Positions 1-64,000 of a stretch of 64,000 nucleotides of DNA are shown here, one piece after another. Under the pieces are notes generated by a model. It saw only the letters and a program-made list of their open reading frames with translations, ran no database searches and was not told where the DNA came from. The stretch is from the NCBI RefSeq assembly GCF_003201475.1, contig NZ_QJJK01000001.1, forward strand, positions 260,501 to 324,500, given 5' to 3'. The first letter of the stretch is position 1. Each line of letters starts with the position of its first letter. The DNA is from Chelatococcus asaccharovorans. Lineage in GTDB: Bacteria; Pseudomonadota; Alphaproteobacteria; Rhizobiales; Beijerinckiaceae. The translations under genes and the position numbers were made by a program.

Positions 1-73
1 CCGGCCCGGAGCTTTCACAGCCAAGAGCTCTCATGCCTTCGGGCACCATAGTCCGGCTTGAAGGGGGCGGAAG

Positions 74-1825
74 TCAATCACTCCCGGCGATGACGGCATC
101 GGCGAGGCGCTCGGCCATCATGATGACGGGAATGTTCAGATTGGCGCGGGGCGCAGTCGGCATCAGGGAGGCGTCGATCACGCGGAGCCCGCCGACGCCA
201 TGCACGCGGCCCGAGACCGGGTTGATCACGGCCTCGCGATCTCCCGCCGAACCCATGCGGCAGGTGCCGCAGGCATGCCACTGGCCAAAGGCATTGTCGC
301 GCACGTAAGCCGCGATCGCCTCGTCGCTCGCGAGCAGATCCGCGAGGCTCATGCCGCCGGCGACGAAATGCCTGAAGAAGGGCGCGCGCAGGAAGGGCAG
401 GACGTCGAGCGCCACCGCCGCCGGCGCGGTCAGGAGGAAGTTGCGCAAACCATAACGCCCAAGCGCCTTGGCGAAGCCGCTATAGCGCGACGGCGAGGCA
501 TGCGCCACATGGCCCGCCAGCGCCTCGCAGGCCAGAAGCCGCGCCATGAAACGGACCGAAGCCGTCAACCGGGTGACATCGCGAATATCGGCCAGATGAT
601 TGAAGGCCGCGAGCGGCGGCACGGAGAGGTCCGCACTCTGCAACGTGACGCTGCCGCGCGCATGGGGCTTGTTGATCCAGGAGAGCAGCGTCGCGATCTG
701 CCGGCCAAGCGGGTGCCAGGCGGATTTCGCCACCACCATCATATACATGTCAGAGGGCAGCCCCCCCGCGCAGCCCGAGCTGTAGCGCAGCCCGAGATGG
801 ATGTGCCGCCGTGTCGTGCCGCGCAGCCGCGCCGCGCGGGCGAGATAGGCGGACAGCGAAATCCCCGGATGCTCCTGCAGGTTCTGGCCGACGCCGGCAA
901 GGTCATGGACCACCGGCAGGCCAAGCCGGCGCAGATCCGCCGCCGGCCCCACCCCGGATTTCATCAGGAGCGCCGGGCTGTGGATGGCGCCGGCAGCGAT
1001 GATCGTTTCACGGGCTTTGATGGATCGCGCCACACCGTCGGCGCCGCGGATCGCGACGCCGGCCACGCAGCGGTCCTGCCACAGAAGGCCCGTGACGGCG
1101 GCATCCGCCATGACGACCAGATTGGGGCGCCGACGGGTCTCGCGATCGAGATAGGCCCGCGCCGTCGACACGCGATGTACGCCGTCGTTCGACAGCGTCA
1201 TCGGGAAATGGCCGTCCTCGAAGCGGCCGTTCTGGTCGCCGAGCGCGGCAAAGCCGGCCGCCTCCAGCGCCGCCTCGGCCGCCAATGAGAAGGCCGGCCA
1301 GCGCTCCCGCGGAACCCGGTGGATCGGGATCGGCCCGCTATCCCCATGCAGCGGGCCGCCATAGTCGAGATCCCGCTCGAGCTTCCTGAAATAGGGCAGC
1401 ACCGACTGCCAGTTCCAGCCCGTCGCCCCCAGCCGCTCCCACTCGTCATAGTCGTCGGGCGTGCCGCGATTGGCGACCTGCCCGTTGATGCTGGAGCCGC
1501 CGCCCATCAGCCGCGGCTGCTCGTAGCGCCCGAGCGGGGGACGCTCCGGAGCATTATGCGCGACGGGCCGGAAATAGGCGGGCAGCGCCGGCCAGTGGTT
1601 GGCGGGATCGAAGGCGACGCGGCCGGGATAGATATCGAGCATCGCCGGCGTTTCCTCACCTGGCTTGATGTCCCGCCCGGCCTCGATGAGGAGCACGCGC
1701 CGCCGCGGATCGGCGGAGAGCCGGTTCGCCAGCACACAGCCGCTGCTGCCGCCGCCGACGATCACGATATCGAAGGCATCGGAGGCAGGGCCCTTCTCGG
1801 GCCCGGCAGCCGCCTCACTCGGCAT
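74..1825 (-). CDS. GMC-family FAD-dependent oxidoreductase
   Basis: This 583-aa flavoenzyme probably oxidises an alcohol group (choline dehydrogenase/glucose oxidase superfamily). The N-terminal dinucleotide-binding motif VGGGSSGCVLANRLS lies near residues 22-36. The GMC signature around GGGSSINGQVANRG follows near residue 110. The C-terminal catalytic pair is His517 (in WHACGTCRMG) and Asn562 (in PRANLN). The ATG at 1825 was chosen because it sits just before the FAD motif and overlaps the end of the GlcG-like gene by 11 nt, which suggests translational coupling. A longer upstream reading frame exists but would run through that gene. It is the last gene of the operon seen here. The substrate is unknown; a sugar or sugar alcohol is an inference from the neighbouring ABC genes. 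Confidence 0.9.
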   Translation of the reverse strand: MPSEAAAGPEKGPASDAFDIVIVGGGSSGCVLANRLSADPRRRVLLIEAGRDIKPGEETPAMLDIYPGRVAFDPANHWPALPAYFRPVAHNAPERPPLGRYEQPRLMGGGSSINGQVANRGTPDDYDEWERLGATGWNWQSVLPYFRKLERDLDYGGPLHGDSGPIPIHRVPRERWPAFSLAAEAALEAAGFAALGDQNGRFEDGHFPMTLSNDGVHRVSTARAYLDRETRRRPNLVVMADAAVTGLLWQDRCVAGVAIRGADGVARSIKARETIIAAGAIHSPALLMKSGVGPAADLRRLGLPVVHDLAGVGQNLQEHPGISLSAYLARAARLRGTTRRHIHLGLRYSSGCAGGLPSDMYMMVVAKSAWHPLGRQIATLLSWINKPHARGSVTLQSADLSVPPLAAFNHLADIRDVTRLTASVRFMARLLACEALAGHVAHASPSRYSGFAKALGRYGLRNFLLTAPAAVALDVLPFLRAPFFRHFVAGGMSLADLLASDEAIAAYVRDNAFGQWHACGTCRMGSAGDREAVINPVSGRVHGVGGLRVIDASLMPTAPRANLNIPVIMMAERLADAVIAGSD

Positions 1826-2252
1826 AGCCGGCGAACCGTTCCGCGAAGGCGCTGGCGCCGGCTTCCGCCACCGCCTGATCCTCGGCAGTCGAGCCGGAGC
1901 TGACCCCGACCGCGCCGACCACCACGCCGTCGACGATGAGGGGAATGCCGCCGGCGAGCGTCGTGAAGCGGCCGTTCGCCTGGGCGTGGATGCCGAAGGC
2001 CGCCTGCCCCGGCACCACCACCGGCGCAAGATCGCGCGTCGCCTTGCGGCTGCCGGCCGCCGTCAGCGCCTTGTTGATGGCGATGTCCATGGCGATGAAC
2101 TTCGCGCCGTCCATGCGCCGCGCGGCGACCAGATGCCCGCTCTCATCGACCACCACGATGTTCTGCGGCACGCCGATCGCCTCCGCCTGCCGCTGCGCGG
2201 CATCGAGCACGTGGTTGGCCTCGCTGAGGCCGATGCGGGTGATGACCTGCAT
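1815..2252 (-). CDS. GlcG/HbpS-like (DUF336) protein
   Basis: This 145-aa protein belongs to the GlcG/HbpS family of small alpha/beta proteins, often found beside oxidation genes (glycolate, propanediol, haem-related). It opens with MQVITRIGLSEAN and contains the family-typical stretch AFGIHAQANGRFTTLAGGIP, followed by a glycine/valine-rich strand (VDGVVVGAVGVSSGS). Its length is normal for the family. It lies 11 nt after the SDR gene, and its stop lies inside the start of the GMC oxidoreductase. The biochemical role of the family is poorly defined. Here it probably supports the flavoprotein or binds a cofactor, which is inference. Confidence 0.85.
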   Translation of the reverse strand: MQVITRIGLSEANHVLDAAQRQAEAIGVPQNIVVVDESGHLVAARRMDGAKFIAMDIAINKALTAAGSRKATRDLAPVVVPGQAAFGIHAQANGRFTTLAGGIPLIVDGVVVGAVGVSSGSTAEDQAVAEAGASAFAERFAGYAE

Positions 2253-2263
2253 GATACGTCCCT

Positions 2264-3013
2264 TCAGCCGATCCAGAAACCGCCGTTCACGTCGAGCGTC
2301 GCGCCGGTGATATAGGCAGCCTCGTCCGACGCCAGGAAGGCGACCGCGTTCCCGACATCGGCGGTTGCCCCAAGCCGTGCCAGCGGAATGGCCTGCTGCA
2401 GCCGCTCGCGTGTCTCCGGCGTGACGTTCTCGCGGATGAGATCCGTATCGATCAGCCCGGGGGCGACCGCATTGGCGGTGATGCCGTGCTTCGCCATCTG
2501 CCGGGCGAGCGTGCGGGTGAAGCCGAGGATGCCGGCCTTGGTGGTGGCATAGTGGATGCCGCCGTTGATCGCTCCCTGCCGGCCAACCAGGGACGACATG
2601 CTGACGACCCGCCCACGCCCCTTGGCGATCATGCCGGGCAGCACCGCCTTGGTCCACAGAAAGACGCTCTTCAGATTGGTCGTCATCAGACGGTCCCACT
2701 CCGCCTCGTCGATGTCGAGGATGGAGAGCGCATTGTCCTGACCGGCGTTGTTGACGAGGATGTCGATGTTGCCGAGGCCGCGCTCGACCTCGGCCACCAT
2801 CCGCGCCACGTCGTCGCCGCGCCCGGCATCGCCGACGACAGCGAATGCGCCCTCCCCAAGGGCATCGGCGGTTCGGCGCGCCGTGTCGCCGTTGATATCG
2901 GCGATGGCGACGCGCGCGCCACGTGCGTGGAGGGCCTCGGCCACGGCCCGGCCAATGCCGCGTCCGGCTCCGGTAACGACGGCCACGCGGCCGTCGAGAC
3001 GTGAGACTGTCAT
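2264..3013 (-). CDS. SDR family NAD(P)-dependent oxidoreductase
   Basis: A classical 249-aa short-chain dehydrogenase. The Rossmann motif TGAGRGIGR is at residues 14-22, NNAG at 88-91, the catalytic Ser at 140/141, and Tyr155-x3-Lys159 in YATTK. The C-terminus has the usual GATLDVNGGF ending. The ATG at 3013 follows the upstream permease stop (3019) by 5 nt and places the nucleotide-binding motif at the expected distance; a longer upstream extension lies inside the permease. It probably oxidises or reduces a hydroxy/keto group of the sugar imported by the adjacent ABC proteins. The exact substrate cannot be read from the sequence. Confidence 0.92.
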   Translation of the reverse strand: MTVSRLDGRVAVVTGAGRGIGRAVAEALHARGARVAIADINGDTARRTADALGEGAFAVVGDAGRGDDVARMVAEVERGLGNIDILVNNAGQDNALSILDIDEAEWDRLMTTNLKSVFLWTKAVLPGMIAKGRGRVVSMSSLVGRQGAINGGIHYATTKAGILGFTRTLARQMAKHGITANAVAPGLIDTDLIRENVTPETRERLQQAIPLARLGATADVGNAVAFLASDEAAYITGATLDVNGGFWIG

Positions 3014-3018
3014 GTCGG

Positions 3019-3900
3019 TTATCCCTTGACGGAGCCCTTGGTAAGCCCGGACACCATGAGGCGGCCGAACAGGGCGAAGATGATGAGGATCGGCAAAATC
3101 GCGAGCGTGGCGGAGGCCGTCAGCGGCCCCCATTCGCGGCCAAAAAAGCCGATGAAGCTGTAGATCGCGGGTTGCACCGTGCGGAGCGACGGTGAATCCA
3201 CCATCACCGAGCTCGCCACGAATTCGTTCCACGAACCCACGAAGACGAGGATGGCGGCGGCGCCCAAGGCCGGACGCACGAGCGGGAGAATGACGTAGCG
3301 CAAAATCTGGAAGGTCGTGCAACCGTCAGCGGTTGCTGCCTCATCGAGCTCGCGCGGAATGCCCTCGATCGTTCCCTTGATCACCCAGATCGCCATGGGA
3401 AGCTGATGGGCGGCGTAGAGCATCGGCAGCACGATCGGCGTATTCGTGAGCCCGAGCGACGCGAAATACACGTAGTTCGGGATGAGAAGGGCAGCCGCAC
3501 CGATCGACAGCGGGATACTGGCGACCACCGCCAGGAAAAGCAGGCGCCGCAGGGGAAAATTGAACCGGTCGAATGCATAGGCCGCCGGCAGGCCGAGCAC
3601 GAGCGCGAGCACCACGGCGGCAAGCGCGTTGACGAGGCTGATGCCCAGGTTGCCGCCGAAGCCGCTCAGGAACACACGCTCGTAGTTTTCGAGTGTGGGC
3701 GTGAAGCTGACGAAGGCCGGCGGAAAGCGAAACAGATCCGCCTGCCCCTTGAACGATGTGAGGATGCCCCAGATCAACGGCGCGATATTCAGGATGACGA
3801 GGCAGCCGAAGAGCCCGCTCCACAACCAGCTGAGACGGGGTACGAAATGCCGCCCTGTCGCCCTGGCACGAGCCGCCGATGACAATGTGATGGTGCTCAT
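3019..3900 (-). CDS. Carbohydrate ABC transporter permease (MalG type)
   Basis: A 293-aa inner-membrane permease of the CUT1 sugar importer class. A first transmembrane segment lies near residues 27-48, followed by the periplasmic loop and the typical late EAA loop (IPRELDEAATADGCTTFQILRYVILPLVRP, central residues only needed for recognition) that docks the ATPase. The start at 3900 (MSTITLSS) is preferred because it leaves 10 nt after the partner permease stop. It pairs with the gene at 3911-4768 and the binding protein at 4930-6243. No ATP-binding subunit is encoded in this operon. Confidence 0.92.
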   Translation of the reverse strand: MSTITLSSAARARATGRHFVPRLSWLWSGLFGCLVILNIAPLIWGILTSFKGQADLFRFPPAFVSFTPTLENYERVFLSGFGGNLGISLVNALAAVVLALVLGLPAAYAFDRFNFPLRRLLFLAVVASIPLSIGAAALLIPNYVYFASLGLTNTPIVLPMLYAAHQLPMAIWVIKGTIEGIPRELDEAATADGCTTFQILRYVILPLVRPALGAAAILVFVGSWNEFVASSVMVDSPSLRTVQPAIYSFIGFFGREWGPLTASATLAILPILIIFALFGRLMVSGLTKGSVKG

Positions 3901-3910
3901 GCGCTTTTCC

Positions 3911-4768
3911 TCACGCCTGCCAGCGGGCAAGCCGCACATAGGACATCACCAGGAGAATATTGCCGGCGAACATGATGATCGCGAGCGCCGTCGCCGAGCC
4001 GAGATCGTAGTTCGTGAAAGCGCGCTCATAGACATCCATGGCGAGGATCCGCGTGGCATCGCCGGGGCCACCGCCCGTCATCACCAACGGGGTCTCGACC
4101 GTGTTGAAGGTCGACAAGGTCAGCACGATGGCGATGAGAAGGAGCGGCGTCTTCAACAACGGCAACGTAATCATGCGAAATATCTGCCAGTTGTTGGCAC
4201 CATCGATGCGCGCCGCCTCGTCATAATCATCGGGGATGCTTTTGAGACCCGCGAGGAGAACGAGGACCGCATAGCCGATACGCTTCCAGACGGAGACCGC
4301 GACGAGAAGCACCATCGCGCCTGTGGGGTTATTCAGCGGCTGCACCGCGTCGAAGCCCATGAGCTGAATGATATAGCTCGCGACCCCGATATCGTTGACG
4401 AACACCCAGCGGAAGAGAAGAGTTGCGACGACCGCCGAAATGATCCACGGCACGATGACCACCATCTGCACGATGAAGGCCGTGCGCGCCGGCAGCCGAT
4501 TGATCCAGACCGCGAGCGCCATGGCGATGATGATGGTGAACACCACGCAGGCCGCCGTGAAGACGCCGCTGCGGCTGAGCGTCGGCAGAAGGGTGGGGTC
4601 CTCGATCAGACGCACATAATTGCCGAGACCAATAAAGTCTGTGGGCGCCCCGTATTCGATCCGGAAAAGGGTGAACCAGAATCCATAGATCACGGGCGAA
4701 AACAGAACAAACAAAAGTAGCGCGAAGGCCGGCGCTATATAAATATATGCGGTCGCGCTCGGTCTCAT
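3911..4768 (-). CDS. Carbohydrate ABC transporter permease (MalF/UgpA type)
   Basis: A 285-aa polytopic membrane protein with about six hydrophobic segments. The first is at residues 9-30. The EAA loop (SIPDDYDEAARIDGANNWQ) before the last two helices is diagnostic of CUT1 importers. The start MRPSATAYIYIAPAF is the natural one, because it places the first helix right after a short cytoplasmic arm. The 161-nt gap to the binding-protein stop codon contains a strong hairpin (4894-4922), a common way of giving the binding protein more message than the permeases. Confidence 0.92.
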   Translation of the reverse strand: MRPSATAYIYIAPAFALLLFVLFSPVIYGFWFTLFRIEYGAPTDFIGLGNYVRLIEDPTLLPTLSRSGVFTAACVVFTIIIAMALAVWINRLPARTAFIVQMVVIVPWIISAVVATLLFRWVFVNDIGVASYIIQLMGFDAVQPLNNPTGAMVLLVAVSVWKRIGYAVLVLLAGLKSIPDDYDEAARIDGANNWQIFRMITLPLLKTPLLLIAIVLTLSTFNTVETPLVMTGGGPGDATRILAMDVYERAFTNYDLGSATALAIIMFAGNILLVMSYVRLARWQA

Positions 4769-4893
4769 GGTGATCTCACGCCTTGGCTCGAAAAGGTAAC
4801 GGAGGCAAATCCAGGGGCATGCACAACGGCTGACCTTGGCGACGCATCCACAGAACGATACAGACCATCCGCACGACGTTGCTGCGCGAGGGC

Positions 4894-4922
4894 GGGGGCA
4901 TGCGGGATTGGCGCACGCCCCC
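4894..4922 (-). terminator. Intercistronic hairpin after the binding-protein gene
   Basis: An 11-bp inverted repeat with a 7-nt loop: arms at 4894-4904 and 4912-4922, rich in G and C, with one G-T pair on the transcribed strand. It lies 8 nt beyond the stop codon of the sugar-binding protein and before the first permease. There is no T-run, so it more likely acts as an RNA-stabilising or attenuating hairpin than as a full terminator. Confidence 0.5.
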
Positions 4923-4929
4923 GATGCCA

Positions 4930-6243
4930 TTAACGGTTGTTGCGACGGTTGAATTCCTTCTCCGCCTCCTCGAGCGCCGCCTTAGGCTCCATGCCGTTGA
5001 CGACGACGTTCTGCGCCGCCTTGTTCAGCGCCTGACGATAGCCGCCGACGCCGAAGTCGATCGGGGCAAGCCACCCGAAGTCCCGTGCGCCCTCGGTCGT
5101 CACGGTCATGTAGCCATTGCCCGGCTTGTCGAAGTAAGACGCGAGAGATTTGATGGTTGTTCCGAGTGTCGGCGCCTGTCCACCCACCGTCACCCATATT
5201 GAATCGCCTTCCGGCCCGGTCATATAGTCAAGGAACCGGCCCGCGAGCTCCTGGTTCTTCGAGCCGGACCAGACGCCGACCGCCCAGCCTGCCATGACGG
5301 CCGGCGAATGCGGCTTCTTGCCATTGCCAGGCCACAACATCTGCCCGACCTTGTCTGCGCCGATCTTGGCCTGGACGCTGGAAACGCGCACGCTCGCGCC
5401 CGTATACATCGCCAGGCGCCCCGCCGAGAATTGCTCGATCAGGTCGTCCGGCGTCCAGGTCGCCGCCTGCTTCGGGGTCACGCCCTCCTTGGTGATCATA
5501 TCCGTCTGCAGCTTGAGCCCCGCGACGCCCGCGGGCGTCGCGAAGCGCGCCCTGCCGTTCTCCTCGAAGATCGTGCCCTGCTCCGCCAGCGTCGCCGGGA
5601 TCATCATCTGCGGGTCGGCCTGCGCCTCGCTGAAGCCCTGGCCGAAGCCCCAGCGGGTTATAGTGCCGGACGCGTCCTTGACGGTCAGCTTCTTTGCCGC
5701 CTCGGTGAATTTATCCCAGGTTGTCAGCGTCGCCGGGTCAATTCCTGCTTCCTTCAGAAGATCGGCGCGATAGATCACCGAGATATAGTTGCGGGACGTG
5801 AACAGGCAATACTGCTTTCCATTGATCGCGCACTGGTCCCAATAGGCACCCGCATAGTCCGCGACCTGCTCCTTCGTCCATTTGTCGATGAAGAGCTTGC
5901 GCAGATCAGCCATCGAGCCGGATTTTATCGCATCCCCGAGAAGATCGGTGATCACCCAGATGACATCGGGCGCGTTGCCGCCGCGGCTCGCCGCAAGGAA
6001 TTTCGGCGTCATCTGGTCCCAGACCTGCGGCTCCACCACGATCTTGGCGCCGGGATTGGCGGCCTCGAACTTGGCGATGATCTCGGCCAGAGCCTTCTCC
6101 CGCGGCGCGTTCCCGGCCGGGTTGAGGAAGGTCCACATGCGGATCGTCTCCGCCATCGCCCCCGAGACGGGAAGCGAAGCCGCCAGAATGAGCAGCCCGG
6201 CGCTTCCGGCGCGACGCAGCCGTCTTGACCAAATCGTTGTCAT
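4930..6243 (-). CDS. Extracellular sugar-binding protein (SBP family 1)
   Basis: A 437-aa periplasmic binding protein of a CUT1-type ABC importer. It starts with a signal peptide: basic residues RRLRR near position 7-11, a hydrophobic core, and cleavage probably after GAMA near residue 31. The mature protein begins ETIRMWTF, typical of the family-1 fold, and carries the usual MLWPGNGKKP and GWAVGVWSGSKN stretches in the C-terminal lobe. Its length is normal. It heads the transporter part of the operon, followed by two permeases. Ligand unknown; a mono- or disaccharide derivative is most likely by family. Confidence 0.93.
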   Translation of the reverse strand: MTTIWSRRLRRAGSAGLLILAASLPVSGAMAETIRMWTFLNPAGNAPREKALAEIIAKFEAANPGAKIVVEPQVWDQMTPKFLAASRGGNAPDVIWVITDLLGDAIKSGSMADLRKLFIDKWTKEQVADYAGAYWDQCAINGKQYCLFTSRNYISVIYRADLLKEAGIDPATLTTWDKFTEAAKKLTVKDASGTITRWGFGQGFSEAQADPQMMIPATLAEQGTIFEENGRARFATPAGVAGLKLQTDMITKEGVTPKQAATWTPDDLIEQFSAGRLAMYTGASVRVSSVQAKIGADKVGQMLWPGNGKKPHSPAVMAGWAVGVWSGSKNQELAGRFLDYMTGPEGDSIWVTVGGQAPTLGTTIKSLASYFDKPGNGYMTVTTEGARDFGWLAPIDFGVGGYRQALNKAAQNVVVNGMEPKAALEEAEKEFNRRNNR

Positions 6244-6282
6244 GATGATCTCCTCCCCTATTCTGATTTAAGTTTCCGCGAT

Positions 6283-7017
6283 TTATTCGAGCGTCATATC
6301 TGGTTCTTGTGCAGACAGATCGTTGAGCGCGCCCTGCAACGACCTGTCGATATGCTTGCGCGTCGCCGCGCGATATTGCTCCACATCGCGGGCGCGCAGC
6401 GCGGCGATAATGGCGTGATGTTCGACACCTTCGCTTTCAAGGCGATCGCGCCAGGAATTGAGCCCTCGCTGGATCCATGCGCCGAGCAGCTGCATCTGGA
6501 TCGAGCGGTAGAGCGAAATCAGGAGATCATTACCGCTCAGCTCCACCAAGGAGTGGTGGAACCGCCCATTCAGATCCACATGCAGCCGGTGCGACATGCG
6601 GCGGGGCGCGGCCTCCAGCTTGCCCTGGATCGTCTCCAGCACCCCCAGGCTTTTCGGCGTGAGCTCACCCGCCGCGAGACGGCCGATGGCGAGCTCGCCC
6701 GCCATCACCTCGAGGCCGAAACGCACCTGCCACAGATCCGCGACCTGCTTCGGCGTCGGCGTCCTGATGTGGAAACCGCGCCGCGGAATCGCCTCGATGT
6801 AGCCCTCCGTCGCCAGACGCATCAACGCCTCGCGCACCGGTGTCAGACTCACACCGAATTTCAGCGACAGCTCCTGCGGATAGAGACGCGCCCCGCGCTC
6901 GAAATATCCGAACAGGATCATTTCCAGAAGCGTGCGGTGCAGCGTCTCCTGCAACGTCTCGCCTGGCTTGCCGACGAGTTGCCCGAGTTCTGCGGGATCT
7001 GGCAGGGCGGATGTCAT
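6283..7017 (-). CDS. GntR family regulator (FCD/FadR subfamily)
   Basis: This 244-aa DNA-binding regulator has an N-terminal winged helix (residues about 20-90; LSLKFGVSLTPVREALMRL is the recognition region) and an all-helical FCD ligand-binding domain with conserved His residues that usually bind a metal. The start codon overlaps the stop of the upstream enolase-superfamily gene by 4 nt (ATGA), so the two are co-translated. It sits inside the operon and probably represses it in the absence of a sugar-acid ligand. A 16-bp AT-rich palindrome at 8212-8227 in front of the operon is its likely operator. Confidence 0.92.
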   Translation of the reverse strand: MTSALPDPAELGQLVGKPGETLQETLHRTLLEMILFGYFERGARLYPQELSLKFGVSLTPVREALMRLATEGYIEAIPRRGFHIRTPTPKQVADLWQVRFGLEVMAGELAIGRLAAGELTPKSLGVLETIQGKLEAAPRRMSHRLHVDLNGRFHHSLVELSGNDLLISLYRSIQMQLLGAWIQRGLNSWRDRLESEGVEHHAIIAALRARDVEQYRAATRKHIDRSLQGALNDLSAQEPDMTLE

Positions 7018-8189
7018 GCGGGCACCTTGGGTGCGTCAGCCTGGGAGAGCAGGAACTCAGCGAGGCGATCGACATCCGGGTCGCCGCCGTGCCCCGGCGC
7101 ATCGCGCGCCACGAGATCTCCGTTCGCAAGGGATAGCGGCACCAGCGGCAGCTCATCCCGCAGCGCGTTCGGCATGCGGTTGGCCTCGTAGCACCAGGCC
7201 GCCGGCAGCGCCCGGCAGACATGCAGCGCCGCCGACACGCCGACACTCGTGCCGACGCCATGGGGCGCAAGCTTCAGACCCTCGCGGGCACAGAGCTCGC
7301 CGATGGCCATGAGGCCGCTGACACCGCCCGCCCGGGTGATGTTGGGCTGCAGGATGTCGACGGCGCCGGCCTTGGCCAGAGCTTCGAAAGCCGGCAAAGT
7401 AAATTCGTTTTCACCGGCCGCGATCGGCACCGGCGAGGCGCGCCGCACAGCGGCGAGAGCCGCAGGATCATCGGGCGGGATAGGCTCCTCGAGCCAGGCG
7501 ATATCGAGATCCCGCAAGCCCTCCGCGAGCGCAATGGCGTCTTCCACCCCATAGGCACAATTGGCATCAAGCATGAGTTGATGACGGCCCAGCGCCTCCC
7601 GGACGGCTGCGATATGATCGAGATCCACCGCCACACCGCGGCCGATCTTCAGCTTCACGGCATGATAGCCCTGCGCGACGAAATCGCGCGCCGCAGCGGC
7701 GGATGCCGCGGGCGTCGGCAACAACGCAACGGGGCTGACATAGGTTTCGACGGGGCCGGGCGAACCGCCCAGGCGGGTCGCAAGTGGCTGGCCGGCAGCC
7801 TTGGCGATGAGATCCCATAGGGCGATATCAACCGCGGCAAGCGCCTCGATCGCCGGACCGCGGGTATGGCCGAGAGCCCGGAAATAGGTCGCGAGGTCGG
7901 CCAGCATGCAGGCGGGCTCTTCGATGTCCTGACCCATGATGGCCGGCGCGACCACATTCTCGATCAGGCTTGCGGCGGCAAGCGGATAGGGCAAGCCGAA
8001 CCCCTCGCCCCAGCCGCTCAAGCCGTTGGCGGCCGTCACCTTGACGAGCGTCGCATATTGGCCGGTCCGCGGGATGCGGCGGAAATGGCTCGCTGGCGCC
8101 AGGACTTCAGGCGGCACATTGGCCAGCCCGCCATACTGGCGCGCAAATGTTGCAGCCAAGGGATAAACGCGAATGCCGACGAGCTTCAT
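7014..8189 (-). CDS. Mandelate racemase/muconate lactonizing enzyme family protein
   Basis: A 391-aa enolase-superfamily enzyme. The catalytic Lys pair is visible as KLK at residues 179-181, metal ligands as Asp208 (LMLDAN), Glu234 (WLEEP) and Glu260 (AAGEN), and the general base His310 (LAPHG). Such enzymes abstract a proton alpha to a carboxylate, usually dehydrating a sugar acid or racemising or cycloisomerising a substrate. MKLVGIRVYPL was chosen as start over an ATG 12 nt upstream because it matches the usual N-terminus. It is the first gene of the operon that continues through gntR to the sugar ABC genes. Confidence 0.92.
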   Translation of the reverse strand: MKLVGIRVYPLAATFARQYGGLANVPPEVLAPASHFRRIPRTGQYATLVKVTAANGLSGWGEGFGLPYPLAAASLIENVVAPAIMGQDIEEPACMLADLATYFRALGHTRGPAIEALAAVDIALWDLIAKAAGQPLATRLGGSPGPVETYVSPVALLPTPAASAAAARDFVAQGYHAVKLKIGRGVAVDLDHIAAVREALGRHQLMLDANCAYGVEDAIALAEGLRDLDIAWLEEPIPPDDPAALAAVRRASPVPIAAGENEFTLPAFEALAKAGAVDILQPNITRAGGVSGLMAIGELCAREGLKLAPHGVGTSVGVSAALHVCRALPAAWCYEANRMPNALRDELPLVPLSLANGDLVARDAPGHGGDPDVDRLAEFLLSQADAPKVPA

Positions 8190-8211
8190 GGGCCACCTCA
8201 CCCCGAAACTT

Positions 8212-8227
8212 ATAAATTATAATTTAT
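8212..8227. promoter_or_regulatory. 16-bp AT palindrome, candidate GntR operator
   Basis: The sequence ATAAATTATAATTTAT is a perfect palindrome 22 nt upstream of the first gene of the minus-strand operon. Its position over the expected promoter and the presence of a FadR-type GntR gene as the second cistron make it a plausible autoregulatory operator. No footprint-level evidence can come from sequence alone. Confidence 0.45.
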
Positions 8228-8301
8228 TTTTTTCAAGCGGCGATGCGCATCATGGCGATTGCGTCTTTTCCTGTTTCCTTACAATGACTTGAAAACGATC
8301 G

Positions 8302-9012
8302 TCAGGCGAGCGCAATCCGTACGCGACGGTTCTGCTTGCCCTTTTTCTCGATGCCAGTGACCGTTACCGCGCCAATTTCGCCCGTGCGACGCACATGCGT
8401 TCCTCCGCAAGGCTGGAGATCGAGACCGGCGATTTCGACAAGCCGAACCCGGCCCGTGCCCATGGGCGGCTTGACCGACATGGTCTTGACGAGCGAGGGG
8501 TTGGCCAGAAGCTCATCGTCGGTGATCCAGCGCTCGCTGACGACCGCGTCCCGCGCCGCCATCGCCGTGAGTTCGGCGCTGAGCGCCTCCTTGTCGAGCG
8601 TGGCCTCGGGAATGTCGAAATCGAGCCGCCCCTCGCCATCGCCCACCGACCCGCCGGTCACCGGGTAGGGCAGGATCACCGAGAGCAGATGCAGCGCCGT
8701 ATGCGCACGCATGCGCGCGTAGCGAACCGGCCAGTCGAGCGTGAGCGACACGGCCTCGCCCACCTCTGGCCCGCGGACACCCGCGCCGATCTGATGCACG
8801 ACCGTCGCGCGATCCGCGCCATAGACCGCATTCAAGACCGGAAGACTGGTGCCATCCGCCAGGGTCAGGGTGCCGCGATCACCGGGCTGGCCCCCGCCCT
8901 GCACATAGAAAAGGGTCTGGTCGAGCTGGATGCCCGCGTCGTCGACCGCGATCACACGCGCTGTGGTTTCGCGCAGATAGGCATCGTCACGGAAGAGAAG
9001 CTGCGTTTTCAT
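8302..9012 (-). CDS. alaX: Alanyl-tRNA editing protein (AlaX-type)
   Basis: A 236-aa stand-alone homologue of the AlaRS editing domain, which hydrolyses Ser-tRNA(Ala) or Gly-tRNA(Ala). Both halves of the zinc site are present: HTALH at residues 104-108 and Cys202-x3-His206 in PCGGTH. The N-terminal barrel (LFYVQGGGQPGDRG) is the usual AlaX start domain. The length fits AlaX-II/long forms. The ATG at 9012 gives MKTQLLFRDD, the normal N-terminus, and an upstream extension is not supported. It stands alone between two catabolic clusters and appears to be a housekeeping gene. Confidence 0.93.
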   Translation of the reverse strand: MKTQLLFRDDAYLRETTARVIAVDDAGIQLDQTLFYVQGGGQPGDRGTLTLADGTSLPVLNAVYGADRATVVHQIGAGVRGPEVGEAVSLTLDWPVRYARMRAHTALHLLSVILPYPVTGGSVGDGEGRLDFDIPEATLDKEALSAELTAMAARDAVVSERWITDDELLANPSLVKTMSVKPPMGTGRVRLVEIAGLDLQPCGGTHVRRTGEIGAVTVTGIEKKGKQNRRVRIALA

Positions 9013-9138
9013 GGACCAATCGATAGAGCATCGAGCGGCCTTTGAGAAGTATCTGCCGCCGCTGACCACCACGCAAGACGCAGATTCCTCTCAGGCGCCA
9101 AGGCTATGCCCCCCGGGCATCCGCGCCGCGCGATCGCA

Positions 9139-9909
9139 TCAGAAGCCGTGCAGCGCCCCACCATCCACGACCAGGATGTGACCCGTCACATAGTTCGCGG
9201 CCGGCGAGGCGAGATAGGTCATCGCCCAGCCGATATCCGCGCCCTGCCCCAACCTCCCCATCGGAATACGCCCGTCGATCTTGGCGCGCCGCGCGGGATC
9301 GCTGGCGGTCGCCTTGCGGAACAGCGGCGTATCGATCCAGCCGGGCGCGACACCATTGACGCGCACGCCGCGCGGGGCAAGCTCCGTGGCAAGCGCACGG
9401 ACCATGCCGACATGCGCGGCCTTCGCTGCGGAATAGCCGATCACGTTCGGTATGCCGAGAAACGAACTCATCGACGCCGTGAACAGGATCGAGCCGTTGC
9501 CGCTCGCCTCGATCTGCTTGACGAAGGCCCGCGAACAGGCGAATGCGCCGGAAACGTGAATATTCAGAACGGCCTGAAATTCCTCTGCGGTCATTGCATC
9601 AAGCGGATTCTTGACCGTTCGTCCCGCATTATTGACCAGGATTGAAACAGCCCCACGCTCTGACGCCACCCTTCCCGCGAAATCATCCGCAGCATCGAGC
9701 TGCGTCACGTCGCAGACGAAACCCGCCGCGTTCTCGCCGAGTTCCGTCACGGCGCTATCGAGCTTCGCTCTGTCCGTCCCGGTGATCGTGACGCGCGCGC
9801 CGGCGGCCAGGAAGCAGCGCGCGATATCGAAACCCAATCCGCTGCTTCCGCCGGTGACCAGGGCGTGGTGGCCGGCAAGCCCGAAGACGCTGTTCACTAT
9901 GTCCTGCAC
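9139..9909 (-). CDS. SDR family oxidoreductase
   Basis: A 256-aa short-chain dehydrogenase with the glycine motif TGGSSGLG at residues 19-26, NNAG at 93-96, the catalytic Ser near 146-149, and Tyr159-x3-Lys163 (YSAAK). The GTG at 9909 is preferred because a strong Shine-Dalgarno (GGGAGGT) lies just upstream; an in-frame ATG at 9933 has a poor site. It is the promoter-distal member of a minus-strand run of sugar-acid genes and probably acts on a hydroxy or keto intermediate of that pathway, for example like a 2-keto-3-deoxy-sugar-acid dehydrogenase (inference). Confidence 0.9.
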   Translation of the reverse strand: MQDIVNSVFGLAGHHALVTGGSSGLGFDIARCFLAAGARVTITGTDRAKLDSAVTELGENAAGFVCDVTQLDAADDFAGRVASERGAVSILVNNAGRTVKNPLDAMTAEEFQAVLNIHVSGAFACSRAFVKQIEASGNGSILFTASMSSFLGIPNVIGYSAAKAAHVGMVRALATELAPRGVRVNGVAPGWIDTPLFRKATASDPARRAKIDGRIPMGRLGQGADIGWAMTYLASPAANYVTGHILVVDGGALHGF

Positions 9910-10020
9910 GGGCACCTCCCTCCCCTCAATCATCAAGGCTCTCGATGGGTTCGCGCGCGCAGCGCAAGCCATGCACCGCTGGCCGGCCTGCGGGACCGCA
10001 GTCGGCCCGAAGCCGGCTAT

Positions 10021-11049
10021 TCAGACCGCGCCGCGCATGTCGATGAGGATCTTCGTGAAAGCGCCGGGGTCAGCATCCCACGCGCGCATCGCGTCGGCAG
10101 CCTCTGAAAAGGGTGCGACCCGAGAAACAACGAGATCACCAATCTCCGGACGTTGCTTCAACGCGGTGATGACATCGCCGAAATCAGCCAGCTGAGCGCC
10201 GCGCGAGCCTCGTATATCGATTTCCTTCATCAGGAAAAACCGGGTCTCATAGGTCACCGGATTCTTTGCATAGCCGACATAGACGACCCGACCGCAGGAC
10301 GCGACGATGTCGATGGACTGCGTGAAGGTCTGCTCCGCGCCGACGGCTTCGATGACGACCTGCGGTCCATCGTCACCCGTGAGCGCGCGCACGGCATCCC
10401 CGACGTCGATCTGCGACGCATCGATCACATCCTCGGCGCCGAGGGCCTTCGCCTGCGCAAGCTTGGACGCCGCCAGATCGACCGCGATGACCCGCGCCCC
10501 GCGGGTGACGGCGCCGAGCACCGCGCCGAGGCCGATCACACCACATCCAAGAACGACCACACGCTCGCCTTCCGCCACCTCCGCACGGCGCACGGCGTGA
10601 AAGCCGACCGCGAGCGGCTCGATCAGGGCAAGATCGCGCAGGGCCAACCCATCCACGGGGATGACCTTGCCGTGCGGCACTGCGATGAATTCGGTCAGCG
10701 CTCCTTCACGCTGGACGCCCAGCGTTTCGTTATGCTTGCATGCGTTGGGCCGGCCCATGCGACAGGCGTTGCAGGTGCCGCAGTTGAAGTAAGGCAGGAC
10801 ACACACTTGCTGGCCAACATGGAAATGTTCAGGCACATCCGCGCCGATCGTCTCGATGACGCCGGAGATCTCATGTCCCGGGACGCGCGGATACTGGACC
10901 AGGGGGTTCTTGCCGCGATAACTATTCAGATCCGATCCGCAATAGCCGATATACGCGATCCGAATACCGATTTCGCCGCTGCCGGCGGGCCGCCACGGCA
11001 GCGCCGTGAATGAGAGCGCGCCGGGCTGATCGATGGACAGAGCTTTCAT
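10021..11049 (-). CDS. Zinc-dependent alcohol dehydrogenase (MDR family)
   Basis: A 342-aa medium-chain dehydrogenase. Catalytic-zinc ligands are Cys37 (GYCGSD) and His59-Glu60 (PGHE). The structural-zinc cysteines are 90, 93, 96 and 104 (NCGTCNACRMG...NAC). The NAD-binding motif VVLGCGVIGLG lies near residues 165-175. It resembles sorbitol, L-idonate and galactonate/threonine dehydrogenases. The start MKALSIDQPG is standard. It lies 12 nt after the enolase-superfamily gene and 111 nt before the SDR, consistent with oxidation of a sugar acid or polyol. Confidence 0.93.
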   Translation of the reverse strand: MKALSIDQPGALSFTALPWRPAGSGEIGIRIAYIGYCGSDLNSYRGKNPLVQYPRVPGHEISGVIETIGADVPEHFHVGQQVCVLPYFNCGTCNACRMGRPNACKHNETLGVQREGALTEFIAVPHGKVIPVDGLALRDLALIEPLAVGFHAVRRAEVAEGERVVVLGCGVIGLGAVLGAVTRGARVIAVDLAASKLAQAKALGAEDVIDASQIDVGDAVRALTGDDGPQVVIEAVGAEQTFTQSIDIVASCGRVVYVGYAKNPVTYETRFFLMKEIDIRGSRGAQLADFGDVITALKQRPEIGDLVVSRVAPFSEAADAMRAWDADPGAFTKILIDMRGAV

Positions 11050-11061
11050 CACACATTCCAC

Positions 11062-12171
11062 TCAAACGATCGCCACGGTGCAGCGATCAATATCGTCCCA
11101 ATCGAGATCCACGCCGAGCCCGGCCCGCGACGGCAGTTTTGCGACACCGTTCTCGATCGGCAGCGGGTCCTTCAAGCCAAAGGCAAATCCCTCGACAGGA
11201 TAAAGCAGCTCGAAGAAATCGCAGTTCTTCACGGCCGCGCAGCAATGCAGATTGACAATCTCCGCGGGGTGGAAGATCGATGTGTGGATCTCGCAATTGA
11301 CGCCGAAGGCTTCCGCGAGCCGCGCGGTCTTCATGACGCCGGTGACGCCTCCGGTCCAGGACACATCCGCGCGCACACGATCGACGACACGGGTCGCGAT
11401 ACATTCTGCGATGCTGTAGGGATGCTTGGCGAGCACTTCGGTGCCGACCAGCGGTATCTCCAGCGTCCGCGTCAGCTCGCGCAGCGCATGCACATCCTCG
11501 TCGTAGAGCGGTTCTTCATACCAGTAGTAGCCGAGCGCCTCCAAGGCGCGCCCAAAGCGGATCGCCTGCTCCAGGTTGAACGTCGATACCGGATCGGACA
11601 TCAGCGTGAAATCGGGACCGACGGCCTCGCGAACAAGCCGGTGCGCCTCCAAATCCTCTTCCAGATCCTTGCCCGGCGTGTGGAGCTTGTAGGCCTTGAG
11701 GCCCTCTGCCTTGGCGCGCAACGCCTCCTTCGCGTAATCCTCCGGCTTTGCGAGGATCATCGAGCTGCCATAGACCGGAACATCGTCTCGATAGGCTCCG
11801 ATATACTTGTAAAGCGGCTGGCCGGCCGCCTCGGCGGACAACAACCATTGCAGCGTATCGAACGGACCATAGCCGTAAATGGGCAGATGCCCCCACCACC
11901 GATCCGCCGTGCGGAACTCATGCCAGGCCCTTTCACGGTCGCGCGGATCGCGCCCCAGCATGAAGGGCCGCAGTGTATCGGCAATGAGTTTGCCGGCGCC
12001 TTCCGCCGATCGTCCGGCAAAACCAAAAGTGGTCGCGCTCAACCCCTCGTCCGTTTTCATGGTGACGGCCAGAAACTGGAACGCGGAGAAATCGCCGGTG
12101 CGGAAGGCACCCGCGTCGAATGCGTCGGGCAAGCGCCGACAGCAGCGCACTTCGACTTCGCTGATCTTCAT
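11062..12171 (-). CDS. Enolase-superfamily sugar-acid dehydratase-like protein
   Basis: A 369-aa member of the mandelate racemase subgroup. The N-terminal capping domain is followed by a barrel with Lys in KAYKLHT, metal ligands in LMSDP, WYEEP and GTEV, an Asp in RADVSWTGG, and a catalytic His in CEIHTS. This His-type active site is typical of acid-sugar dehydratases. MKISEVEVRC was selected as start because it lies 10 nt after the RraA-like gene stop. The substrate is not readable; the adjacent UxaA-type subunits and dehydrogenases point to an aldonic or uronic acid derivative. Confidence 0.92.
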   Translation of the reverse strand: MKISEVEVRCCRRLPDAFDAGAFRTGDFSAFQFLAVTMKTDEGLSATTFGFAGRSAEGAGKLIADTLRPFMLGRDPRDRERAWHEFRTADRWWGHLPIYGYGPFDTLQWLLSAEAAGQPLYKYIGAYRDDVPVYGSSMILAKPEDYAKEALRAKAEGLKAYKLHTPGKDLEEDLEAHRLVREAVGPDFTLMSDPVSTFNLEQAIRFGRALEALGYYWYEEPLYDEDVHALRELTRTLEIPLVGTEVLAKHPYSIAECIATRVVDRVRADVSWTGGVTGVMKTARLAEAFGVNCEIHTSIFHPAEIVNLHCCAAVKNCDFFELLYPVEGFAFGLKDPLPIENGVAKLPSRAGLGVDLDWDDIDRCTVAIV

Positions 12172-12181
12172 GGTATCGGCC

Positions 12182-12832
12182 TCAGAACTTGCCAAAGCGC
12201 AGATAGGCTTCCTGAGGGTCCACCCCCTCGAGAATGGCCTTGCGGACGAGGTTTTCGGTCGCGATCGCCTGCTCGGCAGCGGCTACGATCTCCTCGACCT
12301 GCGCCTGCGGGATGCGGATCAAACCGTCACGGTCACCGATCATATAGTCGCCGGGTGCAATCACGACATCGCCGATCTTGATATCGACATCGAAAGCGCG
12401 CGGCAGCCAATAGCCGACGACGTCCCGGGGCGTGTAGCCACGCGACCAGGTCTGGAATTCAAGCGCCAGAAGAAAGTTGCTGTCGCGGACATAGCCATCG
12501 GCAATACAGCCGAGAACGCCCTTGTTCTTCAGGGTCTCCGCCGACAACTCGCCCATATTGGCAACGACCCGGTCGTTGGGTTGCGAAACCCAGACATGGC
12601 CGGCCTTGGCCTTGGAAAGAAGGCCTGTCCATTCCAGCAAGGTCTGGTGCGGGTCCGCCGTGGGGTCGACGCGGCCATCGATGGTGAAGGCCGGCCCGGC
12701 CAGCACCTTCTCGGGCATATTGGGCCTGATCTCCGCAGGCAGCGTGAAATTCTTCAGGCCCATCGCCCGCATCACATCATGCACAACGCCGGTATAGCAG
12801 CGCTCGAGCCGCGTGGTCATTTCATCTTTCAT
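12182..12832 (-). CDS. RraA-like aldolase/demethylmenaquinone methyltransferase family protein
   Basis: A 216-aa protein of the RraA/HMG-CHA aldolase fold. Members without true RNase E inhibitor function are often divalent-metal aldolases or decarboxylases of 4-hydroxy-4-methyl-2-oxoglutarate type. The recognisable pieces are the N-terminal YTGVVHDVMRAMG and the C-terminal APGDYMIGDRDGLIRIPQ, which carries the acidic metal-binding region. The start at 12832 gives a normal length. The position between a UxaA dehydratase and an enolase-family dehydratase favours an aldolase in sugar-acid breakdown rather than RNase E control. Confidence 0.88.
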   Translation of the reverse strand: MKDEMTTRLERCYTGVVHDVMRAMGLKNFTLPAEIRPNMPEKVLAGPAFTIDGRVDPTADPHQTLLEWTGLLSKAKAGHVWVSQPNDRVVANMGELSAETLKNKGVLGCIADGYVRDSNFLLALEFQTWSRGYTPRDVVGYWLPRAFDVDIKIGDVVIAPGDYMIGDRDGLIRIPQAQVEEIVAAAEQAIATENLVRKAILEGVDPQEAYLRFGKF

Positions 12833-12864
12833 CGACACATATCCTCTGATGAACACATCATCGC

Positions 12865-14094
12865 TCAGGCAGCGGGCAGGCACGCCGGGCCAATTGGCTC
12901 GAAGCTCTTGTAGGTCAGCACGAATTCGCGATGGCCGAGTTCTTCTGACTTCGTTCGCCTGCCATGGCCAAGCGACACGACGAGGTCGCGGATCTCACGC
13001 CCGACTTCGTCGAGGGTGGCTTCGCCCGCCAGGATGCGCCCGGCGTCGACATCCATGTCATCAGCCATCCGGCGATAGGTCTCCGGATTGGCGCAGATCT
13101 TGACGACCGGGGAGATGGCCGATCCGACGACCGAGCCGCGCCCCGTCACGAATAGAACGGCATGGCTGCCGCAGGCGATGAGCTCGGCGATTTCCGCGGT
13201 ATCGTTGATATTCGGAAAGCCGAAACGCACCTCGCCGTCGGGCACCACGTCGAGGAGATAGAGGCCTCCCCGCGGCGGGCGGTCTCCCGGCTTGATGAGC
13301 CCGGCGATCGGCGAGGAGCCGGATTTGGCATAGGCGCCCATCGATTTCTCCTCGATGGTCGACAGACCACCATCGGCATTTCCGGCGGCAAAGGAGCCAT
13401 AGCCAAGTGTGGCATAGTAGCGTGCCGCTTTCGCAACACTTTCCTCAAGTATAACTCCGAGCTCCGGAGTCACGGCGCGGCTCGCCATGATATGCTCACA
13501 GCCGATGAGCTCGCCCGTTTCCTCGAAAATACAGGCAGCCCCCTCGCCGACAAGCTGATCGAACGCGCGGCCCGCGGCCGGGTTGCCCGTGATGCCCGAT
13601 GTGCCATCGGACCCGCCGCAGACCGTGCCGACGATGAGTTCCTCGACCCCCATCGGCACAGGTTCCTGCGCCGCAAGCACAGGCAACTGCGCCCGCACCC
13701 AGGCCTGCCCCTCGGCGATCGAGGCGCGTGTGCCGCCGCTTGCCTGAATGACGACCGTCTCCACCGGCCGCCCGCTCTGCCTGATGACATGGGCGAGACC
13801 GTATTTGTCGAAGCTCTCGCAGCCCAGCGACAGCAGAAGCACCGCCCCCACATTCGGGTGCGTGCACAAGGCCTCCATCATGCGCTGCGCATAGCCGTTC
13901 GGGTAGCAGCCTGGAAAGCCGATGAGATGGACGTCCTGGTCCCGAAAGGGCCAGGCGATCTCGCGCGCCACATGATGCGCGCATTCGACGAGATAGGCGA
14001 CCGCGATCACGTTGCGGATGCCCTTGCGCCCGTCGGCCCGCAGGAAACCGCGCATGGACACCGGGGAAATGGGGGCGCCCGAATCCGTTTTCAT
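12865..14094 (-). CDS. UxaA family hydrolase, large (C-terminal) part of altronate-type dehydratase
   Basis: A 409-aa protein matching the large domain of altronate/galactarate dehydratases. It begins GFLRADGRKGIRN, has the conserved cysteine segment GTVCGGSDGTSGITGNPA near residue 183, and ends in the iron-binding type region. In many bacteria UxaA is one polypeptide; here the SAF domain is a separate small gene whose stop overlaps this start by 4 nt (ATGA). The reaction is expected to be dehydration of an aldonate/aldarate to a 2-keto-3-deoxy acid. Confidence 0.9.
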   Translation of the reverse strand: MKTDSGAPISPVSMRGFLRADGRKGIRNVIAVAYLVECAHHVAREIAWPFRDQDVHLIGFPGCYPNGYAQRMMEALCTHPNVGAVLLLSLGCESFDKYGLAHVIRQSGRPVETVVIQASGGTRASIAEGQAWVRAQLPVLAAQEPVPMGVEELIVGTVCGGSDGTSGITGNPAAGRAFDQLVGEGAACIFEETGELIGCEHIMASRAVTPELGVILEESVAKAARYYATLGYGSFAAGNADGGLSTIEEKSMGAYAKSGSSPIAGLIKPGDRPPRGGLYLLDVVPDGEVRFGFPNINDTAEIAELIACGSHAVLFVTGRGSVVGSAISPVVKICANPETYRRMADDMDVDAGRILAGEATLDEVGREIRDLVVSLGHGRRTKSEELGHREFVLTYKSFEPIGPACLPAA

Positions 14095-14435
14095 GGCACG
14101 TCTCCGTGGCGCGCGCGCGCTTCATCGAGCGTATGGGTCGCGGTGTAATCGCTCTTCATATTGTGCACATGCACATGTTCGCCAGGGCCTATATCGGCCG
14201 TTGCAGAGCCGATGGGGGCTCCGTATTTGATGATCTTCTCGCCACGGCGGATCGAGCGCGACGCAAGCTTGTGGCCGAGCGGGATATCCTTGGGCTGGCT
14301 GACATCGCGCCCGCCAATGCGGACGAGGCTTCCCGCGTCGATGCGCCGGCGCACCACGACCACGTTATCGTCTGGCCCGAGCAGTATCACGCGCTCGTCG
14401 TGCTCATGATCCTGGCGTCTTTCAGCTTCCATCAT
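14091..14435 (-). CDS. UxaA family hydrolase, small SAF-domain subunit
   Basis: A 114-aa protein carrying the SAF domain of the altronate dehydratase small part: VVVVRRRIDAGSLVRIGG then IPLGHKLASRSIRRGEKIIKYG, ending in GEHVHVHNMKSDY. Two adjacent ATGs (14435 and 14432) are both possible. The first was chosen, with an AGGCGG-like site upstream. It works with the next gene to form one dehydratase. Confidence 0.88.
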   Translation of the reverse strand: MMEAERRQDHEHDERVILLGPDDNVVVVRRRIDAGSLVRIGGRDVSQPKDIPLGHKLASRSIRRGEKIIKYGAPIGSATADIGPGEHVHVHNMKSDYTATHTLDEARARHGDVP

Positions 14436-14461
14436 GTTATCGCCGCCTCGGCGCTCCATGG

Positions 14462-14495
14462 GCGATGCCGGGCGCTTCCGCGCGCGCGGCATCGC
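14462..14495 (-). terminator. Intercistronic hairpin between binding protein and UxaA genes
   Basis: An 8-bp GC-rich inverted repeat (arms GCGATGCC and GGCATCGC at 14462-14469 and 14488-14495) in the 71-nt gap after the family-3 binding protein gene. It has no T-run, so it is more likely to adjust relative expression of the two parts of the operon than to end transcription. Confidence 0.45.
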
Positions 14496-14506
14496 AGATG
14501 CATATA

Positions 14507-15289
14507 TTAGAATGTCGGCAATGACGTGTTGACGGTTCCCATCCACTTCTTCTGCAATTCCTGGATCTCGCCTGTCGTCCACGCCATGAATATTGCCGTA
14601 TTCAACCAATGCATGAAATCCGCCTCATTGCGGCGCAGGCCGATGCTCATGGGGGCGGACGCCACCACGAACTTCACGGCGAGATTCGGATTGCGCTGGA
14701 TGAAGGCAGCCGCCAGTCCGCCGCTGGTCACGATGCCCTCGACCTGACCCGCAAGCAGAGCCTGGCTGGTTGACGCATCGTCGTCGTAACGCTGGATCAG
14801 CGTGCCCTCGACCGCGCGCTTCGTCACCGCGATGTCATTCGTCGTCGAACGGGTAACGCCGATCTTCTTGCCCTTGAGATCGGCGAGGCTCGTCAGCGTG
14901 CTGTCCTTCGATGTGAGAAAGACCTGCTGGTCGACATAGACCGTATTGGTGAAGGCGATGGCCTTGGCACGCTCCGGCGTGACCGAGAATGACGATATGG
15001 CGATATCGATCTTGCCGCTTGTCAGGTTCGGAATACGGTTGGAAGCGACGGTGTCGACGACATTCAACTTCACGCCGAGGTCGCGCGCGATAAGCTTCGC
15101 AAGCCCGACATCATAGCCATCGGGCTCCATCTTGTCGTTCGTCAGTCCGAAAGGCGGGGTGCCGAGGCTGATCCCGACATTGATGGTGCCGCGCTTGATG
15201 ATGTCGTCAAGCAGGTTCTGCGCGGATGCCACACCCGCTGAGGCGACAAGCGCCAATCCGACTGCTGCAGCTTTCAATACACGAAGCAT
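14507..15289 (-). CDS. Amino-acid-type ABC substrate-binding protein (SBP family 3)
   Basis: A 260-aa periplasmic protein. The signal peptide runs to about residue 23 (AAAVGLALVASAGVASA), then NLLDDIIKRGTINVGIS, the canonical start of family-3 binding proteins. The conserved GYDVGLAKLIARDLG and the SDFS/ITPERA-like element (SSFSVTPERAKAIAFT) are present. The family usually binds polar amino acids, yet this gene is embedded among sugar-acid enzymes, so its ligand may be an acidic sugar or hydroxy-amino acid (inference). It is followed by UxaA genes and preceded by the two permeases. Confidence 0.92.
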   Translation of the reverse strand: MLRVLKAAAVGLALVASAGVASAQNLLDDIIKRGTINVGISLGTPPFGLTNDKMEPDGYDVGLAKLIARDLGVKLNVVDTVASNRIPNLTSGKIDIAISSFSVTPERAKAIAFTNTVYVDQQVFLTSKDSTLTSLADLKGKKIGVTRSTTNDIAVTKRAVEGTLIQRYDDDASTSQALLAGQVEGIVTSGGLAAAFIQRNPNLAVKFVVASAPMSIGLRRNEADFMHWLNTAIFMAWTTGEIQELQKKWMGTVNTSLPTF

Positions 15290-15299
15290 GTTGTTCTCC

Positions 15300-15968
15300 C
15301 TAGGTTATCGGCTGATGAACGCCATTGTTTTGAAACTTCTCGTCCAGCCGTCGGCTCACGAATGACAGGCAGGAACATATGACGAAATACATCGCTGCAA
15401 CGGTCATGTAGACGCTCAGCGGCTGATAGGTGGCATTGGCGACGATCTGACCGGCGCGCGTGAGTTCTACGAAGCCGATGATCGAAGCCAGTGCCGTATT
15501 CTTCACAAGTTGGACGAAAAAGCCCACGGTTGGCGGGATAGCCACGCGCACGGCTTGCGGCACGATGACGAAACGCATCGTTTTCGGCCAGTTGAGCCCG
15601 ATGGCGGCCGCACCTTCCCACTGCCCCTTGCCGATCGCCTCGATCGAACCGCGCCAGATCTCGCCGAGAAAGGCCGCGGCATAGAGCGTGAAGGCAAAGC
15701 CGGCCGCAACCAGCGCCGGCACGTCATAACCCGCGAAGGCGAGCCCGAAGTAAGCAATAAAGAGAAGAACCAGAAGGGGCGTCCCCTGGATCACGTAGAT
15801 ATACGCCTTGGCGATGAAGCGCAGGGGCGCGTAAAGCGAGATGCGCGCCAGCATGATCAGAGCGCCGAAGATGGCGCCGCCAAACAGCGCCATGCAGGAC
15901 AGAAGCAGGGTCCACAATCCGGCTTGCGCGAGGAAAAGGACGTGATTGAAGGAAAAGGTCTGGAACAT
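15300..15968 (-). CDS. Polar amino-acid ABC transporter permease
   Basis: A 222-aa His/Glu/Gln/Arg/opine-type permease with about five membrane segments and the ATPase-docking loop GSIEAIGKGQWEGAAAIGL near the middle. The start MFQTFSFNHV lies 11 nt after the stop of the partner permease. The C-terminus ends with basic residues SRRLDEKFQN. It forms a heterodimeric channel with the product of 15980-16651. Confidence 0.92.
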   Translation of the reverse strand: MFQTFSFNHVLFLAQAGLWTLLLSCMALFGGAIFGALIMLARISLYAPLRFIAKAYIYVIQGTPLLVLLFIAYFGLAFAGYDVPALVAAGFAFTLYAAAFLGEIWRGSIEAIGKGQWEGAAAIGLNWPKTMRFVIVPQAVRVAIPPTVGFFVQLVKNTALASIIGFVELTRAGQIVANATYQPLSVYMTVAAMYFVICSCLSFVSRRLDEKFQNNGVHQPIT

Positions 15969-15979
15969 GCCGCTTCTCC

Positions 15980-16651
15980 TCAACGCCCGACATATTTAAA
16001 GGAGAATATCGTGCGATCGAAGACTGTGAACAGACCTTTGAAGGCAGCGGTGAGCCCTAGATAAATTGCGGCGACGACCAGGAAGGCCTCAAGACTACGA
16101 AACGTCAGGCCCTGGATATCGTTGGCCACGCCCGTCAGCTCCGGAATGGAAATGACGGAAACGACACTCGTCGCCAGCATGATCAGGATGAACTGGCTCG
16201 TCAGCGCCGGATAGACGGCCGCCATGGCCGGCTTGAGGATGACGTGGCGGAACGTGAGATACGGCGAGAGACCCAAGGCGCGCGCGGCCTCGACCTGCCC
16301 CTTGTCGATCGTTTCGATGCCGGCGCGCGCGATCTCCGTTATGTAAGCTCCGGCGTAGAGTGACAGCGACAGGATACCTGCGGTGAGAGCGTCCAGCCGC
16401 ACACCTATCGCCGGCAACCCGAAGTATATGATGTATATCTGTACAAGAAACGGCGTATTCCGGATAATTTCGACATAAGACCCGGCAATGACGCGCGCCG
16501 GCCTTACGGACGACAGCCGCGCGAACGCACCGGCGATCCCGATGATGAGGCCAAGCAGCATGGCCGTGGCCGACAGCAGGACCGTGAATACGCCCGCGTG
16601 CACGAATTCTGGCCATCGGGCAAGCGTGCCCGAAAACTCGAAATAGAACAT
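15980..16651 (-). CDS. Polar amino-acid ABC transporter permease
   Basis: A 223-aa integral membrane protein with a docking loop AGIETIDKGQVEAARALGL. A good ribosome-binding site (GGGGAGG, 4 nt before ATG) decides the start at 16651. It is the first gene of the minus-strand transporter-enzyme run. The ATPase for this system is the divergent gene at 17853-18632, on the other side of the GntR gene. Confidence 0.92.
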   Translation of the reverse strand: MFYFEFSGTLARWPEFVHAGVFTVLLSATAMLLGLIIGIAGAFARLSSVRPARVIAGSYVEIIRNTPFLVQIYIIYFGLPAIGVRLDALTAGILSLSLYAGAYITEIARAGIETIDKGQVEAARALGLSPYLTFRHVILKPAMAAVYPALTSQFILIMLATSVVSVISIPELTGVANDIQGLTFRSLEAFLVVAAIYLGLTAAFKGLFTVFDRTIFSFKYVGR

Positions 16652-16946
16652 CCATCCTCCCCGGGCTCGGGCGCCGTATGGCTGCACGTTTCTCACGGCC
16701 GGCTCAGCGGAGACCTCAAACGGTCTTCTTCTCCGGGCCGATGCAGTTCAGGACTACACGAAACTACCGTCAAATATCAGTGAGCCGATCCGTTGCAGGA
16801 AGGCGGCCCTATTCTGGATACCAGCTCACGAAACACGGGCATTTTTCGAGTAACGCAACGCATAACCTTTTCCAATACCCCAGGACGCGCGGGATATAGA
16901 AAACCATACCTGGAAAATGCCGCCATCGAAAGCGGCAAAACATCCG
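16652..16946. other. Intergenic region between permease and GntR genes
   Basis: About 295 nt with lower GC content than its surroundings. It must contain the promoter for the minus-strand run from 16651, but I see no clear -35/-10 pair or palindrome that I would defend, and no coding potential. Confidence 0.4.
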
Positions 16947-17630
16947 TCAGGAACCGTCGCCGTCGCTCTCCAATGCAGCCGCGACGCTGGCCAAGGCATC
17001 TTTGCGGCTACATTGGAGGTGATACTCAAGCGTTTCGCACGTCTTCTCCAGCGAACCCTCCCCGATCGCGTCAATGACCCTGCGATGCTCGCCTACCGAA
17101 CGAATATGATCCCACGCATTATAGATGAAAGTTGTATGCGTCTGCTCAAGAAGACGCATATGCCATTCTGCGACAAGTGAATTTCCCGCCGCTAGAATAA
17201 TTTTCTGGTGAAACTCCCGATCGAAGACGAGCGCGGTTGCAAGATCATCGGGCGTATCCAGACGTGCGAAATGGGCGTGCCGCTCGAGTGTGTGCTCGAG
17301 TGATGCCACGAATTCCGGCGTCATCTGTCCCCGGTCGAACAATTTACGCACGGCGTTCATTTCGATCATGATCCGCGCTTCATAGATCTCATCGACCTCG
17401 GCGCTGGTGAAACGCCTGACCACCGCGCCCTTGCGCAGCGGTGAAACGACGAGGCCGTCGGCCTCCAGCCGCAGCAGCGCTTCCTTGATCGGCGTGGGAC
17501 TGATCGACAGCTCGATCGCCAGCTCTTCCGGCAACAGCCGCCGCCCACCGGCCAACTGGCCGTTGAGGATGCGGGACCGCAGTTCGCGGTAGGCCTGATC
17601 AGCCAAGGTAGCGCGGACGAAGCTTGCCAT
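16947..17630 (-). CDS. GntR family regulator (FCD/FadR subfamily)
   Basis: A 227-aa regulator with an N-terminal winged helix (LAIELSISPTPIKEALLRL is the recognition region, residues about 33-51) and a C-terminal FCD domain with conserved metal-type residues (DREFHQKIILAAGN). It separates the minus-strand permease/enzyme genes from the divergent ATPase and enolase-family genes, and so probably controls both arms of the cluster. The AT-rich imperfect palindrome at 17673-17690 lies 43 nt upstream of its start and is a plausible operator. Confidence 0.92.
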   Translation of the reverse strand: MASFVRATLADQAYRELRSRILNGQLAGGRRLLPEELAIELSISPTPIKEALLRLEADGLVVSPLRKGAVVRRFTSAEVDEIYEARIMIEMNAVRKLFDRGQMTPEFVASLEHTLERHAHFARLDTPDDLATALVFDREFHQKIILAAGNSLVAEWHMRLLEQTHTTFIYNAWDHIRSVGEHRRVIDAIGEGSLEKTCETLEYHLQCSRKDALASVAAALESDGDGS

Positions 17631-17672
17631 AGCGGCACCATTTCACATGTCACGACGCGCTTGGCAAGACGC

Positions 17673-17690
17673 TAGATAAAAAATTTTCTA
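17673..17690. promoter_or_regulatory. AT-rich imperfect palindrome, candidate GntR operator
   Basis: TAGATAAAAAATTTTCTA reads almost the same on both strands (arms TAGA/TCTA with an A/T core). It lies in the divergent gap between the GntR gene and the ATPase gene. Binding is inferred only from position and symmetry. Confidence 0.35.
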
Positions 17691-17852
17691 TTTTATATGG
17701 AAGATTGTTCGGCTAGGATTGAGTCTCCTGAGGCGGCGACCGCCTCGGCCGAGGCGCGCCCATGCCCGCAGCCATCCGGCGAAGACCGACGCGGGGATCT
17801 GCCGGCCTCAGGACATGGAACGCCAAGACATAAGACGCCCTGGGGAGACCGC

Positions 17853-18632
17853 ATGACAATGACAAGCCTGGCGGCAACCGCGCCTGCCGCGTCCAGCGCT
17901 GCGCCTTTCGTGACCCTTCGGGACGTCACAAAATACTTCGGCGCCTTCCAGGCGCTGGACCACGTGAATCTCGATGTGCGACGCGGCGAGCGCATCGTCG
18001 TCTGCGGTCCATCGGGATCGGGGAAGTCGACGCTTATCCGCTGCATCAACGGCCTCGAGCAGGTGAAGAGCGGATCGATCACCATTGACGGCACCGTCCT
18101 CAGCGGGGAACGCCGCGCCTTGATCGCGCTGCGCCGCGAGGTCGGCATGGTGTTTCAGCATTTCAACCTGTTCCCGCACCTCACGGTGCTTGAGAACTGC
18201 ATGCTGGCCCCCGTCCAGGTCCGCGGACAGGCGCGGCCGGCGGCGCGGGACATCGCCCTCGCCTTTCTGCGCAAGGTCCGCATCGAGGATCAGGCGGAAA
18301 AATATCCAGCGCAGTTGTCCGGCGGGCAGCAGCAGCGCGTCGCGATCGCGCGGGCGCTCTGCATGCAACCGAAGATCATGCTGTTCGACGAGCCCACCTC
18401 GGCGCTTGACCCGGAGATGGTCAAGGAGGTGCTCGATACCATGGTCGCGCTCGCTGAAGAGGGCATGACGATGCTGGTCGTGACCCATGAAATGGGCTTC
18501 GCGCGACAGGTGGCAGACCGGGTGATCTTCATGGATCGCGGCTGCATCGTCGAGGAGGCACCGCCCGCCACCTTCTTCGGCGCGCCCCGCCATGAGCGCA
18601 CCCGCGCCTTCCTGGCGCGACTTCTGCACTGA
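17853..18632 (+). CDS. Amino-acid-type ABC transporter ATP-binding protein (GlnQ-like)
   Basis: A 259-aa ATPase: Walker [10 protein letters not shown] at residues 52-60, signature [15 protein letters not shown], Walker [13 protein letters not shown], and switch His in VVTHEMGFA. The start at 17853 follows GGGGAGA. An upstream reading-frame extension to 17697 lacks similarity and was rejected. It completes the family-3 importer whose other subunits lie on the opposite strand at 14507-16651. Confidence 0.93.
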
Positions 18633-18697
18633 AAGCCGGCCGTCCACGACCCACAGCCGCGCCGCCACCCCCTCTTCCCCCGACCGGGACACATTCC

Positions 18698-19816
18698 ATG
18701 AAGATCGTTGCTGTAGAGCCCTTCATCCTCCATCTGCCGCTGACCGCGAGCTCCATCTCGGACTCCACCCATAACATCACGCATTGGGGCGTCGTCGGCG
18801 CGAAAATTACCACGGACACCGGACTCGAGGGGTTCGGCTTCACCGGTACCCACGCGCATCTGCCCTCCGACCGGCTGATCACCGCCTGTATCCGTGACTG
18901 CTATGCGCCCTTGCTGATCGGCGAGGATGCAACGGAGAACGCGCGGCTGTGGACCAAGCTTGCGCGCCATCCCGCCTTGCAGTGGGTCGGACGCGCCGGC
19001 ATCACGCATCTCGCGCTCGCGGCCATCGATATCGCGCTATGGGATCTCAGGGCGAAGCAGGCTCAACTGCCGCTGTGGCGCTATCTCGGCGGCTCCCATA
19101 ACGCCGGCGTCGAGGCCTACAACACCGATATCGGCTGGTTGTCGTTCTCGCTCGATCGGATGCTCGAATCCACAAAACGCGCCATTGAGGTGGATGGGTT
19201 CCGCCGCATCAAGATCAAGGTGGGCCACGACAACCCGATGACCGACATTGCGCGGCTGACAGCCGTGCGCCGCGCCGTCGGGCCGGAGATCCGCATCGCC
19301 ATCGACGGCAACGGCAAGTGGGACCTGCCGACGTGTCTCAGATTCTGCCATGCCGCCAAGGATCTCGACATCTTCTGGTTCGAGGAGCCGATGTGGTACG
19401 ACGACGTCAGCTCGCACGCGTCCCTCGCCCGCGCCACGAACATCCCGGTCGCGCTCGGCGAACAGCTCTACACGCTCGATGCCTTCCGGGCCTTTATCGA
19501 GGCCGGGGCCGTGCATTATGTGCAGCCGGATGTCACGCGGCTCGGCGGCATTACCGAATACATTCAGGTCGCCGATCTCGCCCATGCGTATCGTCTGCCG
19601 ATCGCACCGCATGCCGGGGATATGAGCCAGGTGCATGTGCATCTGTCGTTCTGGCATCCCGCGGCCAGCATCCTGGAGTATATCCCCTGGATCAAGGATC
19701 ACTTCGCGGAGCCGATCGCGGTCAAGGATGGATTCTACGTCAGGCCGGAGCATCCGGGCGCCGGCACGACGCCCTTGGCCAAGAGCCTTGCGGGGTTCAG
19801 CCAGCCCATCGCGTAG
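18698..19816 (+). CDS. Mandelate racemase/muconate lactonizing enzyme family protein
   Basis: A 372-aa enolase-superfamily enzyme. Catalytic and metal residues are seen as [27 protein letters not shown] and IAPHAGD (general base His). It is preceded by the ATPase gene at a distance of 65 nt and ends the plus-strand arm of the cluster. It differs clearly from the two other enolase-superfamily proteins in this window, so each probably acts on a different stereoisomer or step. Confidence 0.92.
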
Positions 19817-19891
19817 GCCAATCCCTGCGTTGCGGACCTGCGCCGCTCGACAATTGACGCGCATCGCCACCGGCTTGCGGCGACATTGGCT

Positions 19892-20665
19892 TCATTGCAG
19901 AACGAAAAAATCCTCGACACGGTGCTTCGCCCCGAGAAGCACCGGAAGAAAGGTCTTCTCCATGTCCTCGACGGAGAAGCGGTCCCTCTGCGTTGAGACA
20001 TTGATCGCCGCGACGATGGCGCCCGATCGATCATGGATGGGCACGGCGATCGATCGCAGACCGAGCTCCAGTTCCTCGTCGACGATGGCGTAGCCACGCG
20101 CCGCCACCTTGCCGATGAGCCCTGCAAGCTGGCCTCGATCCGTGATCGTATTCGGCGTCCGCTTTGCAAGCCTTGCGCGCGCGAGAAAAGCCTCAAGCTG
20201 TTGGGGCGGGAGCCCGGATAGCAGAACGCGGCCCATCGACGTGCAGTAAGCCGGCAGTCGGGCTCCGATATGAAGGTCGGTCATCACGATATACGGGCCA
20301 GGCACACGGGCGACATAAACGACATCGTCCCCCGAGAGGGCCGACGCCGAACAGGACTCGCCGAGTTCCTCGGTGACCCATCGCAAGATGGGCTCCGCGT
20401 AGGACCACAGACCCGTCCCGCCCAGCCAGGTCCGGGTCACGGACAACAATTTGGGCGAAAGCGAGAAAAGCCGCCCCGACTGGGTCGCGTAACCGGCCTC
20501 CACCAAAGTGAGCAGGAAGCGGCGCGCGCCGGCGCGCGTCAGACCCGCCTTCGCAGCCATCTCGGCCAGCGTCATGCCGGAGGGATGGGCGGCCAGGATC
20601 TCAAGCACAACCAAGCCTCGTCCGAGTGAGCCCACGAAGTCACGAGAGGGCTTCTCTCCGGTCAT
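19892..20665 (-). CDS. IclR family transcriptional regulator
   Basis: A 257-aa regulator with an N-terminal winged helix (TLAEMAAKAGLTRAGARRFLLTL, residues about 27-49) and a C-terminal GAF-like effector domain containing LPAYCTSMGRVLLS. The ATG at 20665 gives MTGEKPSRDFVGSLGRGL, a usual IclR N-terminus. It is divergent from the CoA-transferase genes. A perfect 15-bp palindrome at 20745-20759 in the shared gap is the likely operator. IclR members of this type often control beta-ketoadipate-type aromatic pathways. Confidence 0.92.
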   Translation of the reverse strand: MTGEKPSRDFVGSLGRGLVVLEILAAHPSGMTLAEMAAKAGLTRAGARRFLLTLVEAGYATQSGRLFSLSPKLLSVTRTWLGGTGLWSYAEPILRWVTEELGESCSASALSGDDVVYVARVPGPYIVMTDLHIGARLPAYCTSMGRVLLSGLPPQQLEAFLARARLAKRTPNTITDRGQLAGLIGKVAARGYAIVDEELELGLRSIAVPIHDRSGAIVAAINVSTQRDRFSVEDMEKTFLPVLLGAKHRVEDFFVLQ

Positions 20666-20744
20666 TTCATCAGTCCCCCGGCATCGCTGGCACAACGTTG
20701 ACTCGCCATCAAACTCCCCATAATGTATCACATAGAAAACATAT

Positions 20745-20759
20745 GTTCGCAATGCGAAC
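20745..20759. promoter_or_regulatory. Perfect palindrome GTTCGCA-A-TGCGAAC, candidate IclR operator
   Basis: Two 7-nt arms separated by one base lie 22 nt upstream of the CoA-transferase start and 80 nt from the divergent IclR start. IclR-family operators of this general form (GTTCG...CGAAC) are known, so this is a strong candidate, though not tested. Confidence 0.55.
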
Positions 20760-20780
20760 TTTATTGGAGAGGGATCGCCC

Positions 20781-21638
20781 ATGGCGAAGTTCCTGCCACT
20801 GGCGCAAGCGGTTGCCGAAAACCTCAATGATGGCGATATCGCCGCTTTCGAGGGCTTCACCCATCTCATCCCGACCGCGGCGGCGCATGAGGCTATTCGG
20901 CAGAACTTTAGGGACCTGACCCTTATCCGCATGACCCCCGACCTGGTCTACGACCAGATGATCGGCATGGGCATGGCCAAGAAGGTGATCTTTTCCTATG
21001 CGGGCAACCCCGGGGTCGGGCTGCTCAGACGCATGCGGGATGCGATCGAGAATGGCTTTCCACATCCGATTGCGATTGAGGAGCACAGCCACGCCGCAAT
21101 GGCCAATGCCTATGAGGCGGGCGCGGCCGGCCTGCCCTGTGCGATCTTCCGCGGCTATCGCGGTGCCGGCCTCGCCGAGGTCAATCCCAATATCAGGCAT
21201 GTCACCTGTCCCTTCACAGGCGAGGTTCTCGCCGCCGTGCCGGCGCTGCGCCCGGATGTCAGCTTCATCCACGCCCAGAAGGCGAACAAGCGGGGCGATG
21301 TCCTGGTGGAGGGCATCATCGGCATCCAGAAGGAAGCGGTTCTGGCCGCCAAGCGAGCGGTCGTCACCGTCGAGGAGGTGGTCGACGATTTCGACGACCT
21401 CCACCCCAACCTGACAGTGTTGCCGGCCTGGACCGTGACGGCGATCGCCGTGGTGCCGGGCGGCTCGCACCCGTCCTACACGCAGGGCTACTACGCGCGC
21501 GACAATGCCGCCTATCTCGAATGGGACGCGATCGCCGCCGACCGCGACCGGTTCCGTGAATGGATGCAGAAGAATGTCATCGAGGCCGGTGTCGAGGACT
21601 TCGCAGGCAGAGTTGCGAATCTGAGGAAAGCAGCATGA
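20781..21638 (+). CDS. CoA-transferase subunit A (glutaconate/3-oxoacid type)
   Basis: A 285-aa alpha subunit of a family I CoA-transferase. It starts MAKFLPLAQAVAENLNDGD, and the family-typical FEGFTHLIPTAAAHEAIRQ and DQMIGMGMAKKVIFSYAGN follow. A Shine-Dalgarno GGAGAGGG precedes the ATG. The stop overlaps the start of subunit B by 4 nt. Products of this class activate dicarboxylic or 3-oxo acids (glutaconate, 3-oxoadipate, steroid-ring acids). The IclR neighbour favours an aromatic-acid intermediate (inference). Confidence 0.92.
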   Translation: MAKFLPLAQAVAENLNDGDIAAFEGFTHLIPTAAAHEAIRQNFRDLTLIRMTPDLVYDQMIGMGMAKKVIFSYAGNPGVGLLRRMRDAIENGFPHPIAIEEHSHAAMANAYEAGAAGLPCAIFRGYRGAGLAEVNPNIRHVTCPFTGEVLAAVPALRPDVSFIHAQKANKRGDVLVEGIIGIQKEAVLAAKRAVVTVEEVVDDFDDLHPNLTVLPAWTVTAIAVVPGGSHPSYTQGYYARDNAAYLEWDAIAADRDRFREWMQKNVIEAGVEDFAGRVANLRKAA

Positions 21639-22417
21639 GCGCGTTCACCCCCAACGAGATGATGACGATTGCTGCCTCGCGCGCCTTGAAGAACGATGAC
21701 GTCTGCTTCGTCGGCATCGGCGCGCCCTCCGCGGCCTGCAATGTCGCCCGCCTTACCCATGCGCCCGACATCACCTTGATCTATGAGAGCGGCACGATCG
21801 GTACCGCGCCCGATGTGCTGCCCTTGTCCATCGGCGACGGCGAATTGTGCGAAACGGCCACGACGACGGTGTCCGTGCCGGAGATGTTCCGCTACTGGCT
21901 GCAGGGTGGCCGCATCTCCATCGGCTTCCTGGGTGCCGCGCAGATCGACAAGTTCGGCAATATCAATACGACCGTGATCGGGGATTATCATCATCCGAAG
22001 ACGCGGTTGCCAGGCGGCGGAGGCGCCCCGGAAATCGCGACCTCGTCGCAGCAAGTCTATATCACCATGGCGCAGTCACGGCGCGGCATGGTCGAGACAA
22101 TCGCCTTCTACACCTCATTCGGCCACGGCGAGGGTGGCGACCATCGCCAGCGCCTGGGCATCGACACGCAGGGGCCGACCTTGCTGATCACCGATCTCGC
22201 CATCTGGAAGCCTGACCCGGTCACCAAGGAATTCACGGTCGTGTCGCTACATCCCGGCGTGACACGTGAACAGGTCCAGGACACATGTGGCTGGCCGGTC
22301 AAATTCGCCGACGACGTCGCCGTGACGCCGCCCCCCACGGAGCTCGAACTGAGAACATTGCGCGATCTGAAGGCGCGCACGGATGCCGCGCACAAGGGCC
22401 AGGCCACCACGGCCTGA
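21635..22417 (+). CDS. CoA-transferase subunit B (glutaconate/3-oxoacid type)
   Basis: A 260-aa beta subunit. The catalytic glutamate is visible in LIYESGTIG, the ESG motif of glutaconate-type CoA-transferases, near residue 51. A glycine-rich loop VGIGAPSAACN lies near residue 26. The ATG overlaps the previous stop (ATGA). It works as a heteromer with the product of 20781-21638. Confidence 0.92.
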   Translation: MSAFTPNEMMTIAASRALKNDDVCFVGIGAPSAACNVARLTHAPDITLIYESGTIGTAPDVLPLSIGDGELCETATTTVSVPEMFRYWLQGGRISIGFLGAAQIDKFGNINTTVIGDYHHPKTRLPGGGGAPEIATSSQQVYITMAQSRRGMVETIAFYTSFGHGEGGDHRQRLGIDTQGPTLLITDLAIWKPDPVTKEFTVVSLHPGVTREQVQDTCGWPVKFADDVAVTPPPTELELRTLRDLKARTDAAHKGQATTA

Positions 22418-22660
22418 GCACTTGCGCGACCGTCACGACGGTTTCCGCGCGAGATTGCGTGAACGAGGGCGATCGAATATTGCCGGGCTGCCGGGCAATT
22501 GACCTGCCACGGCGACTGATCCCATGCCCGTTTCCGGCTCCATGGAGGCGGACCGTCGCGGTTCGACAGGAATGCATGTTCCGGCCGATGCCGGGCTTGC
22601 TTGATAAGGGGGCAGCCGGCATCCAATTCTTCTTAAAAATTCCCCACGGGCGACTTATGT

Positions 22661-23125
22661 TTACCTTCTTAAATTAACAAGCATGGCTTTCATATTGGTC
22701 AGCAAGCTTCTCTGATCATCAATTTCTATGTTGAAGACTGTCTTGTCACAAATCTCTTGCCACTTGTCCAGAAGCCGCTGTGACATGTCCCGTCCCTTAT
22801 CGGTCAAGAGGAGCTTCTTGATCCTGCGGTCATTCACATCCTGCTGCCGGAGCACGAGGCCGGACTTCTCCAGCTCATCGATCAGGCGCACAGCACTTGG
22901 GCCTTCAATCTCGAGATAGGCAGCGACCGATGTCTGCGTCAGCTCCCCTTCCCTGGACAGGGCGAGCAAAGCGCGTGCGCGCGCCAGAGTAACCCCCTGA
23001 TGACGCAGTTCCTCCTTGAAGGAGTTGATGAGTCTCTGTCTGACCTTCAAGAGCTCTGAAAGAACTTCATTCCCAAGGACAGCATCCTGTCTCGGTGAAG
23101 CCTCTTCTTTCCGGACGCTCACCAT
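22661..23125 (-). CDS. MarR family transcriptional regulator
   Basis: A 154-aa winged-helix dimer. The helix-turn-helix is near residues 55-80 (LTQTSVAAYLEIEGPSAVRLI) and is followed by the beta wing DVNDRRIKKLLLTDKG, the hallmark of MarR proteins. It faces away from the porin gene and stands between the CoA-transferase operon and the porin. The target is unknown; it may respond to an aromatic acid. Confidence 0.9.
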   Translation of the reverse strand: MVSVRKEEASPRQDAVLGNEVLSELLKVRQRLINSFKEELRHQGVTLARARALLALSREGELTQTSVAAYLEIEGPSAVRLIDELEKSGLVLRQQDVNDRRIKKLLLTDKGRDMSQRLLDKWQEICDKTVFNIEIDDQRSLLTNMKAMLVNLRR

Positions 23126-23624
23126 ACGATCCTCTGCCAGCCCAGCCCATCACCTGGATAGAAGCGATCACCCGAAGCGAATCCCACGGCTGAGAATTCG
23201 CGCGATCGGGCAATCTGATGCGCTGGATGGTTTAATCGTGCACAAGCGCCGACTGTAAGTGCGCTAGCGCACACCGGACAGCGGACCAGGCTAAAAAAAT
23301 GCGAAACCGCCAAGTAAAAAAGAAGGCGGCGCAAGCGCCGCCTATTGAGTTGGGTCAATATTTGGAGGTCATTCCAAATATCACGTGCCAATTCGTCGGA
23401 TTCACCTCCTTAAGTCAAGCCCATAACGATGTTCGCTCTATCGATAAGATACATCATTGATTATGCTAAGTAATTGTGCCCAAGCAATCACACCTGCATT
23501 TCTAATGCCTTTTATTGCCACTAAGCTGCCTCATTGGAATTGCTTATCGTCGCTTTCTGGTGAACCTAAGACGAACTGCATGACGCGAACGCTCTGCAGC
23601 ACATTGAGACACCGGAGATTTACG
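23126..23624. other. Long intergenic region between marR-like and porin genes
   Basis: About 500 nt that includes the MarR and porin promoters and a minus-strand intrinsic terminator at 23314-23343. The rest is relatively AT-rich and shows no convincing open frame. Confidence 0.5.
23314..23343 (-). terminator. Rho-independent terminator on the minus strand
   Basis: A perfect 8-bp stem (AGGCGGCG/CGCCGCCT, loop CAAG, 23324-23343) is followed on the minus strand by TTCTTTTTTAC. No minus-strand protein gene lies upstream of it before the porin gene, so it may end an unannotated small RNA or act on read-through. Confidence 0.6.
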
Positions 23625-24911
23625 ATGAAGCTGATCAAGAGCCTTTTGCTCGGCAGCGCTGCCGGCTTTGCCGCCGTTGCCGGAGCACAAGCCGCCGATC
23701 TTCCCATGACCAAGGCCGCGCCGGTCGACTATGTGCGCGTGTGCTCCGTGCATGGCGCCGGGTTCTTCTATATTCCCGGCAGCGACACCTGCATCAAGCT
23801 GGCCGGCCGCGTCCGCGCCGAATTCATGTACCAGCAGCCGCTCAACAACGGGGCTGGCGAAGGCCGCTATCGTGACGCCACCGGCTTCCGTGGTCGCGGC
23901 CAGCTCGATGTCGACGCCCGCACGTCTTCCGAATGGGGCGTGGTCCGCGCGTATTTCCGCTTTCAATTGACGCGTGATTCGGGCGCATTCCGTGCGAGCT
24001 ACGACGGCCCGCAGGGCAGCACCACGAATTCCAACCTCGACAAGGCCTTCATCCAGTTCGCCGGCATCACGGCCGGTGTGGCCCAGTCCTTCTTCGACTT
24101 CTACGCCTCGGCCGCGAACTTCGCCTCGGCGCCGGGCACGTCGATGGGCTCGGACAACGGCAACACCCAGCTGCTCGCCTATACCGCAACCTTTGGGCAG
24201 GGCTTCTCGGCGACGATCGCCATCGAAGACCGCAACCAGCGCAACGTCGGCGGCAACTATTACGACGTCGCCGGCGAACGCATGCCCGACGTCGTAGCCG
24301 CACTCCGCGTCGATCAGGGGTGGGGTTCGGCCCAGTTGTCGGGTGCGCTACGCCAGCTCAACTCCGGTGCACTCTATGGCTATAACAATTCGAGCCGCGT
24401 CGACACCGAATGGGGCTATGCCATCCAGGCCGGCGTGAAGATCAACCTGCCCGCGCTTGCCGCGGGCGACGCCCTGTGGCTGCAGGCGGCTTACGCGGAT
24501 GGCGGTCTCAACTATCTCGGCATCACCGGGCCGACGTTGGGTACCTACACGTCCGCCTATATCCCCACCGCTGACGCAGTTCTCGTCAATGGCCAGATCG
24601 AGAAGACGAAGGGCTGGAACGTTCTCGGCAACCTCATTCACTACTGGACGCCCAGCCTGCGCTCCACGCTGTTCGGCAGCTTCTGGCAGATCGACTACGG
24701 CAGCACGGTCACCAACAACACGGTCTTCCGGGATTACAAGATCTACCAGGCCGGTTCGGCTCTGATCTGGTCGCCGGTCAAGGCCATGGATATCGGTGTC
24801 GAGGTGCTCTACGCGAAGTTCGACCCCAGCCGCCGCTGGAACGACGAGGTCTACCAGAAGGGCTCCGAAGATCAGTGGCAGGGCCGCGTCCGCTTCCAGC
24901 GCGACTTCTGA
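23625..24911 (+). CDS. Alphaproteobacterial outer-membrane porin
   Basis: A 428-aa beta-barrel porin. The signal peptide MKLIKSLLLGSAAGFAAVAG ends near residue 24 (AQA). The mature part starts ADLPMTKAAPVDYVRVCSVHGAGF and has the cysteine pair and GAGFFYIPGSDTCIKLAGRVR typical of rhizobial porins. Alternating polar/aromatic strands follow, ending in RVRFQRDF with a terminal phenylalanine for barrel assembly. The start at 23625 follows CCGGAGATT. An upstream in-frame ATG at 23457 would bury the signal peptide and was rejected. Confidence 0.95.
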   Translation: MKLIKSLLLGSAAGFAAVAGAQAADLPMTKAAPVDYVRVCSVHGAGFFYIPGSDTCIKLAGRVRAEFMYQQPLNNGAGEGRYRDATGFRGRGQLDVDARTSSEWGVVRAYFRFQLTRDSGAFRASYDGPQGSTTNSNLDKAFIQFAGITAGVAQSFFDFYASAANFASAPGTSMGSDNGNTQLLAYTATFGQGFSATIAIEDRNQRNVGGNYYDVAGERMPDVVAALRVDQGWGSAQLSGALRQLNSGALYGYNNSSRVDTEWGYAIQAGVKINLPALAAGDALWLQAAYADGGLNYLGITGPTLGTYTSAYIPTADAVLVNGQIEKTKGWNVLGNLIHYWTPSLRSTLFGSFWQIDYGSTVTNNTVFRDYKIYQAGSALIWSPVKAMDIGVEVLYAKFDPSRRWNDEVYQKGSEDQWQGRVRFQRDF

Positions 24912-24959
24912 TCTCCTGGACCCACCGGTCGACGACCGTCGGCTGGCAGGATGGTGTGA

Positions 24960-24995
24960 GGCCGGCGTCCCAAGGGGCGCCGGCCTTTCCTTTTC
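24960..24995 (+). terminator. Rho-independent terminator of the porin gene
   Basis: Stem GGCCGGCG/CGCCGGCC (24960-24967 and 24978-24985) with a 10-nt loop, followed by TTTCCTTTTC. It lies 49 nt after the porin stop. Confidence 0.75.
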
Positions 24996-25155
24996 AGGCC
25001 CCGGCGCGGGTCCCAGGATTTCGTCGCGGCCGTCGAAAGAGTTGTCGCCGCCCGGAGATAAGCTTGAACCGCTCGCAGAAGGCTCTGGATTCCCCTATAC
25101 AGGCGGGCGCACTCTCGAACGGTTGACGATTCCATGTGTTACGGGGGGTAAGACC

Positions 25156-26718
25156 ATGACGCCACGTTCCGGTGAGCAGGACAATCCTGCCAGCGCAGCC
25201 CCCGTTCTGATTGTCGGGGGCGGTCCGGCGGGCTTGTTCGCCGCCTCGGAGCTCATGCGCCATGGCGTCAGGCCGCGTATCGTCGAGAAGAGGCTCGCGC
25301 CGCACCATGAAACACGCGGCACGGTCATCCAGCCCGCCGTCCTGGAAATCCTGGATCGCGGTGGCCTGATCGACCCTTTTCTCCAGGCTGGCACGCGTAT
25401 CGAGCACATCCAGATCCTTGGGCCGGGCCTGCGCGAACTGGCGCGCGCAGATCTCGCAGGCATAGGCTGCAAATACGAGTTCCAGTGCAGCCTGCCCCAG
25501 TGGCGCACGGAGACCATCCTGCGTGAGCATCTGGCGGACCAAGGGCTCCACGTCGAGTACGGAATCGACGTCACATCGATCGATGAGGGCCCTACAGGCG
25601 TCGAGGTGACGCTCGAGACAGACGGACGCACGGAAACCCTGGATGCCGCCTATGTGCTGGGCGCCGGCGGCGGGCACAGCGTGACGCGACACATGATGGG
25701 CCAGCATCTCGTCGGCTCGACCTACGACGGACGCTATATCGTAGCGGATGTGGCGCTCAGGCTATCCACGCCGCCGGCCTATGGCCGCGTCCTTGTCGGA
25801 CCTGACGGCTTTGTTCTGGTGTCGCCGCTCCCGGACCATCGTTGGCTGATTTTTGTCAATCGCAACGACGACGATGTGCGCGACGCGCTGCCAACCGAGG
25901 CGGAGCTCAGCACCCTCCTCAATACGCGCGCCGGCGCGGACGTCGGGCTGCACGACCTGCGCTGGGTGTCCTACTTCAAGATGCACAAGCGCGCCGTGCC
26001 CAGCCTGGGCGACGGACGGCGCTTCCTGCTCGGCGACGCCGCACATATGTCGAGCCCGCTCGGCGGCGAGGGCATCAACGCGGCCTTCATGGACGCGGCC
26101 GATCTTGCGTGGAAGCTGGCGTTGGTGGCCCACGGGGCGGCCAAGCCGGCCATCCTCGACAGCTATGCCGTCGAGCGAGGGATGGCCGACCAGCACGTGC
26201 TTGACGTGTCCGATGAAGTCCACAGTTTCATCATGGGCCTCGTCATGCAATGCGGCGCCGATAGCGCGCCATCCCTGCCCCCCGGTGACCCGGCCGAGGT
26301 CCTCCTCGGCTTGCGTCGACGGTCGATGCTCGACGTCTCATACACGGGAAGTCCATTGATCGCAGCGCAATCGGCGGATGATGCCGTTGGCGGCCGCCTT
26401 CCGGCCTGGCATCGACTCGCCGGAACGAGCCACCACCTCATCATTTTCGACAACACGCCGGGCCGTCAGGCGTTCGACGCCCGCTGGCAGCACGCCGTCG
26501 CGGCCGTCGAAGGGCGGAGCCTTGGCTTGGAGCCCTCAGCGGCTGGCGTGTCCGACCGCGGCGCCGTCCTCGTCCGGCCCGACGGCTTCATCGGTTTTCG
26601 CGCCCCTGCGCTGGACGACGCTGCCGTCGACGCACTCGATATCCATCTGGCGTCGTATCTGATGCCGCTGCCGGCGGAGAAGGCCGCAGAGGCGCCAGCC
26701 GCGGTTGCACAGGTTTAA
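25156..26718 (+). CDS. Class A FAD-dependent aromatic-ring monooxygenase
   Basis: A 520-aa flavoprotein hydroxylase of the PheA/MhpA/PcpB group. The FAD motif VGGGPAGLFAASELMRHG begins near residue 20, and the second FAD motif FLLGDAAHMSSPLGGEGINA near residue 290. The intermediate DG motif is atypical here (GAGGGHSVTR instead of GADG). A C-terminal thioredoxin-like region (residues about 410-500) is usual for phenol hydroxylases. The start at 25156 was chosen because the upstream frame runs through the porin. It probably adds a hydroxyl to a phenolic compound using NAD(P)H and O2. Confidence 0.9.
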   Translation: MTPRSGEQDNPASAAPVLIVGGGPAGLFAASELMRHGVRPRIVEKRLAPHHETRGTVIQPAVLEILDRGGLIDPFLQAGTRIEHIQILGPGLRELARADLAGIGCKYEFQCSLPQWRTETILREHLADQGLHVEYGIDVTSIDEGPTGVEVTLETDGRTETLDAAYVLGAGGGHSVTRHMMGQHLVGSTYDGRYIVADVALRLSTPPAYGRVLVGPDGFVLVSPLPDHRWLIFVNRNDDDVRDALPTEAELSTLLNTRAGADVGLHDLRWVSYFKMHKRAVPSLGDGRRFLLGDAAHMSSPLGGEGINAAFMDAADLAWKLALVAHGAAKPAILDSYAVERGMADQHVLDVSDEVHSFIMGLVMQCGADSAPSLPPGDPAEVLLGLRRRSMLDVSYTGSPLIAAQSADDAVGGRLPAWHRLAGTSHHLIIFDNTPGRQAFDARWQHAVAAVEGRSLGLEPSAAGVSDRGAVLVRPDGFIGFRAPALDDAAVDALDIHLASYLMPLPAEKAAEAPAAVAQV

Positions 26719-26725
26719 GGTTGGA

Positions 26726-26747
26726 GCAGGCGCGAGATCTCGCCTGC
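26726..26747. repeat. Short hairpin after the monooxygenase gene
   Basis: A 7-bp inverted repeat (GCAGGCG/CGCCTGC) directly after the monooxygenase stop, in the convergent gap with the TetR gene. It lacks a T-run, so its role as a terminator is uncertain. Confidence 0.35.
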
Positions 26748-26857
26748 ACGTCTGCAGTGCGCCGACTTGCGCAGCTCTGCTGGCTGCCCGCTATGCGGCA
26801 AGGGCGAGACGGGCAGCGCACCGTGCCGGAACCACGGTTGACGACAAGCGTAAATTG

Positions 26858-27481
26858 TCACCGCGCCGAGTGGATGGCGCAGCCGAGCAGCCCGGCGACA
26901 AGCCGGCGCCGCTCCAGGTCGTTGCCCGCTACCCGCTGCATCGCGGTCCACACCGGAAAATCCATCAGCGCGATCACAAGCTGAAGCACGGCGTCCGGCA
27001 GCGGTTGATCCTTGACGGCTTCGCGGACAAGCGCGGCAACGCCCGCCTCCACGGCACGCAGAAAGCCGTCCAGTTCGGGGATGAGATGTCGGTCGGCATA
27101 GGCGGCGGTGAGCCGAAGCGCTCCACGTCGGTAGAAGCGGTCAACCTCGTCGACGAGGCGGTGCAGACGATCGTCCATCCCGACGATGTCCTTGAACGTT
27201 TCCGAGGCCCGTTCGGGCACCGGCGGATCCATCTCTTTCCAGACATGCGCGCCGCAGGCCGCGACCAATGATCCCAAGGTCGGAAAATGGCGATAGACCG
27301 TCGCCGCGCCGATACCGGCGCGTTTGGCAATGTCGACGAAGGACGTTGCCGCCACCCCCTTCTCGTCATGCATCAACATCGTCGCGCTCACGATGCGATC
27401 GCGCGTTTCGGCCTGGGCCTTGGCGCGGTCCTTCATCCGATAACTGCGACGCGTCGTACGATCTGGGCCGGTCTCTATCAT
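26858..27481 (-). CDS. TetR/AcrR family transcriptional regulator
   Basis: A 207-aa repressor-type protein. The N-terminal HTH (ATSFVDIAKRAGIGAATVYRHF, near residues 44-65) is followed by a helical ligand domain. Its ATG at 27481 overlaps the stop of the LysR gene by 4 nt, so the two regulators are probably one transcript; an internal ATG at 27436 is an alternative start. It converges on the flavin monooxygenase, which it may control. Confidence 0.88.
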   Translation of the reverse strand: MIETGPDRTTRRSYRMKDRAKAQAETRDRIVSATMLMHDEKGVAATSFVDIAKRAGIGAATVYRHFPTLGSLVAACGAHVWKEMDPPVPERASETFKDIVGMDDRLHRLVDEVDRFYRRGALRLTAAYADRHLIPELDGFLRAVEAGVAALVREAVKDQPLPDAVLQLVIALMDFPVWTAMQRVAGNDLERRRLVAGLLGCAIHSAR

Positions 27482-28380
27482 GTCTGAACAATCTGCATGA
27501 AGGCATCGACTGCGGGGAGTTGTCTGGCCTCTTTTGCCATCACGACATAGACGCCGCAGGTCTCGGGAATAGTCCCGAAAGGCAAGAGTCTGACAGTCTG
27601 GTGTTCCCGCAACGTCCCGTCGAAAATCGGCCCCACGCCGATCCCTGCCGCAATGGCTTCGCAGACGGCCTCGTTGCTGCCGGCCACGATGAACGGCCTC
27701 GGGTCGAAGCCAGCTTCGCGGCATGTTGCTTCGAAGACTTGCCGTGTGACCGAACCGGTTTCGCGCAGGATCAGAGGTTGATGGCGAATGTCATCGGGCG
27801 ACAGTTCCCGACGCCCGACCAGAGGATTGTCGACATGAACCCCGATCATGAGGCGCGGGGCCGCAAACATCTGGCAGAAGAGCCCGGGATTGGGGGCCGG
27901 GAGCGACATAATGCCGAGGTCGACCTTGCAATCGGCAATGAGCTCAATGAGCTGGGTCGTATTGCCGAGCCGGGTCGCGATATCCACCGAAGGATGCGTC
28001 GCCATGAATTTGGCGACCAGCGGCATGGCGTAATGCGGTGTCGAAAATCCGATGGTGAGCTTTCCCCGGCGTAGCTCGCGCAAGTCGCGCATGACGTCGT
28101 CGAGCTCGCTCATGCGGCTGATGACCGCGCGCGCCCGGTGAAAGAACTCCCGCCCGTAATCCGTCAGTTCCAGCCTCGGGCGGCGATTGAAGAGCGGCAG
28201 ACCGCAGGCCGTTTCCAGCGTCGCGATCTGCACGGAGACGCTGGGTTGGCTCACACCAAGCGCCTTGGCCGCTTGTGAAAAGCTCAAGGTTTCGGCGACC
28301 TTCATGAAGGTGGCGATGCCGCCGAAGGTGATGCCGCCCTCTTTGCGTCCGGCCGTGCGGATTCCACGCTCATCCGTCAT
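27478..28380 (-). CDS. LysR family transcriptional regulator
   Basis: A 300-aa regulator with the N-terminal winged helix (LSFSQAAKALGVSQPSVSVQIATLE) and a periplasmic-binding-protein-like effector domain (residues about 100-290). The ATG at 28380 is favoured over a GTG 15 nt upstream. It is divergent from the family-5 ABC importer at 28561. The palindrome at 28427-28451 lies between them and fits the T-N11-A form of LysR boxes, so it likely activates that importer. Confidence 0.9.
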   Translation of the reverse strand: MTDERGIRTAGRKEGGITFGGIATFMKVAETLSFSQAAKALGVSQPSVSVQIATLETACGLPLFNRRPRLELTDYGREFFHRARAVISRMSELDDVMRDLRELRRGKLTIGFSTPHYAMPLVAKFMATHPSVDIATRLGNTTQLIELIADCKVDLGIMSLPAPNPGLFCQMFAAPRLMIGVHVDNPLVGRRELSPDDIRHQPLILRETGSVTRQVFEATCREAGFDPRPFIVAGSNEAVCEAIAAGIGVGPIFDGTLREHQTVRLLPFGTIPETCGVYVVMAKEARQLPAVDAFMQIVQT

Positions 28381-28426
28381 ACGATTTTCACACACAATTA
28401 TTAGAAAAAACTAAGTTAGAGGGGAA

Positions 28427-28451
28427 CCTATAAATTAAATTTATTTATAGG
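28427..28451. promoter_or_regulatory. 25-bp near-perfect palindrome, candidate LysR box
   Basis: The 25-bp segment begins CCTATAAAT and ends ATTTATAGG; its two halves match with only central mismatches. It lies 47 nt upstream of the LysR start and 110 nt before the binding-protein gene of the divergent operon, where LysR regulators normally bind. Confidence 0.5.
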
Positions 28452-28560
28452 GCAAGCCACAACGAGCGTCGTTTGGAGCCGCAGGTGACAGAAAATTTCC
28501 ATCGCCGGCGCCGCCCAGCCGCATAGCGTTCACGTCGTTTAGCCAAAAAGGAACTGCCCA

Positions 28561-30111
28561 GTGTCGTTCATCACACGCCGAACTGCCCTGAAAGGCATGC
28601 TGGCAACCTCAGCCCTTCCGCTTGCCCCCACTCTGGTTCTCGGCCAGTCGGAAACGCCCAAGAGCGGCGGCAAGCTTGCCTATGCGCAGCTCTCGGCCAA
28701 TCGCCGGTCTGCCGATGCCACCAATTCGCGCCATCCCTATTTTGTGGTGGATTCCAACGTCCGCCTGCAATGGAACTGCCTGACCTGGGTCAACCCGCAG
28801 CTCGGCTGGGAACTGGAGGCGGCAAAGCGCGTCGAGCCGACGGACAAGTCGCTTGCGGTCTGGGAAGCTGAGCTGAAGGAAGGCATTCTTTTCCACAACG
28901 GCAAGGAAATGACCTCGGAAGATGTCGTCGCCTCCTTCGACTATCACCGCCAGAACGCGCCCTTCGCGCGTCAGATCAAGCGCATCGAGGCTGTCTCGAA
29001 ATATGTGGCCCGCTTCTATCTCGACAGCGGCAATTCCGAATTTCCTTACGTTCTTGCCGAATATAACAGCGTCATCATGCCGGCTGCGCCGTTGGCGACC
29101 ATCGGCATGGACGGTATCGGCTCCGGCCCGTTCCGCATTGTTGAGAGCGACCCCAACCGCTCGCTTTTCATGGAGAAGTTCGAGAAATACTTTGCCGGCC
29201 CGGCCTATCTCGACCGCATCGAAATCTACAACCGAGAAGGCCAGCAGGAAGCCGCGCTGAACGGCCTGCGTTCCGGCCAGTTCGACGCCGTTCTGAGCAT
29301 TGACGCGCGCGCCGCGCTCGATCTTTCCAAGGACCCCGATCTGCAAATCGAGGCCGCCAAGGGGGGCTACAGTTTCGTCCTGCAATTGCCGAAGGTGCCG
29401 GGTACGCCGATGGACGACAAGCGCGTCCGCCAGGCCATGGCCTTTGCGGTCGACCGCGACGCCATCGTGCGCGTCGCCTATGGCGGCAAGTTCGGCTGGA
29501 AGGGCAATGACAGCCATCTCGTGGTGACGGACCCGTCCTTCGTGCCGCGTCCGGGCGGGCGCGATGTCGCCAGGGCCAAGGCGCTTCTGGCAGAAGCCGG
29601 CTTTGCCAGTGGCGTCGATCTCGGCACGCTCTACTGGTCGCCGCAGCTGCCCGAAGCCGGCCGCTATTTCCAGGTGCTTCAGCAGTCGTTGGCCGAAGCC
29701 GGCATCAAGGTGAAGCTCGAAGAGCGTCCCAATGACGGCTACATCCAGTTCCGCACCGGCGACGCCGACCTTTCCAAGGGCAATTACCACAAGTTCGCGA
29801 TGACTGCCGTCGGCTCGCGCAACCCCGGCATCAGCCTCTTTCGCATGCGCAACGCCTATGTGGAATCCGGCTACTGGCGTGGCCCCGGGCATGACCGCTA
29901 CATGGCGCTCTATGGCCAGGCCATGGTCGAGCCGGTTGCGGCAACGCGCAAGGCGATCTATGCGCAGATGCAGGACATCCTCTTCGACGAGGTTCCGGCC
30001 CTGCTGCCGGCCGGGGGCGACAACTTTCTCGTCCATCGCAAGAACGTCAAGGCCATGCCCTATCATCCGCAAGTCTGGTCGATCCGGTTCGAAAAGACTT
30101 GGAAGGCCTGA
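28561..30111 (+). CDS. Peptide/opine-type ABC binding protein (SBP family 5)
   Basis: A 516-aa periplasmic protein with a twin-arginine-type signal (TRRTALKGMLATSALPLAPT) and likely cleavage near residue 29. Mature family-5 features follow: WEAELKEGILFHNGKEMTSEDV, a central VRQAMAFAVDRDAIV, and a C-terminal pairing lobe. The start is GTG, spaced after AAGGAAC. It heads a five-gene plus-strand operon with two permeases, a fused ATPase and a TIM-barrel isomerase-like protein, so the ligand may be a sugar-containing or opine-like molecule rather than a peptide. Confidence 0.92.
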   Translation: MSFITRRTALKGMLATSALPLAPTLVLGQSETPKSGGKLAYAQLSANRRSADATNSRHPYFVVDSNVRLQWNCLTWVNPQLGWELEAAKRVEPTDKSLAVWEAELKEGILFHNGKEMTSEDVVASFDYHRQNAPFARQIKRIEAVSKYVARFYLDSGNSEFPYVLAEYNSVIMPAAPLATIGMDGIGSGPFRIVESDPNRSLFMEKFEKYFAGPAYLDRIEIYNREGQQEAALNGLRSGQFDAVLSIDARAALDLSKDPDLQIEAAKGGYSFVLQLPKVPGTPMDDKRVRQAMAFAVDRDAIVRVAYGGKFGWKGNDSHLVVTDPSFVPRPGGRDVARAKALLAEAGFASGVDLGTLYWSPQLPEAGRYFQVLQQSLAEAGIKVKLEERPNDGYIQFRTGDADLSKGNYHKFAMTAVGSRNPGISLFRMRNAYVESGYWRGPGHDRYMALYGQAMVEPVAATRKAIYAQMQDILFDEVPALLPAGGDNFLVHRKNVKAMPYHPQVWSIRFEKTWKA

Positions 30112-30140
30112 GCGGCAGAGCGTTCGCGGCGGAGGGGTCC

Positions 30141-31094
30141 ATGTTCGCAATCAAGCTTCTCCGCCGCCTCGCGGTCGCCGCACTGACGCTCTTTCTGTTG
30201 ATGGGCTATATCTTCATCGCCACCGAAATTTTGCCCGGCGATGCGCTTGATCTGACGATGACGGCCGATGAAATGGCCGCCATGCCGCCAGACGCGCTGG
30301 CGCAGAAGAAACACGAACTCGGCCTCGACCGGCCGGCCATCGAACGCTTCGCCGGGTTCGTCCTCCATGTCGCAAGGCTCGATTTCGGCAGGACGCTGAT
30401 CACCCGCGCGCCTGTTGCCGATATCGTCTGGATGCCCTTCCGCAATTCGCTGCTTCTGGCGGCAGCCACCCTGATGGTCGCCATTCCGCTGGCGCTTTTC
30501 GTTGGCTGCGTGGCGGCGCTGTTTCATAATAGATGGCCGGATCACCTGATCTCGGTCGCCGTGATCTTCGGCTATTCGGTGCCGGAATTCGTCATCGGCA
30601 CGGTTCTGGTCCTGCTCTTCGCCGTCACCTGGCCGCTCTTTCCGGCGACCGTTACGGCTAATACCAACGATCCGGCGCTGAAACTTCTGGCGGCCGCCCC
30701 CCTTCCGGTCGCGACCGTCGTCATCGGTTCGGTCGCCTATCTCGCCCGCGTGCTCCGCGCCGGCATGATCGAGGCGCTGTCGTCCGATTTCGTCGAGCGG
30801 CTACGGCTCACGGGCATTCCCGAATATCGCATCGTGCTGCGCCATGCGCTGCCGGCGGCCGTCGGGCCGGCGCTGACGGCCTCGGCGCTTTATGCGGCCG
30901 CGCTCGTGTCCGGCATTGTCGTGGTCGAACTCGTCTTTGCCTATCCGGGCATCGGCCAGCAGATGGTGCGGGGGGTCTCCACGCGCGAGATCCCGATCAT
31001 CCAGGCGATTGCCATCCTTTCGGCGCTGGCGGTAGTGGCAACCAATCTCGCCGCCGATCTCGCGCTTTATCTGCTCGATCCGAGGCGACGCTGA
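30141..31094 (+). CDS. ABC transporter permease (DppB/OppB type)
   Basis: A 317-aa permease. An N-terminal helix (LLRRLAVAALTLFLLMGYIF) is followed by the large periplasmic loop found in OppB-like proteins, four to five further helices, and the docking loop near EALSSDFVERLRLTGIPEYRIVL. The ATG at 30141 follows a strong GGAGGGG site, which decides the start over one 42 nt upstream. Its stop overlaps the next start by 1 nt. Confidence 0.93.
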   Translation: MFAIKLLRRLAVAALTLFLLMGYIFIATEILPGDALDLTMTADEMAAMPPDALAQKKHELGLDRPAIERFAGFVLHVARLDFGRTLITRAPVADIVWMPFRNSLLLAAATLMVAIPLALFVGCVAALFHNRWPDHLISVAVIFGYSVPEFVIGTVLVLLFAVTWPLFPATVTANTNDPALKLLAAAPLPVATVVIGSVAYLARVLRAGMIEALSSDFVERLRLTGIPEYRIVLRHALPAAVGPALTASALYAAALVSGIVVVELVFAYPGIGQQMVRGVSTREIPIIQAIAILSALAVVATNLAADLALYLLDPRRR

Positions 31095-31930
31095 TGCTGG
31101 CCAGCTTGATCCGTCTCAGTTCCCGCCCGCTGGCCGTTTTCGGCGTTGTTCTGGTCCTAGCGCATGTCGCGATGGCCGTCCTGGCGCCGGTCGTCCTGAG
31201 CGTGAACCCTCTTTCCATTCTCGACATGCCGCTCCAGCCGCCGGGACCGGAGGCGCTGCTGGGAACCGACGAACTCGGTCGCGATTTCCTCACGCGCCTG
31301 CTCTATGGCGGGCGTACCGCAATTTCGGTCGCGCTTCTTGCCGGCGGTATCGCTACGTTGGGCGGCGGGCTTCTGGGCCTGGCCGCCGCCCGTGTCGGTG
31401 GCTGGTTCGATGACGTCGTATCGCGCTTTACCGAAGTACAATTGTCCGTCCCGCCGATCCTCACCGTTTCGCTCTTCGTGGCGGCGCTGGGGCAGTCGAC
31501 GGCGGTTCTGGTGGCCGTGTCCGCCATCATCCTTTCGACCGGCGTCATCCGCACGGCGCGGGCGCAGGGGCTGAACCTCATGCAATCGGGCTATGTCAAG
31601 GCGGCGATCCTGCGTGGCGAAAGCGGGTTGTCCATCGTTCTGCGCGAGCTTCTACCGAATGCGGCCGAGCTTCTGGCCGTCGAATTCGCGCTGCGCGCTT
31701 CTTCGGCCTTTCTTCTGGTGTCGGCGCTCTCCTTCCTCGGGCTCGGCATTTCCGCGCCGACGCCCGACTGGGGGCTGATGGTCAGCGAGGGCCTGTCGTC
31801 GCTGCGCTATCAGCCCTGGCTCGTTGTGATGCCGGCGCTGATGATTTCCTCGCTCGTGGTTGGCATCAATTTCGCAACCGAAGGCCTCTCTGAAGTCTTC
31901 GGGTTGGAAGCCGCGAGAGGTGGCGCGTGA
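31094..31930 (+). CDS. ABC transporter permease (DppC/OppC type)
   Basis: A 278-aa permease with the OppC-like GTDELGRDFLTRLLYGGRTA segment near residue 56, several membrane segments, and a docking loop that includes SGYVKAAILRGESGLSIVLR. It overlaps both the preceding gene (1 nt) and the following ATPase (4 nt, GTGA), as expected for a tightly coupled transporter. Confidence 0.93.
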   Translation: MLASLIRLSSRPLAVFGVVLVLAHVAMAVLAPVVLSVNPLSILDMPLQPPGPEALLGTDELGRDFLTRLLYGGRTAISVALLAGGIATLGGGLLGLAAARVGGWFDDVVSRFTEVQLSVPPILTVSLFVAALGQSTAVLVAVSAIILSTGVIRTARAQGLNLMQSGYVKAAILRGESGLSIVLRELLPNAAELLAVEFALRASSAFLLVSALSFLGLGISAPTPDWGLMVSEGLSSLRYQPWLVVMPALMISSLVVGINFATEGLSEVFGLEAARGGA

Positions 31931-33600
31931 GCCGGATCGCGCCTCCACGCTCGGTATTCGCCGCGAACAATCTCACGATCGCCTATCGCAATGCCGCAGG
32001 GCGGATGACCGAGGTGCTCAAGGATGTGACGCTGGCGCTAAAGCCCGGCGGGACACTCGGCATCGTCGGTGAAAGTGGTTCCGGAAAATCGACTTTTGCG
32101 CGGGCACTTCTCGGACATCTGAGACCGGGCTCGAGCTTTATCGGTGGCAGCCTCGACGTGCTCGGCACGGACATGATCGGCGCGGACCGGCGTAGCATCG
32201 CGGCCATGCGCGGAACCAGCATCGCCATGGCGATGCAGAACCCGCTGACGTCGCTGACCTATCACATGCGGGTCGGCGATCAGGTCCTCGAAGTGTTGAA
32301 ATACAGGGCCGGGAAAACCACCGCCGAGGCTCAAAAGATCATGCTCGACCTCTTCATCGAGGTCGGGCTGCCGGACCCGGCGGCTCTGTCGCGGCGCTAT
32401 CCGCATCAATTGTCCGGCGGGCAGCGCCAGCGCGTCGTGATCGCGGCGGCGCTTGCCTGCAATCCGGCGCTGATCGTTCTTGACGAGCCGACCAGCGCGC
32501 TCGACAAGACGATCGAAGCGCAGGTGCTCGATCTCGTCGACCGCATCCGCCGGCAGCGCCAGATGGCGCTCGTCATGATCAGCCACGATCTGCGCGCCGT
32601 TTCGCGCATTTGCAGCGAAGTCGCGGTGCTCGAAAAGGGCGTTCTGGTCGAAACCGGCGCAACGGCGCAGGTCTTCGAGTGTCCGGCGCATCCCTATACG
32701 AAGATGCTTCTCAAGGCGGCGCAGCCCACAGGCGAGCCGCCGCGCGCCCGCAAGACATCAACGGAACCGTCTGTTCTGGAAGCATGCGGCCTCCATTTCA
32801 GCTATCCCGCGCCGCGCGGCTTTGTCAAAGCCGTAGCGGCTCGTCCGGCGCTCACGGAAATCGATTTTTCGCTTGCCGCCGGCGAGACGCTGGGCGTCAT
32901 CGGCGGGTCGGGGTCGGGCAAGACGACGCTCGGCATGATCGTTGCCGGCCTGCTTGCGCCCTCCGGCGGAACGTTGTCGTTCCAGGGTGGGGATATTGGC
33001 AAGCTTTCAAGCCGGCGCGACGCCCAGCAGCGGCGGAGAATCCAGATCGTGTTTCAGGATCCGCTCTCCTCGCTCAATCCGCGCCAGACCTGCGCGGAAG
33101 CCGTGATCCGGCCTGCCCGCTTCTTCCTTGGCGTCAGCCGTCGGGAGGCGGAAGCCATGACAGCCGATCTCTTCGCGCGCCTTGGCCTGCCCGAGGCGCT
33201 GCTGACGCGGTTTCCACGCCAGCTTTCCGGCGGTCAGCAGCAGCGCGTGGCGATTGCCCGCGCCTTCGTCGCCCGCCCCGATCTCCTCGTCTGCGATGAA
33301 ATCACCTCCGCGCTCGACGCCTCCGTGCAGATGCAGGTGCTGTCGACACTCGCCGACATCCAGCACCAGACCGGCGTGTCGATCGTCATGATCACCCATG
33401 ATCTCGGCACCGTCTGGGAGCGGGCGCAGCAGGTCATCGTGCTCGAGCAGGGCCGCATCGTCGATGCCGGCCGCACGGCAGACGTTTTCCGGCAACCGAA
33501 GTCGGAGGCTGCGAAGGCGCTGTTTGCAGCGGGCGTTCTGGCTGAAACCACCGCGCCCGCCCCTCATCCCGCTCATCAACGTGAAGAGCTAATCCCATGA
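31927..33600 (+). CDS. Fused double ABC ATPase (DppD-DppF in one chain)
   Basis: A 557-aa protein with two complete nucleotide-binding domains. The first has Walker A GESGSGKST near residue 50, signature LSGGQRQRV and Walker [13 protein letters not shown]. The second has Walker A GGSGSGKTT near residue 325, signature LSGGQQQRV and DLLVCDEITSALD. Oligopeptide-type importers usually have two separate ATPases; fusion as in GsiA or YejF is known. GTG start overlapping the previous stop. Confidence 0.93.
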   Translation: MSRIAPPRSVFAANNLTIAYRNAAGRMTEVLKDVTLALKPGGTLGIVGESGSGKSTFARALLGHLRPGSSFIGGSLDVLGTDMIGADRRSIAAMRGTSIAMAMQNPLTSLTYHMRVGDQVLEVLKYRAGKTTAEAQKIMLDLFIEVGLPDPAALSRRYPHQLSGGQRQRVVIAAALACNPALIVLDEPTSALDKTIEAQVLDLVDRIRRQRQMALVMISHDLRAVSRICSEVAVLEKGVLVETGATAQVFECPAHPYTKMLLKAAQPTGEPPRARKTSTEPSVLEACGLHFSYPAPRGFVKAVAARPALTEIDFSLAAGETLGVIGGSGSGKTTLGMIVAGLLAPSGGTLSFQGGDIGKLSSRRDAQQRRRIQIVFQDPLSSLNPRQTCAEAVIRPARFFLGVSRREAEAMTADLFARLGLPEALLTRFPRQLSGGQQQRVAIARAFVARPDLLVCDEITSALDASVQMQVLSTLADIQHQTGVSIVMITHDLGTVWERAQQVIVLEQGRIVDAGRTADVFRQPKSEAAKALFAAGVLAETTAPAPHPAHQREELIP

Positions 33601-34421
33601 CGAACGAATTGCCGAAGGTCGGCGTTGCACTGACACAGCCTTTTCTGAAGTCGCATTGCGACTGGATCAAGGACGAAAAGCGCGACCTCGAAATGCAGGA
33701 CTTCATCTATGTCGAGAAGCTTCTGAACCCGACGAAGCCGGTCGCGGAGATCAAGGCTATGCTCGACGGTTTCGAAGGCCGGCTGACGCTGCATGGGCCG
33801 TTCTTCGGCTTCAAGATCGATTGCCCCGATCCAGGCATCGTACCGGTCGTGCAGGACCGCCTGCTGAAATGCCTCGACATCTGCGCCGAACTCAAGGCGG
33901 ACCAGATGGTCGTCCATTCGCCGGTGACAAGCTGGGACAATCCCAACCATGCCGCCTTCCCCGAATACAAGCTCCGGCAGATCGCCTGCACGACGAACCT
34001 GATGAAGCCGGTCGTGGCGCGCGCGGCCGAATATGGCGTCTGCCTCGTTCTGGAAAATATCGAGGACATCGATCCCGCAGCCCGCGTGAATTTGGCGCGG
34101 GAACTCAACGACGGGAAGGACACCGTCAAAGTCTCGCTGGATACCGGGCACGCTTTCTACGCCCACAAGACAACGGACGCCCCGCCGGTCGATGCCTATG
34201 TCAGCATCGCCGGAGCGGACCTACACCATATCCATCTTCAGGATGCAGATGGTTATGCCGACCGCCACTGGCATCCGGGCGACGGCGAATTGAACTGGAG
34301 AGCGATCTTCGCTGCCATCGCCAGACTGCCGCAGACGCCAAGATTGATCATTGAAGTGCGCGATCAGGCTGGCGTGCGCCGAGGCGTCGACCATCTGCGC
34401 GCTGCCGGTCTTGCGCTCTGA
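33597..34421 (+). CDS. Sugar phosphate isomerase/epimerase family TIM barrel
   Basis: A 274-aa protein of the AP-endonuclease-2/xylose-isomerase-like fold. Recognisable metal-site pieces are LTLHGPFF, MVVHSPV, LVLENIEDIDP, VSLDTGHAF, and HHIHLQDADGYADRHWHPGDG, the last supplying His and Asp ligands. The start overlaps the ATPase stop (ATGA). The reaction is not certain; isomerisation or epimerisation of the imported sugar moiety is likely by family and context. Confidence 0.9.
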   Translation: MTNELPKVGVALTQPFLKSHCDWIKDEKRDLEMQDFIYVEKLLNPTKPVAEIKAMLDGFEGRLTLHGPFFGFKIDCPDPGIVPVVQDRLLKCLDICAELKADQMVVHSPVTSWDNPNHAAFPEYKLRQIACTTNLMKPVVARAAEYGVCLVLENIEDIDPAARVNLARELNDGKDTVKVSLDTGHAFYAHKTTDAPPVDAYVSIAGADLHHIHLQDADGYADRHWHPGDGELNWRAIFAAIARLPQTPRLIIEVRDQAGVRRGVDHLRAAGLAL

Positions 34422-34526
34422 TCGCAAGCTCCGCTGAAGCGCGACGTCAACGAAGGGCGGTGAAAGACGCGGTTGTGTCGGTGCGTATCCAAAGCGCCGG
34501 ACTTGCGCTCCGCATTTTCGGCGAAG

Positions 34527-34681
34527 GCCAGAGCAAGTCCGTCTTTTGCGGACTTGGCATCGCTCAGGACTTGGCATCGCTCAGGACTTGGCATCGCTCA
34601 GAAATTAACAAGTAAATTCATGGACCTCGATGGCATCAGACGATTCCATCCAAGTCGGATTGGCTCTAAGAGCGCTGCTCC
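34527..34681 (+). repeat. Interspersed repeat, copy 1
   Basis: This segment is alignable with the reverse complement of 62983-63127. The first 31 nt (34527-34557) are identical, and blocks around GACGATTCC and AAGTCGGAT follow in the same order. Both copies contain the GAGCAAGTCCG/CGGACTTG hairpin. Between the blocks this copy carries a tandem 17-mer that the other lacks. The partner copy lies 28 kb away next to tRNA-Arg. Confidence 0.65.
34550..34600 (+). repeat. Three perfect tandem copies of a 17-bp unit
   Basis: The unit GGACTTGGCATCGCTCA occurs at 34550-34566, 34567-34583 and 34584-34600 without any mismatch. There are no spacers, so this is not CRISPR. It is a short tandem expansion inside the interspersed repeat. 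Confidence 0.9.
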
Positions 34682-35036
34682 TGTTCCGCCCATTGCGAAT
34701 GTTGTTGAGCGCTCTTGGAGATTACATCGGCGCGGCCACGTCGTGGCTCTCGGTATTCAAGTGATTTTCCGACAGCTCCATGTAAAGGCCAATGGGCTTC
34801 AATGAGGACGATGTCATGAGCCCGGCGGTCGCCGCGCCAGAAAGCGGGAATACCGGTAAATCGGCGGAAATCAGTTCGGGAATAATATGATTTTCAGGAA
34901 AATGGCGCACCGCACAGGGTGAAGATGACAACTATGTCTACGCCACGGCCCTCCAAAATGCGCGACACGTCATCAATCCTAAATTGCTGAAATAAAAGGC
35001 ATCGTTCCTATGACTAGTTTCGGGATATCATAGAGA

Positions 35037-35113
35037 CTAGTGGTTCGACTCTGACATTTGCATCCGTGCGATACCACCCTCGGAGCAAATGTCGGAGTCA
35101 AGAAAACCACTAG
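35037..35113. repeat. Palindromic element 1 (about 77 bp)
   Basis: Arms begin CTAGTGGTT and contain GACTCYGACATTTGC; the reverse complement ends the element (GCAAATGTCGGAGTC...AACCACTAG). It has a 20-nt central loop. Same layout as element 2 directly downstream. Confidence 0.7.
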
Positions 35114-35126
35114 CAAGTTATTGGTT

Positions 35127-35205
35127 CTAGTGGAGCTTTTGAATTTGACATTTGATCTGGAGCTTGATGTCAGGTGGGACTCAAATGTCAAATTCGCTCC
35201 ACTAG
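35127..35205. repeat. Palindromic element 2 (about 79 bp)
   Basis: Arms CTAGTGGAGC...GAATTTGACATTTGA and TCAAATGTCAAATTCGCTCCACTAG. It shares the CTAGTGG ends and GACATTTG core with element 1, from which it is separated by 13 nt. They look like two members of one repeat family inserted in tandem. Confidence 0.7.
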
Positions 35206-35477
35206 CCTAGTTCAGGTGACCCAACTCTGTCGGTCGAAATCGCAAACCAAGCAAGCATGCTGGAGGCTGGCAGTCTCTCTACCGGTGGCTTTCTTGCCGG
35301 ACCGCGCCGACGGCAGTCTCGCATGCGAGGTTCACCCTCGGATGAACGCGAAGAGGCCCGCGTTGCTCTCGTCGGCGTTCATGGGAGGCGCAGCAGGTCC
35401 TGTACCCGCCGCCACTTGGCGATGGGGCGCATTCTTCATCTTCTTTGCCAACGCTTTCACCGGGACGGACACCGTCA

Positions 35478-36698
35478 TCATCGGTGGCCCAAGCCGCCGG
35501 CGCCACCCTCAGAACGTCGCGCAGGCCTTAGTACAGGGGGGACGAGGCGACCAACCAGAGCCACGAGATCGCTTCGGCGCGAAACGCCCGTCTTTGCGAA
35601 AATATGCTCCCGGTGCGTCCTTGCGGTGGCCTTGCTCACGCCGAGCGCGGCCGCGGCCTCTGCGAGAGTCGCGCCCGCCATCAACTGATCGAGTTGGCGA
35701 GTCTCGGCGGGCGTCAGCCCGAACATGCGGGCGACGGTGCCGAGATCGACCGGAAGCGGAGTGTCCGCCGGTGCGATGAACACGGCGGCTGTCGCTTGCT
35801 GGACGAGCCGAGTACGCAAGTTGCCGCATGCGAGGGGCAGCACATGCGCGGTCGCGGCCGCCATGTCTTGAAACACGAGCGGGACGCCTATTCCGGTCGC
35901 CCCGATTCCCCCCTCGTTATCACGTGCCAGCTCAATCGCCTTCATAAGCTCGGCGGTCGCGTCGGCATGCACCGCGGCGAGGCATCCGCTTGACGCAAGG
36001 ATTGGCGACCGGGCGTCGAGCATGGCACGCGCCGCTTCGTTAGCGTGCAGAATGCGGCCGCCGTCGGCGACGATGACGACGCCGACGGCGATGCTGTCGA
36101 GGGTCGCGCCAAGCGCCTGCTGTTCAAGGCTCCGCATGTCAATCAGGTCGCTGATCGTGATGGCGCGGCGCAGATGCGGCAAAAGCAGCCCACCCAGCCC
36201 GATCTCCCGGTCAGTGATGATGCCCTGCCGGTCCAGACGGCCGAGCACCAGCTCGGAAAAATGGGTCGACGTCGAAATGAGGACGAAATGCGCGATGTCG
36301 ACAATGCCGAGGGGGCCCAAAACATCCCGCACATAGGGAGAACTCTCTCGTTTGCCAGCGGGGACATCCCGCGAAGCCACGAACGGTTCGTCCGGGGGAG
36401 GTTGGCGCGCGAGCCATCCGGACATCGCACCGTGAATTTCCGGAATATGCTTTGCCCTTTGCTGCAGCCAATAGGGTTCCCAGCCCACGCTCTTGCTGAT
36501 CAGGACACGGTCGTGGCGGAGGTCGTTCAGAGACAGAATCGCATTTTCGCAGTCGAGCGCGGCTGCAATATCGGAAAGCGTGTGGTCCCATAAGGTGGGC
36601 TCGAGGGCGCAATCATAGATCGCTCCAATGAGGTCGGAGAGATGCCCGGATGCGAGCCGCTCCGAGGCCGCGGCACCGATAGCATGAGTATGTCCCAT
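35478..36698 (-). CDS. LuxR-type regulator with PAS-like sensor region
   Basis: A 406-aa protein. The N-terminal two thirds include a PAS-like segment (DSIAVGVVIVADGGRILHAN near residues 212-231). The C-terminal LuxR HTH is seen as LTPAETRQLDQLMAGATLAE and AAALGVSKATARTHREHIFAKTGVSRRSDLV. The ATG at 36698 is preferred over one 33 nt upstream. It lies alone beside the repeat-rich region. Its stimulus is unknown. It is divergent from the rhodanese gene. Confidence 0.9.
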   Translation of the reverse strand: MGHTHAIGAAASERLASGHLSDLIGAIYDCALEPTLWDHTLSDIAAALDCENAILSLNDLRHDRVLISKSVGWEPYWLQQRAKHIPEIHGAMSGWLARQPPPDEPFVASRDVPAGKRESSPYVRDVLGPLGIVDIAHFVLISTSTHFSELVLGRLDRQGIITDREIGLGGLLLPHLRRAITISDLIDMRSLEQQALGATLDSIAVGVVIVADGGRILHANEAARAMLDARSPILASSGCLAAVHADATAELMKAIELARDNEGGIGATGIGVPLVFQDMAAATAHVLPLACGNLRTRLVQQATAAVFIAPADTPLPVDLGTVARMFGLTPAETRQLDQLMAGATLAEAAAALGVSKATARTHREHIFAKTGVSRRSDLVALVGRLVPPVLRPARRSEGGAGGLGHR

Positions 36699-36878
36699 AG
36701 CAGGATGCCCGACGGTCCGGAAAATAAACAAAAGTATATCGGATGAACACCCGATGCGCCACTCCGTTCGACGCGCTATCGAGCCGATCTACATTGAGAT
36801 GCGGTGATCCCGTGCCGGGCGAGAGCCACCCGAACAGCTCGATAACTAAGACCGCATGACAAAGGGGTGAGGCATAAT

Positions 36879-37637
36879 ATGCGTGGTCGCAGATTTGGAA
36901 CTTTCTTTCAAATTGCCGTCATCGCAGCGGCGCTGTCCGCGGGTGAGGCAGTCGCGCATGAGATCAACATCTATCAGTCCAAAATCGGAGAGACCGACCA
37001 GAAGACGGAGGAGATCAGCACCGAACAGATGCGGCAAATCCTGTCGGACGGCAGTGCGACCGTCCTGGACACGCGGCCGCACGCTGAGTTCGTGAATGGC
37101 CACATTCCCGGTGCGAAGTATCTCGAAGGTCCGCCTTCGGCGGCTGTTGCCGGGGTCGAGCGGCTGGTCGGCGGCGACAAGAGCAAGGCATTGGTGCTCT
37201 ATTGCAATGGTCCGTTCTGTCAGGCCAGCCGCCGATTGAGTGGCCAATTGCGGGATTCCGGATTCACCAATGTCCGCAGATACCAACTGGGTATGCCGAT
37301 CTGGCGTGCACTGGGCGGCCCGACCGTCATTGAGCTCGATGGCGTCATCCGTATCCATAAGAATGACCATACTGCGGTCTTTCTGGATGCAAGGTCGGCA
37401 GAAGAATTTGCCAAGCGGAGCCTTCCGCGAGCCCAGAACCTCCCTCCCGAAACAGCAGCGACCGTGCAGGGCGGCCCGATGCCGCTTGATGATTTCAATA
37501 CCCGCATCGTGGTCTTCGGCCGTGATGACGCCCAGGCCCGCGCACTCGCCGACGCTCTCAGCAAGCGCCCCTGGCACAATGTGGCTTACTTCCCTGGTAG
37601 TTTCGAAACGCTGCTGGCCGCAGTCACCAAAAACTAA
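36879..37637 (+). CDS. Exported tandem-rhodanese protein
   Basis: A 252-aa protein with a signal peptide (hydrophobic stretch FFQIAVIAAALSAGEAVA). The first rhodanese domain (residues about 45-140) carries the active Cys in YCNGPFCQASRR, with the usual LDTRPHAEFVNGHIPGA strand. The second domain (VFLDARSAEEFAKRSLP... onward) has VVFGRDDAQA where the loop cysteine should be, so it is probably non-catalytic. A sulfur-transfer or sulfur-binding role in the periplasm is likely. Start chosen at ATG 36879; a GTG 12 nt upstream is possible. Confidence 0.88.
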   Translation: MRGRRFGTFFQIAVIAAALSAGEAVAHEINIYQSKIGETDQKTEEISTEQMRQILSDGSATVLDTRPHAEFVNGHIPGAKYLEGPPSAAVAGVERLVGGDKSKALVLYCNGPFCQASRRLSGQLRDSGFTNVRRYQLGMPIWRALGGPTVIELDGVIRIHKNDHTAVFLDARSAEEFAKRSLPRAQNLPPETAATVQGGPMPLDDFNTRIVVFGRDDAQARALADALSKRPWHNVAYFPGSFETLLAAVTKN

Positions 37638-37643
37638 GGCCTG

Positions 37644-37924
37644 CTAGGTTCAATCGACATTCAGCGCTCTCAGCTGTCATGGCCGGGCTTGTCATTGACG
37701 TCGGCCTTGCCCGACGTCAACTTGTCCAACGCGGAACTCGGCAAACAGCCGAGTTCCGTTGCCATCCCGATGTATCGAGGCGCCTCTCCGGTCGGGATCA
37801 TAGGAACGCGGCTGTTGCCGCATTCCCGATCCATAGCCGAAATCGGGTGAACCCGATTTCGGGGACAAGCCCGGTGATGACAACGTAACTCTTGCGGCAA
37901 TTCTTGAATGTCGATTGATCCTAG
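37644..37924. repeat. Structured 281-bp segment bounded by 20-bp inverted repeats
   Basis: CTAGGTTCAATCGACATTCA (37644-37663) and its reverse complement (37905-37924, one mismatch) bound the segment. Inside are perfect hairpins: 10-bp arms at 37695-37704/37711-37720, 10-bp arms at 37733-37742/37748-37757, and 12-bp arms at 37837-37848/37851-37862. Near-matching GGCCGGGCTTGT and ACAAGCCCGGTG blocks also face each other. The right end coincides with the stop codon of a transposase remnant, so the outer repeats are likely two facing IS ends. Confidence 0.65.
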
Positions 37925-38040
37925 CGCCTGAGCCAATCGAGGGCGGCAGCGAGGCAGTGGATGCGGAGGAAGCTTGCAGCAGTGTTCTCGTACCGATTGG
38001 CGAGGACGCGCCGCACCGGGCGAAGACGACTTGAAGTCCA
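37921..38040 (-). pseudogene. C-terminal remnant of an IS5-type transposase
   Basis: On the minus strand about 35 codons can be read to a stop at 37921-37923: RLRPVRRVLANRYENTAAS, then FLRIHCLAAALDWLRR. This matches the C-terminal tail of IS5-family transposases (RxATRYxKxAxxFLaxxxLAAxxxWLR pattern). The rest of the gene is absent. The family call rests on my memory of the tail pattern. Confidence 0.6.
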
Positions 38041-38065
38041 AGCCGTTCTTCGACGGCTCCGGCTG

Positions 38066-38171
38066 CTAGAGCATTTTCGAGCGATGTGGACACCGGTTCG
38101 CGTGAAGAAAATGCGCTAAAACAAAGACATGGAGCATTTTCGCGATTCGGAGAAACACGAAAATGCTCTAG
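38066..38171. repeat. 106-bp palindromic element, copy 1
   Basis: Ends CTAGAGCATTTTCG and CGAAAATGCTCTAG are perfect 14-nt inverted repeats. The element is identical to 62243-62348 at 104 of 106 positions. It lies directly before the broken repB fragment. Its size and two internal palindromes recall rhizobial RIME-type intergenic elements. Confidence 0.9.
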
Positions 38172-38174
38172 GGG

Positions 38175-38461
38175 GGGATCAGTGCCGAGGCTGCCGAGAT
38201 GCTCAAGGATACGCCGTGCTCGATGAAGGTGTTCGACATCTTGCGCCAAATGTCTGCGGTCAGGCAGATCGAAGCCGCCGACCTGATGATCGGACAGAAT
38301 AACTTCTCGATTATGTTCGCGCGCAATCCGCGCAGCCACGCCTGAGAAAGTTGGTCCCTCCCTTTGCCGACAGCAGGTCGACCAAGGGTTTTTCCGGCGT
38401 GGCCGCGGCTGTGACGCCGCGGATCTTGCTACGCTCGAACGATCGCTGGAGGGCTGATAAG
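38175..38461 (+). pseudogene. repB: RepB (plasmid partition protein) C-terminal remnant, frameshifted
   Basis: From 38181 a frame encodes AEAAEMLKDTPCSMKVFDIL and then RQMSAVRQIEAADLMIGQNN, the conserved RepB C-terminal region. The frame then shifts: the next frame continues as FARAIRAATPEK, and a further frame gives ADSRSTKGFSGVAAA and later ADLATLERSLEG. At least two frameshifts and loss of the N-terminal ParB-like half make it non-functional. It suggests former plasmid or integrated-element DNA. Confidence 0.7.
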
Positions 38462-38466
38462 CCGTA

Positions 38467-39213
38467 TCAGCCAAGCGCCAGTGCGATCGTGCTGGCCAGC
38501 AGGAATCCGATGGTCAACAGACGAAAGAGGAGCGGGTTGACGAACCGCGCGGCGCCGATGCCGATCAGTGTTCCCGCCACCGTGGGCAGCACCAAAGGCG
38601 CGGCGGCCAGCCAGAGCTCCGCCGACAGGCCGACCACCCCAGCTTGTACGACCAGCGCTACCGGATAGGCCAGTAGAAATGTCACAAGCGTCGTCGAACG
38701 CACAATCTCCGGCGTGCTACGGATCGCCGTGGCATAGGCGGCCAGTGCCGGCCCCGGCATCGCCAGCGCTGTGTTGAGTATGCCGCTGACCCCACCGACG
38801 ACGAGCCTCCGTCCCTTGCCGTCCCGCTCGAACACAGGATAGCGCGACAGAAGGCCCGTAGCGATCAGCGTCATGCAGCCCACCACCACGATGGCGACGA
38901 GCTTCAGCGCGCCGATGGAGAGCGACGCCAGCGCCAGCGCTCCCAGCGGTGTACCGATCACCACGCCGCGAAACAGGTCCTTCAGCAGGTTCCGGTCCAC
39001 TCGCGGCAGGGTGTTCGGCGCAAGGATCAGCGCGATGAGAAAGCTAAGCACGATCGACACTTGAATCGCCACGGCGCTTCCCATGGAAATGAGAAGCGCC
39101 GGCCCGGCGATCACGCCGAACCCGATCCCGGTGATGGATTGCAGGATTGACGCCGCGAAAACCGCACCCAGCACCAGCAGGGGCACCGCAGAGAAATCGA
39201 ACAGCAGCTCCAT
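38467..39213 (-). CDS. TauE/SafE family sulfite-type exporter
   Basis: A 248-aa membrane protein with seven to eight hydrophobic segments and the two glycine/proline-rich repeats of the TauE/SafE family: SITGIGFGVIAGPALLISMG near residue 27, and GGVSGILNTALAMPGPALAAY in the second half. The family exports sulfite, sulfoacetate or other organosulfonates. It is downstream of the aldehyde dehydrogenase by 9 nt, so it is probably the last gene of that operon. Confidence 0.9.
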   Translation of the reverse strand: MELLFDFSAVPLLVLGAVFAASILQSITGIGFGVIAGPALLISMGSAVAIQVSIVLSFLIALILAPNTLPRVDRNLLKDLFRGVVIGTPLGALALASLSIGALKLVAIVVVGCMTLIATGLLSRYPVFERDGKGRRLVVGGVSGILNTALAMPGPALAAYATAIRSTPEIVRSTTLVTFLLAYPVALVVQAGVVGLSAELWLAAAPLVLPTVAGTLIGIGAARFVNPLLFRLLTIGFLLASTIALALG

Positions 39214-39222
39214 GGTGGCGGA

Positions 39223-40638
39223 TCAGGAAAAGACGACTTGGAGATTCGTGTATTCCGCCAGGCCTTCCTCACCGAACTCTACACCGATCCCCGATTGCTT
39301 GACGCCGCCGAAGGGCGCGTTGGGCTGGATCGCACCGTGCCTGTTGATCCAGACGGAGCCGCATTCGAGCCGCGCCGCGATGCTGCGCGCGGCGTTGATG
39401 TCGCGGCCCCAGACCGACCCGCCGAGGCCGTTGGGATTGTCATTGGCCTTGTCCACCGCCTCGTCGATGTCGCTGTAGCGGATCACCGGCAGCACCGGAC
39501 CAAATTGCTCTTCGTCCACCAGCCGGTCGCCATTCTTGAGATCGGCGATGATGGTCAGCGGGAAGAAGTAGCCCTGCTTTCGTCCGTTGCGCGAGGGCGC
39601 ATCGCCGCCGAGAAGCACTCTGCCCTTCGGCCTCGCATCCTCGACCAGATCGGTGACGATCTCGAGTTGCCGGGCGTTCTGGACCGGACCGATCATGACA
39701 CTCTCGTCGCTACCTATACCTACCGGAACCTTGCGGGCAAAGCGCACAAGTTCCTCGCAGACATCCTCGTAGACGTCGTCATGCACGTAGAGCCGTTTCA
39801 GCGCCGCGCATGTCTGGCCGCCATTTATGAAGGCACCCCAGAACAGCCGCTCGGCGATCTGCTTCGGGTCCACATCCGGCAGAACGATGCCAGCATCATT
39901 GCCGCCCAGTTCCAGCGTCAGCCGTTTCATCGTCTCTGCGGCGCTGGCCATGATCCGCCGGCCGGTGCCGGTGGAGCCGGTGAAGACTATCTTTCCAATG
40001 TCCTTGTGGCCCGTCATCAGCGGGCCGATCGTATCATCGCCGGTGACACAATTCACGACACCGCGCGGCAGCACCTGGTTCATCAACTCGACCAGCCGCA
40101 ACGTTGCCAGCGGAGTATAAGGCGATGGCTTGATGACCACGGTATTGCCCGCCAGGATAGCCGGGATCATGTGCCAGATGGCGATCATCACCGGGAAGTT
40201 CCAAGGCGTGATCGACCCGACCACACCGATCGGCATGCGGTAAATCTCGACCCGACCGTCGTTGTTATCCTGGAGCAACTTCATAGGTAACGACAGGCTG
40301 GCGGTATAGCGCGTCCAGGCGACTGCGCCGCCTACCTCCCACCGCGAGCCCATACCGTTGAGGGGCTTGCCCTGCTCGGCGGTCAGCAATTGCGCCAATT
40401 CCTCTGCATGCGCTTCGATGATCTCGGCAATGCGCAGACAGGCGGTCTGGCGCTTGCGCTCGCTTTCGTTTCGCCACGACTTGAAAGCGGCCTTGGCCAC
40501 GCGCACGGCATCTTCCAGATGCTCGGCTTCGGCCAGAGGGGCCAGCCCCGCGGGTTTCTCGGTTGCCGGATTCAACACTTCGAAGCACTGTTTCGTCGGG
40601 ACTTTCTTGCCATCGATGATCAGGCGAAAGGGGTCCAT
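39223..40638 (-). CDS. NAD(P)-dependent aldehyde dehydrogenase
   Basis: A 471-aa ALDH. Conserved parts are TPWNFPVMIAIWHMIPAILAGN near residue 145, the general-base Glu in LELGGNDAGIVL near 240, and the nucleophile Cys in GGQTCAALKRLYV near 275. The ATG at 40638 gives MDPFRLIIDGKKV, a standard start. It probably oxidises an aldehyde made from the TRAP-imported compound. The TauE-like neighbour raises the possibility of a sulfonated aldehyde, which is inference. Confidence 0.93.
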   Translation of the reverse strand: MDPFRLIIDGKKVPTKQCFEVLNPATEKPAGLAPLAEAEHLEDAVRVAKAAFKSWRNESERKRQTACLRIAEIIEAHAEELAQLLTAEQGKPLNGMGSRWEVGGAVAWTRYTASLSLPMKLLQDNNDGRVEIYRMPIGVVGSITPWNFPVMIAIWHMIPAILAGNTVVIKPSPYTPLATLRLVELMNQVLPRGVVNCVTGDDTIGPLMTGHKDIGKIVFTGSTGTGRRIMASAAETMKRLTLELGGNDAGIVLPDVDPKQIAERLFWGAFINGGQTCAALKRLYVHDDVYEDVCEELVRFARKVPVGIGSDESVMIGPVQNARQLEIVTDLVEDARPKGRVLLGGDAPSRNGRKQGYFFPLTIIADLKNGDRLVDEEQFGPVLPVIRYSDIDEAVDKANDNPNGLGGSVWGRDINAARSIAARLECGSVWINRHGAIQPNAPFGGVKQSGIGVEFGEEGLAEYTNLQVVFS

Positions 40639-40650
40639 GTGGTCGCTCCT

Positions 40651-41982
40651 TCAGGTCCGCGTCTTCGGCATCTCGTTGCCGTGCCAGTCGCGGAAATGGT
40701 TCTTGTGACTGTCGGAATATGCGCCCGGCTTCATGTGCTTGTCGTAGAAGTCGAGATCGAGGTGATGCGCTTGCGCGAAAAGTGAGATCTGCATCGGATC
40801 GACCGTCGCGGGGAATTTTCCGTAAGTGTCGTAGATGTAGGAACAGATGTCCTTCACGCATTCCACGCCGTCGGGGCTGGCCTGTGCGGTGTTCTTGTCG
40901 AACTGCGAATTGGGCGCGGTGTGTGGCTTGATCATACCCTTGGCTTCCCACTGGTCCATGGTCATGGTCGCTCCGGCGATTGCGGCATCCACCGCTTCGC
41001 GCATCGATGCGTAGTTGGGTGGGCAGAAGGCTTCGAACACGCCCGCGCGGCCGACCGGAATCGGGAAAGGGTCGCTGGGTGACTGGATGAAGCGGAACCC
41101 CAGGCCCCGGCAGGCGGGCGTGCCGCCCAGCACCACGGTCGAGGAAAACCCGCCATAGATCCAGCCGCCGATGCCGGTGGCGTGCATGGCCAGCGCGATC
41201 AGTTGCGACATGAAAGCGCCTTCCGCGAGCATCCCGTCCGAAATGATCTTTTCCAACCGCGAGAGAGTCATGATCTTCTTCTTCGACAGAAAGCCGTTGT
41301 CGACCCATTGCTGGTTGCCGCAGGGCTTCATCCCGTTGCGGTCGTCGACGATGAAATAGCCGCCGCCCTCCCCCGCGTAGCGCCCCGCCTTGCTGTCGCA
41401 GAGGTTCAGGATCAGCTTGATCAGGTCCTTGGTGACGTCGATCACCGGCATGAAGAGCGTCGTGCCCGGCATGTTGGTGACCCACTGGTTATGCGGCCAG
41501 ACGCCCGGCTCCTTCGGCGGCAGATCCATGCGGCCATCGTCGAGCTTTTCGACATAGGTGTCGTAGAAGCCGAGGATCTTTTCGCGGTCGGACTTGTCTT
41601 CGTATTCCTTCATCTTAGTCATCTTCGCCTGGTCGGCATTGACGACGAAGACACCGTGATCGTTTGTGAAGAACAGCCGCGCCCGGTGCGAGCCCATCGC
41701 CGACGGATAGGGCTTGCCGATGGTCTTGACCATGCCGCCGGGCAGCGTGGTCTCGGCCAGGATCGGACCGGTGGTCGCGGTGGCCGCAGCCACCAGCATG
41801 GCAGTTTCAAGGTCGTTCAGGCCCACCGGTTCCTTGTCCGAGCGGTACTTGAATGGGCCCGATGCCATCTCCATCCCCAGCCCGAATCGGCGCGAGCGCC
41901 GGCCGAGGATGGCGTCGTAGAGGGGATAATCCCAGGCGGCTTGCGCCTGTGGCGGCAGGCCATCGGGTTTCAGGCTGGTCAT
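40651..41982 (-). CDS. Unrecognised 443-aa protein, possibly nitroreductase-like
   Basis: I do not recognise this family with certainty. The N-terminus YPLYDAILGRRSRRFGLG resembles the FMN-contacting start of nitroreductases, and hydrophobic ACRGLGFRFIQSPSD-type segments occur later. No signal peptide or membrane helix is evident. It overlaps the next upstream gene by 4 nt and precedes the aldehyde dehydrogenase by 12 nt, so it belongs to the same operon and pathway. A redox role on the TRAP substrate is the best guess. Confidence 0.75.
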   Translation of the reverse strand: MTSLKPDGLPPQAQAAWDYPLYDAILGRRSRRFGLGMEMASGPFKYRSDKEPVGLNDLETAMLVAAATATTGPILAETTLPGGMVKTIGKPYPSAMGSHRARLFFTNDHGVFVVNADQAKMTKMKEYEDKSDREKILGFYDTYVEKLDDGRMDLPPKEPGVWPHNQWVTNMPGTTLFMPVIDVTKDLIKLILNLCDSKAGRYAGEGGGYFIVDDRNGMKPCGNQQWVDNGFLSKKKIMTLSRLEKIISDGMLAEGAFMSQLIALAMHATGIGGWIYGGFSSTVVLGGTPACRGLGFRFIQSPSDPFPIPVGRAGVFEAFCPPNYASMREAVDAAIAGATMTMDQWEAKGMIKPHTAPNSQFDKNTAQASPDGVECVKDICSYIYDTYGKFPATVDPMQISLFAQAHHLDLDFYDKHMKPGAYSDSHKNHFRDWHGNEMPKTRT

Positions 41983-42215
41983 CGGGCCGCCTCCGCCTTG
42001 GCTTCGGTTCGGGCACCGAGGATCATCCGGAAGAGGTAACCCCAGGCGCCGGGTTTCAGCAGGACCAGCCGCACGAGGCGGCGCAGGTCGGCGTCGGTCA
42101 TGGTGGTCTCGGCCTCCCAGACGCCCATCTTGCCAGTCAACACGATGCCGCCGTCACGCAGTTCAAGATTCGAGATGTCAAAAGCGAATTCGCCGGCCGC
42201 GGAATCGATTTTCAT
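41979..42215 (-). CDS. Small 78-aa conserved-context protein
   Basis: A short protein (MKIDSAAGEFAFDISNLEL...) with no recognised family. It has alternating beta-like segments in the first half and a basic helix (LRRLVRLVLLKPGAWGYLFRM) in the second. Its stop overlaps the start of the 443-aa gene (ATGA), and a clear GGAGGAG-type site lies upstream. Tight coupling argues that it is a real partner of the large protein. Confidence 0.72.
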   Translation of the reverse strand: MKIDSAAGEFAFDISNLELRDGGIVLTGKMGVWEAETTMTDADLRRLVRLVLLKPGAWGYLFRMILGARTEAKAEAAR

Positions 42216-42236
42216 GGGTTTCTCTCCTCCCGGCCC

Positions 42237-42923
42237 TCAGGGGACCATTTTCCAGTAGGCGTCCTTGCGGGTGATGAGCCCTCCGCCGATGTCGTAAAAA
42301 TCCATGCCGCGCGATTGGCGCCAAAGCCCATCAGGGCCGAGGAATTCCACGTCGTAGGTCTGGATCACGGTGCTGTCCTTGAATCGCCAGACCGTGCCCG
42401 AGAACTTCGGCCTGTTCGGCATGGCAAAGCGCCGCCCCATCTCGGCCAGCGCCTCTTCACGGCCATAGACCACTTGGCCGTTGGGCAGGTGCCACTGAAA
42501 GGCCGGCGAGAGACACGCGCGCAGGGCGGCGATGTCGGCGGTCAGGAATGCCTCTTCGAAACGTGTAAAGAGCTTCTTGCGCGCCATCTCGTCGCCCGCC
42601 AATACGGGCAGCGTCTTGCGAGCGATCTTTTCGCTGCGGCGCGAGCCGAGATTCTCGACGATCCGCGCACCTGTGGACAGGCGCGGACCATCCGGCCGCG
42701 ATGCCGGCGATGCGGGCTGGATGTCCTCGACCGCCTGCTCGACCGGATTGGCCAGGGTCGCGGCACCCACCCCGCGTCGCGGCTCGCCCAGAGGACTGGG
42801 CGCGATGGCCTCAACCTTTTGCGCGGCACCATTGGCGCGTATCTGGCCACCGCCCACAAGAATCGTCTCGACTGACGGCTGCTTGCCGGGCGCCGGGGTG
42901 GACTTTGCGATACTTCGCGTCAT
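42237..42923 (-). CDS. NTF2-like (SnoaL-type) protein with long N-terminal extension
   Basis: A 228-aa protein. The C-terminal part (residues about 112-228; FEEAFLTADIAALRACLSPAFQWHLPNG then GREEALAEMGRRF) is a SnoaL/NTF2-type cone fold, often a small isomerase, hydrolase or ligand-binding domain. The first ~100 residues are Pro/Ala/Gly-rich and probably disordered. The ATG at 42923 is preceded by GCGAGGATC. It is the first gene of the minus-strand operon, divergent from the TRAP genes. Confidence 0.8.
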   Translation of the reverse strand: MTRSIAKSTPAPGKQPSVETILVGGGQIRANGAAQKVEAIAPSPLGEPRRGVGAATLANPVEQAVEDIQPASPASRPDGPRLSTGARIVENLGSRRSEKIARKTLPVLAGDEMARKKLFTRFEEAFLTADIAALRACLSPAFQWHLPNGQVVYGREEALAEMGRRFAMPNRPKFSGTVWRFKDSTVIQTYDVEFLGPDGLWRQSRGMDFYDIGGGLITRKDAYWKMVP

Positions 42924-43088
42924 CGATCCTCGCAGGCTGCAGTGAAATTCTGATCGCCACAATAATGGCTCCACGTCGCGCGCGTCAAGATAAGAGAATA
43001 TGAATTCATTTTTATGAACGCGAAAGTCGCCAGTTTTGTCATATCCTTCTGGTGCCATTTTCGTTAATGAATATGGATTCTTTTTTTA

Positions 43089-43117
43089 TTGACGGCATGA
43101 GGTTCACCGTCTAGCGT
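43089..43117 (+). promoter_or_regulatory. Candidate sigma-70 promoter for the TRAP operon
   Basis: TTGACG and TAGCGT separated by exactly 17 nt lie 53 nt upstream of the TRAP binding-protein ATG. A short inverted repeat GACGG/CCGTC overlaps the spacer and could be a TetR operator. Confidence 0.45.
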
Positions 43118-43169
43118 ACAGGTAACGAAATAACGCGCTCAGCGATTCATGTGACGGGAGGAGGCCACG

Positions 43170-44159
43170 ATGAAGGCCATTGCCATTGTCCTTACTGCGC
43201 TCTTGGCCGGAATACTTGCCGCCGAAGCGCGCGAGTTGCGCCTCGGCGCGGCCCCGCCCCCCGCCTCACCCTGGGGCGTGATCACCCAGAAGTTCGTCGA
43301 CCGCGTGGCCGAGGTTTCTGGCGGTGAACTGGAGATCAAGGCCTATATGGGCGGCAAGCTGGGTGCTGAGCAGGATGTCGCAAAGCAGATCGCCCGTGGC
43401 CGCATCGACATGGGCGTGATGTCGAACTCGGCGGTGTCGCTTCTGGTGCCAAGCTTTGGCCTTCTGACCTCGCCCTATGCCTTCGACAGCGCCGAACAGT
43501 TTGACTGCGTTGCAGACAACCACCTTCTGGACACGTTTGGCGAGGAGTTCGACGGGGCTGGCATCGTCACGCTGAGCTGGATGGAAGTGGGCTATCAGTC
43601 GATTTTCAGCCAGAAGGACATGCGCCTGCCCTCCGACCTTGCCGGGGTGAAGATCCGCACCGCCCCTTCGGTCACCGATACGCTGTTCATCAAGGAAGCC
43701 GGGGGGACCGCAGTGCCTCTGGATCCGAATGACGTAATCCCGGCGATGAAAACCGGCCAGGTCAACGCCGCGACCCAGCTTTCGGTCTTCGGTATCGTCT
43801 CCAGTTACGACAAGGTCGCACCCAACATCGTTCTGACCCGCCACCAGCACCAGGTGGGCGCGATCATCATGTCCAAGCGCACCTGGAACAAGCTGAGCGA
43901 CGAGGAAAAGGGTTGGATCAACGAAGCCGCCCCCGTCTTTCTCGAACTGCGCGAGGCAATCCGCGGGGCCGAAGTCGCCCTATTGAAAAAGGTGGCCGAC
44001 GAGGGTGCTAACGTGATCGAGCTGAGCAACAAGGAGCTCGACGCGTGGCGCGCTCTCGCCCCCGCCGCGCAGAAGCAGATCCTCGACGAACTGGGGGGCA
44101 AGGCGCAAGCCAAGTGGAATGCGATCCTGGCGGCCAAATCCGCCTGCACCCAAAACTGA
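43170..44159 (+). CDS. dctP: TRAP transporter substrate-binding protein (DctP family)
   Basis: A 329-aa periplasmic protein with a short signal peptide (MKAIAIVLTALLAGILAAEA). The mature part has the DctP-type GGKLGAEQDVAKQIARGRIDMG, and the carboxylate-anchoring Arg region is DLAGVKIRTAPSVTD. A strong GGGAGGAGG site precedes the ATG. It delivers an organic-acid-like ligand to the membrane subunits encoded immediately downstream. Confidence 0.95.
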   Translation: MKAIAIVLTALLAGILAAEARELRLGAAPPPASPWGVITQKFVDRVAEVSGGELEIKAYMGGKLGAEQDVAKQIARGRIDMGVMSNSAVSLLVPSFGLLTSPYAFDSAEQFDCVADNHLLDTFGEEFDGAGIVTLSWMEVGYQSIFSQKDMRLPSDLAGVKIRTAPSVTDTLFIKEAGGTAVPLDPNDVIPAMKTGQVNAATQLSVFGIVSSYDKVAPNIVLTRHQHQVGAIIMSKRTWNKLSDEEKGWINEAAPVFLELREAIRGAEVALLKKVADEGANVIELSNKELDAWRALAPAAQKQILDELGGKAQAKWNAILAAKSACTQN

Positions 44160-44171
44160 CGGGCCGGACGG

Positions 44172-44666
44172 ATGCTTCGTGCAACCCTCAGAACCGTGAC
44201 CTTGACGGAAGCCATCGCCGCGACGATCTCCTACGCGGTGGTTGCGGTGATCCTGATGGTCGACGTGATCGGGCGGGAGGTGTTCTACACCTCCTTCCTC
44301 GGCCTGCAGCAACTGGCCGTCTATGGCGCGATCATCGCGGGGTTCCTCGGGCTGACGCTCGCCGCTTCCGACAATGCGCATCTGCGACCGGCCTTGCTCG
44401 ACCGGCTAACTCCGCCGCGGCTGGAGCAGTTGGTACAACGGCTGGGCGACGTGGTCTCTGCAGCATTCTTCTTTTCCGGTGCATGGATATGTTGGTCCTT
44501 CGTGGCCCATTCCATGGACAGCGGAGACCGCGCGCCGGTGCTCTACTTCCTACTCTGGCCGCTCCAACTCGTCATTCCCTACGCCTTCGCCTCGGCGGGG
44601 CTGAAACATCTCATTTTCGCGGCTGACCCAGCACTGAAGCCCGCTGCGTCCGAGACCATGGGGTAA
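44172..44666 (+). CDS. dctQ: TRAP transporter small permease (DctQ)
   Basis: A 164-aa membrane protein with four predicted helices, as typical for DctQ. The central motif is GFLGLTLAASDNAHLRPALL. It lies 12 nt after the binding protein and 5 nt before the large permease. Together with DctM it makes a sodium-driven importer. Confidence 0.92.
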   Translation: MLRATLRTVTLTEAIAATISYAVVAVILMVDVIGREVFYTSFLGLQQLAVYGAIIAGFLGLTLAASDNAHLRPALLDRLTPPRLEQLVQRLGDVVSAAFFFSGAWICWSFVAHSMDSGDRAPVLYFLLWPLQLVIPYAFASAGLKHLIFAADPALKPAASETMG

Positions 44667-44671
44667 TCCGG

Positions 44672-45931
44672 ATGTCGGCACTTCTTCTCCTGACCCTTGT
44701 CCTGGGCCTGCTGGCGCTGCGCCAGAACATCATCGTGGTGCTGTTGGCGGCCGCTGGCTACGTCCACTTCGTCTGGGGCGACGGCAACCTCGAATACCTG
44801 GCCGAAGACCTCTGGATTAGCCTCGACAATGCGCTGCTGCTGGCGATCCCGATGTTCCTGCTGGCTGGCAACATCATGACGCGCGGGTCCATTGCGCGGC
44901 GGTTGATCGACCTTGCCATCGCTGTAACCCGGCCCATCCCCGGCGGGCTGGCCGTCGCGACCATTCTAAGCTGCGCCATCTTCGCCGCCATCTCGGGCTC
45001 CTCTCCGGTGACGCTGCTGGCGGTGGGCACCATCCTCTATCCGGCGTTGATCGAGAACGGTTACGGAAAGCGCTTTGCCCTTGGCGCGCTGACCTCGGGC
45101 GGGACGCTGGGCATCATCATCCCGCCCTCGATCCCGCTGATTCTCTACGGCGTCGTGACAGAGACCTCGATTTCCGATCTCTTCGTCGCCGGCATCGTGC
45201 CAGGCATTCTGATCGCCTCGGTTCTCGCGCTTTATTCTTGGTGGACTAACCGCCATCTTCCCGCGCAGAACTTCGACATCTCCGAATTCGCCGGCGCGCT
45301 GCGCAAGGGCGCCTGGGCCATGCTGCTGCCGGTAATCCTGCTGGGCGGGATCTATACCGGCTACTTCTCGGCGACAGAGGCGGCCGCTGTCGCACTGTTC
45401 TACGCGCTCTTCGTGGAGATCGTCATTCACCGCGAACTGAAGCCTATCGACTTCTTCGACACTGCAGTCGATACCGCGAAGCTCCTCGGGATGCTCTTTC
45501 CCATCGTCGCCGTGGCGTTGAGCCTCAAGACCATTCTCACCATTGAGGAAATCCCCGACCAGCTCGCGCTCTGGATCTCGACCATCGCGACCAGCAAGAT
45601 CGTCTTCCTGCTGATGGTTACAGTCTTCCTTCTGATCGTCGGCTGCATGTTCGACGTGATCTCGGCCATCCTGATCCTCGCGCCGCTGTTACTGATCCCG
45701 GCGATGGGCTACGGCATCAACCCGGTGCATTTCGGGATCATCATGGTGATCAACCTCGAAATCGGCTTCCTGACGCCACCGGTCGGTCTGAATCTCATCG
45801 TCGCGATGACCGCCTTCCGCGAAAGTTTCGGCGAGATCTGCCGCGCGGTTCTGCCCTTCATCGTCCTGATCCTGGGCGTGCTGCTGCTTGTCACCTTCGT
45901 GCCGCAGACAGCGCTTTTCTTTCTGAAATGA
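44672..45931 (+). CDS. dctM: TRAP transporter large permease (DctM)
   Basis: A 419-aa polytopic protein with about 12 hydrophobic segments. Signature parts are AIPMFLLAGNIMTRGSIARR, AISGSSPVTLLAVGTILYPA, GTLGIIIPPSIPLILYGVVT and IGFLTPPVGLNLIVAMTAF, all typical of DctM. It is the transport channel of the TRAP system. Its stop is 81 nt before the TetR gene. Confidence 0.95.
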   Translation: MSALLLLTLVLGLLALRQNIIVVLLAAAGYVHFVWGDGNLEYLAEDLWISLDNALLLAIPMFLLAGNIMTRGSIARRLIDLAIAVTRPIPGGLAVATILSCAIFAAISGSSPVTLLAVGTILYPALIENGYGKRFALGALTSGGTLGIIIPPSIPLILYGVVTETSISDLFVAGIVPGILIASVLALYSWWTNRHLPAQNFDISEFAGALRKGAWAMLLPVILLGGIYTGYFSATEAAAVALFYALFVEIVIHRELKPIDFFDTAVDTAKLLGMLFPIVAVALSLKTILTIEEIPDQLALWISTIATSKIVFLLMVTVFLLIVGCMFDVISAILILAPLLLIPAMGYGINPVHFGIIMVINLEIGFLTPPVGLNLIVAMTAFRESFGEICRAVLPFIVLILGVLLLVTFVPQTALFFLK

Positions 45932-46011
45932 GCAGGGCAAATTCGACAGAACTGGCAGATGCGTCGGGTGCGCACCGTTACACTCCTGCACGAAAACGAT
46001 AAGGACAGGAC

Positions 46012-46686
46012 GTGGATTTCGATACGATCCATCTCGAAGACGATATCCAGGGTGTGCACTCGGCTAGGCAGAAGCGGTCCGTCCGCATTCGTGACGCCTA
46101 TATCAAAGCCGGGATACGCTTGCTGAACACCCGACGCTTTTCCGAGATCCGGATATCGGATTTGGCCGAGGATTGCGGCGGTTCGGTAGGCAGTTTCTAC
46201 ACCCGGTTTGAGGACAAGGACGCCTTTTTCCGTGCGCTGCGCGCCGCTGCCATCGGCGCCTGCAACCGGGAAATTCATCGCAGGGTGAACATGGACAGGC
46301 TGTTCGAGATGGCGCCGGCCGAGGCGTTGGACGAGTTGGTCGACCTGATGGCCGACATATTCACCAGCCCCATCCGCGGCGTCCTCCGGGAATCCTTGCT
46401 CCGTATCCTGGAGCCCGATGACCCCTGGGCACCAATGCGCGACTCTGCACGTCTAATCATTCGCAACTACCGCAGGGCCTTGGCGCATGAATTCCCGGCG
46501 TTCGACCCCGAAGAAACCACCGTCCGGCTGTCATTCTGCTTTCAACTAATCGTCGGCACGCTGCAGAACGATCTGGTTAACGACTACCACGTCTTCTCGG
46601 CCAAGGACGAAACGCTTCGGATTGGACTTCGTGAGGCGCTGAAGGCATATATGCGGCTCCCACTGGACGAAGCAGGCAACGGTTGA
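46012..46686 (+). CDS. TetR/AcrR family transcriptional regulator
   Basis: A 224-aa regulator with a GTG start (MDFDTIHLEDD). The HTH is near residues 45-66 (FSEIRISDLAEDCGGSVGSFYTRF). The C-terminal helical domain presumably senses the TRAP substrate or a derivative. It is the last gene of the plus-strand arm and is a natural candidate for control of both divergent operons. Confidence 0.88.
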   Translation: MDFDTIHLEDDIQGVHSARQKRSVRIRDAYIKAGIRLLNTRRFSEIRISDLAEDCGGSVGSFYTRFEDKDAFFRALRAAAIGACNREIHRRVNMDRLFEMAPAEALDELVDLMADIFTSPIRGVLRESLLRILEPDDPWAPMRDSARLIIRNYRRALAHEFPAFDPEETTVRLSFCFQLIVGTLQNDLVNDYHVFSAKDETLRIGLREALKAYMRLPLDEAGNG

Positions 46687-46901
46687 ACGCGGGCGGGATC
46701 AGGAGGCGATCAAGACGCACAGGCGGGCCATGCACAAAATGCTCGTAATGATATTCGCCAGCGATCGGGCTGCGATCGCGTGGGACAGCGAGCCGAAACG
46801 CTCGTGCAGACAGGGGGGGCGGTAGCCCCGTAGTCTTCTGCTTTATCGGGCGGGAAGAACCTGCCGCCAATCAAAGAACTACTCCGGAAGGAAGAAACCC
46901 T

Positions 46902-48044
46902 ATGCAGATCCGCCGCGCCGTCGCCGTCGCCCTTCCCCTCTTGCTCGCTCCGGCCAGCGTCATGGCGCAGGAACAAGGCCAGGTAGCGATGACCCCCTGG
47001 AAGACCATTGAGCCGGGTGGCGAAACCTCCTGCGCGACAGGGACGCCTTATGCTTTCCATGTGAAGCCGGGCGAAGGCGCGGACGCCGCAAAGCTCATGA
47101 TCTTTCTCAGTGGCGGTGGCGCCTGCTGGACGGGCGAGCAATGCGACCCCAGCTCGGCGGTTTACATTCCCTTCGCGCGTCCTCAGCCAAACGAACCGCG
47201 CTGGCGGAGCGAATACATGGGTCGCCTTGGACTCTCTGAACGGGTTGATCCAAACGACCCGCGCGGCTGGCGGGGCGTCTTCGACCTCGGCAACCCGGAA
47301 AACCCGGTTGCCAAATGGACGCAGGTCTATGCCTCCTATTGCACGGGCGACGTATACCTCGGCAATCGCGATGTGACCTACAAGACGGCGGACGGCCGGG
47401 AGGTGGCGGTGCGCCACCGGGGCCGTGCAAATGTGGAATCGGTGCTCAGTTGGGTCTATCAGAACGTGAAGAAGCCCGAGCGCATCGTCGTCGCCGGGTC
47501 GAGCGCGGGCGCCATTGCCGCGCCGATCTATGCGGCGGAAGTCGCGGATCACTATCCGGACGTCGAGATTGCCGCCGTCGCGGACGGCGCGGGCGGCTAT
47601 CGGTCCCCGAAGATTGCGGATTTGATCCAGAACTGGGGCTTCTGGGATGGCGCGCCCGAATGGACGGGCGGCGTCGATCGCGAGAGCGCGACGTTCGAAG
47701 ACCTCGGCCGCGCGGCGGTGAGACACGCGCCGCGCCTGCGCGTCGTCGAACTCGACACCGCCTATGACCAGGCGCAGGAAAGGTTCCAGAAGGCCTTCGG
47801 CACTCCTTCCAGGCTCTACCCGCTGCTGCTGCAGAACCGTGCGGAACAGGCCAAAGCGATCCCTGGCTTCGCGGGCTATACGAGCCGGGGCAAGGCGCAC
47901 ACGCTGCTCGTTTTCGACCGTTTCTACACCTATGAAGAGGAAGGCGTCCGCGCGGTGGACTGGTTCCGCGACGTGGCGGAAGGCCGCGAGGTCAAAAGCG
48001 TCACTTGCGGTGAACCGGAGTCCTGCGCGAAGGAACCGGAATAG
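46902..48044 (+). CDS. Pectinacetylesterase/Notum-like alpha/beta hydrolase
   Basis: A 380-aa exported hydrolase. The signal peptide is near residues 1-22 (VAVALPLLLAPASVMAQ). The oxyanion region is FLSGGGACWTGEQC, the nucleophile Ser lies in VAGSSAGAIAAPIYA, and conserved cysteines occur in the TSCATGTPYAFHV and SYCTGDVYLGN parts. These are characteristic of the pectinacetylesterase family, whose bacterial members remove acetyl or fatty-acyl groups. A clear AAGGAAG site precedes the ATG. It stands alone with no obvious operon partner. Confidence 0.85.
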   Translation: MQIRRAVAVALPLLLAPASVMAQEQGQVAMTPWKTIEPGGETSCATGTPYAFHVKPGEGADAAKLMIFLSGGGACWTGEQCDPSSAVYIPFARPQPNEPRWRSEYMGRLGLSERVDPNDPRGWRGVFDLGNPENPVAKWTQVYASYCTGDVYLGNRDVTYKTADGREVAVRHRGRANVESVLSWVYQNVKKPERIVVAGSSAGAIAAPIYAAEVADHYPDVEIAAVADGAGGYRSPKIADLIQNWGFWDGAPEWTGGVDRESATFEDLGRAAVRHAPRLRVVELDTAYDQAQERFQKAFGTPSRLYPLLLQNRAEQAKAIPGFAGYTSRGKAHTLLVFDRFYTYEEEGVRAVDWFRDVAEGREVKSVTCGEPESCAKEPE

Positions 48045-48459
48045 GATTCTTCCGGTTCGGACAAGACTGTAACTCTGGTCACATTTCTGCCGCGGCGCCC
48101 GGCTGGCTTCCCGCAAAACAGATGCGTCACGGGTGGTTATTACACGTGACCCTGCACTGCCTGGAAGCCGGTCGACCTTACCAATCCAATCCACTGCGCA
48201 GTGATGCGAAGCAATATGGCAAGCGCCAGATTCCTTCACTATCTCTCGATCTTCAATGGTCTGAAATGGGGCCGATCGCTGACTGGCCGTTATTAGTGGC
48301 GTGTAACAAAAAGCTGCCGTTGAAGTGGCCGTAATTGCTCAATCGGAGCTTCGACCTCATTCCGCCGGTTGCGTTTTTGGCCCAGTTTCAATTCGCTTAA
48401 TTATCAATATTTGAAGAATTTGCGCACGTATTCTTGCGCGAGTCGAGTCACCTAGCTAA
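48045..48459. other. Intergenic region without recognised gene
   Basis: About 415 nt. A 9-bp perfect inverted repeat (48033-48041/48050-48058) overlaps the end of the upstream hydrolase and may form a weak terminator. Apart from that I see no gene, RNA or repeat here. Confidence 0.45.
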
Positions 48460-49194
48460 TCACCGAGGCTTGCCGACGAGGCTGCCTGCCCAGATGTCCA
48501 CGGACTCATTTTCGCATCTTGCATCGATTTCAATGCCAGCTTCCTCACAGAGTACGATGCCGGCCGCGACGTCCCAGGGTTTGGCCGAGCGTTCGACATA
48601 GCCAAGCATCCGCCCGGAAGCGACCATCGCCAGGGAGGTTGCGCAACTGCCGAGACAGACGACCGAAAGACCGCTTGCCTCTAGTGCCTGCTCGAGCCGG
48701 AAACGGTCGTCGCCTGCCCACCGGCCATTTCGGCCAACCCCCATGAGACCGCATTCAGCCGAAGTCAAACCCAGTGCCGCGTCGATCGTCGATCTCAATC
48801 CCAGGGTCTTGGCGGCGGAGAGGACCTCGTCCAGCGCCGGAAGCGCAATGACGCCGACAACCGGCTCGCCATTGCGAACAAATGCCAGGGAAACTCCCCA
48901 CAACGGCAGACCGTTCAAGAAATTGGTTGTTCCGTCTATCGGATCGATGAGCCAGTAATCACCGGTGGCGTGACCGCCAAACTCCTCACCGATCAGCGGT
49001 TCGTCAGGGTAATGCTTTGCCAACAGTTCGATGGCCGTTGTTTCAACCTGACGATCTGCCTCAGATACGAAATCCCGCGGCCCCTTGAAGTCGACCGCCA
49101 GGTCCTTTGTTGCACGGAAGTGGCCAAGGGCCACCTCCGCGCAGGCGGCGACGATTTGCTCAGCATGTCCTAATCGTTGCTGAAAGTCAGTCAT
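48460..49194 (-). CDS. Inositol monophosphatase family protein
   Basis: A 244-aa Mg-dependent phosphatase. Metal-binding motifs GEEFGG, YWLIDPIDGTTNFLNG and SAKPWDVAAGIVLCEEAG are all present. The family dephosphorylates inositol-1-phosphate, histidinol-phosphate, sugar bisphosphates and related esters. Its start overlaps the stop of the isomerase-like gene by 4 nt. As last gene of the importer operon it suggests that a phosphorylated ligand is taken in and dephosphorylated (inference). Confidence 0.92.
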   Translation of the reverse strand: MTDFQQRLGHAEQIVAACAEVALGHFRATKDLAVDFKGPRDFVSEADRQVETTAIELLAKHYPDEPLIGEEFGGHATGDYWLIDPIDGTTNFLNGLPLWGVSLAFVRNGEPVVGVIALPALDEVLSAAKTLGLRSTIDAALGLTSAECGLMGVGRNGRWAGDDRFRLEQALEASGLSVVCLGSCATSLAMVASGRMLGYVERSAKPWDVAAGIVLCEEAGIEIDARCENESVDIWAGSLVGKPR

Positions 49195-50111
49195 TCTGCC
49201 ACCATCCGAGAGTTTGAAAGGCGAGCGTCGAGCACCATATCGGTAAGACGCACGGCAGCCTTCATAGCGCGTTCGTAGAACGGAAATTCCTTGAGGCTGT
49301 AGCGATCGAATGGCGTCTCGAAATTCAATGGCAGTTCGTAAGGAGAATCCGCGATCAGGCTCATCATCTTTGCCCAGTCAATGACACCGTCGAATGGCAG
49401 CAGATGATCATCCTTTGCTCCCCTGTTGTCGTGCAGATGGGTGGCGATCAGGCGGGAGCGGAAACGCTCGAGCAACGTGAAGCCGTCGGGATCGATGACA
49501 CGGGCATGGCCTGAATCAAAGCACAGGCCCATGAATTCCGGCTCATAGCGGGTAAACAGACGCTCAAAGAGATCAACGAACTGGTCGATGCCGCCGCCAA
49601 AGATGTTTTCGACTGCAATGGCAACTTTCTTTTCCAGGCAGTAGGGCCGAATAGCATCAAGGGACTCGAAGAGATAACCGTAAAACTCTTCGTTTGCCCC
49701 ACGACCGCTGGAATCGAACGAGTCGATGTCGATGTGAAGGACCATATTCGGTGCGTTCATCATGGCGGCCAGATCGACGCGGTTGGCCAAGAGGTCAATG
49801 CCTGCTTCGCGCTGCCATTTGTGCGGCGAGGCGATATCCTTGCGCATTTCCATCGCCGGGCCGTAGCCCCATTCGGTTCTGGCATTGCGGCCATTCGCGG
49901 CGTGAATGGTGTATGTCTTTAAGCCTGCGTCGGCAACGATCTTGGCGATGAAGCGCATTTCCGACGGTGCATACACATAGGACCACCCAGAGTCCGGGTT
50001 CCAGTTGATATGGGTGAAGCCCGCTTCCTTGATGAGCTGAAGGCTCTTGCGAACACCCTCATCATACCAGCGGTCGCCGTGATCGGGATGCCATACAGTC
50101 ATGCAGTACAT
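49191..50111 (-). CDS. Sugar phosphate isomerase/epimerase family TIM barrel
   Basis: A 306-aa protein of the AP-endonuclease-2 barrel family. Metal-site pieces visible are VAIEVNIFGG-like VAVENIFGGG, LCFDSGHA, and HLHDNRGAKDDHLLPFDG. The ATG at 50111 (MYCMTVWHPDHGD) follows an AAGGAGACAAG site. A longer upstream frame is out of the gene. It probably isomerises or epimerises the imported sugar before or after phosphatase action. Confidence 0.9.
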   Translation of the reverse strand: MYCMTVWHPDHGDRWYDEGVRKSLQLIKEAGFTHINWNPDSGWSYVYAPSEMRFIAKIVADAGLKTYTIHAANGRNARTEWGYGPAMEMRKDIASPHKWQREAGIDLLANRVDLAAMMNAPNMVLHIDIDSFDSSGRGANEEFYGYLFESLDAIRPYCLEKKVAIAVENIFGGGIDQFVDLFERLFTRYEPEFMGLCFDSGHARVIDPDGFTLLERFRSRLIATHLHDNRGAKDDHLLPFDGVIDWAKMMSLIADSPYELPLNFETPFDRYSLKEFPFYERAMKAAVRLTDMVLDARLSNSRMVAE

Positions 50112-50142
50112 AGCTTGTCTCCTTGAAATTGGGATGGGAGGG

Positions 50143-51840
50143 TCAGGTCCGGCCCGCGCGCCCGGAACTAAGGCGGCTGGAGGCAAGAATGACGATGAGT
50201 GAAAAGGTGAGGAGCAGGACAACGTAGACCATCGAAATGGCAATCTGGTCCGGTCCATCAGCGCGAGCCGCATTCTGAAGCGCGACGCCGAGCGGCGTGT
50301 TGTTGATGTTGTAGAGAAATACCGAGAGCGTATACTCCGACAAGAGTTCGTTGAAGGATATTGCCGCCACCAATGCTATGACCGGGGCGAGCAGCGGCGC
50401 GGTCAAGCGGGTGAAGCGATACATCCCGGAAGCGCCAAGCGAGCGGCCCGCGTCGTCGATGTTCGGGTCGATCCCGGCCAGCGCCGCGCCAAGCATTCGC
50501 ACCATCATCGGAATGATGACGATCACATAGGCGATCGGCAGGAGCCAATAGGTTCCGACCAGCGAGGCGCCGAAGATGAGCATGGAGGGTTTGCCATAGG
50601 CCGCGATGAGACCCACCGCGAGCATTATCGACGGGAGCACCCAGGGAATGAAGAGCGAGAACTCCAGGCTATCGCTGACGATGCCCTTGGATGCGCGGAT
50701 GCGAAGTGCCGCGAACAGGCTTACGGCCAATGCCGCGCTGACCGCAAGACAGGACAGGACGAGGCTGTTGCCGAGCGGACCGAAAGCGCGCGGATCGGAG
50801 AAAACCGTCATGTAATGCTGGAGCGTGAAGCGTGTCGGAAACGGATCCTGCACGATGCTCTCCGTCGTGGCGAAGGAGAAAGCGACGGTGATCAGGATGG
50901 GAGCCATGTAGATCAGAAACAAAAGATAGGCGATAACATGCACCGCAAGGTTCATGGGACGATTGCGGATTTCTGTTTTTCGCAGGGGGGACTGGCTTTT
51001 CGAGGTCGATATTGCTCTACCGCGCCGCTCGATACGTTTCATCCAGAGGAAGACCATCAGTGAGATCGCGCCGAGGAGCAGGGACAGGAGGGCGGCCATG
51101 TCGGTACGGCCGAGACTCACCAGGGACTGGATCATCGAACTGAGCATGTAGAAGTCGCGTCCGCCCAGCATGGAGGGTGCGGCAAAGGAGTTGAGCGCGC
51201 CGAGCAGGACCAGGAGGCTCGTTGCCAGCAGGACCGGCGCCAGCATCGGCAGGACGATCTTGAGGAAGGCGCGGGCGGGCGACACGCCGAGGCTCTGGGC
51301 CGCCTCGACGATGGAAAAGTCGATCTGCCGCAGCCCGGCCCGCACGAACAGGATGTGGTAGCCGGTCATCGTGAAGGTGTGGACGAAAATGACGGCGAAG
51401 GCGCCGGTGAACCAATTGGGGTTCATGTCCGGGAAAATTGTCAGCAGCACTTTCGTGAGAAAGCCATGCGACGAATAGACGAAATTGTACCCGGAGACCG
51501 CTGCGACGCTGGAGAAGACCAGCGGCGTGGAAAAGGCGAGCAGCAGCAGCGGGGCCAGCCTCACCTTGAAAAATTCCAGGACCGCAACCTGAAATAGGCC
51601 GACGACATTGACGGTGACGACCGTCACTATCGCAACCAGGATCGTGCTCCAGATGCTGCGGGTCACGCGGGGCGATCCAGTCAGGCGTTCGATTGCACCC
51701 GCCGAAAACTGTCCATTCGGAAAGAATGCGTCCAGCAGGACGTAGACCACGGGATAGAAGAGAAACGCGATGACCATCCAGCCGATGGCCAGCAGGGCAA
51801 TGAGGCGGGCGATTTTCCCAACGCAGAGGGTGGACGACAT
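50143..51840 (-). CDS. Fused double-domain ABC permease (FbpB/AfuB type)
   Basis: A 565-aa membrane protein with two consecutive permease domains, each with about six helices and its own ATPase-docking loop: EAAQSLGVSPARAFLKIVLP in the first half and GIDPNIDDAGRSLGASGMYR in the second. The arrangement is typical of iron, thiamine, phosphonate and hexose-phosphate importers. MSSTLCVGKIARL at 51840 was chosen as start, 2 nt after the ATPase stop. Confidence 0.92.
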   Translation of the reverse strand: MSSTLCVGKIARLIALLAIGWMVIAFLFYPVVYVLLDAFFPNGQFSAGAIERLTGSPRVTRSIWSTILVAIVTVVTVNVVGLFQVAVLEFFKVRLAPLLLLAFSTPLVFSSVAAVSGYNFVYSSHGFLTKVLLTIFPDMNPNWFTGAFAVIFVHTFTMTGYHILFVRAGLRQIDFSIVEAAQSLGVSPARAFLKIVLPMLAPVLLATSLLVLLGALNSFAAPSMLGGRDFYMLSSMIQSLVSLGRTDMAALLSLLLGAISLMVFLWMKRIERRGRAISTSKSQSPLRKTEIRNRPMNLAVHVIAYLLFLIYMAPILITVAFSFATTESIVQDPFPTRFTLQHYMTVFSDPRAFGPLGNSLVLSCLAVSAALAVSLFAALRIRASKGIVSDSLEFSLFIPWVLPSIMLAVGLIAAYGKPSMLIFGASLVGTYWLLPIAYVIVIIPMMVRMLGAALAGIDPNIDDAGRSLGASGMYRFTRLTAPLLAPVIALVAAISFNELLSEYTLSVFLYNINNTPLGVALQNAARADGPDQIAISMVYVVLLLTFSLIVILASSRLSSGRAGRT

Positions 51841-51842
51841 CG

Positions 51843-52841
51843 TTATGCCCTCCCTGCGGGACGCAGCAGTGCGTGATGGGGAAAGCAAACGACGTGCTGG
51901 CTGCCGACGGTTAGCTTTTCCGCGGCGCCCGACCTGATCAGGTCAAAATGGCCATCGACCGCCTGCATTCGGTAGCGGATCAAGTTGCCGAGGAAGACGG
52001 TGTCGGCGACGGTTGCCGTGATGCGATAGGTATTGGGGGCTCCATCGTCGATGGACATATATTCAGGCCGGACGAAGGCTGGTCCATCGCCGCCGTCAGC
52101 ACGGATTTCGCCGAGCATCGCCGGTGTCAGACGATTGGCCTCGCCGATGAAGTGGCAGACGAATTCGGTTTCTGGCCGGTTATAAATCGCCTCGGGTGTG
52201 CCGATCTGCTCGACCTCGCCTTTGTTCAGGACCGCGATACGGTCCGACAGCGACAGGGCTTCTTCCTGATCGTGCGTCACATAGATCGTGGTGAAGCCGA
52301 GCTGCCGTTGCAAGCGCTTGATCTCGTTGCGCATGGAGACCCTTAGCTTGACATCGAGATTCGACAGCGGTTCATCCATCAGCATGATCCTCGGCCCCAT
52401 GATCAGGGACCGGGCGATGGCGACACGCTGCTGCTGACCGCCTGACAATTCCGCTGGCCGCTTGTTGGCGTGTTCGGAAATCCCGGTACGCTCCAGCATG
52501 TCGGCGACCTGGCCCGCGACCTCGGCCTTGGACGTCCCGCTGGCTCGCAGCCCGAAGGCCACATTCTCCGCAACAGTCAGATGCGGGAACAGGGCATAAT
52601 TCTGGAAGACGATACCGACACCACGCTTCTCGGCCTCAAGACGGGAAATGTCCCGGCCGGCAAGCAGGATGCGCCCCTTGATAACTGGCACGAAGCCGGC
52701 GAGGCACCGCAGGATGGTGGATTTCCCGCAGCCGGACGGCCCGAGAAGGGTGAAGAACTCACCATCCTCGATTGTAATGCTCAGATTGGGGACGGCCAAT
52801 TTGCCGTCGTATGCGATATCGACTTGCTCAAAGCGGATCAC
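51843..52841 (-). CDS. ABC transporter ATP-binding protein (FbpC/AfuC/PotA type)
   Basis: A 332-aa ATPase: Walker A GPSGCGKST near residue 36, signature [15 protein letters not shown], Walker B IMLMDEPLSNLD, then a C-terminal OB-type TOBE domain (residues about 240-332). A GTG start preceded by GGAG at good spacing (MIRFEQVDIAY) is the best start. It energises the fused permease. Confidence 0.92.
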   Translation of the reverse strand: MIRFEQVDIAYDGKLAVPNLSITIEDGEFFTLLGPSGCGKSTILRCLAGFVPVIKGRILLAGRDISRLEAEKRGVGIVFQNYALFPHLTVAENVAFGLRASGTSKAEVAGQVADMLERTGISEHANKRPAELSGGQQQRVAIARSLIMGPRIMLMDEPLSNLDVKLRVSMRNEIKRLQRQLGFTTIYVTHDQEEALSLSDRIAVLNKGEVEQIGTPEAIYNRPETEFVCHFIGEANRLTPAMLGEIRADGGDGPAFVRPEYMSIDDGAPNTYRITATVADTVFLGNLIRYRMQAVDGHFDLIRSGAAEKLTVGSQHVVCFPHHALLRPAGRA

Positions 52842-52859
52842 GGCACGTCTCCGAGGGCA

Positions 52860-52890
52860 GACTGCGGGGCGGAAAGCGCGCCCCACAGTC
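52860..52890 (-). terminator. Intercistronic hairpin between binding protein and ATPase genes
   Basis: A 12-bp GC-rich inverted repeat (52860-52871/52879-52890, one mismatch on DNA that is a G-T pair in RNA) in the 56-nt gap after the binding-protein gene. It probably favours binding-protein message over downstream genes. Confidence 0.5.
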
Positions 52891-52897
52891 TCAATCT

Positions 52898-53905
52898 TCA
52901 CGGCATGATGTTGAGCTGGATGTTTTCCAGCCAGCCGTTCAGCTTGCTGGCCGCGACCGCCCAGTCGATGGGCTGCGGATGAAACTGGGAAACACCGGCG
53001 CGGATCGCTTCGGGCGCTTTGGCCAGCGCTTCTGGATGCGCCGGAGCCTGATTGAACCTGACAGCATACTCCGCCATAAAGGCCGGCGTGCCGAACCATT
53101 CGACGAATTTCTTGGCCTGCTCCAGTTCGTGGGTGCCCTTGATGATGCCGACGGATTCCGCAACTATCGGCGTACCGCCCTCGGTATCGACGAAGCTGAT
53201 GGGGATTTTGTTCTTGGCCGCATTGTTCACGACGCCGCCGTACCACGACAGGATCACCGGCATCTGGCCGCTGGCGACCGTCTTCCAATAATCCGTCCCT
53301 TCAGGAAGAACGCGGGAATTGGCGTAGACCGCCTTCAGTAAATCCCAGCCTTCCTTTGAGATCTCGCCTGTCTTCGGATCGGTGAAACGCCACAGAAGCC
53401 CGGCGAGGATCATCCGTGTGGTCTGCCCATTGATTGCGCCGACAGTAAATTTGTCCTTGTACTCAGGCTTGGCGAGATCCAGCCAAGATTTGGGAACCTG
53501 TATGCCCGTCATGCCATCGGTCTTGTAAGCAAGGACGATTGGCGTTTGCCAGAACATGTGGAAATCACCGTCGGCATCCTTGAAATCCGGGCCGAGCGCT
53601 GCCGCCCATGTCGGGACGAATGTTGCAAACATGCCTTGTGCCTTCAAGGCGTACATGGACGGCTGGGTCAGCCCGAGCACGAGGTCGGCCTGCGGATTGC
53701 TCTTCTCTGCGACGAGACGATCGAAGAGTTCACCGCCGCCGCCGCCCAGGAACTGCACGTCCAGTCCAGCTTCCTTGGCCTTCTGGGCGATGAATGTGCC
53801 GCGTTCGTCCCCGCCTTGCGGGGAATAAATGGTGAGGGGCTTGGCATTCACGACAAATGGGATGGCCACGAGCATGAGAGTGGCGAGCACCGATTTCACC
53901 GACAT
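52898..53905 (-). CDS. Periplasmic binding protein of Fbp/AfuA type
   Basis: A 335-aa exported binding protein. A signal peptide runs to about residue 21 (VLATLMLVAIPFVVNA), then KPLTIYSPQGGDERG, a family-1/iron-type start, and GGGGGELFDRLVAEKSNPQADLV. The residues that ligate iron in FbpA (a pair of adjacent tyrosines) are not evident, which favours an organic ligand. It heads an operon that ends with an isomerase and a phosphatase, so a phosphorylated sugar ligand as in AfuA is plausible. Confidence 0.9.
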   Translation of the reverse strand: MSVKSVLATLMLVAIPFVVNAKPLTIYSPQGGDERGTFIAQKAKEAGLDVQFLGGGGGELFDRLVAEKSNPQADLVLGLTQPSMYALKAQGMFATFVPTWAAALGPDFKDADGDFHMFWQTPIVLAYKTDGMTGIQVPKSWLDLAKPEYKDKFTVGAINGQTTRMILAGLLWRFTDPKTGEISKEGWDLLKAVYANSRVLPEGTDYWKTVASGQMPVILSWYGGVVNNAAKNKIPISFVDTEGGTPIVAESVGIIKGTHELEQAKKFVEWFGTPAFMAEYAVRFNQAPAHPEALAKAPEAIRAGVSQFHPQPIDWAVAASKLNGWLENIQLNIMP

Positions 53906-53952
53906 TGGGAGAACTCCTTCCTAGGCTTGGTTTCTGACCCAGAAAATAGCGT

Positions 53953-53967
53953 GTGTCGATGACACAT
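53953..53967. promoter_or_regulatory. Palindrome TGTGTC-GAT-GACACA, candidate ROK operator
   Basis: A perfect 6+6 inverted repeat in the 120-nt divergent gap between the binding-protein operon and the ROK regulator. A second smaller one (TTAC...GTAA, 53972-53984) follows. Either could be the regulator site. Confidence 0.4.
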
Positions 53968-54025
53968 TTATTACATTGCGTAATTTAATTATCAGCCCTA
54001 GTCTTTCCGGAATTCGGAGGCAGGC

Positions 54026-55195
54026 ATGCATCTCTCATTCAACGAACGGCAGGTGCTCGAACTGGTGTTCCTTGGAACTGTGGTATCTCGCGTTGAGATG
54101 GCGCAGACACTGGGACTCACAGGCGCATCCATTACGCGAATTGTCTCGCGGCTGATGGACGAGGGGCTTATCGATGAAAGTTCCGAAAAGAGCGGCCAGC
54201 AAGGCCAACCGCGCCGCAACCTCTCTATTGTTGCCGGCAGACGATTGAGTGCCGGCGTTAACTTTTCGCGTAAGCAGGTTCAACTTGCACTTATCGATTT
54301 GGCCGGGCACGTGGTCGGCGTTGAAAATTCCCCGATCACGGAACCCCACGCCAAGCAGATTGTCGCGGCGACGAGACGCGGATTGGCAAAATTGCTGGAT
54401 GAAAATGCGCGGACACGGGCCGATCTCGTCGGCTTCGGGGTGTCCGTGCCGGGCAATTTCGGGCGCAATTCGCGAGATTTTCGCGCCCACGAACTGTTTC
54501 CGCAAATCGAGGGGCTGAGCTTTGCGGATGATCTCGTCGCGCTGTTTGATGCACCGGTCTTTTTTGAGAATGATGGTGCCTGCGCTGTGCTCGGCGAATA
54601 TATGTTCGGTGCCGGGCGCGGGACGAACCATGTGTTCTTGATTCATGTCGGGCACGGCGTTGGCGGGGGCGGAATTGTCGAAGGACGTCTGTTCAAGGGC
54701 GCGAATGGCAATGCCTGCCTGCCCGGGGCCATTTATCCGATCGGTGCCGCCCGTCCGTCCGGCCAGGATTTGCTCGATCATCTTGCCGAGCAAGGCCTTC
54801 CCGATATCGAACTAACCGACGACGACCTCAATGGTGGTGAGGCGCGGCCATTTATCAATGCCTGGATCAATCGGGCCGGCGAACAACTCGGTCGTACCGC
54901 GCAGATCATATCGGGCTTGTTCGACCCAACGATGATCCTGATCGGTGGACGCCTGCCTCGGTGGATCAATGAAGGACTCTCCGATCGCGCGGGAGAATTT
55001 ATCGGTAAGAACCCTGGCCCGTCGCGGGGGCTGAAAACTGTCGGCCTTGTTCCCAGTAAGCTCGGGCAGTGCTCCGGCTCGGTCGGGGCCGCAAGCCTGC
55101 CGCTCTTTGCAAACTATTTCGCGGGCGCGGTGAATGATACGTTCAGCAACTACAGGAACGGTTGGCGGGGCAATACAAATAGCCTGCGCCGATGA
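54026..55195 (+). CDS. ROK family transcriptional regulator
   Basis: A 389-aa protein with an N-terminal MarR-like winged helix (RVEMAQTLGLTGASITRIVSRL, near residues 20-41) and a C-terminal ROK domain of the sugar-kinase fold (LVGFGVSVPGNFG, GAGRGTNHVFLIHVGHGVGGG). It lacks the complete CXCGXXGCXE zinc site; the region reads GNACLPGAIYPIG, so only one Cys remains. ROK regulators bind sugars or phosphosugars, matching the divergent importer. Confidence 0.9.
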   Translation: MHLSFNERQVLELVFLGTVVSRVEMAQTLGLTGASITRIVSRLMDEGLIDESSEKSGQQGQPRRNLSIVAGRRLSAGVNFSRKQVQLALIDLAGHVVGVENSPITEPHAKQIVAATRRGLAKLLDENARTRADLVGFGVSVPGNFGRNSRDFRAHELFPQIEGLSFADDLVALFDAPVFFENDGACAVLGEYMFGAGRGTNHVFLIHVGHGVGGGGIVEGRLFKGANGNACLPGAIYPIGAARPSGQDLLDHLAEQGLPDIELTDDDLNGGEARPFINAWINRAGEQLGRTAQIISGLFDPTMILIGGRLPRWINEGLSDRAGEFIGKNPGPSRGLKTVGLVPSKLGQCSGSVGAASLPLFANYFAGAVNDTFSNYRNGWRGNTNSLRR

Positions 55196-55604
55196 CACAG
55201 GTCACGTTATCTCGCATGCAGGCCTTAAATAAATCTATGTAAGAGACGTCCGCCGACCACCTTGCATGGTCATTAGATTGCGGTTTTTAATCCAGAATAC
55301 CGCCTTGGCGTTGGATATGTTGGAGACGCTTAGCCTAGCTGGCGCTCTCTATAGAACCGTCGCGCACTCGTCGCAGGCTCTTTATTGCGCCGCCAGAGAG
55401 CTTCGCATTGCATGCCCCTCAAATTTTATTCTTCGCTCTGTCTATACTCCTAAGCCACATCCCCCTGCCAATCAAAGAAATTTCACATGAGAAAAAGGGG
55501 GCAAGATGGGGCGATTATTGTTTAGCCGCTCGATCGAGCATGCCGAAAAGTAAACTCGACGGAACGCTTAGCAAGCGCAGCCCAGCTCGTTTTGAAGCGG
55601 GATG
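55196..55604. other. Intergenic region without recognised gene
   Basis: About 410 nt of mixed, comparatively AT-rich sequence between the ROK gene and the broken hydratase gene. I see no strong terminator, repeat or coding segment. Confidence 0.4.
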
Positions 55605-55919
55605 CTACTCGAAGTGTACGGAGATCGACCCGAGCGGCCCGAAATCGGCGCCTATTGTATCGCCGTGTTTGGTCTCTATCGGCCGTATGAAGGAGCCCGA
55701 GAGTACAACCTGCCCCGCTTCTATCTGCCCGCCGTACCGAGCCAGTCGACGTGCCAGCCATGCGACGCCTTGGGCCGGGTGATTGAGAACCCCAGCTCCG
55801 AGCCCTGTCTCCTCGACCTGAGCGTTCCGCGTCACGATTGCTCCCGCCCAACGGAGATCGAGCTGATCTGGTCGTGTCGGTCTCCCCCCGATCACGATCC
55901 CAGTGGCCGCCAGATCTCC
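55605..55919 (-). pseudogene. 3' remnant of a HpaH/MhpD-type hydratase
   Basis: The readable frame encodes GDLAATGIVIGGRPTRPD, then LDLRWAGAIVTRNAQVEETG, NHPAQGVAWLARRLARYGG, and GQVVLSGSFIRPIETKHGD. This closely matches the C-terminal third of 2-oxo-hepta-3-ene-1,7-dioate hydratases of the homoprotocatechuate meta pathway. The upstream part (to about 56125) contains only short matching pieces in other frames, so the first ~160 residues with most active-site residues are lost or scrambled. A relic, probably inactive. Confidence 0.72.
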
Positions 55920-56162
55920 TCGACCGGATAGGTTCCGAGGAGAATCAGCTTCCACTGAGCCGTAATCACGGACCAGCAAGCCCCGCTTATCGAGCGACAG
56001 GCTTCCGGACCTGACGCGGCAAATCGGGCGTTCCATACGCCCCACTTAAGCTCCGGCAGAAGATCAGCGAGGATTTCGAGGCGGCCAATGTGATGCATTC
56101 GGGGCACAACGACCACGACTGAAGCAGCTTGCTTTGGCCTGATCCGAATGGGATCCCGCCTG

Positions 56163-56375
56163 TTATCCGCCTCGCTCCGCGGCAAGCTGCGCCTTAAGTT
56201 CGGTGACCGTAACGCCGCCGACGGCTATGTCGCTGTCAGGCAATTCATGAACGGACACGAAGAACAGCGCTTTGGAAATGCCTGTAACTTCGACGGCGAC
56301 GTCGGTCAGGCGCCGCATGAGTTCGGCTTTGACGTCCGGCTTCATCTGTCCCGCTTCGTAGATGATCAATGGCAA
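56163..56375 (-). CDS. 4-oxalocrotonate tautomerase family protein
   Basis: A 70-aa protein of the tautomerase superfamily. A TTG start at 56375 (with AAAGGACC upstream) places the catalytic Pro directly after the initiator Met (PLIIYEAGQM). Conserved FVSVHELPDSDIAVGGV follows. Using an ATG upstream would bury Pro1 and is not credible. It lies beside the hydratase relic, and the two may be remains of an aromatic meta-cleavage cluster. Confidence 0.8.
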   Translation of the reverse strand: MPLIIYEAGQMKPDVKAELMRRLTDVAVEVTGISKALFFVSVHELPDSDIAVGGVTVTELKAQLAAERGG

Positions 56376-56427
56376 ATGAGGTCCTTTCGTTGGTTTGCTT
56401 TTGTGATCGAACGTATGATGGCCGCAG

Positions 56428-57606
56428 CTACAGGCTGGCCAACGCGCCATCGAGATCGGCGATCAAAGCCTCGGGAGCTTCAAAACCGACGCCGAGCCGG
56501 ATGAGATTGGCGGGGAGATCTGCATCCCGAAGCTGTTCTGCGCTCATCATGCCGGCCCACATCGCGGCCGGATGAACGACCAATGTCGAAAACGACCCAA
56601 AACTCGCGGAACGGTGCGCCAGATGAAGGTTGGACACGACCTTTTCGGCTTCAACCGCGCCGCCTTTCACCTCAAAGCTCAGGACCCCGCCGAAACCCGT
56701 CATCTGCCGGCGCGCGAGATCGTGTTGGGCGTGGCTCGGCAAGCCCGGATAGTGCACCGCTTCGACCTGAGAGTGCTGGGCAAGAAAGGTAGCCACTCGC
56801 ATGGCTGTATCGTTGTGACGCGCGATGCGCATCGGCAAGGTGCGAAGGCCCCGCAGCGCCAGCCATGCCGCGAACGGATCGAGCGTTGCGCCGAGGATAT
56901 AGGCCTTTTCCCATATTGCGGAGATTTTCTCCTTGGAGCCGACAACGATTCCCGCCGAGACGTCGCTGTGTCCGGCCAGATATTTCGTCGCGCTATGCAT
57001 GACGAGATCGACGCCCATGCTGATCGGGCGTTGGTTGAGCGGCGAAGCAATCGTGTTGTCGACAAATGTCGCGATCCCGGCGCGGTTGGCGAAGTCGGCG
57101 ATCGCGGCGAGATCGGTCAGCCGCATCATCGGGTTGGACGGGCTTTCGAGAATGATCAGTCGTGTCATGGGTCTGACCGCATCGAGAAACGCGGCCGTGT
57201 CGATCTGATCGACGAAGGACACCTCTATCCCAAGGCGCGGAGCGACGTTCTTCAAAAAACCCGTTGTTCCGCCATAGAGGACCCGCTGGGCAACGACATG
57301 CTCGCCGCTCGCCACGAAAGTCAGAAGCGTCGCGACAACGGCGGCCATTCCCGAGGCGGTCGCGAGCCCAGCTCCGCCACCTTCTAGCGCCGTCACGGCA
57401 TCTTCAAACGCACGGGTGGTCGGATTGCCATAACGCGTATAAAATCCGGCATGTAAAGGTTCGGTGGCCATGTTCGCGAAGGACTGCGCATCCTCTGCGG
57501 CGAAAGTCGACGTCTGGAAGATGGGCGGCGCGATCGGGTTCGAATAGGTTGGCATTTGAACTTGGATTTGCGCCAGGAAGGTGGATGGATCTAAGTCGTA
57601 AGTCAT
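56428..57606 (-). CDS. PLP-dependent trans-sulfuration enzyme (methionine/cystathionine gamma-lyase type)
   Basis: A 392-aa Cys/Met metabolism PLP enzyme. Recognisable parts are YTRYGNPTTRAFEDAVTALE, ATASGMAAV, FVDNTIASPLNQRP, and the PLP-binding Lys in HSATKYLAGHSD near residue 200. A C-terminal HPAAMWAGMMSAEQ (substrate carboxylate region) follows. It may degrade methionine or cystathionine, releasing a thiol. Its start codon touches the start of the divergent AraC gene if that gene begins at its longest frame. Confidence 0.9.
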   Translation of the reverse strand: MTYDLDPSTFLAQIQVQMPTYSNPIAPPIFQTSTFAAEDAQSFANMATEPLHAGFYTRYGNPTTRAFEDAVTALEGGGAGLATASGMAAVVATLLTFVASGEHVVAQRVLYGGTTGFLKNVAPRLGIEVSFVDQIDTAAFLDAVRPMTRLIILESPSNPMMRLTDLAAIADFANRAGIATFVDNTIASPLNQRPISMGVDLVMHSATKYLAGHSDVSAGIVVGSKEKISAIWEKAYILGATLDPFAAWLALRGLRTLPMRIARHNDTAMRVATFLAQHSQVEAVHYPGLPSHAQHDLARRQMTGFGGVLSFEVKGGAVEAEKVVSNLHLAHRSASFGSFSTLVVHPAAMWAGMMSAEQLRDADLPANLIRLGVGFEAPEALIADLDGALASL

Positions 57607-58543
57607 GAAGAGCGGTTCCCCGTCAGGCAGAAACATAGCCGAGCCTTATGACGCCGGTACCACTGTCGTCTTGTCTGATCCTGCTGATCGGCTCGATGAG
57701 CGATTGTCGCCGGCCCAAACCGACCGCGTTACCTTCTGGATGGACCCGTCATATGACGGGCTTCAGGCGGCCGCTGCCCGGTTTCGCAACCATTGCTTTC
57801 GCCCTCACACCCATGACGGACTAATGATCGGGCTGATCGATGCCGGCAGCAAGTCGTTCATGCGCGAACGGAAGCAGTTCGTCGCGAACCCCGGTGCGAT
57901 TTCGGTGGTCAATGCGGGCGATCTTCATACGGGAAGTCGCGCCGAAGGTAACGAGTTGAAATATCGGGCTCTCTACATTCCATTGAATCTTCTGGCCAAC
58001 CTGTCTGGTTCCAACAACCTCGACGCCCCGCCGGGATTTCATTCGGGGATTATTGACGACGGGCAATTGTTCAACGCCCTGGGCGCCATGCATTTGTCCA
58101 TTGTACAGTGCGGTTCCAAGTTGGAACGAGACCAGTTGCTGCTTGAAGCGCTCAAACTTCTCGTCGGACGCTATGGTTCCGATTGGCGCCCCGCTGATCG
58201 AGGGGCCGCAGAGGCGCCGAACCACGTTCGCGACGCTTACGCCCTGATTGAGGCGCATTATCGAGAGGAACTGTCCATATCCGATATTTCCATTGCCTTG
58301 GAGATCAGTCCTTACCATCTCATGCGCGAATTCCGGCGACATACCGGGATTCCGATGCACGCTCTGCAAACCCAGTTTCGGGTCGAACTTGGCAAGAGGC
58401 TTTTGCGGCAGGGACTACCTGTTGCCGAAGTGGCGCTCGCTGCAGGATTCGCAGATCAGAGCCACTTCACGAAGCGTTTCAGAGAAATCGTCGGCACGCC
58501 TCCAGCAGCCTATCGGCGAAATCTGCAAGGGATTGGCGCATAG
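57605..58543 (+). CDS. AraC family transcriptional regulator
   Basis: A protein of up to 312 aa with an N-terminal AraC-type cupin (RFRNHCFRPHTHDGLMIGLIDAG near residues 60-82) and a C-terminal double HTH (ISDISIALEISPYHLMREF and VAEVALAAGFADQSHFTKRF). The longest frame starts at 57605, overlapping the divergent start; an internal start near 57704 or 57740 is more likely and would leave room for promoters. It probably controls the gamma-lyase gene. Confidence 0.85.
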   Translation: MKSGSPSGRNIAEPYDAGTTVVLSDPADRLDERLSPAQTDRVTFWMDPSYDGLQAAAARFRNHCFRPHTHDGLMIGLIDAGSKSFMRERKQFVANPGAISVVNAGDLHTGSRAEGNELKYRALYIPLNLLANLSGSNNLDAPPGFHSGIIDDGQLFNALGAMHLSIVQCGSKLERDQLLLEALKLLVGRYGSDWRPADRGAAEAPNHVRDAYALIEAHYREELSISDISIALEISPYHLMREFRRHTGIPMHALQTQFRVELGKRLLRQGLPVAEVALAAGFADQSHFTKRFREIVGTPPAAYRRNLQGIGA

Positions 58544-58724
58544 TCGTCGCCAACACCTCTCCGAAATTTCTCCACACCAAATTGAAAGCCAAGCCGCCGA
58601 ATTCCTGTATTTGCACGCTACGGTACTACGCCGCTAAAACCTTGTTGAATCCGCCCTAAATCAGGCTCTTTCAATCGACTTCGCAAGGGGAAGGCCAGTT
58701 GATCCCCGGTGAACGCGGGACGAC

Positions 58725-58937
58725 ATGAAAGCTTCACGCCACAATTCTGAAGGGCTTGCACGCGGCGCACGGATGCTGCGCACCGCTCTCGGTCCGGCCA
58801 TTACGCGGCTTCTGGAAGACGCCTCCATCGTCGAGGTGATGCTGAATCCGGATGGGCGCATCTGGATCGATCGGCTTTCCGAAGGGCTGTCGGATACCGG
58901 CGAGCATCTGTCGCCGGCTGATGGCGAGCGCATCCTC
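58725..58937 (+). pseudogene. trbB: 5' fragment of conjugative-transfer ATPase gene trbB
   Basis: The first ~70 codons encode [20 protein letters not shown] and then [19 protein letters not shown] and SPADGERI, the N-terminus of rhizobial TrbB. After GERI (58934) the sequence no longer matches; the ATPase core with its Walker motifs is missing. The frame stops at 59099 after unrelated residues. It marks a decayed conjugation operon. Confidence 0.75.
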
Positions 58938-59158
58938 GGGCACGGGATTAGCGACAGCAGATTGACTGTGTCCAGGTCGGGTCGCGCGGACAGGCCTCGA
59001 TGCCGGATGGGGCGATGGCCTGACGCGATATCCATATCGCGCTGGGCATCCCGCAGAGAGGAGATCGAGCGACTTCGATGGCCAAGATCTATATCTTGAT
59101 ATTTTCTATAGATTATGTGTAATTTAGTATCTCCCAACACTCCAAACGGATCGACGCG

Positions 59159-60772
59159 ATGTCTTCCTTCCCTCCCGACGGCCTGCCCCTTACGCGACGG
59201 GCAATGGTCGGCGCCCTGGCTGCCCTCGGGCTTTCCACCCTTCCTGTCCCGCTGTCGGCCCAGGACACGCCGGTGCGTGGCGGTATCCTGACGGTCTCGC
59301 TTTCGACCGAGGCCGGGTCGATCGCGGCGGTGAACAACACGACGCCGTTTGCTTATTTCATCAGCTCGAAGATCCTCGAAGGATTGCTGAGCTATGACTT
59401 CGACTACAATCCCCAGCCGGAACTAGCGACCGAATGGGCCGTCAGCGAGGATGGCCTGCGCTACTGGTTCCGTCTGCGCGAGGGTGTGCGCTGGCATGAC
59501 GGCAAGCCCTTCGACGCCAAGGACGTGGTCTTTTCGATCCTGCTGCAGCGTGATGTCCACCCGCGCGGCCGTCGCGTGTTCCGCAACGTGACCGCGGTCA
59601 ACGCCCTGGGATCGCACGAGGTCGAGATCCTGCTATCCGAACCTGCGCCCTATCTGCTGGTGGCCTTTGCGGGCTCGGGCGTGCCTATCGCGCCGGCCCA
59701 TATCTATGCCGGGACCGATATCGCGGCCAACCCGGCGAACAATGCCCCCATCGGCACGGGCCCCTTCCGCTTTGTCGAATGGGTGCGTGGCAGCCACATC
59801 ATCCTGGAGCGCAATGACGACTACTGGGACCAGCCGCGCCCCTATCTGGACGGGATCGTCTATCGCTTCGTCTTCGACCCTCTGACGCAGGTCGCAGGCA
59901 TCGAGACCGGCGAGGTTCACCTGACCCCGACGGGCGTGCCGCTGAGCGAACTCGACCGCTTGCGCCGGAATCCGCAGCTCGGCATCGAGACGCGCGGGTT
60001 TGGCTACAACAATACGATCGTCAGGCTGGAATTTAACCTCGACCATCCGCATCTGTCCGACCTTCGTGTGCGCCAGGCCATTGCCCATGCGATTGATGTC
60101 GAAACCATCGCCAGTACCGCCTATCAGGGTCAGGCCACGCCGCTCTACGGGCCGGTCAGCCCCGGTCTGGCTGCCTTCTACGACCCGAACCTGCCGCGCT
60201 ACGCCGTCGACCCCGCCCGCGCCGAGGCCCTCCTCGACGAGGCCGGCCTCAGGCGCGGCGCCGACGGGGTGCGGTTCGAGGTCTTCCTCGACCCGGTGCA
60301 GCCTACGGGGCCAATTCGCCAAACGGCTGACTATATCGCGCAGGCCCTGGGCAAGATCGGCATCCGGGTGACCATCCGAGGGCAGGACTTCGCCACCTAT
60401 GTCCGGCGGATCTATACCGCGCGCGATTTCGACATCGCCTTGCAGGGGCTGAGCAATCTCTATGATCCGGTCGCCGGGATCCAGGGGCTGTTCTGGTCGC
60501 GCAGCATCGAGCCGGGCGTGCCCTTCGTGAATGCCGCGCATTATCGCAGCGCCGAGACCGACCGCCTGCTGGAAGCGGCCGCCATCGAGACCAACACCGT
60601 CCGGCGGCGCACCCTCTACGATGCGTTCCAGCGGCAGGTGGTCGCCGATCTGCCGGCGTTGCATCTCGTCGCACCCGACGCTTTCACGGTCTACAACACC
60701 CGCGTACGCGACCACACGCTGACCGTCGACGGATTCGGCAGCCGCGGCGCGCATGTGTGGCTGGCGCGCTGA
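59159..60772 (+). CDS. Peptide-type ABC binding protein (SBP family 5)
   Basis: A 537-aa exported binding protein with a twin-arginine-like signal (LTRRAMVGALAALGLSTLPV), cleavage near residue 35 (SAQ). Family-5 features are LREGVRWHDGKPFDAKDVVFS near residue 104 and VRQAIAHAIDVETIAS in the middle. No permease or ATPase lies next to it; it is followed by an M20 amidohydrolase. The pair sits exactly between the trbB and trbG/trbI fragments, so it looks like cargo that replaced the rest of the operon. Confidence 0.9.
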   Translation: MSSFPPDGLPLTRRAMVGALAALGLSTLPVPLSAQDTPVRGGILTVSLSTEAGSIAAVNNTTPFAYFISSKILEGLLSYDFDYNPQPELATEWAVSEDGLRYWFRLREGVRWHDGKPFDAKDVVFSILLQRDVHPRGRRVFRNVTAVNALGSHEVEILLSEPAPYLLVAFAGSGVPIAPAHIYAGTDIAANPANNAPIGTGPFRFVEWVRGSHIILERNDDYWDQPRPYLDGIVYRFVFDPLTQVAGIETGEVHLTPTGVPLSELDRLRRNPQLGIETRGFGYNNTIVRLEFNLDHPHLSDLRVRQAIAHAIDVETIASTAYQGQATPLYGPVSPGLAAFYDPNLPRYAVDPARAEALLDEAGLRRGADGVRFEVFLDPVQPTGPIRQTADYIAQALGKIGIRVTIRGQDFATYVRRIYTARDFDIALQGLSNLYDPVAGIQGLFWSRSIEPGVPFVNAAHYRSAETDRLLEAAAIETNTVRRRTLYDAFQRQVVADLPALHLVAPDAFTVYNTRVRDHTLTVDGFGSRGAHVWLAR

Positions 60773-60856
60773 CCGTGGACGAGCCCTGACCCCGGAACCC
60801 GCCGCGCCCGGGGAACCCGGCGCGCTCTCCTTCAAACCGAGACAAGATCGGACGTC

Positions 60857-62059
60857 ATGACCGCAGACCAGACCGCCACCGCCGCCGGCACCGGGATCAT
60901 TCCCCGCATCGCCGGCTTCGCCGACGAGATCGTGGCCCTCCGGCACGATCTTCACCAACATCCCGAGATCGGGTTTGAGGAAGTCCGCACCTCGGAAATC
61001 GTGGCGCAGAAATTGGCCGAGTGGGGCATCGAGGTGTACCGGGGCTACGGCAAGACCGGGGTTGTCGGACGCCTGAAGGGACGGCACGAGGGCAACCGCG
61101 TGGTGGGGCTGCGTGCCGACATGGACGCCCTGCCGATCGTCGAAGCGACCGGCCTTCCCTATGCTTCGGTTCATCACGGGGTCTTTCACGGCTGCGGTCA
61201 TGATGCCCATACCGCGATCCTTCTGGGGGTCGCGCGCTACCTGGCCGAGACGCGCGATTTTGCCGGAACAGTGCAGTTCATCTTCCAGCCCGCCGAAGAG
61301 GGGCTGGGCGGCGCGCGCGCGATGCTCGCCGACGGGCTGTTTCGGGATTTCCCAGTCGATGAGATCTACGGCCTGCACAATGCGCCCGGCACCTACCTAC
61401 CGCCCGGCCATCTGCGCGTATCGCCCGGCGTGTCGATGGCGGCGGCTGACTTCTTCGACATCACGCTCAGGGGCAAGGGCGCCCATGCGGCGCATCCGGA
61501 TACCGCGCATGATCCGATTCCGGCGGTGGCCGAACTGATCCAGGCGCTGCAGACCATCGTCAGCCGCAATGTCAGGGCCACCGACCCCGTCGTGCTGTCG
61601 ATTACCAGGGTGCATGGCGGGACGGCGTACAACGTGATCCCCGAGACGGTCTCGATCGCGGGCACGGTGCGAGCCTTTTCGGACCCGATTCGCGAGGTCG
61701 TCCGCGAGCGGATCCGGGCCATTTCGCACCATGTCGCAGCGGCGCATGGGGCTGTAGCCGAGGTCGAGATCCGAGATGTCTTTTCGGTACTGACCAATGA
61801 CCCGGACAGCGTGAACCACGTAGCGGTGGTGGCGCGGCAGGTTCTGGGCGACAGCAAGGTCGTGGTTGAAAAGGCCCGGATCCTGGGCAGCGAGGATTTC
61901 GCGGATTTCCTGAAACATGCCCCCGGCGCATTCTTCTCGATCGGTCACAACGGCATGGTTCCACTGCACAATCCGGGCTTCATCCTGGACGATGGCTTGC
62001 TGCCCATCGGGGCTTCGGTCCTGTCACGCCTGGTCGAAAGCCGGCTGGCCGCGGGCTGA
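60857..62059 (+). CDS. M20 family metallo-amidohydrolase (hippurate-hydrolase type)
   Basis: A 400-aa zinc/manganese amidohydrolase. LRHDLHQHPEIGFEE near residue 30, GLRADMDALPI near 83, the metal ligands in GCGHDAHTA near 113, QPAEEGLGGA near 148, and SEDFADFL near the C-terminus are all conserved. The family cleaves N-acyl amino acids or similar amides. Its position after a family-5 binding protein suggests uptake and hydrolysis of an N-acylated compound. Confidence 0.93.
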   Translation: MTADQTATAAGTGIIPRIAGFADEIVALRHDLHQHPEIGFEEVRTSEIVAQKLAEWGIEVYRGYGKTGVVGRLKGRHEGNRVVGLRADMDALPIVEATGLPYASVHHGVFHGCGHDAHTAILLGVARYLAETRDFAGTVQFIFQPAEEGLGGARAMLADGLFRDFPVDEIYGLHNAPGTYLPPGHLRVSPGVSMAAADFFDITLRGKGAHAAHPDTAHDPIPAVAELIQALQTIVSRNVRATDPVVLSITRVHGGTAYNVIPETVSIAGTVRAFSDPIREVVRERIRAISHHVAAAHGAVAEVEIRDVFSVLTNDPDSVNHVAVVARQVLGDSKVVVEKARILGSEDFADFLKHAPGAFFSIGHNGMVPLHNPGFILDDGLLPIGASVLSRLVESRLAAG

Positions 62060-62121
62060 GATCCGGGGGGCGCGGGTCCGGCCGTCTTGGCTGCCTGTGG
62101 GCTGGTCCGGAGCGTGGCGCG

Positions 62122-62178
62122 GCGAAAGATCAGAAGCGCGTGCGTATCTCGCGCACCGACGGGAGGCCCGCATCGTGA
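62122..62178 (+). pseudogene. trbG: 3' tail of trbG
   Basis: The frame reads AAKDQKRVRISRTDGRPAS and stops with a TGA that overlaps a GTG start, the same arrangement as the trbG-trbI junction in trb operons. Only about 19 codons remain, so the identification rests mainly on this junction and on the trbI segment that follows. Confidence 0.5.
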
Positions 62179-62618
62179 GCGAGGAACATCCCGAAACGGA
62201 GGAAGGTGCGACGCCTGCCGCACCACGTCCCGCCGAGACGTCCTAGAGCATTTTCGAGCGAAGTGGACACCGGTTCGCGTGAAGAAAATGCGCTAAAACA
62301 AAGACATGGAGCATTTTCGCGATTCGGAGAAACGCGAAAATGCTCTAGCAGGAGTCCCGCCCGCTGACCGGTGAGCCGGTCGCGCCGATGCGGCTGCGGC
62401 CCGAACCGCCACGCGTGACGCGCCTGTCGCGAAAGGTGCTGATCGCCCTCGGTGTGCTTGCCGGCACCGGTATCGGCGGCACCTTGATCTACGCGCTCCA
62501 GACCCGGCACGGCGGCAAGACCACCGAGGAGCTCTATTCGACAGACAACCGGACGACGCCCGACGGCCTCGCCGGCCTGCCGAAAGATTATGCCGGTATC
62601 CCGAAGCTCGGTCCGCCG
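62175..62618 (+). pseudogene. trbI: 5' fragment of trbI interrupted by the 106-bp element
   Basis: A GTG start gives SEEHPETEEGATPAAPRPAE, then the 106-bp element brings an in-frame TAG. Beyond it the same frame resumes: QESRPLTGEPVAPMRLRP, RVTRLSRKVLIALGVLAG, TTEELYSTDNRTTPDGLAGL. These match the N-terminal cytoplasmic part and membrane helix of TrbI. The match ends at LGPP (62618) and most of the protein is missing. Confidence 0.75.
62243..62348. repeat. 106-bp palindromic element, copy 2
   Basis: Same element as 38066-38171 with two differences in 106 positions. Terminal 14-nt inverted repeats CTAGAGCATTTTCG/CGAAAATGCTCTAG. It lies within the trbI reading frame. Confidence 0.9.
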
Positions 62619-62731
62619 CGGCCGCGAAGAAGGCCGCAGAGGCGCCAGCTTAGCGAGAGCCAATCCGGCTTGGATTGCCCGGTGGATCCAAAAACAGCAA
62701 ATCAGGAAGGGAGGGAATGACTAAAGTCATT

Positions 62732-62807
62732 GGCGCGCCGGGGAAGATTCGAACTCCCGACCCCCAGATTCGTAGTCTGGTGCTCTATCCAGCTGAGCTA
62801 CCGGCGC
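62732..62807 (-). tRNA. tRNA-Arg (anticodon ACG)
   Basis: The reverse complement folds as a complete tRNA. The acceptor stem GCGCCGG pairs with CCGGCGC, a G discriminator is followed by an encoded CCA, and the D-arm is AGCTCAGCTGGATAGAGC. The anticodon arm CCAGA-CTACGAA-TCTGG has anticodon ACG, and the T-arm contains GTTCGAATC. It is 76 nt long including CCA. Its 3' end faces the trbI fragment, as usual for tRNA genes used as ICE insertion sites. Confidence 0.95.
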
Positions 62808-62982
62808 GCATCACTGCGATGAAGCAATATGTTGCTGTCATCAGGTGAGGTCGGTGAATTAGAACCTCCCGCCCCGCTTGGCAAGCCCCTTTAGCCCCAA
62901 GTCCGCAAGAAAATGACCAATTGGGGATAACCCATTGTGACCCGTCCTGAAAGCGTCATGGTGCAAAGGCGATAAAGCGCGC

Positions 62983-63127
62983 CTTTGCCACGCGGGCGCC
63001 GGCCACAGTGGAAAAAGGCGCTAGCGCAAATCCGACTTGAAGGGAATCGTCCGACACCATCCAAGTCGGTGAATTTGCGCGTCAATTTTCGAACGGAGCA
63101 AGTCCGCAAAAGACGGACTTGCTCTGG
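62983..63127 (-). repeat. Interspersed repeat, copy 2
   Basis: Reverse-complement counterpart of 34527-34681. It contains the 11-bp hairpin arms GAGCAAGTCCG/CGGACTTGCTC with loop CAAAAGA, and blocks matching the other copy in order. The 17-mer tandem is absent here. Confidence 0.65.
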
Positions 63128-63167
63128 CCGCCATCTGCCTCGGCGCCCGCGGGCCAGGGCCCCGCGA

Positions 63168-63803
63168 TCAGCCGCTTGTGATGGACGCCCGCCAGTGGCG
63201 ATGGAGCGCCTCGACGTCCCCATCGGTCAGGAGCGGCATCGCCGCCGCCAGCCGATCATCGGGCCAGTCCCACCATTGCATGTCCAGAAGCAGCGCGATC
63301 TGATGGTCATCGAAGCGCTTGCGGATCGTCCTGGCAGGGTTCCCACCCACGATGGCATAGGGCTCCACATCGCGCGTCACCAGCGCGCGCGTGCCAATCA
63401 CCGCACCGTCGCCGATCCGAACCCCGGCCATGATGACAGCCTCGGAGCCTATCCAGACGTCGTTTCCGACCACGGTATCGCCTGCAGGCCGATATCCGTT
63501 CTCCGCCCCCGCGAAGGCGGGCACGTCCGGCATCCAGTAGAAGGGAAAGGTGCTGATCCAGTCGTTTCGGTGGCCTTGATTGCCCGCCATGATGAAGGCC
63601 GCGCCAGACCCGATCGAGCAGAAGCTGCCGATCACCAGTTTGTCGGCACCGTCGTCAGGGAGGAGATACCGGGCGCAATCGTTGAAGCTGTGACCGTGGT
63701 AGTAGCCGGAATAATAGCTGTAGCGGCCAACGATGATATTCGGGTTCGTGACCTGCTTGTCCAGCGTCACGCCCTTGAACGGGCTTTCGAAATAGTTGTT
63801 CAT
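63168..63803 (-). CDS. catB: CatB-like xenobiotic/chloramphenicol acetyltransferase
   Basis: A 211-aa left-handed beta-helix acetyltransferase. [18 protein letters not shown] is the classic type B chloramphenicol acetyltransferase start. The catalytic His region is [17 protein letters not shown], and hexapeptide-repeat segments [20 protein letters not shown] follow. The length equals known CatB proteins (~210 aa). Chromosomal homologues are widespread in alphaproteobacteria, and activity on chloramphenicol cannot be assumed. The start at 63803 was preferred over an upstream extension that lacks similarity. Confidence 0.92.
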
Positions 63804-64000
63804 CGCGGTTCTTTCTGCATGAGTTTGCTCGCCGCTCGCCTTCGTCCAAGCGGCAACGTCGCGAGAAGCCTCGGAGGCCTCGCGCACAGGCTCCTCGCGC
63901 GGGTCTGAGGTATCAGTCCCGCAGGGGCGCGATGCAGATGGTACTGGGTGCTGCCTTCATGCTGCTTTTCTAGCCGGGATGCGGCCGTCGTCCAAGACCC

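Follow-up and report, generated by a model that had tools for sequence, protein, structure and literature searches.

The window (the whole stretch of DNA that was analysed, 64,000 nucleotides, C1:260501-324500) belongs to the draft genome of Chelatococcus asaccharovorans, which comprises 7.25 Mb in 40 contigs. Debris of a trb conjugation operon is present in the window beside a tRNA-Arg(ACG) gene. It forms one end, that nearest the tRNA, of an accessory stretch of 36.0 kb that reaches from an FAD-monooxygenase gene to the tRNA. The first-pass annotation had placed the locus at 58725-62807; debris does lie there, but trb homology starts at ~58585 and the debris is the end of the 36-kb stretch rather than a locus of 4 kb. 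The features of the region are given below by coordinates, strand and description.

24796-26718, (+): FAD-dependent monooxygenase gene of the backbone (PF01494/PF21274); the accessory stretch has its left border at the 3' end of this gene; 24796 is a mechanical ORF start, and congener homology begins at ~25121
26664-26699, (+): 36-bp border repeat, native copy, formed by 3' codons of the monooxygenase gene; 22-bp exact core at 26678-26699
26719-58584, no strand: body of the accessory stretch, described using Pfam, congener comparison and trb-locus queries
58585-58934, (+): trbB upstream region and trbB codons 1 to ~75 (ATG at 58725), truncated
58935-59010, (+): trbL fragment (codons ~95-118), containing an in-frame stop and joined directly to trbB
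59159-60772, (+): family-5 solute-binding protein (SBP) gene, intact, 537 aa (PF00496, E 8e-89)
60857-62059, (+): M20 amidohydrolase gene, intact, 400 aa (PF01546, E 2e-41; TIGR01891, 386 bits)
62115-62178, (+): trbG 3' end (…VRISRTDGRPAS stop), by DNA match to sibling loci
62175-62618, (+): trbI 5' part, from a GTG start at 62175 to ~codon 86 of the siblings
62243-62348, no strand: 106-bp dispersed palindromic repeat, RIME-like, within trbI
62615-62649, (+): monooxygenase 3' end, second copy (36-column alignment, 92%); 22-bp exact core at 62628-62649
62731-62807, (-): tRNA-Arg(ACG), intact, with its 3' end towards the trb debris

Compared alone against Pfam, the short fragments matched no family at E <= 0.01, so that trb proteins of sibling loci were required as queries. 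Eleven proteins of the second trb locus of the same genome (L011), without TrbC and TrbD, were used for tblastn. TrbB residues 5-77 were aligned with 58719-58937 (74%, E 4e-30), TrbI residues 10-85 with 62382-62612 (65%, E 2e-22), and TrbL residues 95-118 with 58933-59004 (62%, E 0.002). The query proteins themselves scored above the NCBIfam cut-offs for TrbB (TIGR02782), TrbG (TIGR02775) and TrbL (PRK13875 and TIGR02783), and the query TrbI was placed in PF03743 using Pfam. In a DNA comparison with seven sibling trb loci from four genomes (E <= 0.01), the trbB debris and the trbI debris were each matched by all seven loci, the trbL fragment by four (best E 2e-8), and the trbG tail weakly by two (E 0.006 each). 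An eighth sibling locus, compared separately, matched the trbG tail (86% over 42 bp, E 1e-6) and gave no DNA match to the trbB, trbL or trbI pieces at E <= 1e-3. By sequence similarity, the pieces are thereby confirmed as debris of trbB, trbL, trbG and trbI, in the same operon order and on the same strand as in the siblings. The earlier identification of trbB, trbG and trbI was borne out, with the trbG tail matched at the DNA level only, as was the statement that the order B...G-I had been kept; the trbL fragment had been missed, and the 106-bp repeat in trbI is a further refinement.

The sibling operon L011 is located on the same contig (~C1:363744-385772) near tRNA-Arg(CCG), with its trbI 44 kb away and with the same geometry. 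Its gene order is traG, a CopG-like gene, trbB, (trbC, trbD), trbE, trbJ, trbL, trbF, trbG, trbI and a large serine recombinase gene. Proteins of L011 were assigned to TrbB, TrbE, TrbL, TrbF, TrbG, TrbI and TraG using NCBIfam and Pfam; the names trbC, trbD and trbJ were given by position, and TrbJ had no Pfam match. Like the window, L011 has its trbI end directed towards the 3' end of a tRNA-Arg gene, and its trbB (C1:376240-376413) is 85% identical at the DNA level over 174 bp. Unlike in the window, trbB, trbE, trbJ, trbL, trbF, trbG, trbI, traG and the serine recombinase gene are open, although a nearby DUF3363 relaxase gene looks broken. The serine recombinase gene sits between trbI and tRNA-Arg(CCG), and the same arrangement occurs in one congener, G001 (locus L079). 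The recombinase frame (L011:3744-5449, equal to C1:363744-365449) runs antisense over most of tRNA-Arg(CCG), so that its C-terminus is read from the tRNA gene, and likewise in L079.

DUF3363 relaxases, which we take to be the equivalent of RlxS, were found in all four genus genomes. The one near tRNA-Arg(CCG) (C1:384634-385772) gave two matches in different open frames, one of them with a TGA, so the L011 element may also be unable to transfer. The siblings are fuller rather than complete operons, as trbE in L079 and trbL in L087 each match in two frames. No tRNA gene was present in the fetched stretch of six of the eight sibling loci (L087 having little DNA past trbI), so that linkage to a tRNA does not hold for all of them. 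The same genome has a third trb operon, which is more divergent and was matched from traG to trbI, at L140:7041-19016 (C1:55041-67016), with an unbroken DUF3363 relaxase match upstream and no tRNA in the 32-kb stretch fetched around it.

The trb homology of the window extends from ~58585, upstream of trbB, to trbB codon ~75 at 58934, and is directly joined there to trbL codon ~95 at 58935. The two joint points are ~5.2 kb apart in the siblings L011 and L082 by DNA comparison; because trbL is fused to trbB, the genes between would have been lost in a separate deletion of ~5.2 kb. The trbL piece, with a stop inside, ends near 59010 and is followed by the SBP-M20 pair, so this putative cargo is located between trbL and trbG and not simply in the position of trbC-trbF. 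The proposal that a segment of ~3.2 kb had replaced the operon middle (trbC-trbF) in one step is therefore not supported as it stands, as a trbL fragment lies between trbB and the SBP gene. Downstream of the pair, the trbG stop and the trbI start overlap at 62175-62178, as read from the sequence. The trbI piece is split by the 106-bp repeat and ends near 62618 (~codon 86); trbI-like sequence was recognized on both sides of the repeat, upstream by eye and downstream by DNA comparison. The repeat has CTAG...CTAG borders and at least 37 other copies in the genome, among the best 40 of 307 first-look candidates. It resembles RIME in being ~106 bp long, palindromic and dispersed, and is a candidate member of that family. 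In contrast to RIME, the copy in trbI lies inside a decaying gene. The RIME family (intergenic mosaic repeats of rhizobia) is mentioned in PMC2573895.

The body of the accessory stretch (26719-58584) was found using Pfam to contain LysR/TetR, dipeptide-type ABC transporter, LuxR-type, aldehyde dehydrogenase, TRAP transporter, ABC transporter, ROK, Cys/Met PLP enzyme and AraC genes, and GC3 among genes sampled from the stretch ranged from 62 to 84%. The 11 trb-locus proteins, including traG and the serine recombinase, had no match in the body at E <= 0.01; DUF3363, the relaxase family searched, had no match anywhere in the window, and neither did the sibling serine recombinase or the tyrosine integrase of G001. 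Recombinase, relaxase and traG debris was not identified in the stretch with these queries, so delivery of the 36 kb in one piece by an ICE is a hypothesis only. The body was also searched against three congeners (G001-G003; E <= 1e-30, best 40 candidates per genome, a setting at which weak matches may be missed); no block corresponding to it was recovered, the search giving only dispersed repeats and matches no longer than 0.64 kb at 66-68%.

Comparison of the locus in related genomes, a check proposed in the first-pass annotation, covered four genomes of the genus including this one (G000) and identified the stretch as accessory DNA at tRNA-Arg(ACG), which was located beside the debris as previously described. 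In 3/3 congeners a match to the monooxygenase gene lies beyond tRNA-Arg(ACG), and the interval between the two genes, of 0.33 kb in G003, 16.1 kb in G002, 18.4 kb in G001 and 36.0 kb here, is occupied differently in all four genomes. In G003 the tRNA is followed by 334 bp and then by the FAD-monooxygenase gene, and the matches of this backbone to the window are confined to 26.7 kb and leftward. The G002 interval holds 16.1 kb of other genes. The G001 interval contains a phage-type element with a tyrosine integrase and, as its boundary, a 52-bp duplicate of the tRNA 3' end, which identifies tRNA-Arg(ACG) as a real integration target; the interval also contains a GST-like gene and, beyond the duplicate, debris resembling an integrase tail, both judged by eye. 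The G001 element (L078:1826-19131 on contig 1 of G001, 17 kb) encodes a tape-measure-like protein, as judged by eye. An integrase-tail reading of 62655-62720 in the window, suggested by DNA similarity to the tRNA-side DNA of G001, was rejected, as tblastn with the G001 integrase gave no match in the window at E <= 1.

A duplicate of the tRNA-Arg 3' end, previously suggested as an attachment site, was not found in this genome, where the next best candidate was an 80% stretch on another contig; in this the locus differs from the G001 element. What is repeated at the borders is the monooxygenase 3' end, over 36 bp: the copy at 26664-26699 recurs as a direct repeat at 62615-62649, abutting the trbI break. 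The match had an E value of 2.5e-5 in a genome search, and in a control for the 22-bp core an exact match of at least 22 bp elsewhere in the window was obtained for one of 200 random 60-mers. The left copy is flanked by native sequence on both sides, and beyond the core it goes on into the PAAVA codons that G002 and G003 also have. The right copy lies against the interior of trbI rather than against an element end. The repeat could be an attachment site, but a short piece of filler, copied into a deletion joint, accounts for it at least as well.

The family-5 binding protein and M20 amidohydrolase genes were intact, as reported in the first-pass annotation, at the Pfam E values listed above. 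The SBP carries a twin-arginine-like signal (by eye). Its closest relative (55%) is encoded in the same genome, and relatives at E <= 1e-150, all at 47-55% only, were obtained from 6 of 298 family genomes including this one (best four candidates per genome); a search of genome contigs gave eight SBP relatives at 26-34%. Relatives of the M20 protein occur widely, with matches at E <= 1e-100 in 224 of 397 family genomes; none was found in viral contigs. Adjacent M20 and SBP genes were found elsewhere in one Polaromonas locus only (L070; 44% and 34%) among the loci compared, many of which spanned only ~1.5 kb of flank; at another locus of this genome (L089) both are present ~10 kb apart. The M20 protein scored 386 bits against TIGR01891, for which the curated cut-off is 154, and it keeps 60 of 62 strongly conserved H/D/E/G/C/R columns (positions 61 and 292 differ) in comparison with 14 of 19 relatives, the other five being dropped as they had no open stretch carrying the search motif. 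All conserved H/C/E/H columns are kept and presumably include the metal ligands. Both genes have a GC content of 65-66% and a GC3 of 80-82%, near some neighbours and the backbone, so their origin cannot be read from composition. The genes are open over their full length and are probably used. From family membership, the substrate would be peptide-like or N-acyl: it would be captured by the SBP in the periplasm, perhaps passed to a family-5 ABC permease such as that at 28.6-33.6 kb nearby, and hydrolysed by the M20 enzyme in the cytoplasm.

The backbone of ICEMlSymR7A-type ICEs is given as trbBCDEJLFGI, traG and rlxS, and ICEs without symbiosis genes adjoin tRNA-Arg among other sites, according to PMC8627217. 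The trb order of these Mesorhizobium elements is shared with the locus, and the siblings match this backbone, having trb genes together with traG and a CopG-like gene. The locus differs in keeping fragments of four trb genes only (trbB, trbL, trbG and trbI) in place of a complete operon, and at this site no recombinase (sibling serine recombinase and G001 tyrosine integrase queries), DUF3363 relaxase, coupling protein (traG query) or tRNA att duplicate was found. Two marks of a functional ICE are thus missing with these queries, the trb operon and the relaxase with its coupling protein. What is present is trb debris in operon order and 36.0 kb of extra DNA, as opposed to 0.33 kb in G003. ICE-derived islands at tRNA genes are known, and a CIME is a cis-mobilizable, ICE-derived element that retains only its attachment sites. 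The accessory stretch is similar to CIMEs and other ICE-derived islands in that cargo is kept, transfer and recombination genes are gone, and direct repeats lie at the borders; it is unlike CIMEs in that the repeats are the 3' end of a protein gene and may be repair filler.

The locus is real, well supported and mechanistically ordinary, a decayed ICE-derived remnant. Very probably it represents the tRNA-proximal end of a dead RP4/ICEMlSym-type ICE, or of an island derived from such an ICE, which sat at a tRNA-Arg hotspot and whose cargo was retained. The ancestral element would have carried an RP4/ICEMlSym-type trb mating-pore operon in the monooxygenase-tRNA-Arg(ACG) interval, which it would have reached through conjugation and site-specific recombination, either at the tRNA itself or next to it. 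The recombinase, the relaxase, traG and most trb genes would later have been lost in several separate events. These events would be the trbB|trbL deletion, the arrival of the SBP and M20 genes between trbL and trbG, insertion of the 106-bp repeat into trbI, and a rupture of trbI in which its broken end was joined to a second monooxygenase tail. In its present state the element could not transfer itself. The earlier picture of a fossil ICE whose cargo outlived the transfer genes is retained as far as it concerns intact cargo beside broken trb genes in accessory DNA. It also weighs against the preferred reading that the trbG tail match is short and that the sequence repeated at the borders is part of a protein gene rather than of the tRNA.

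An explanation that overlaps with the preferred one, and which we rate at somewhat below an even chance, is that the trb relic stems from one old element at tRNA-Arg(ACG), that the rest of the 36 kb results from unrelated events, and that the metabolic genes were never ICE cargo. Such a composite origin is consistent with the use of the interval as a repeated target (a phage-like element plus debris in G001, 16.1 kb of other genes in G002), with the spread of GC3 across the sampled genes, and with the finding of no mobility gene that ties the 31.9-kb body to the trb debris. On the other hand, the debris lies at one end, and the two copies of the monooxygenase-tail repeat enclose all 36 kb, as would be expected of a single unit. 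Another explanation is that the stretch is a CIME-like island, with the 36-bp repeats serving as attL and attR for a recombinase targeting the 3' end of the FAD-monooxygenase gene. Direct repeats at both borders with 22 bp exact, the low control frequency and the genome-search E value all favour this, but with a natively continuous left copy, a right copy at mid-trbI, a filler that fits as well or better and no recombinase left to assign, we regard it as unlikely. The further step, that the island is still recombinable with the monooxygenase 3' end as att and mobile in trans by the related ICEs of this genome, appears more doubtful again. An assembly chimera, in which unrelated contigs were misjoined through repeats, might be suspected in a 40-contig draft in which the 106-bp repeat occurs at least 38 times, once within trbI. 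Trb-like sequence nonetheless flanks this repeat on both sides in the form of trbI, the genome search showed no long repeat at the trbB|trbL joint, the trbL piece has a decay stop, and the order of the debris agrees with the siblings; a misjoin is accordingly considered highly improbable.

Read as the remnant of an ICE, the locus offers a snapshot of the death of a conjugative element, in which deletions and a repeat insertion ruined the transfer operon and the metabolic cargo stayed open, with the fuller sibling operon 44 kb off on the same contig as a reference. The general view of ICE biology is unchanged. The observations worth keeping are the trbB|trbL fusion, the monooxygenase-tail repeat and the tRNA-Arg interval, which is marked as variably occupied and differs in 4/4 genomes of the genus compared.

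Other dispersed repeats were observed in the region. Two lie in the accessory stretch, one at 35037-35206 (~170 bp, more than 30 copies among the matches listed) and one at 37644-37924 (~280 bp, several copies). Another family is represented at 63021-63125, beside tRNA-Arg(ACG), by a copy of ~105 bp with dozens of matches listed, most of them at 82-89%.
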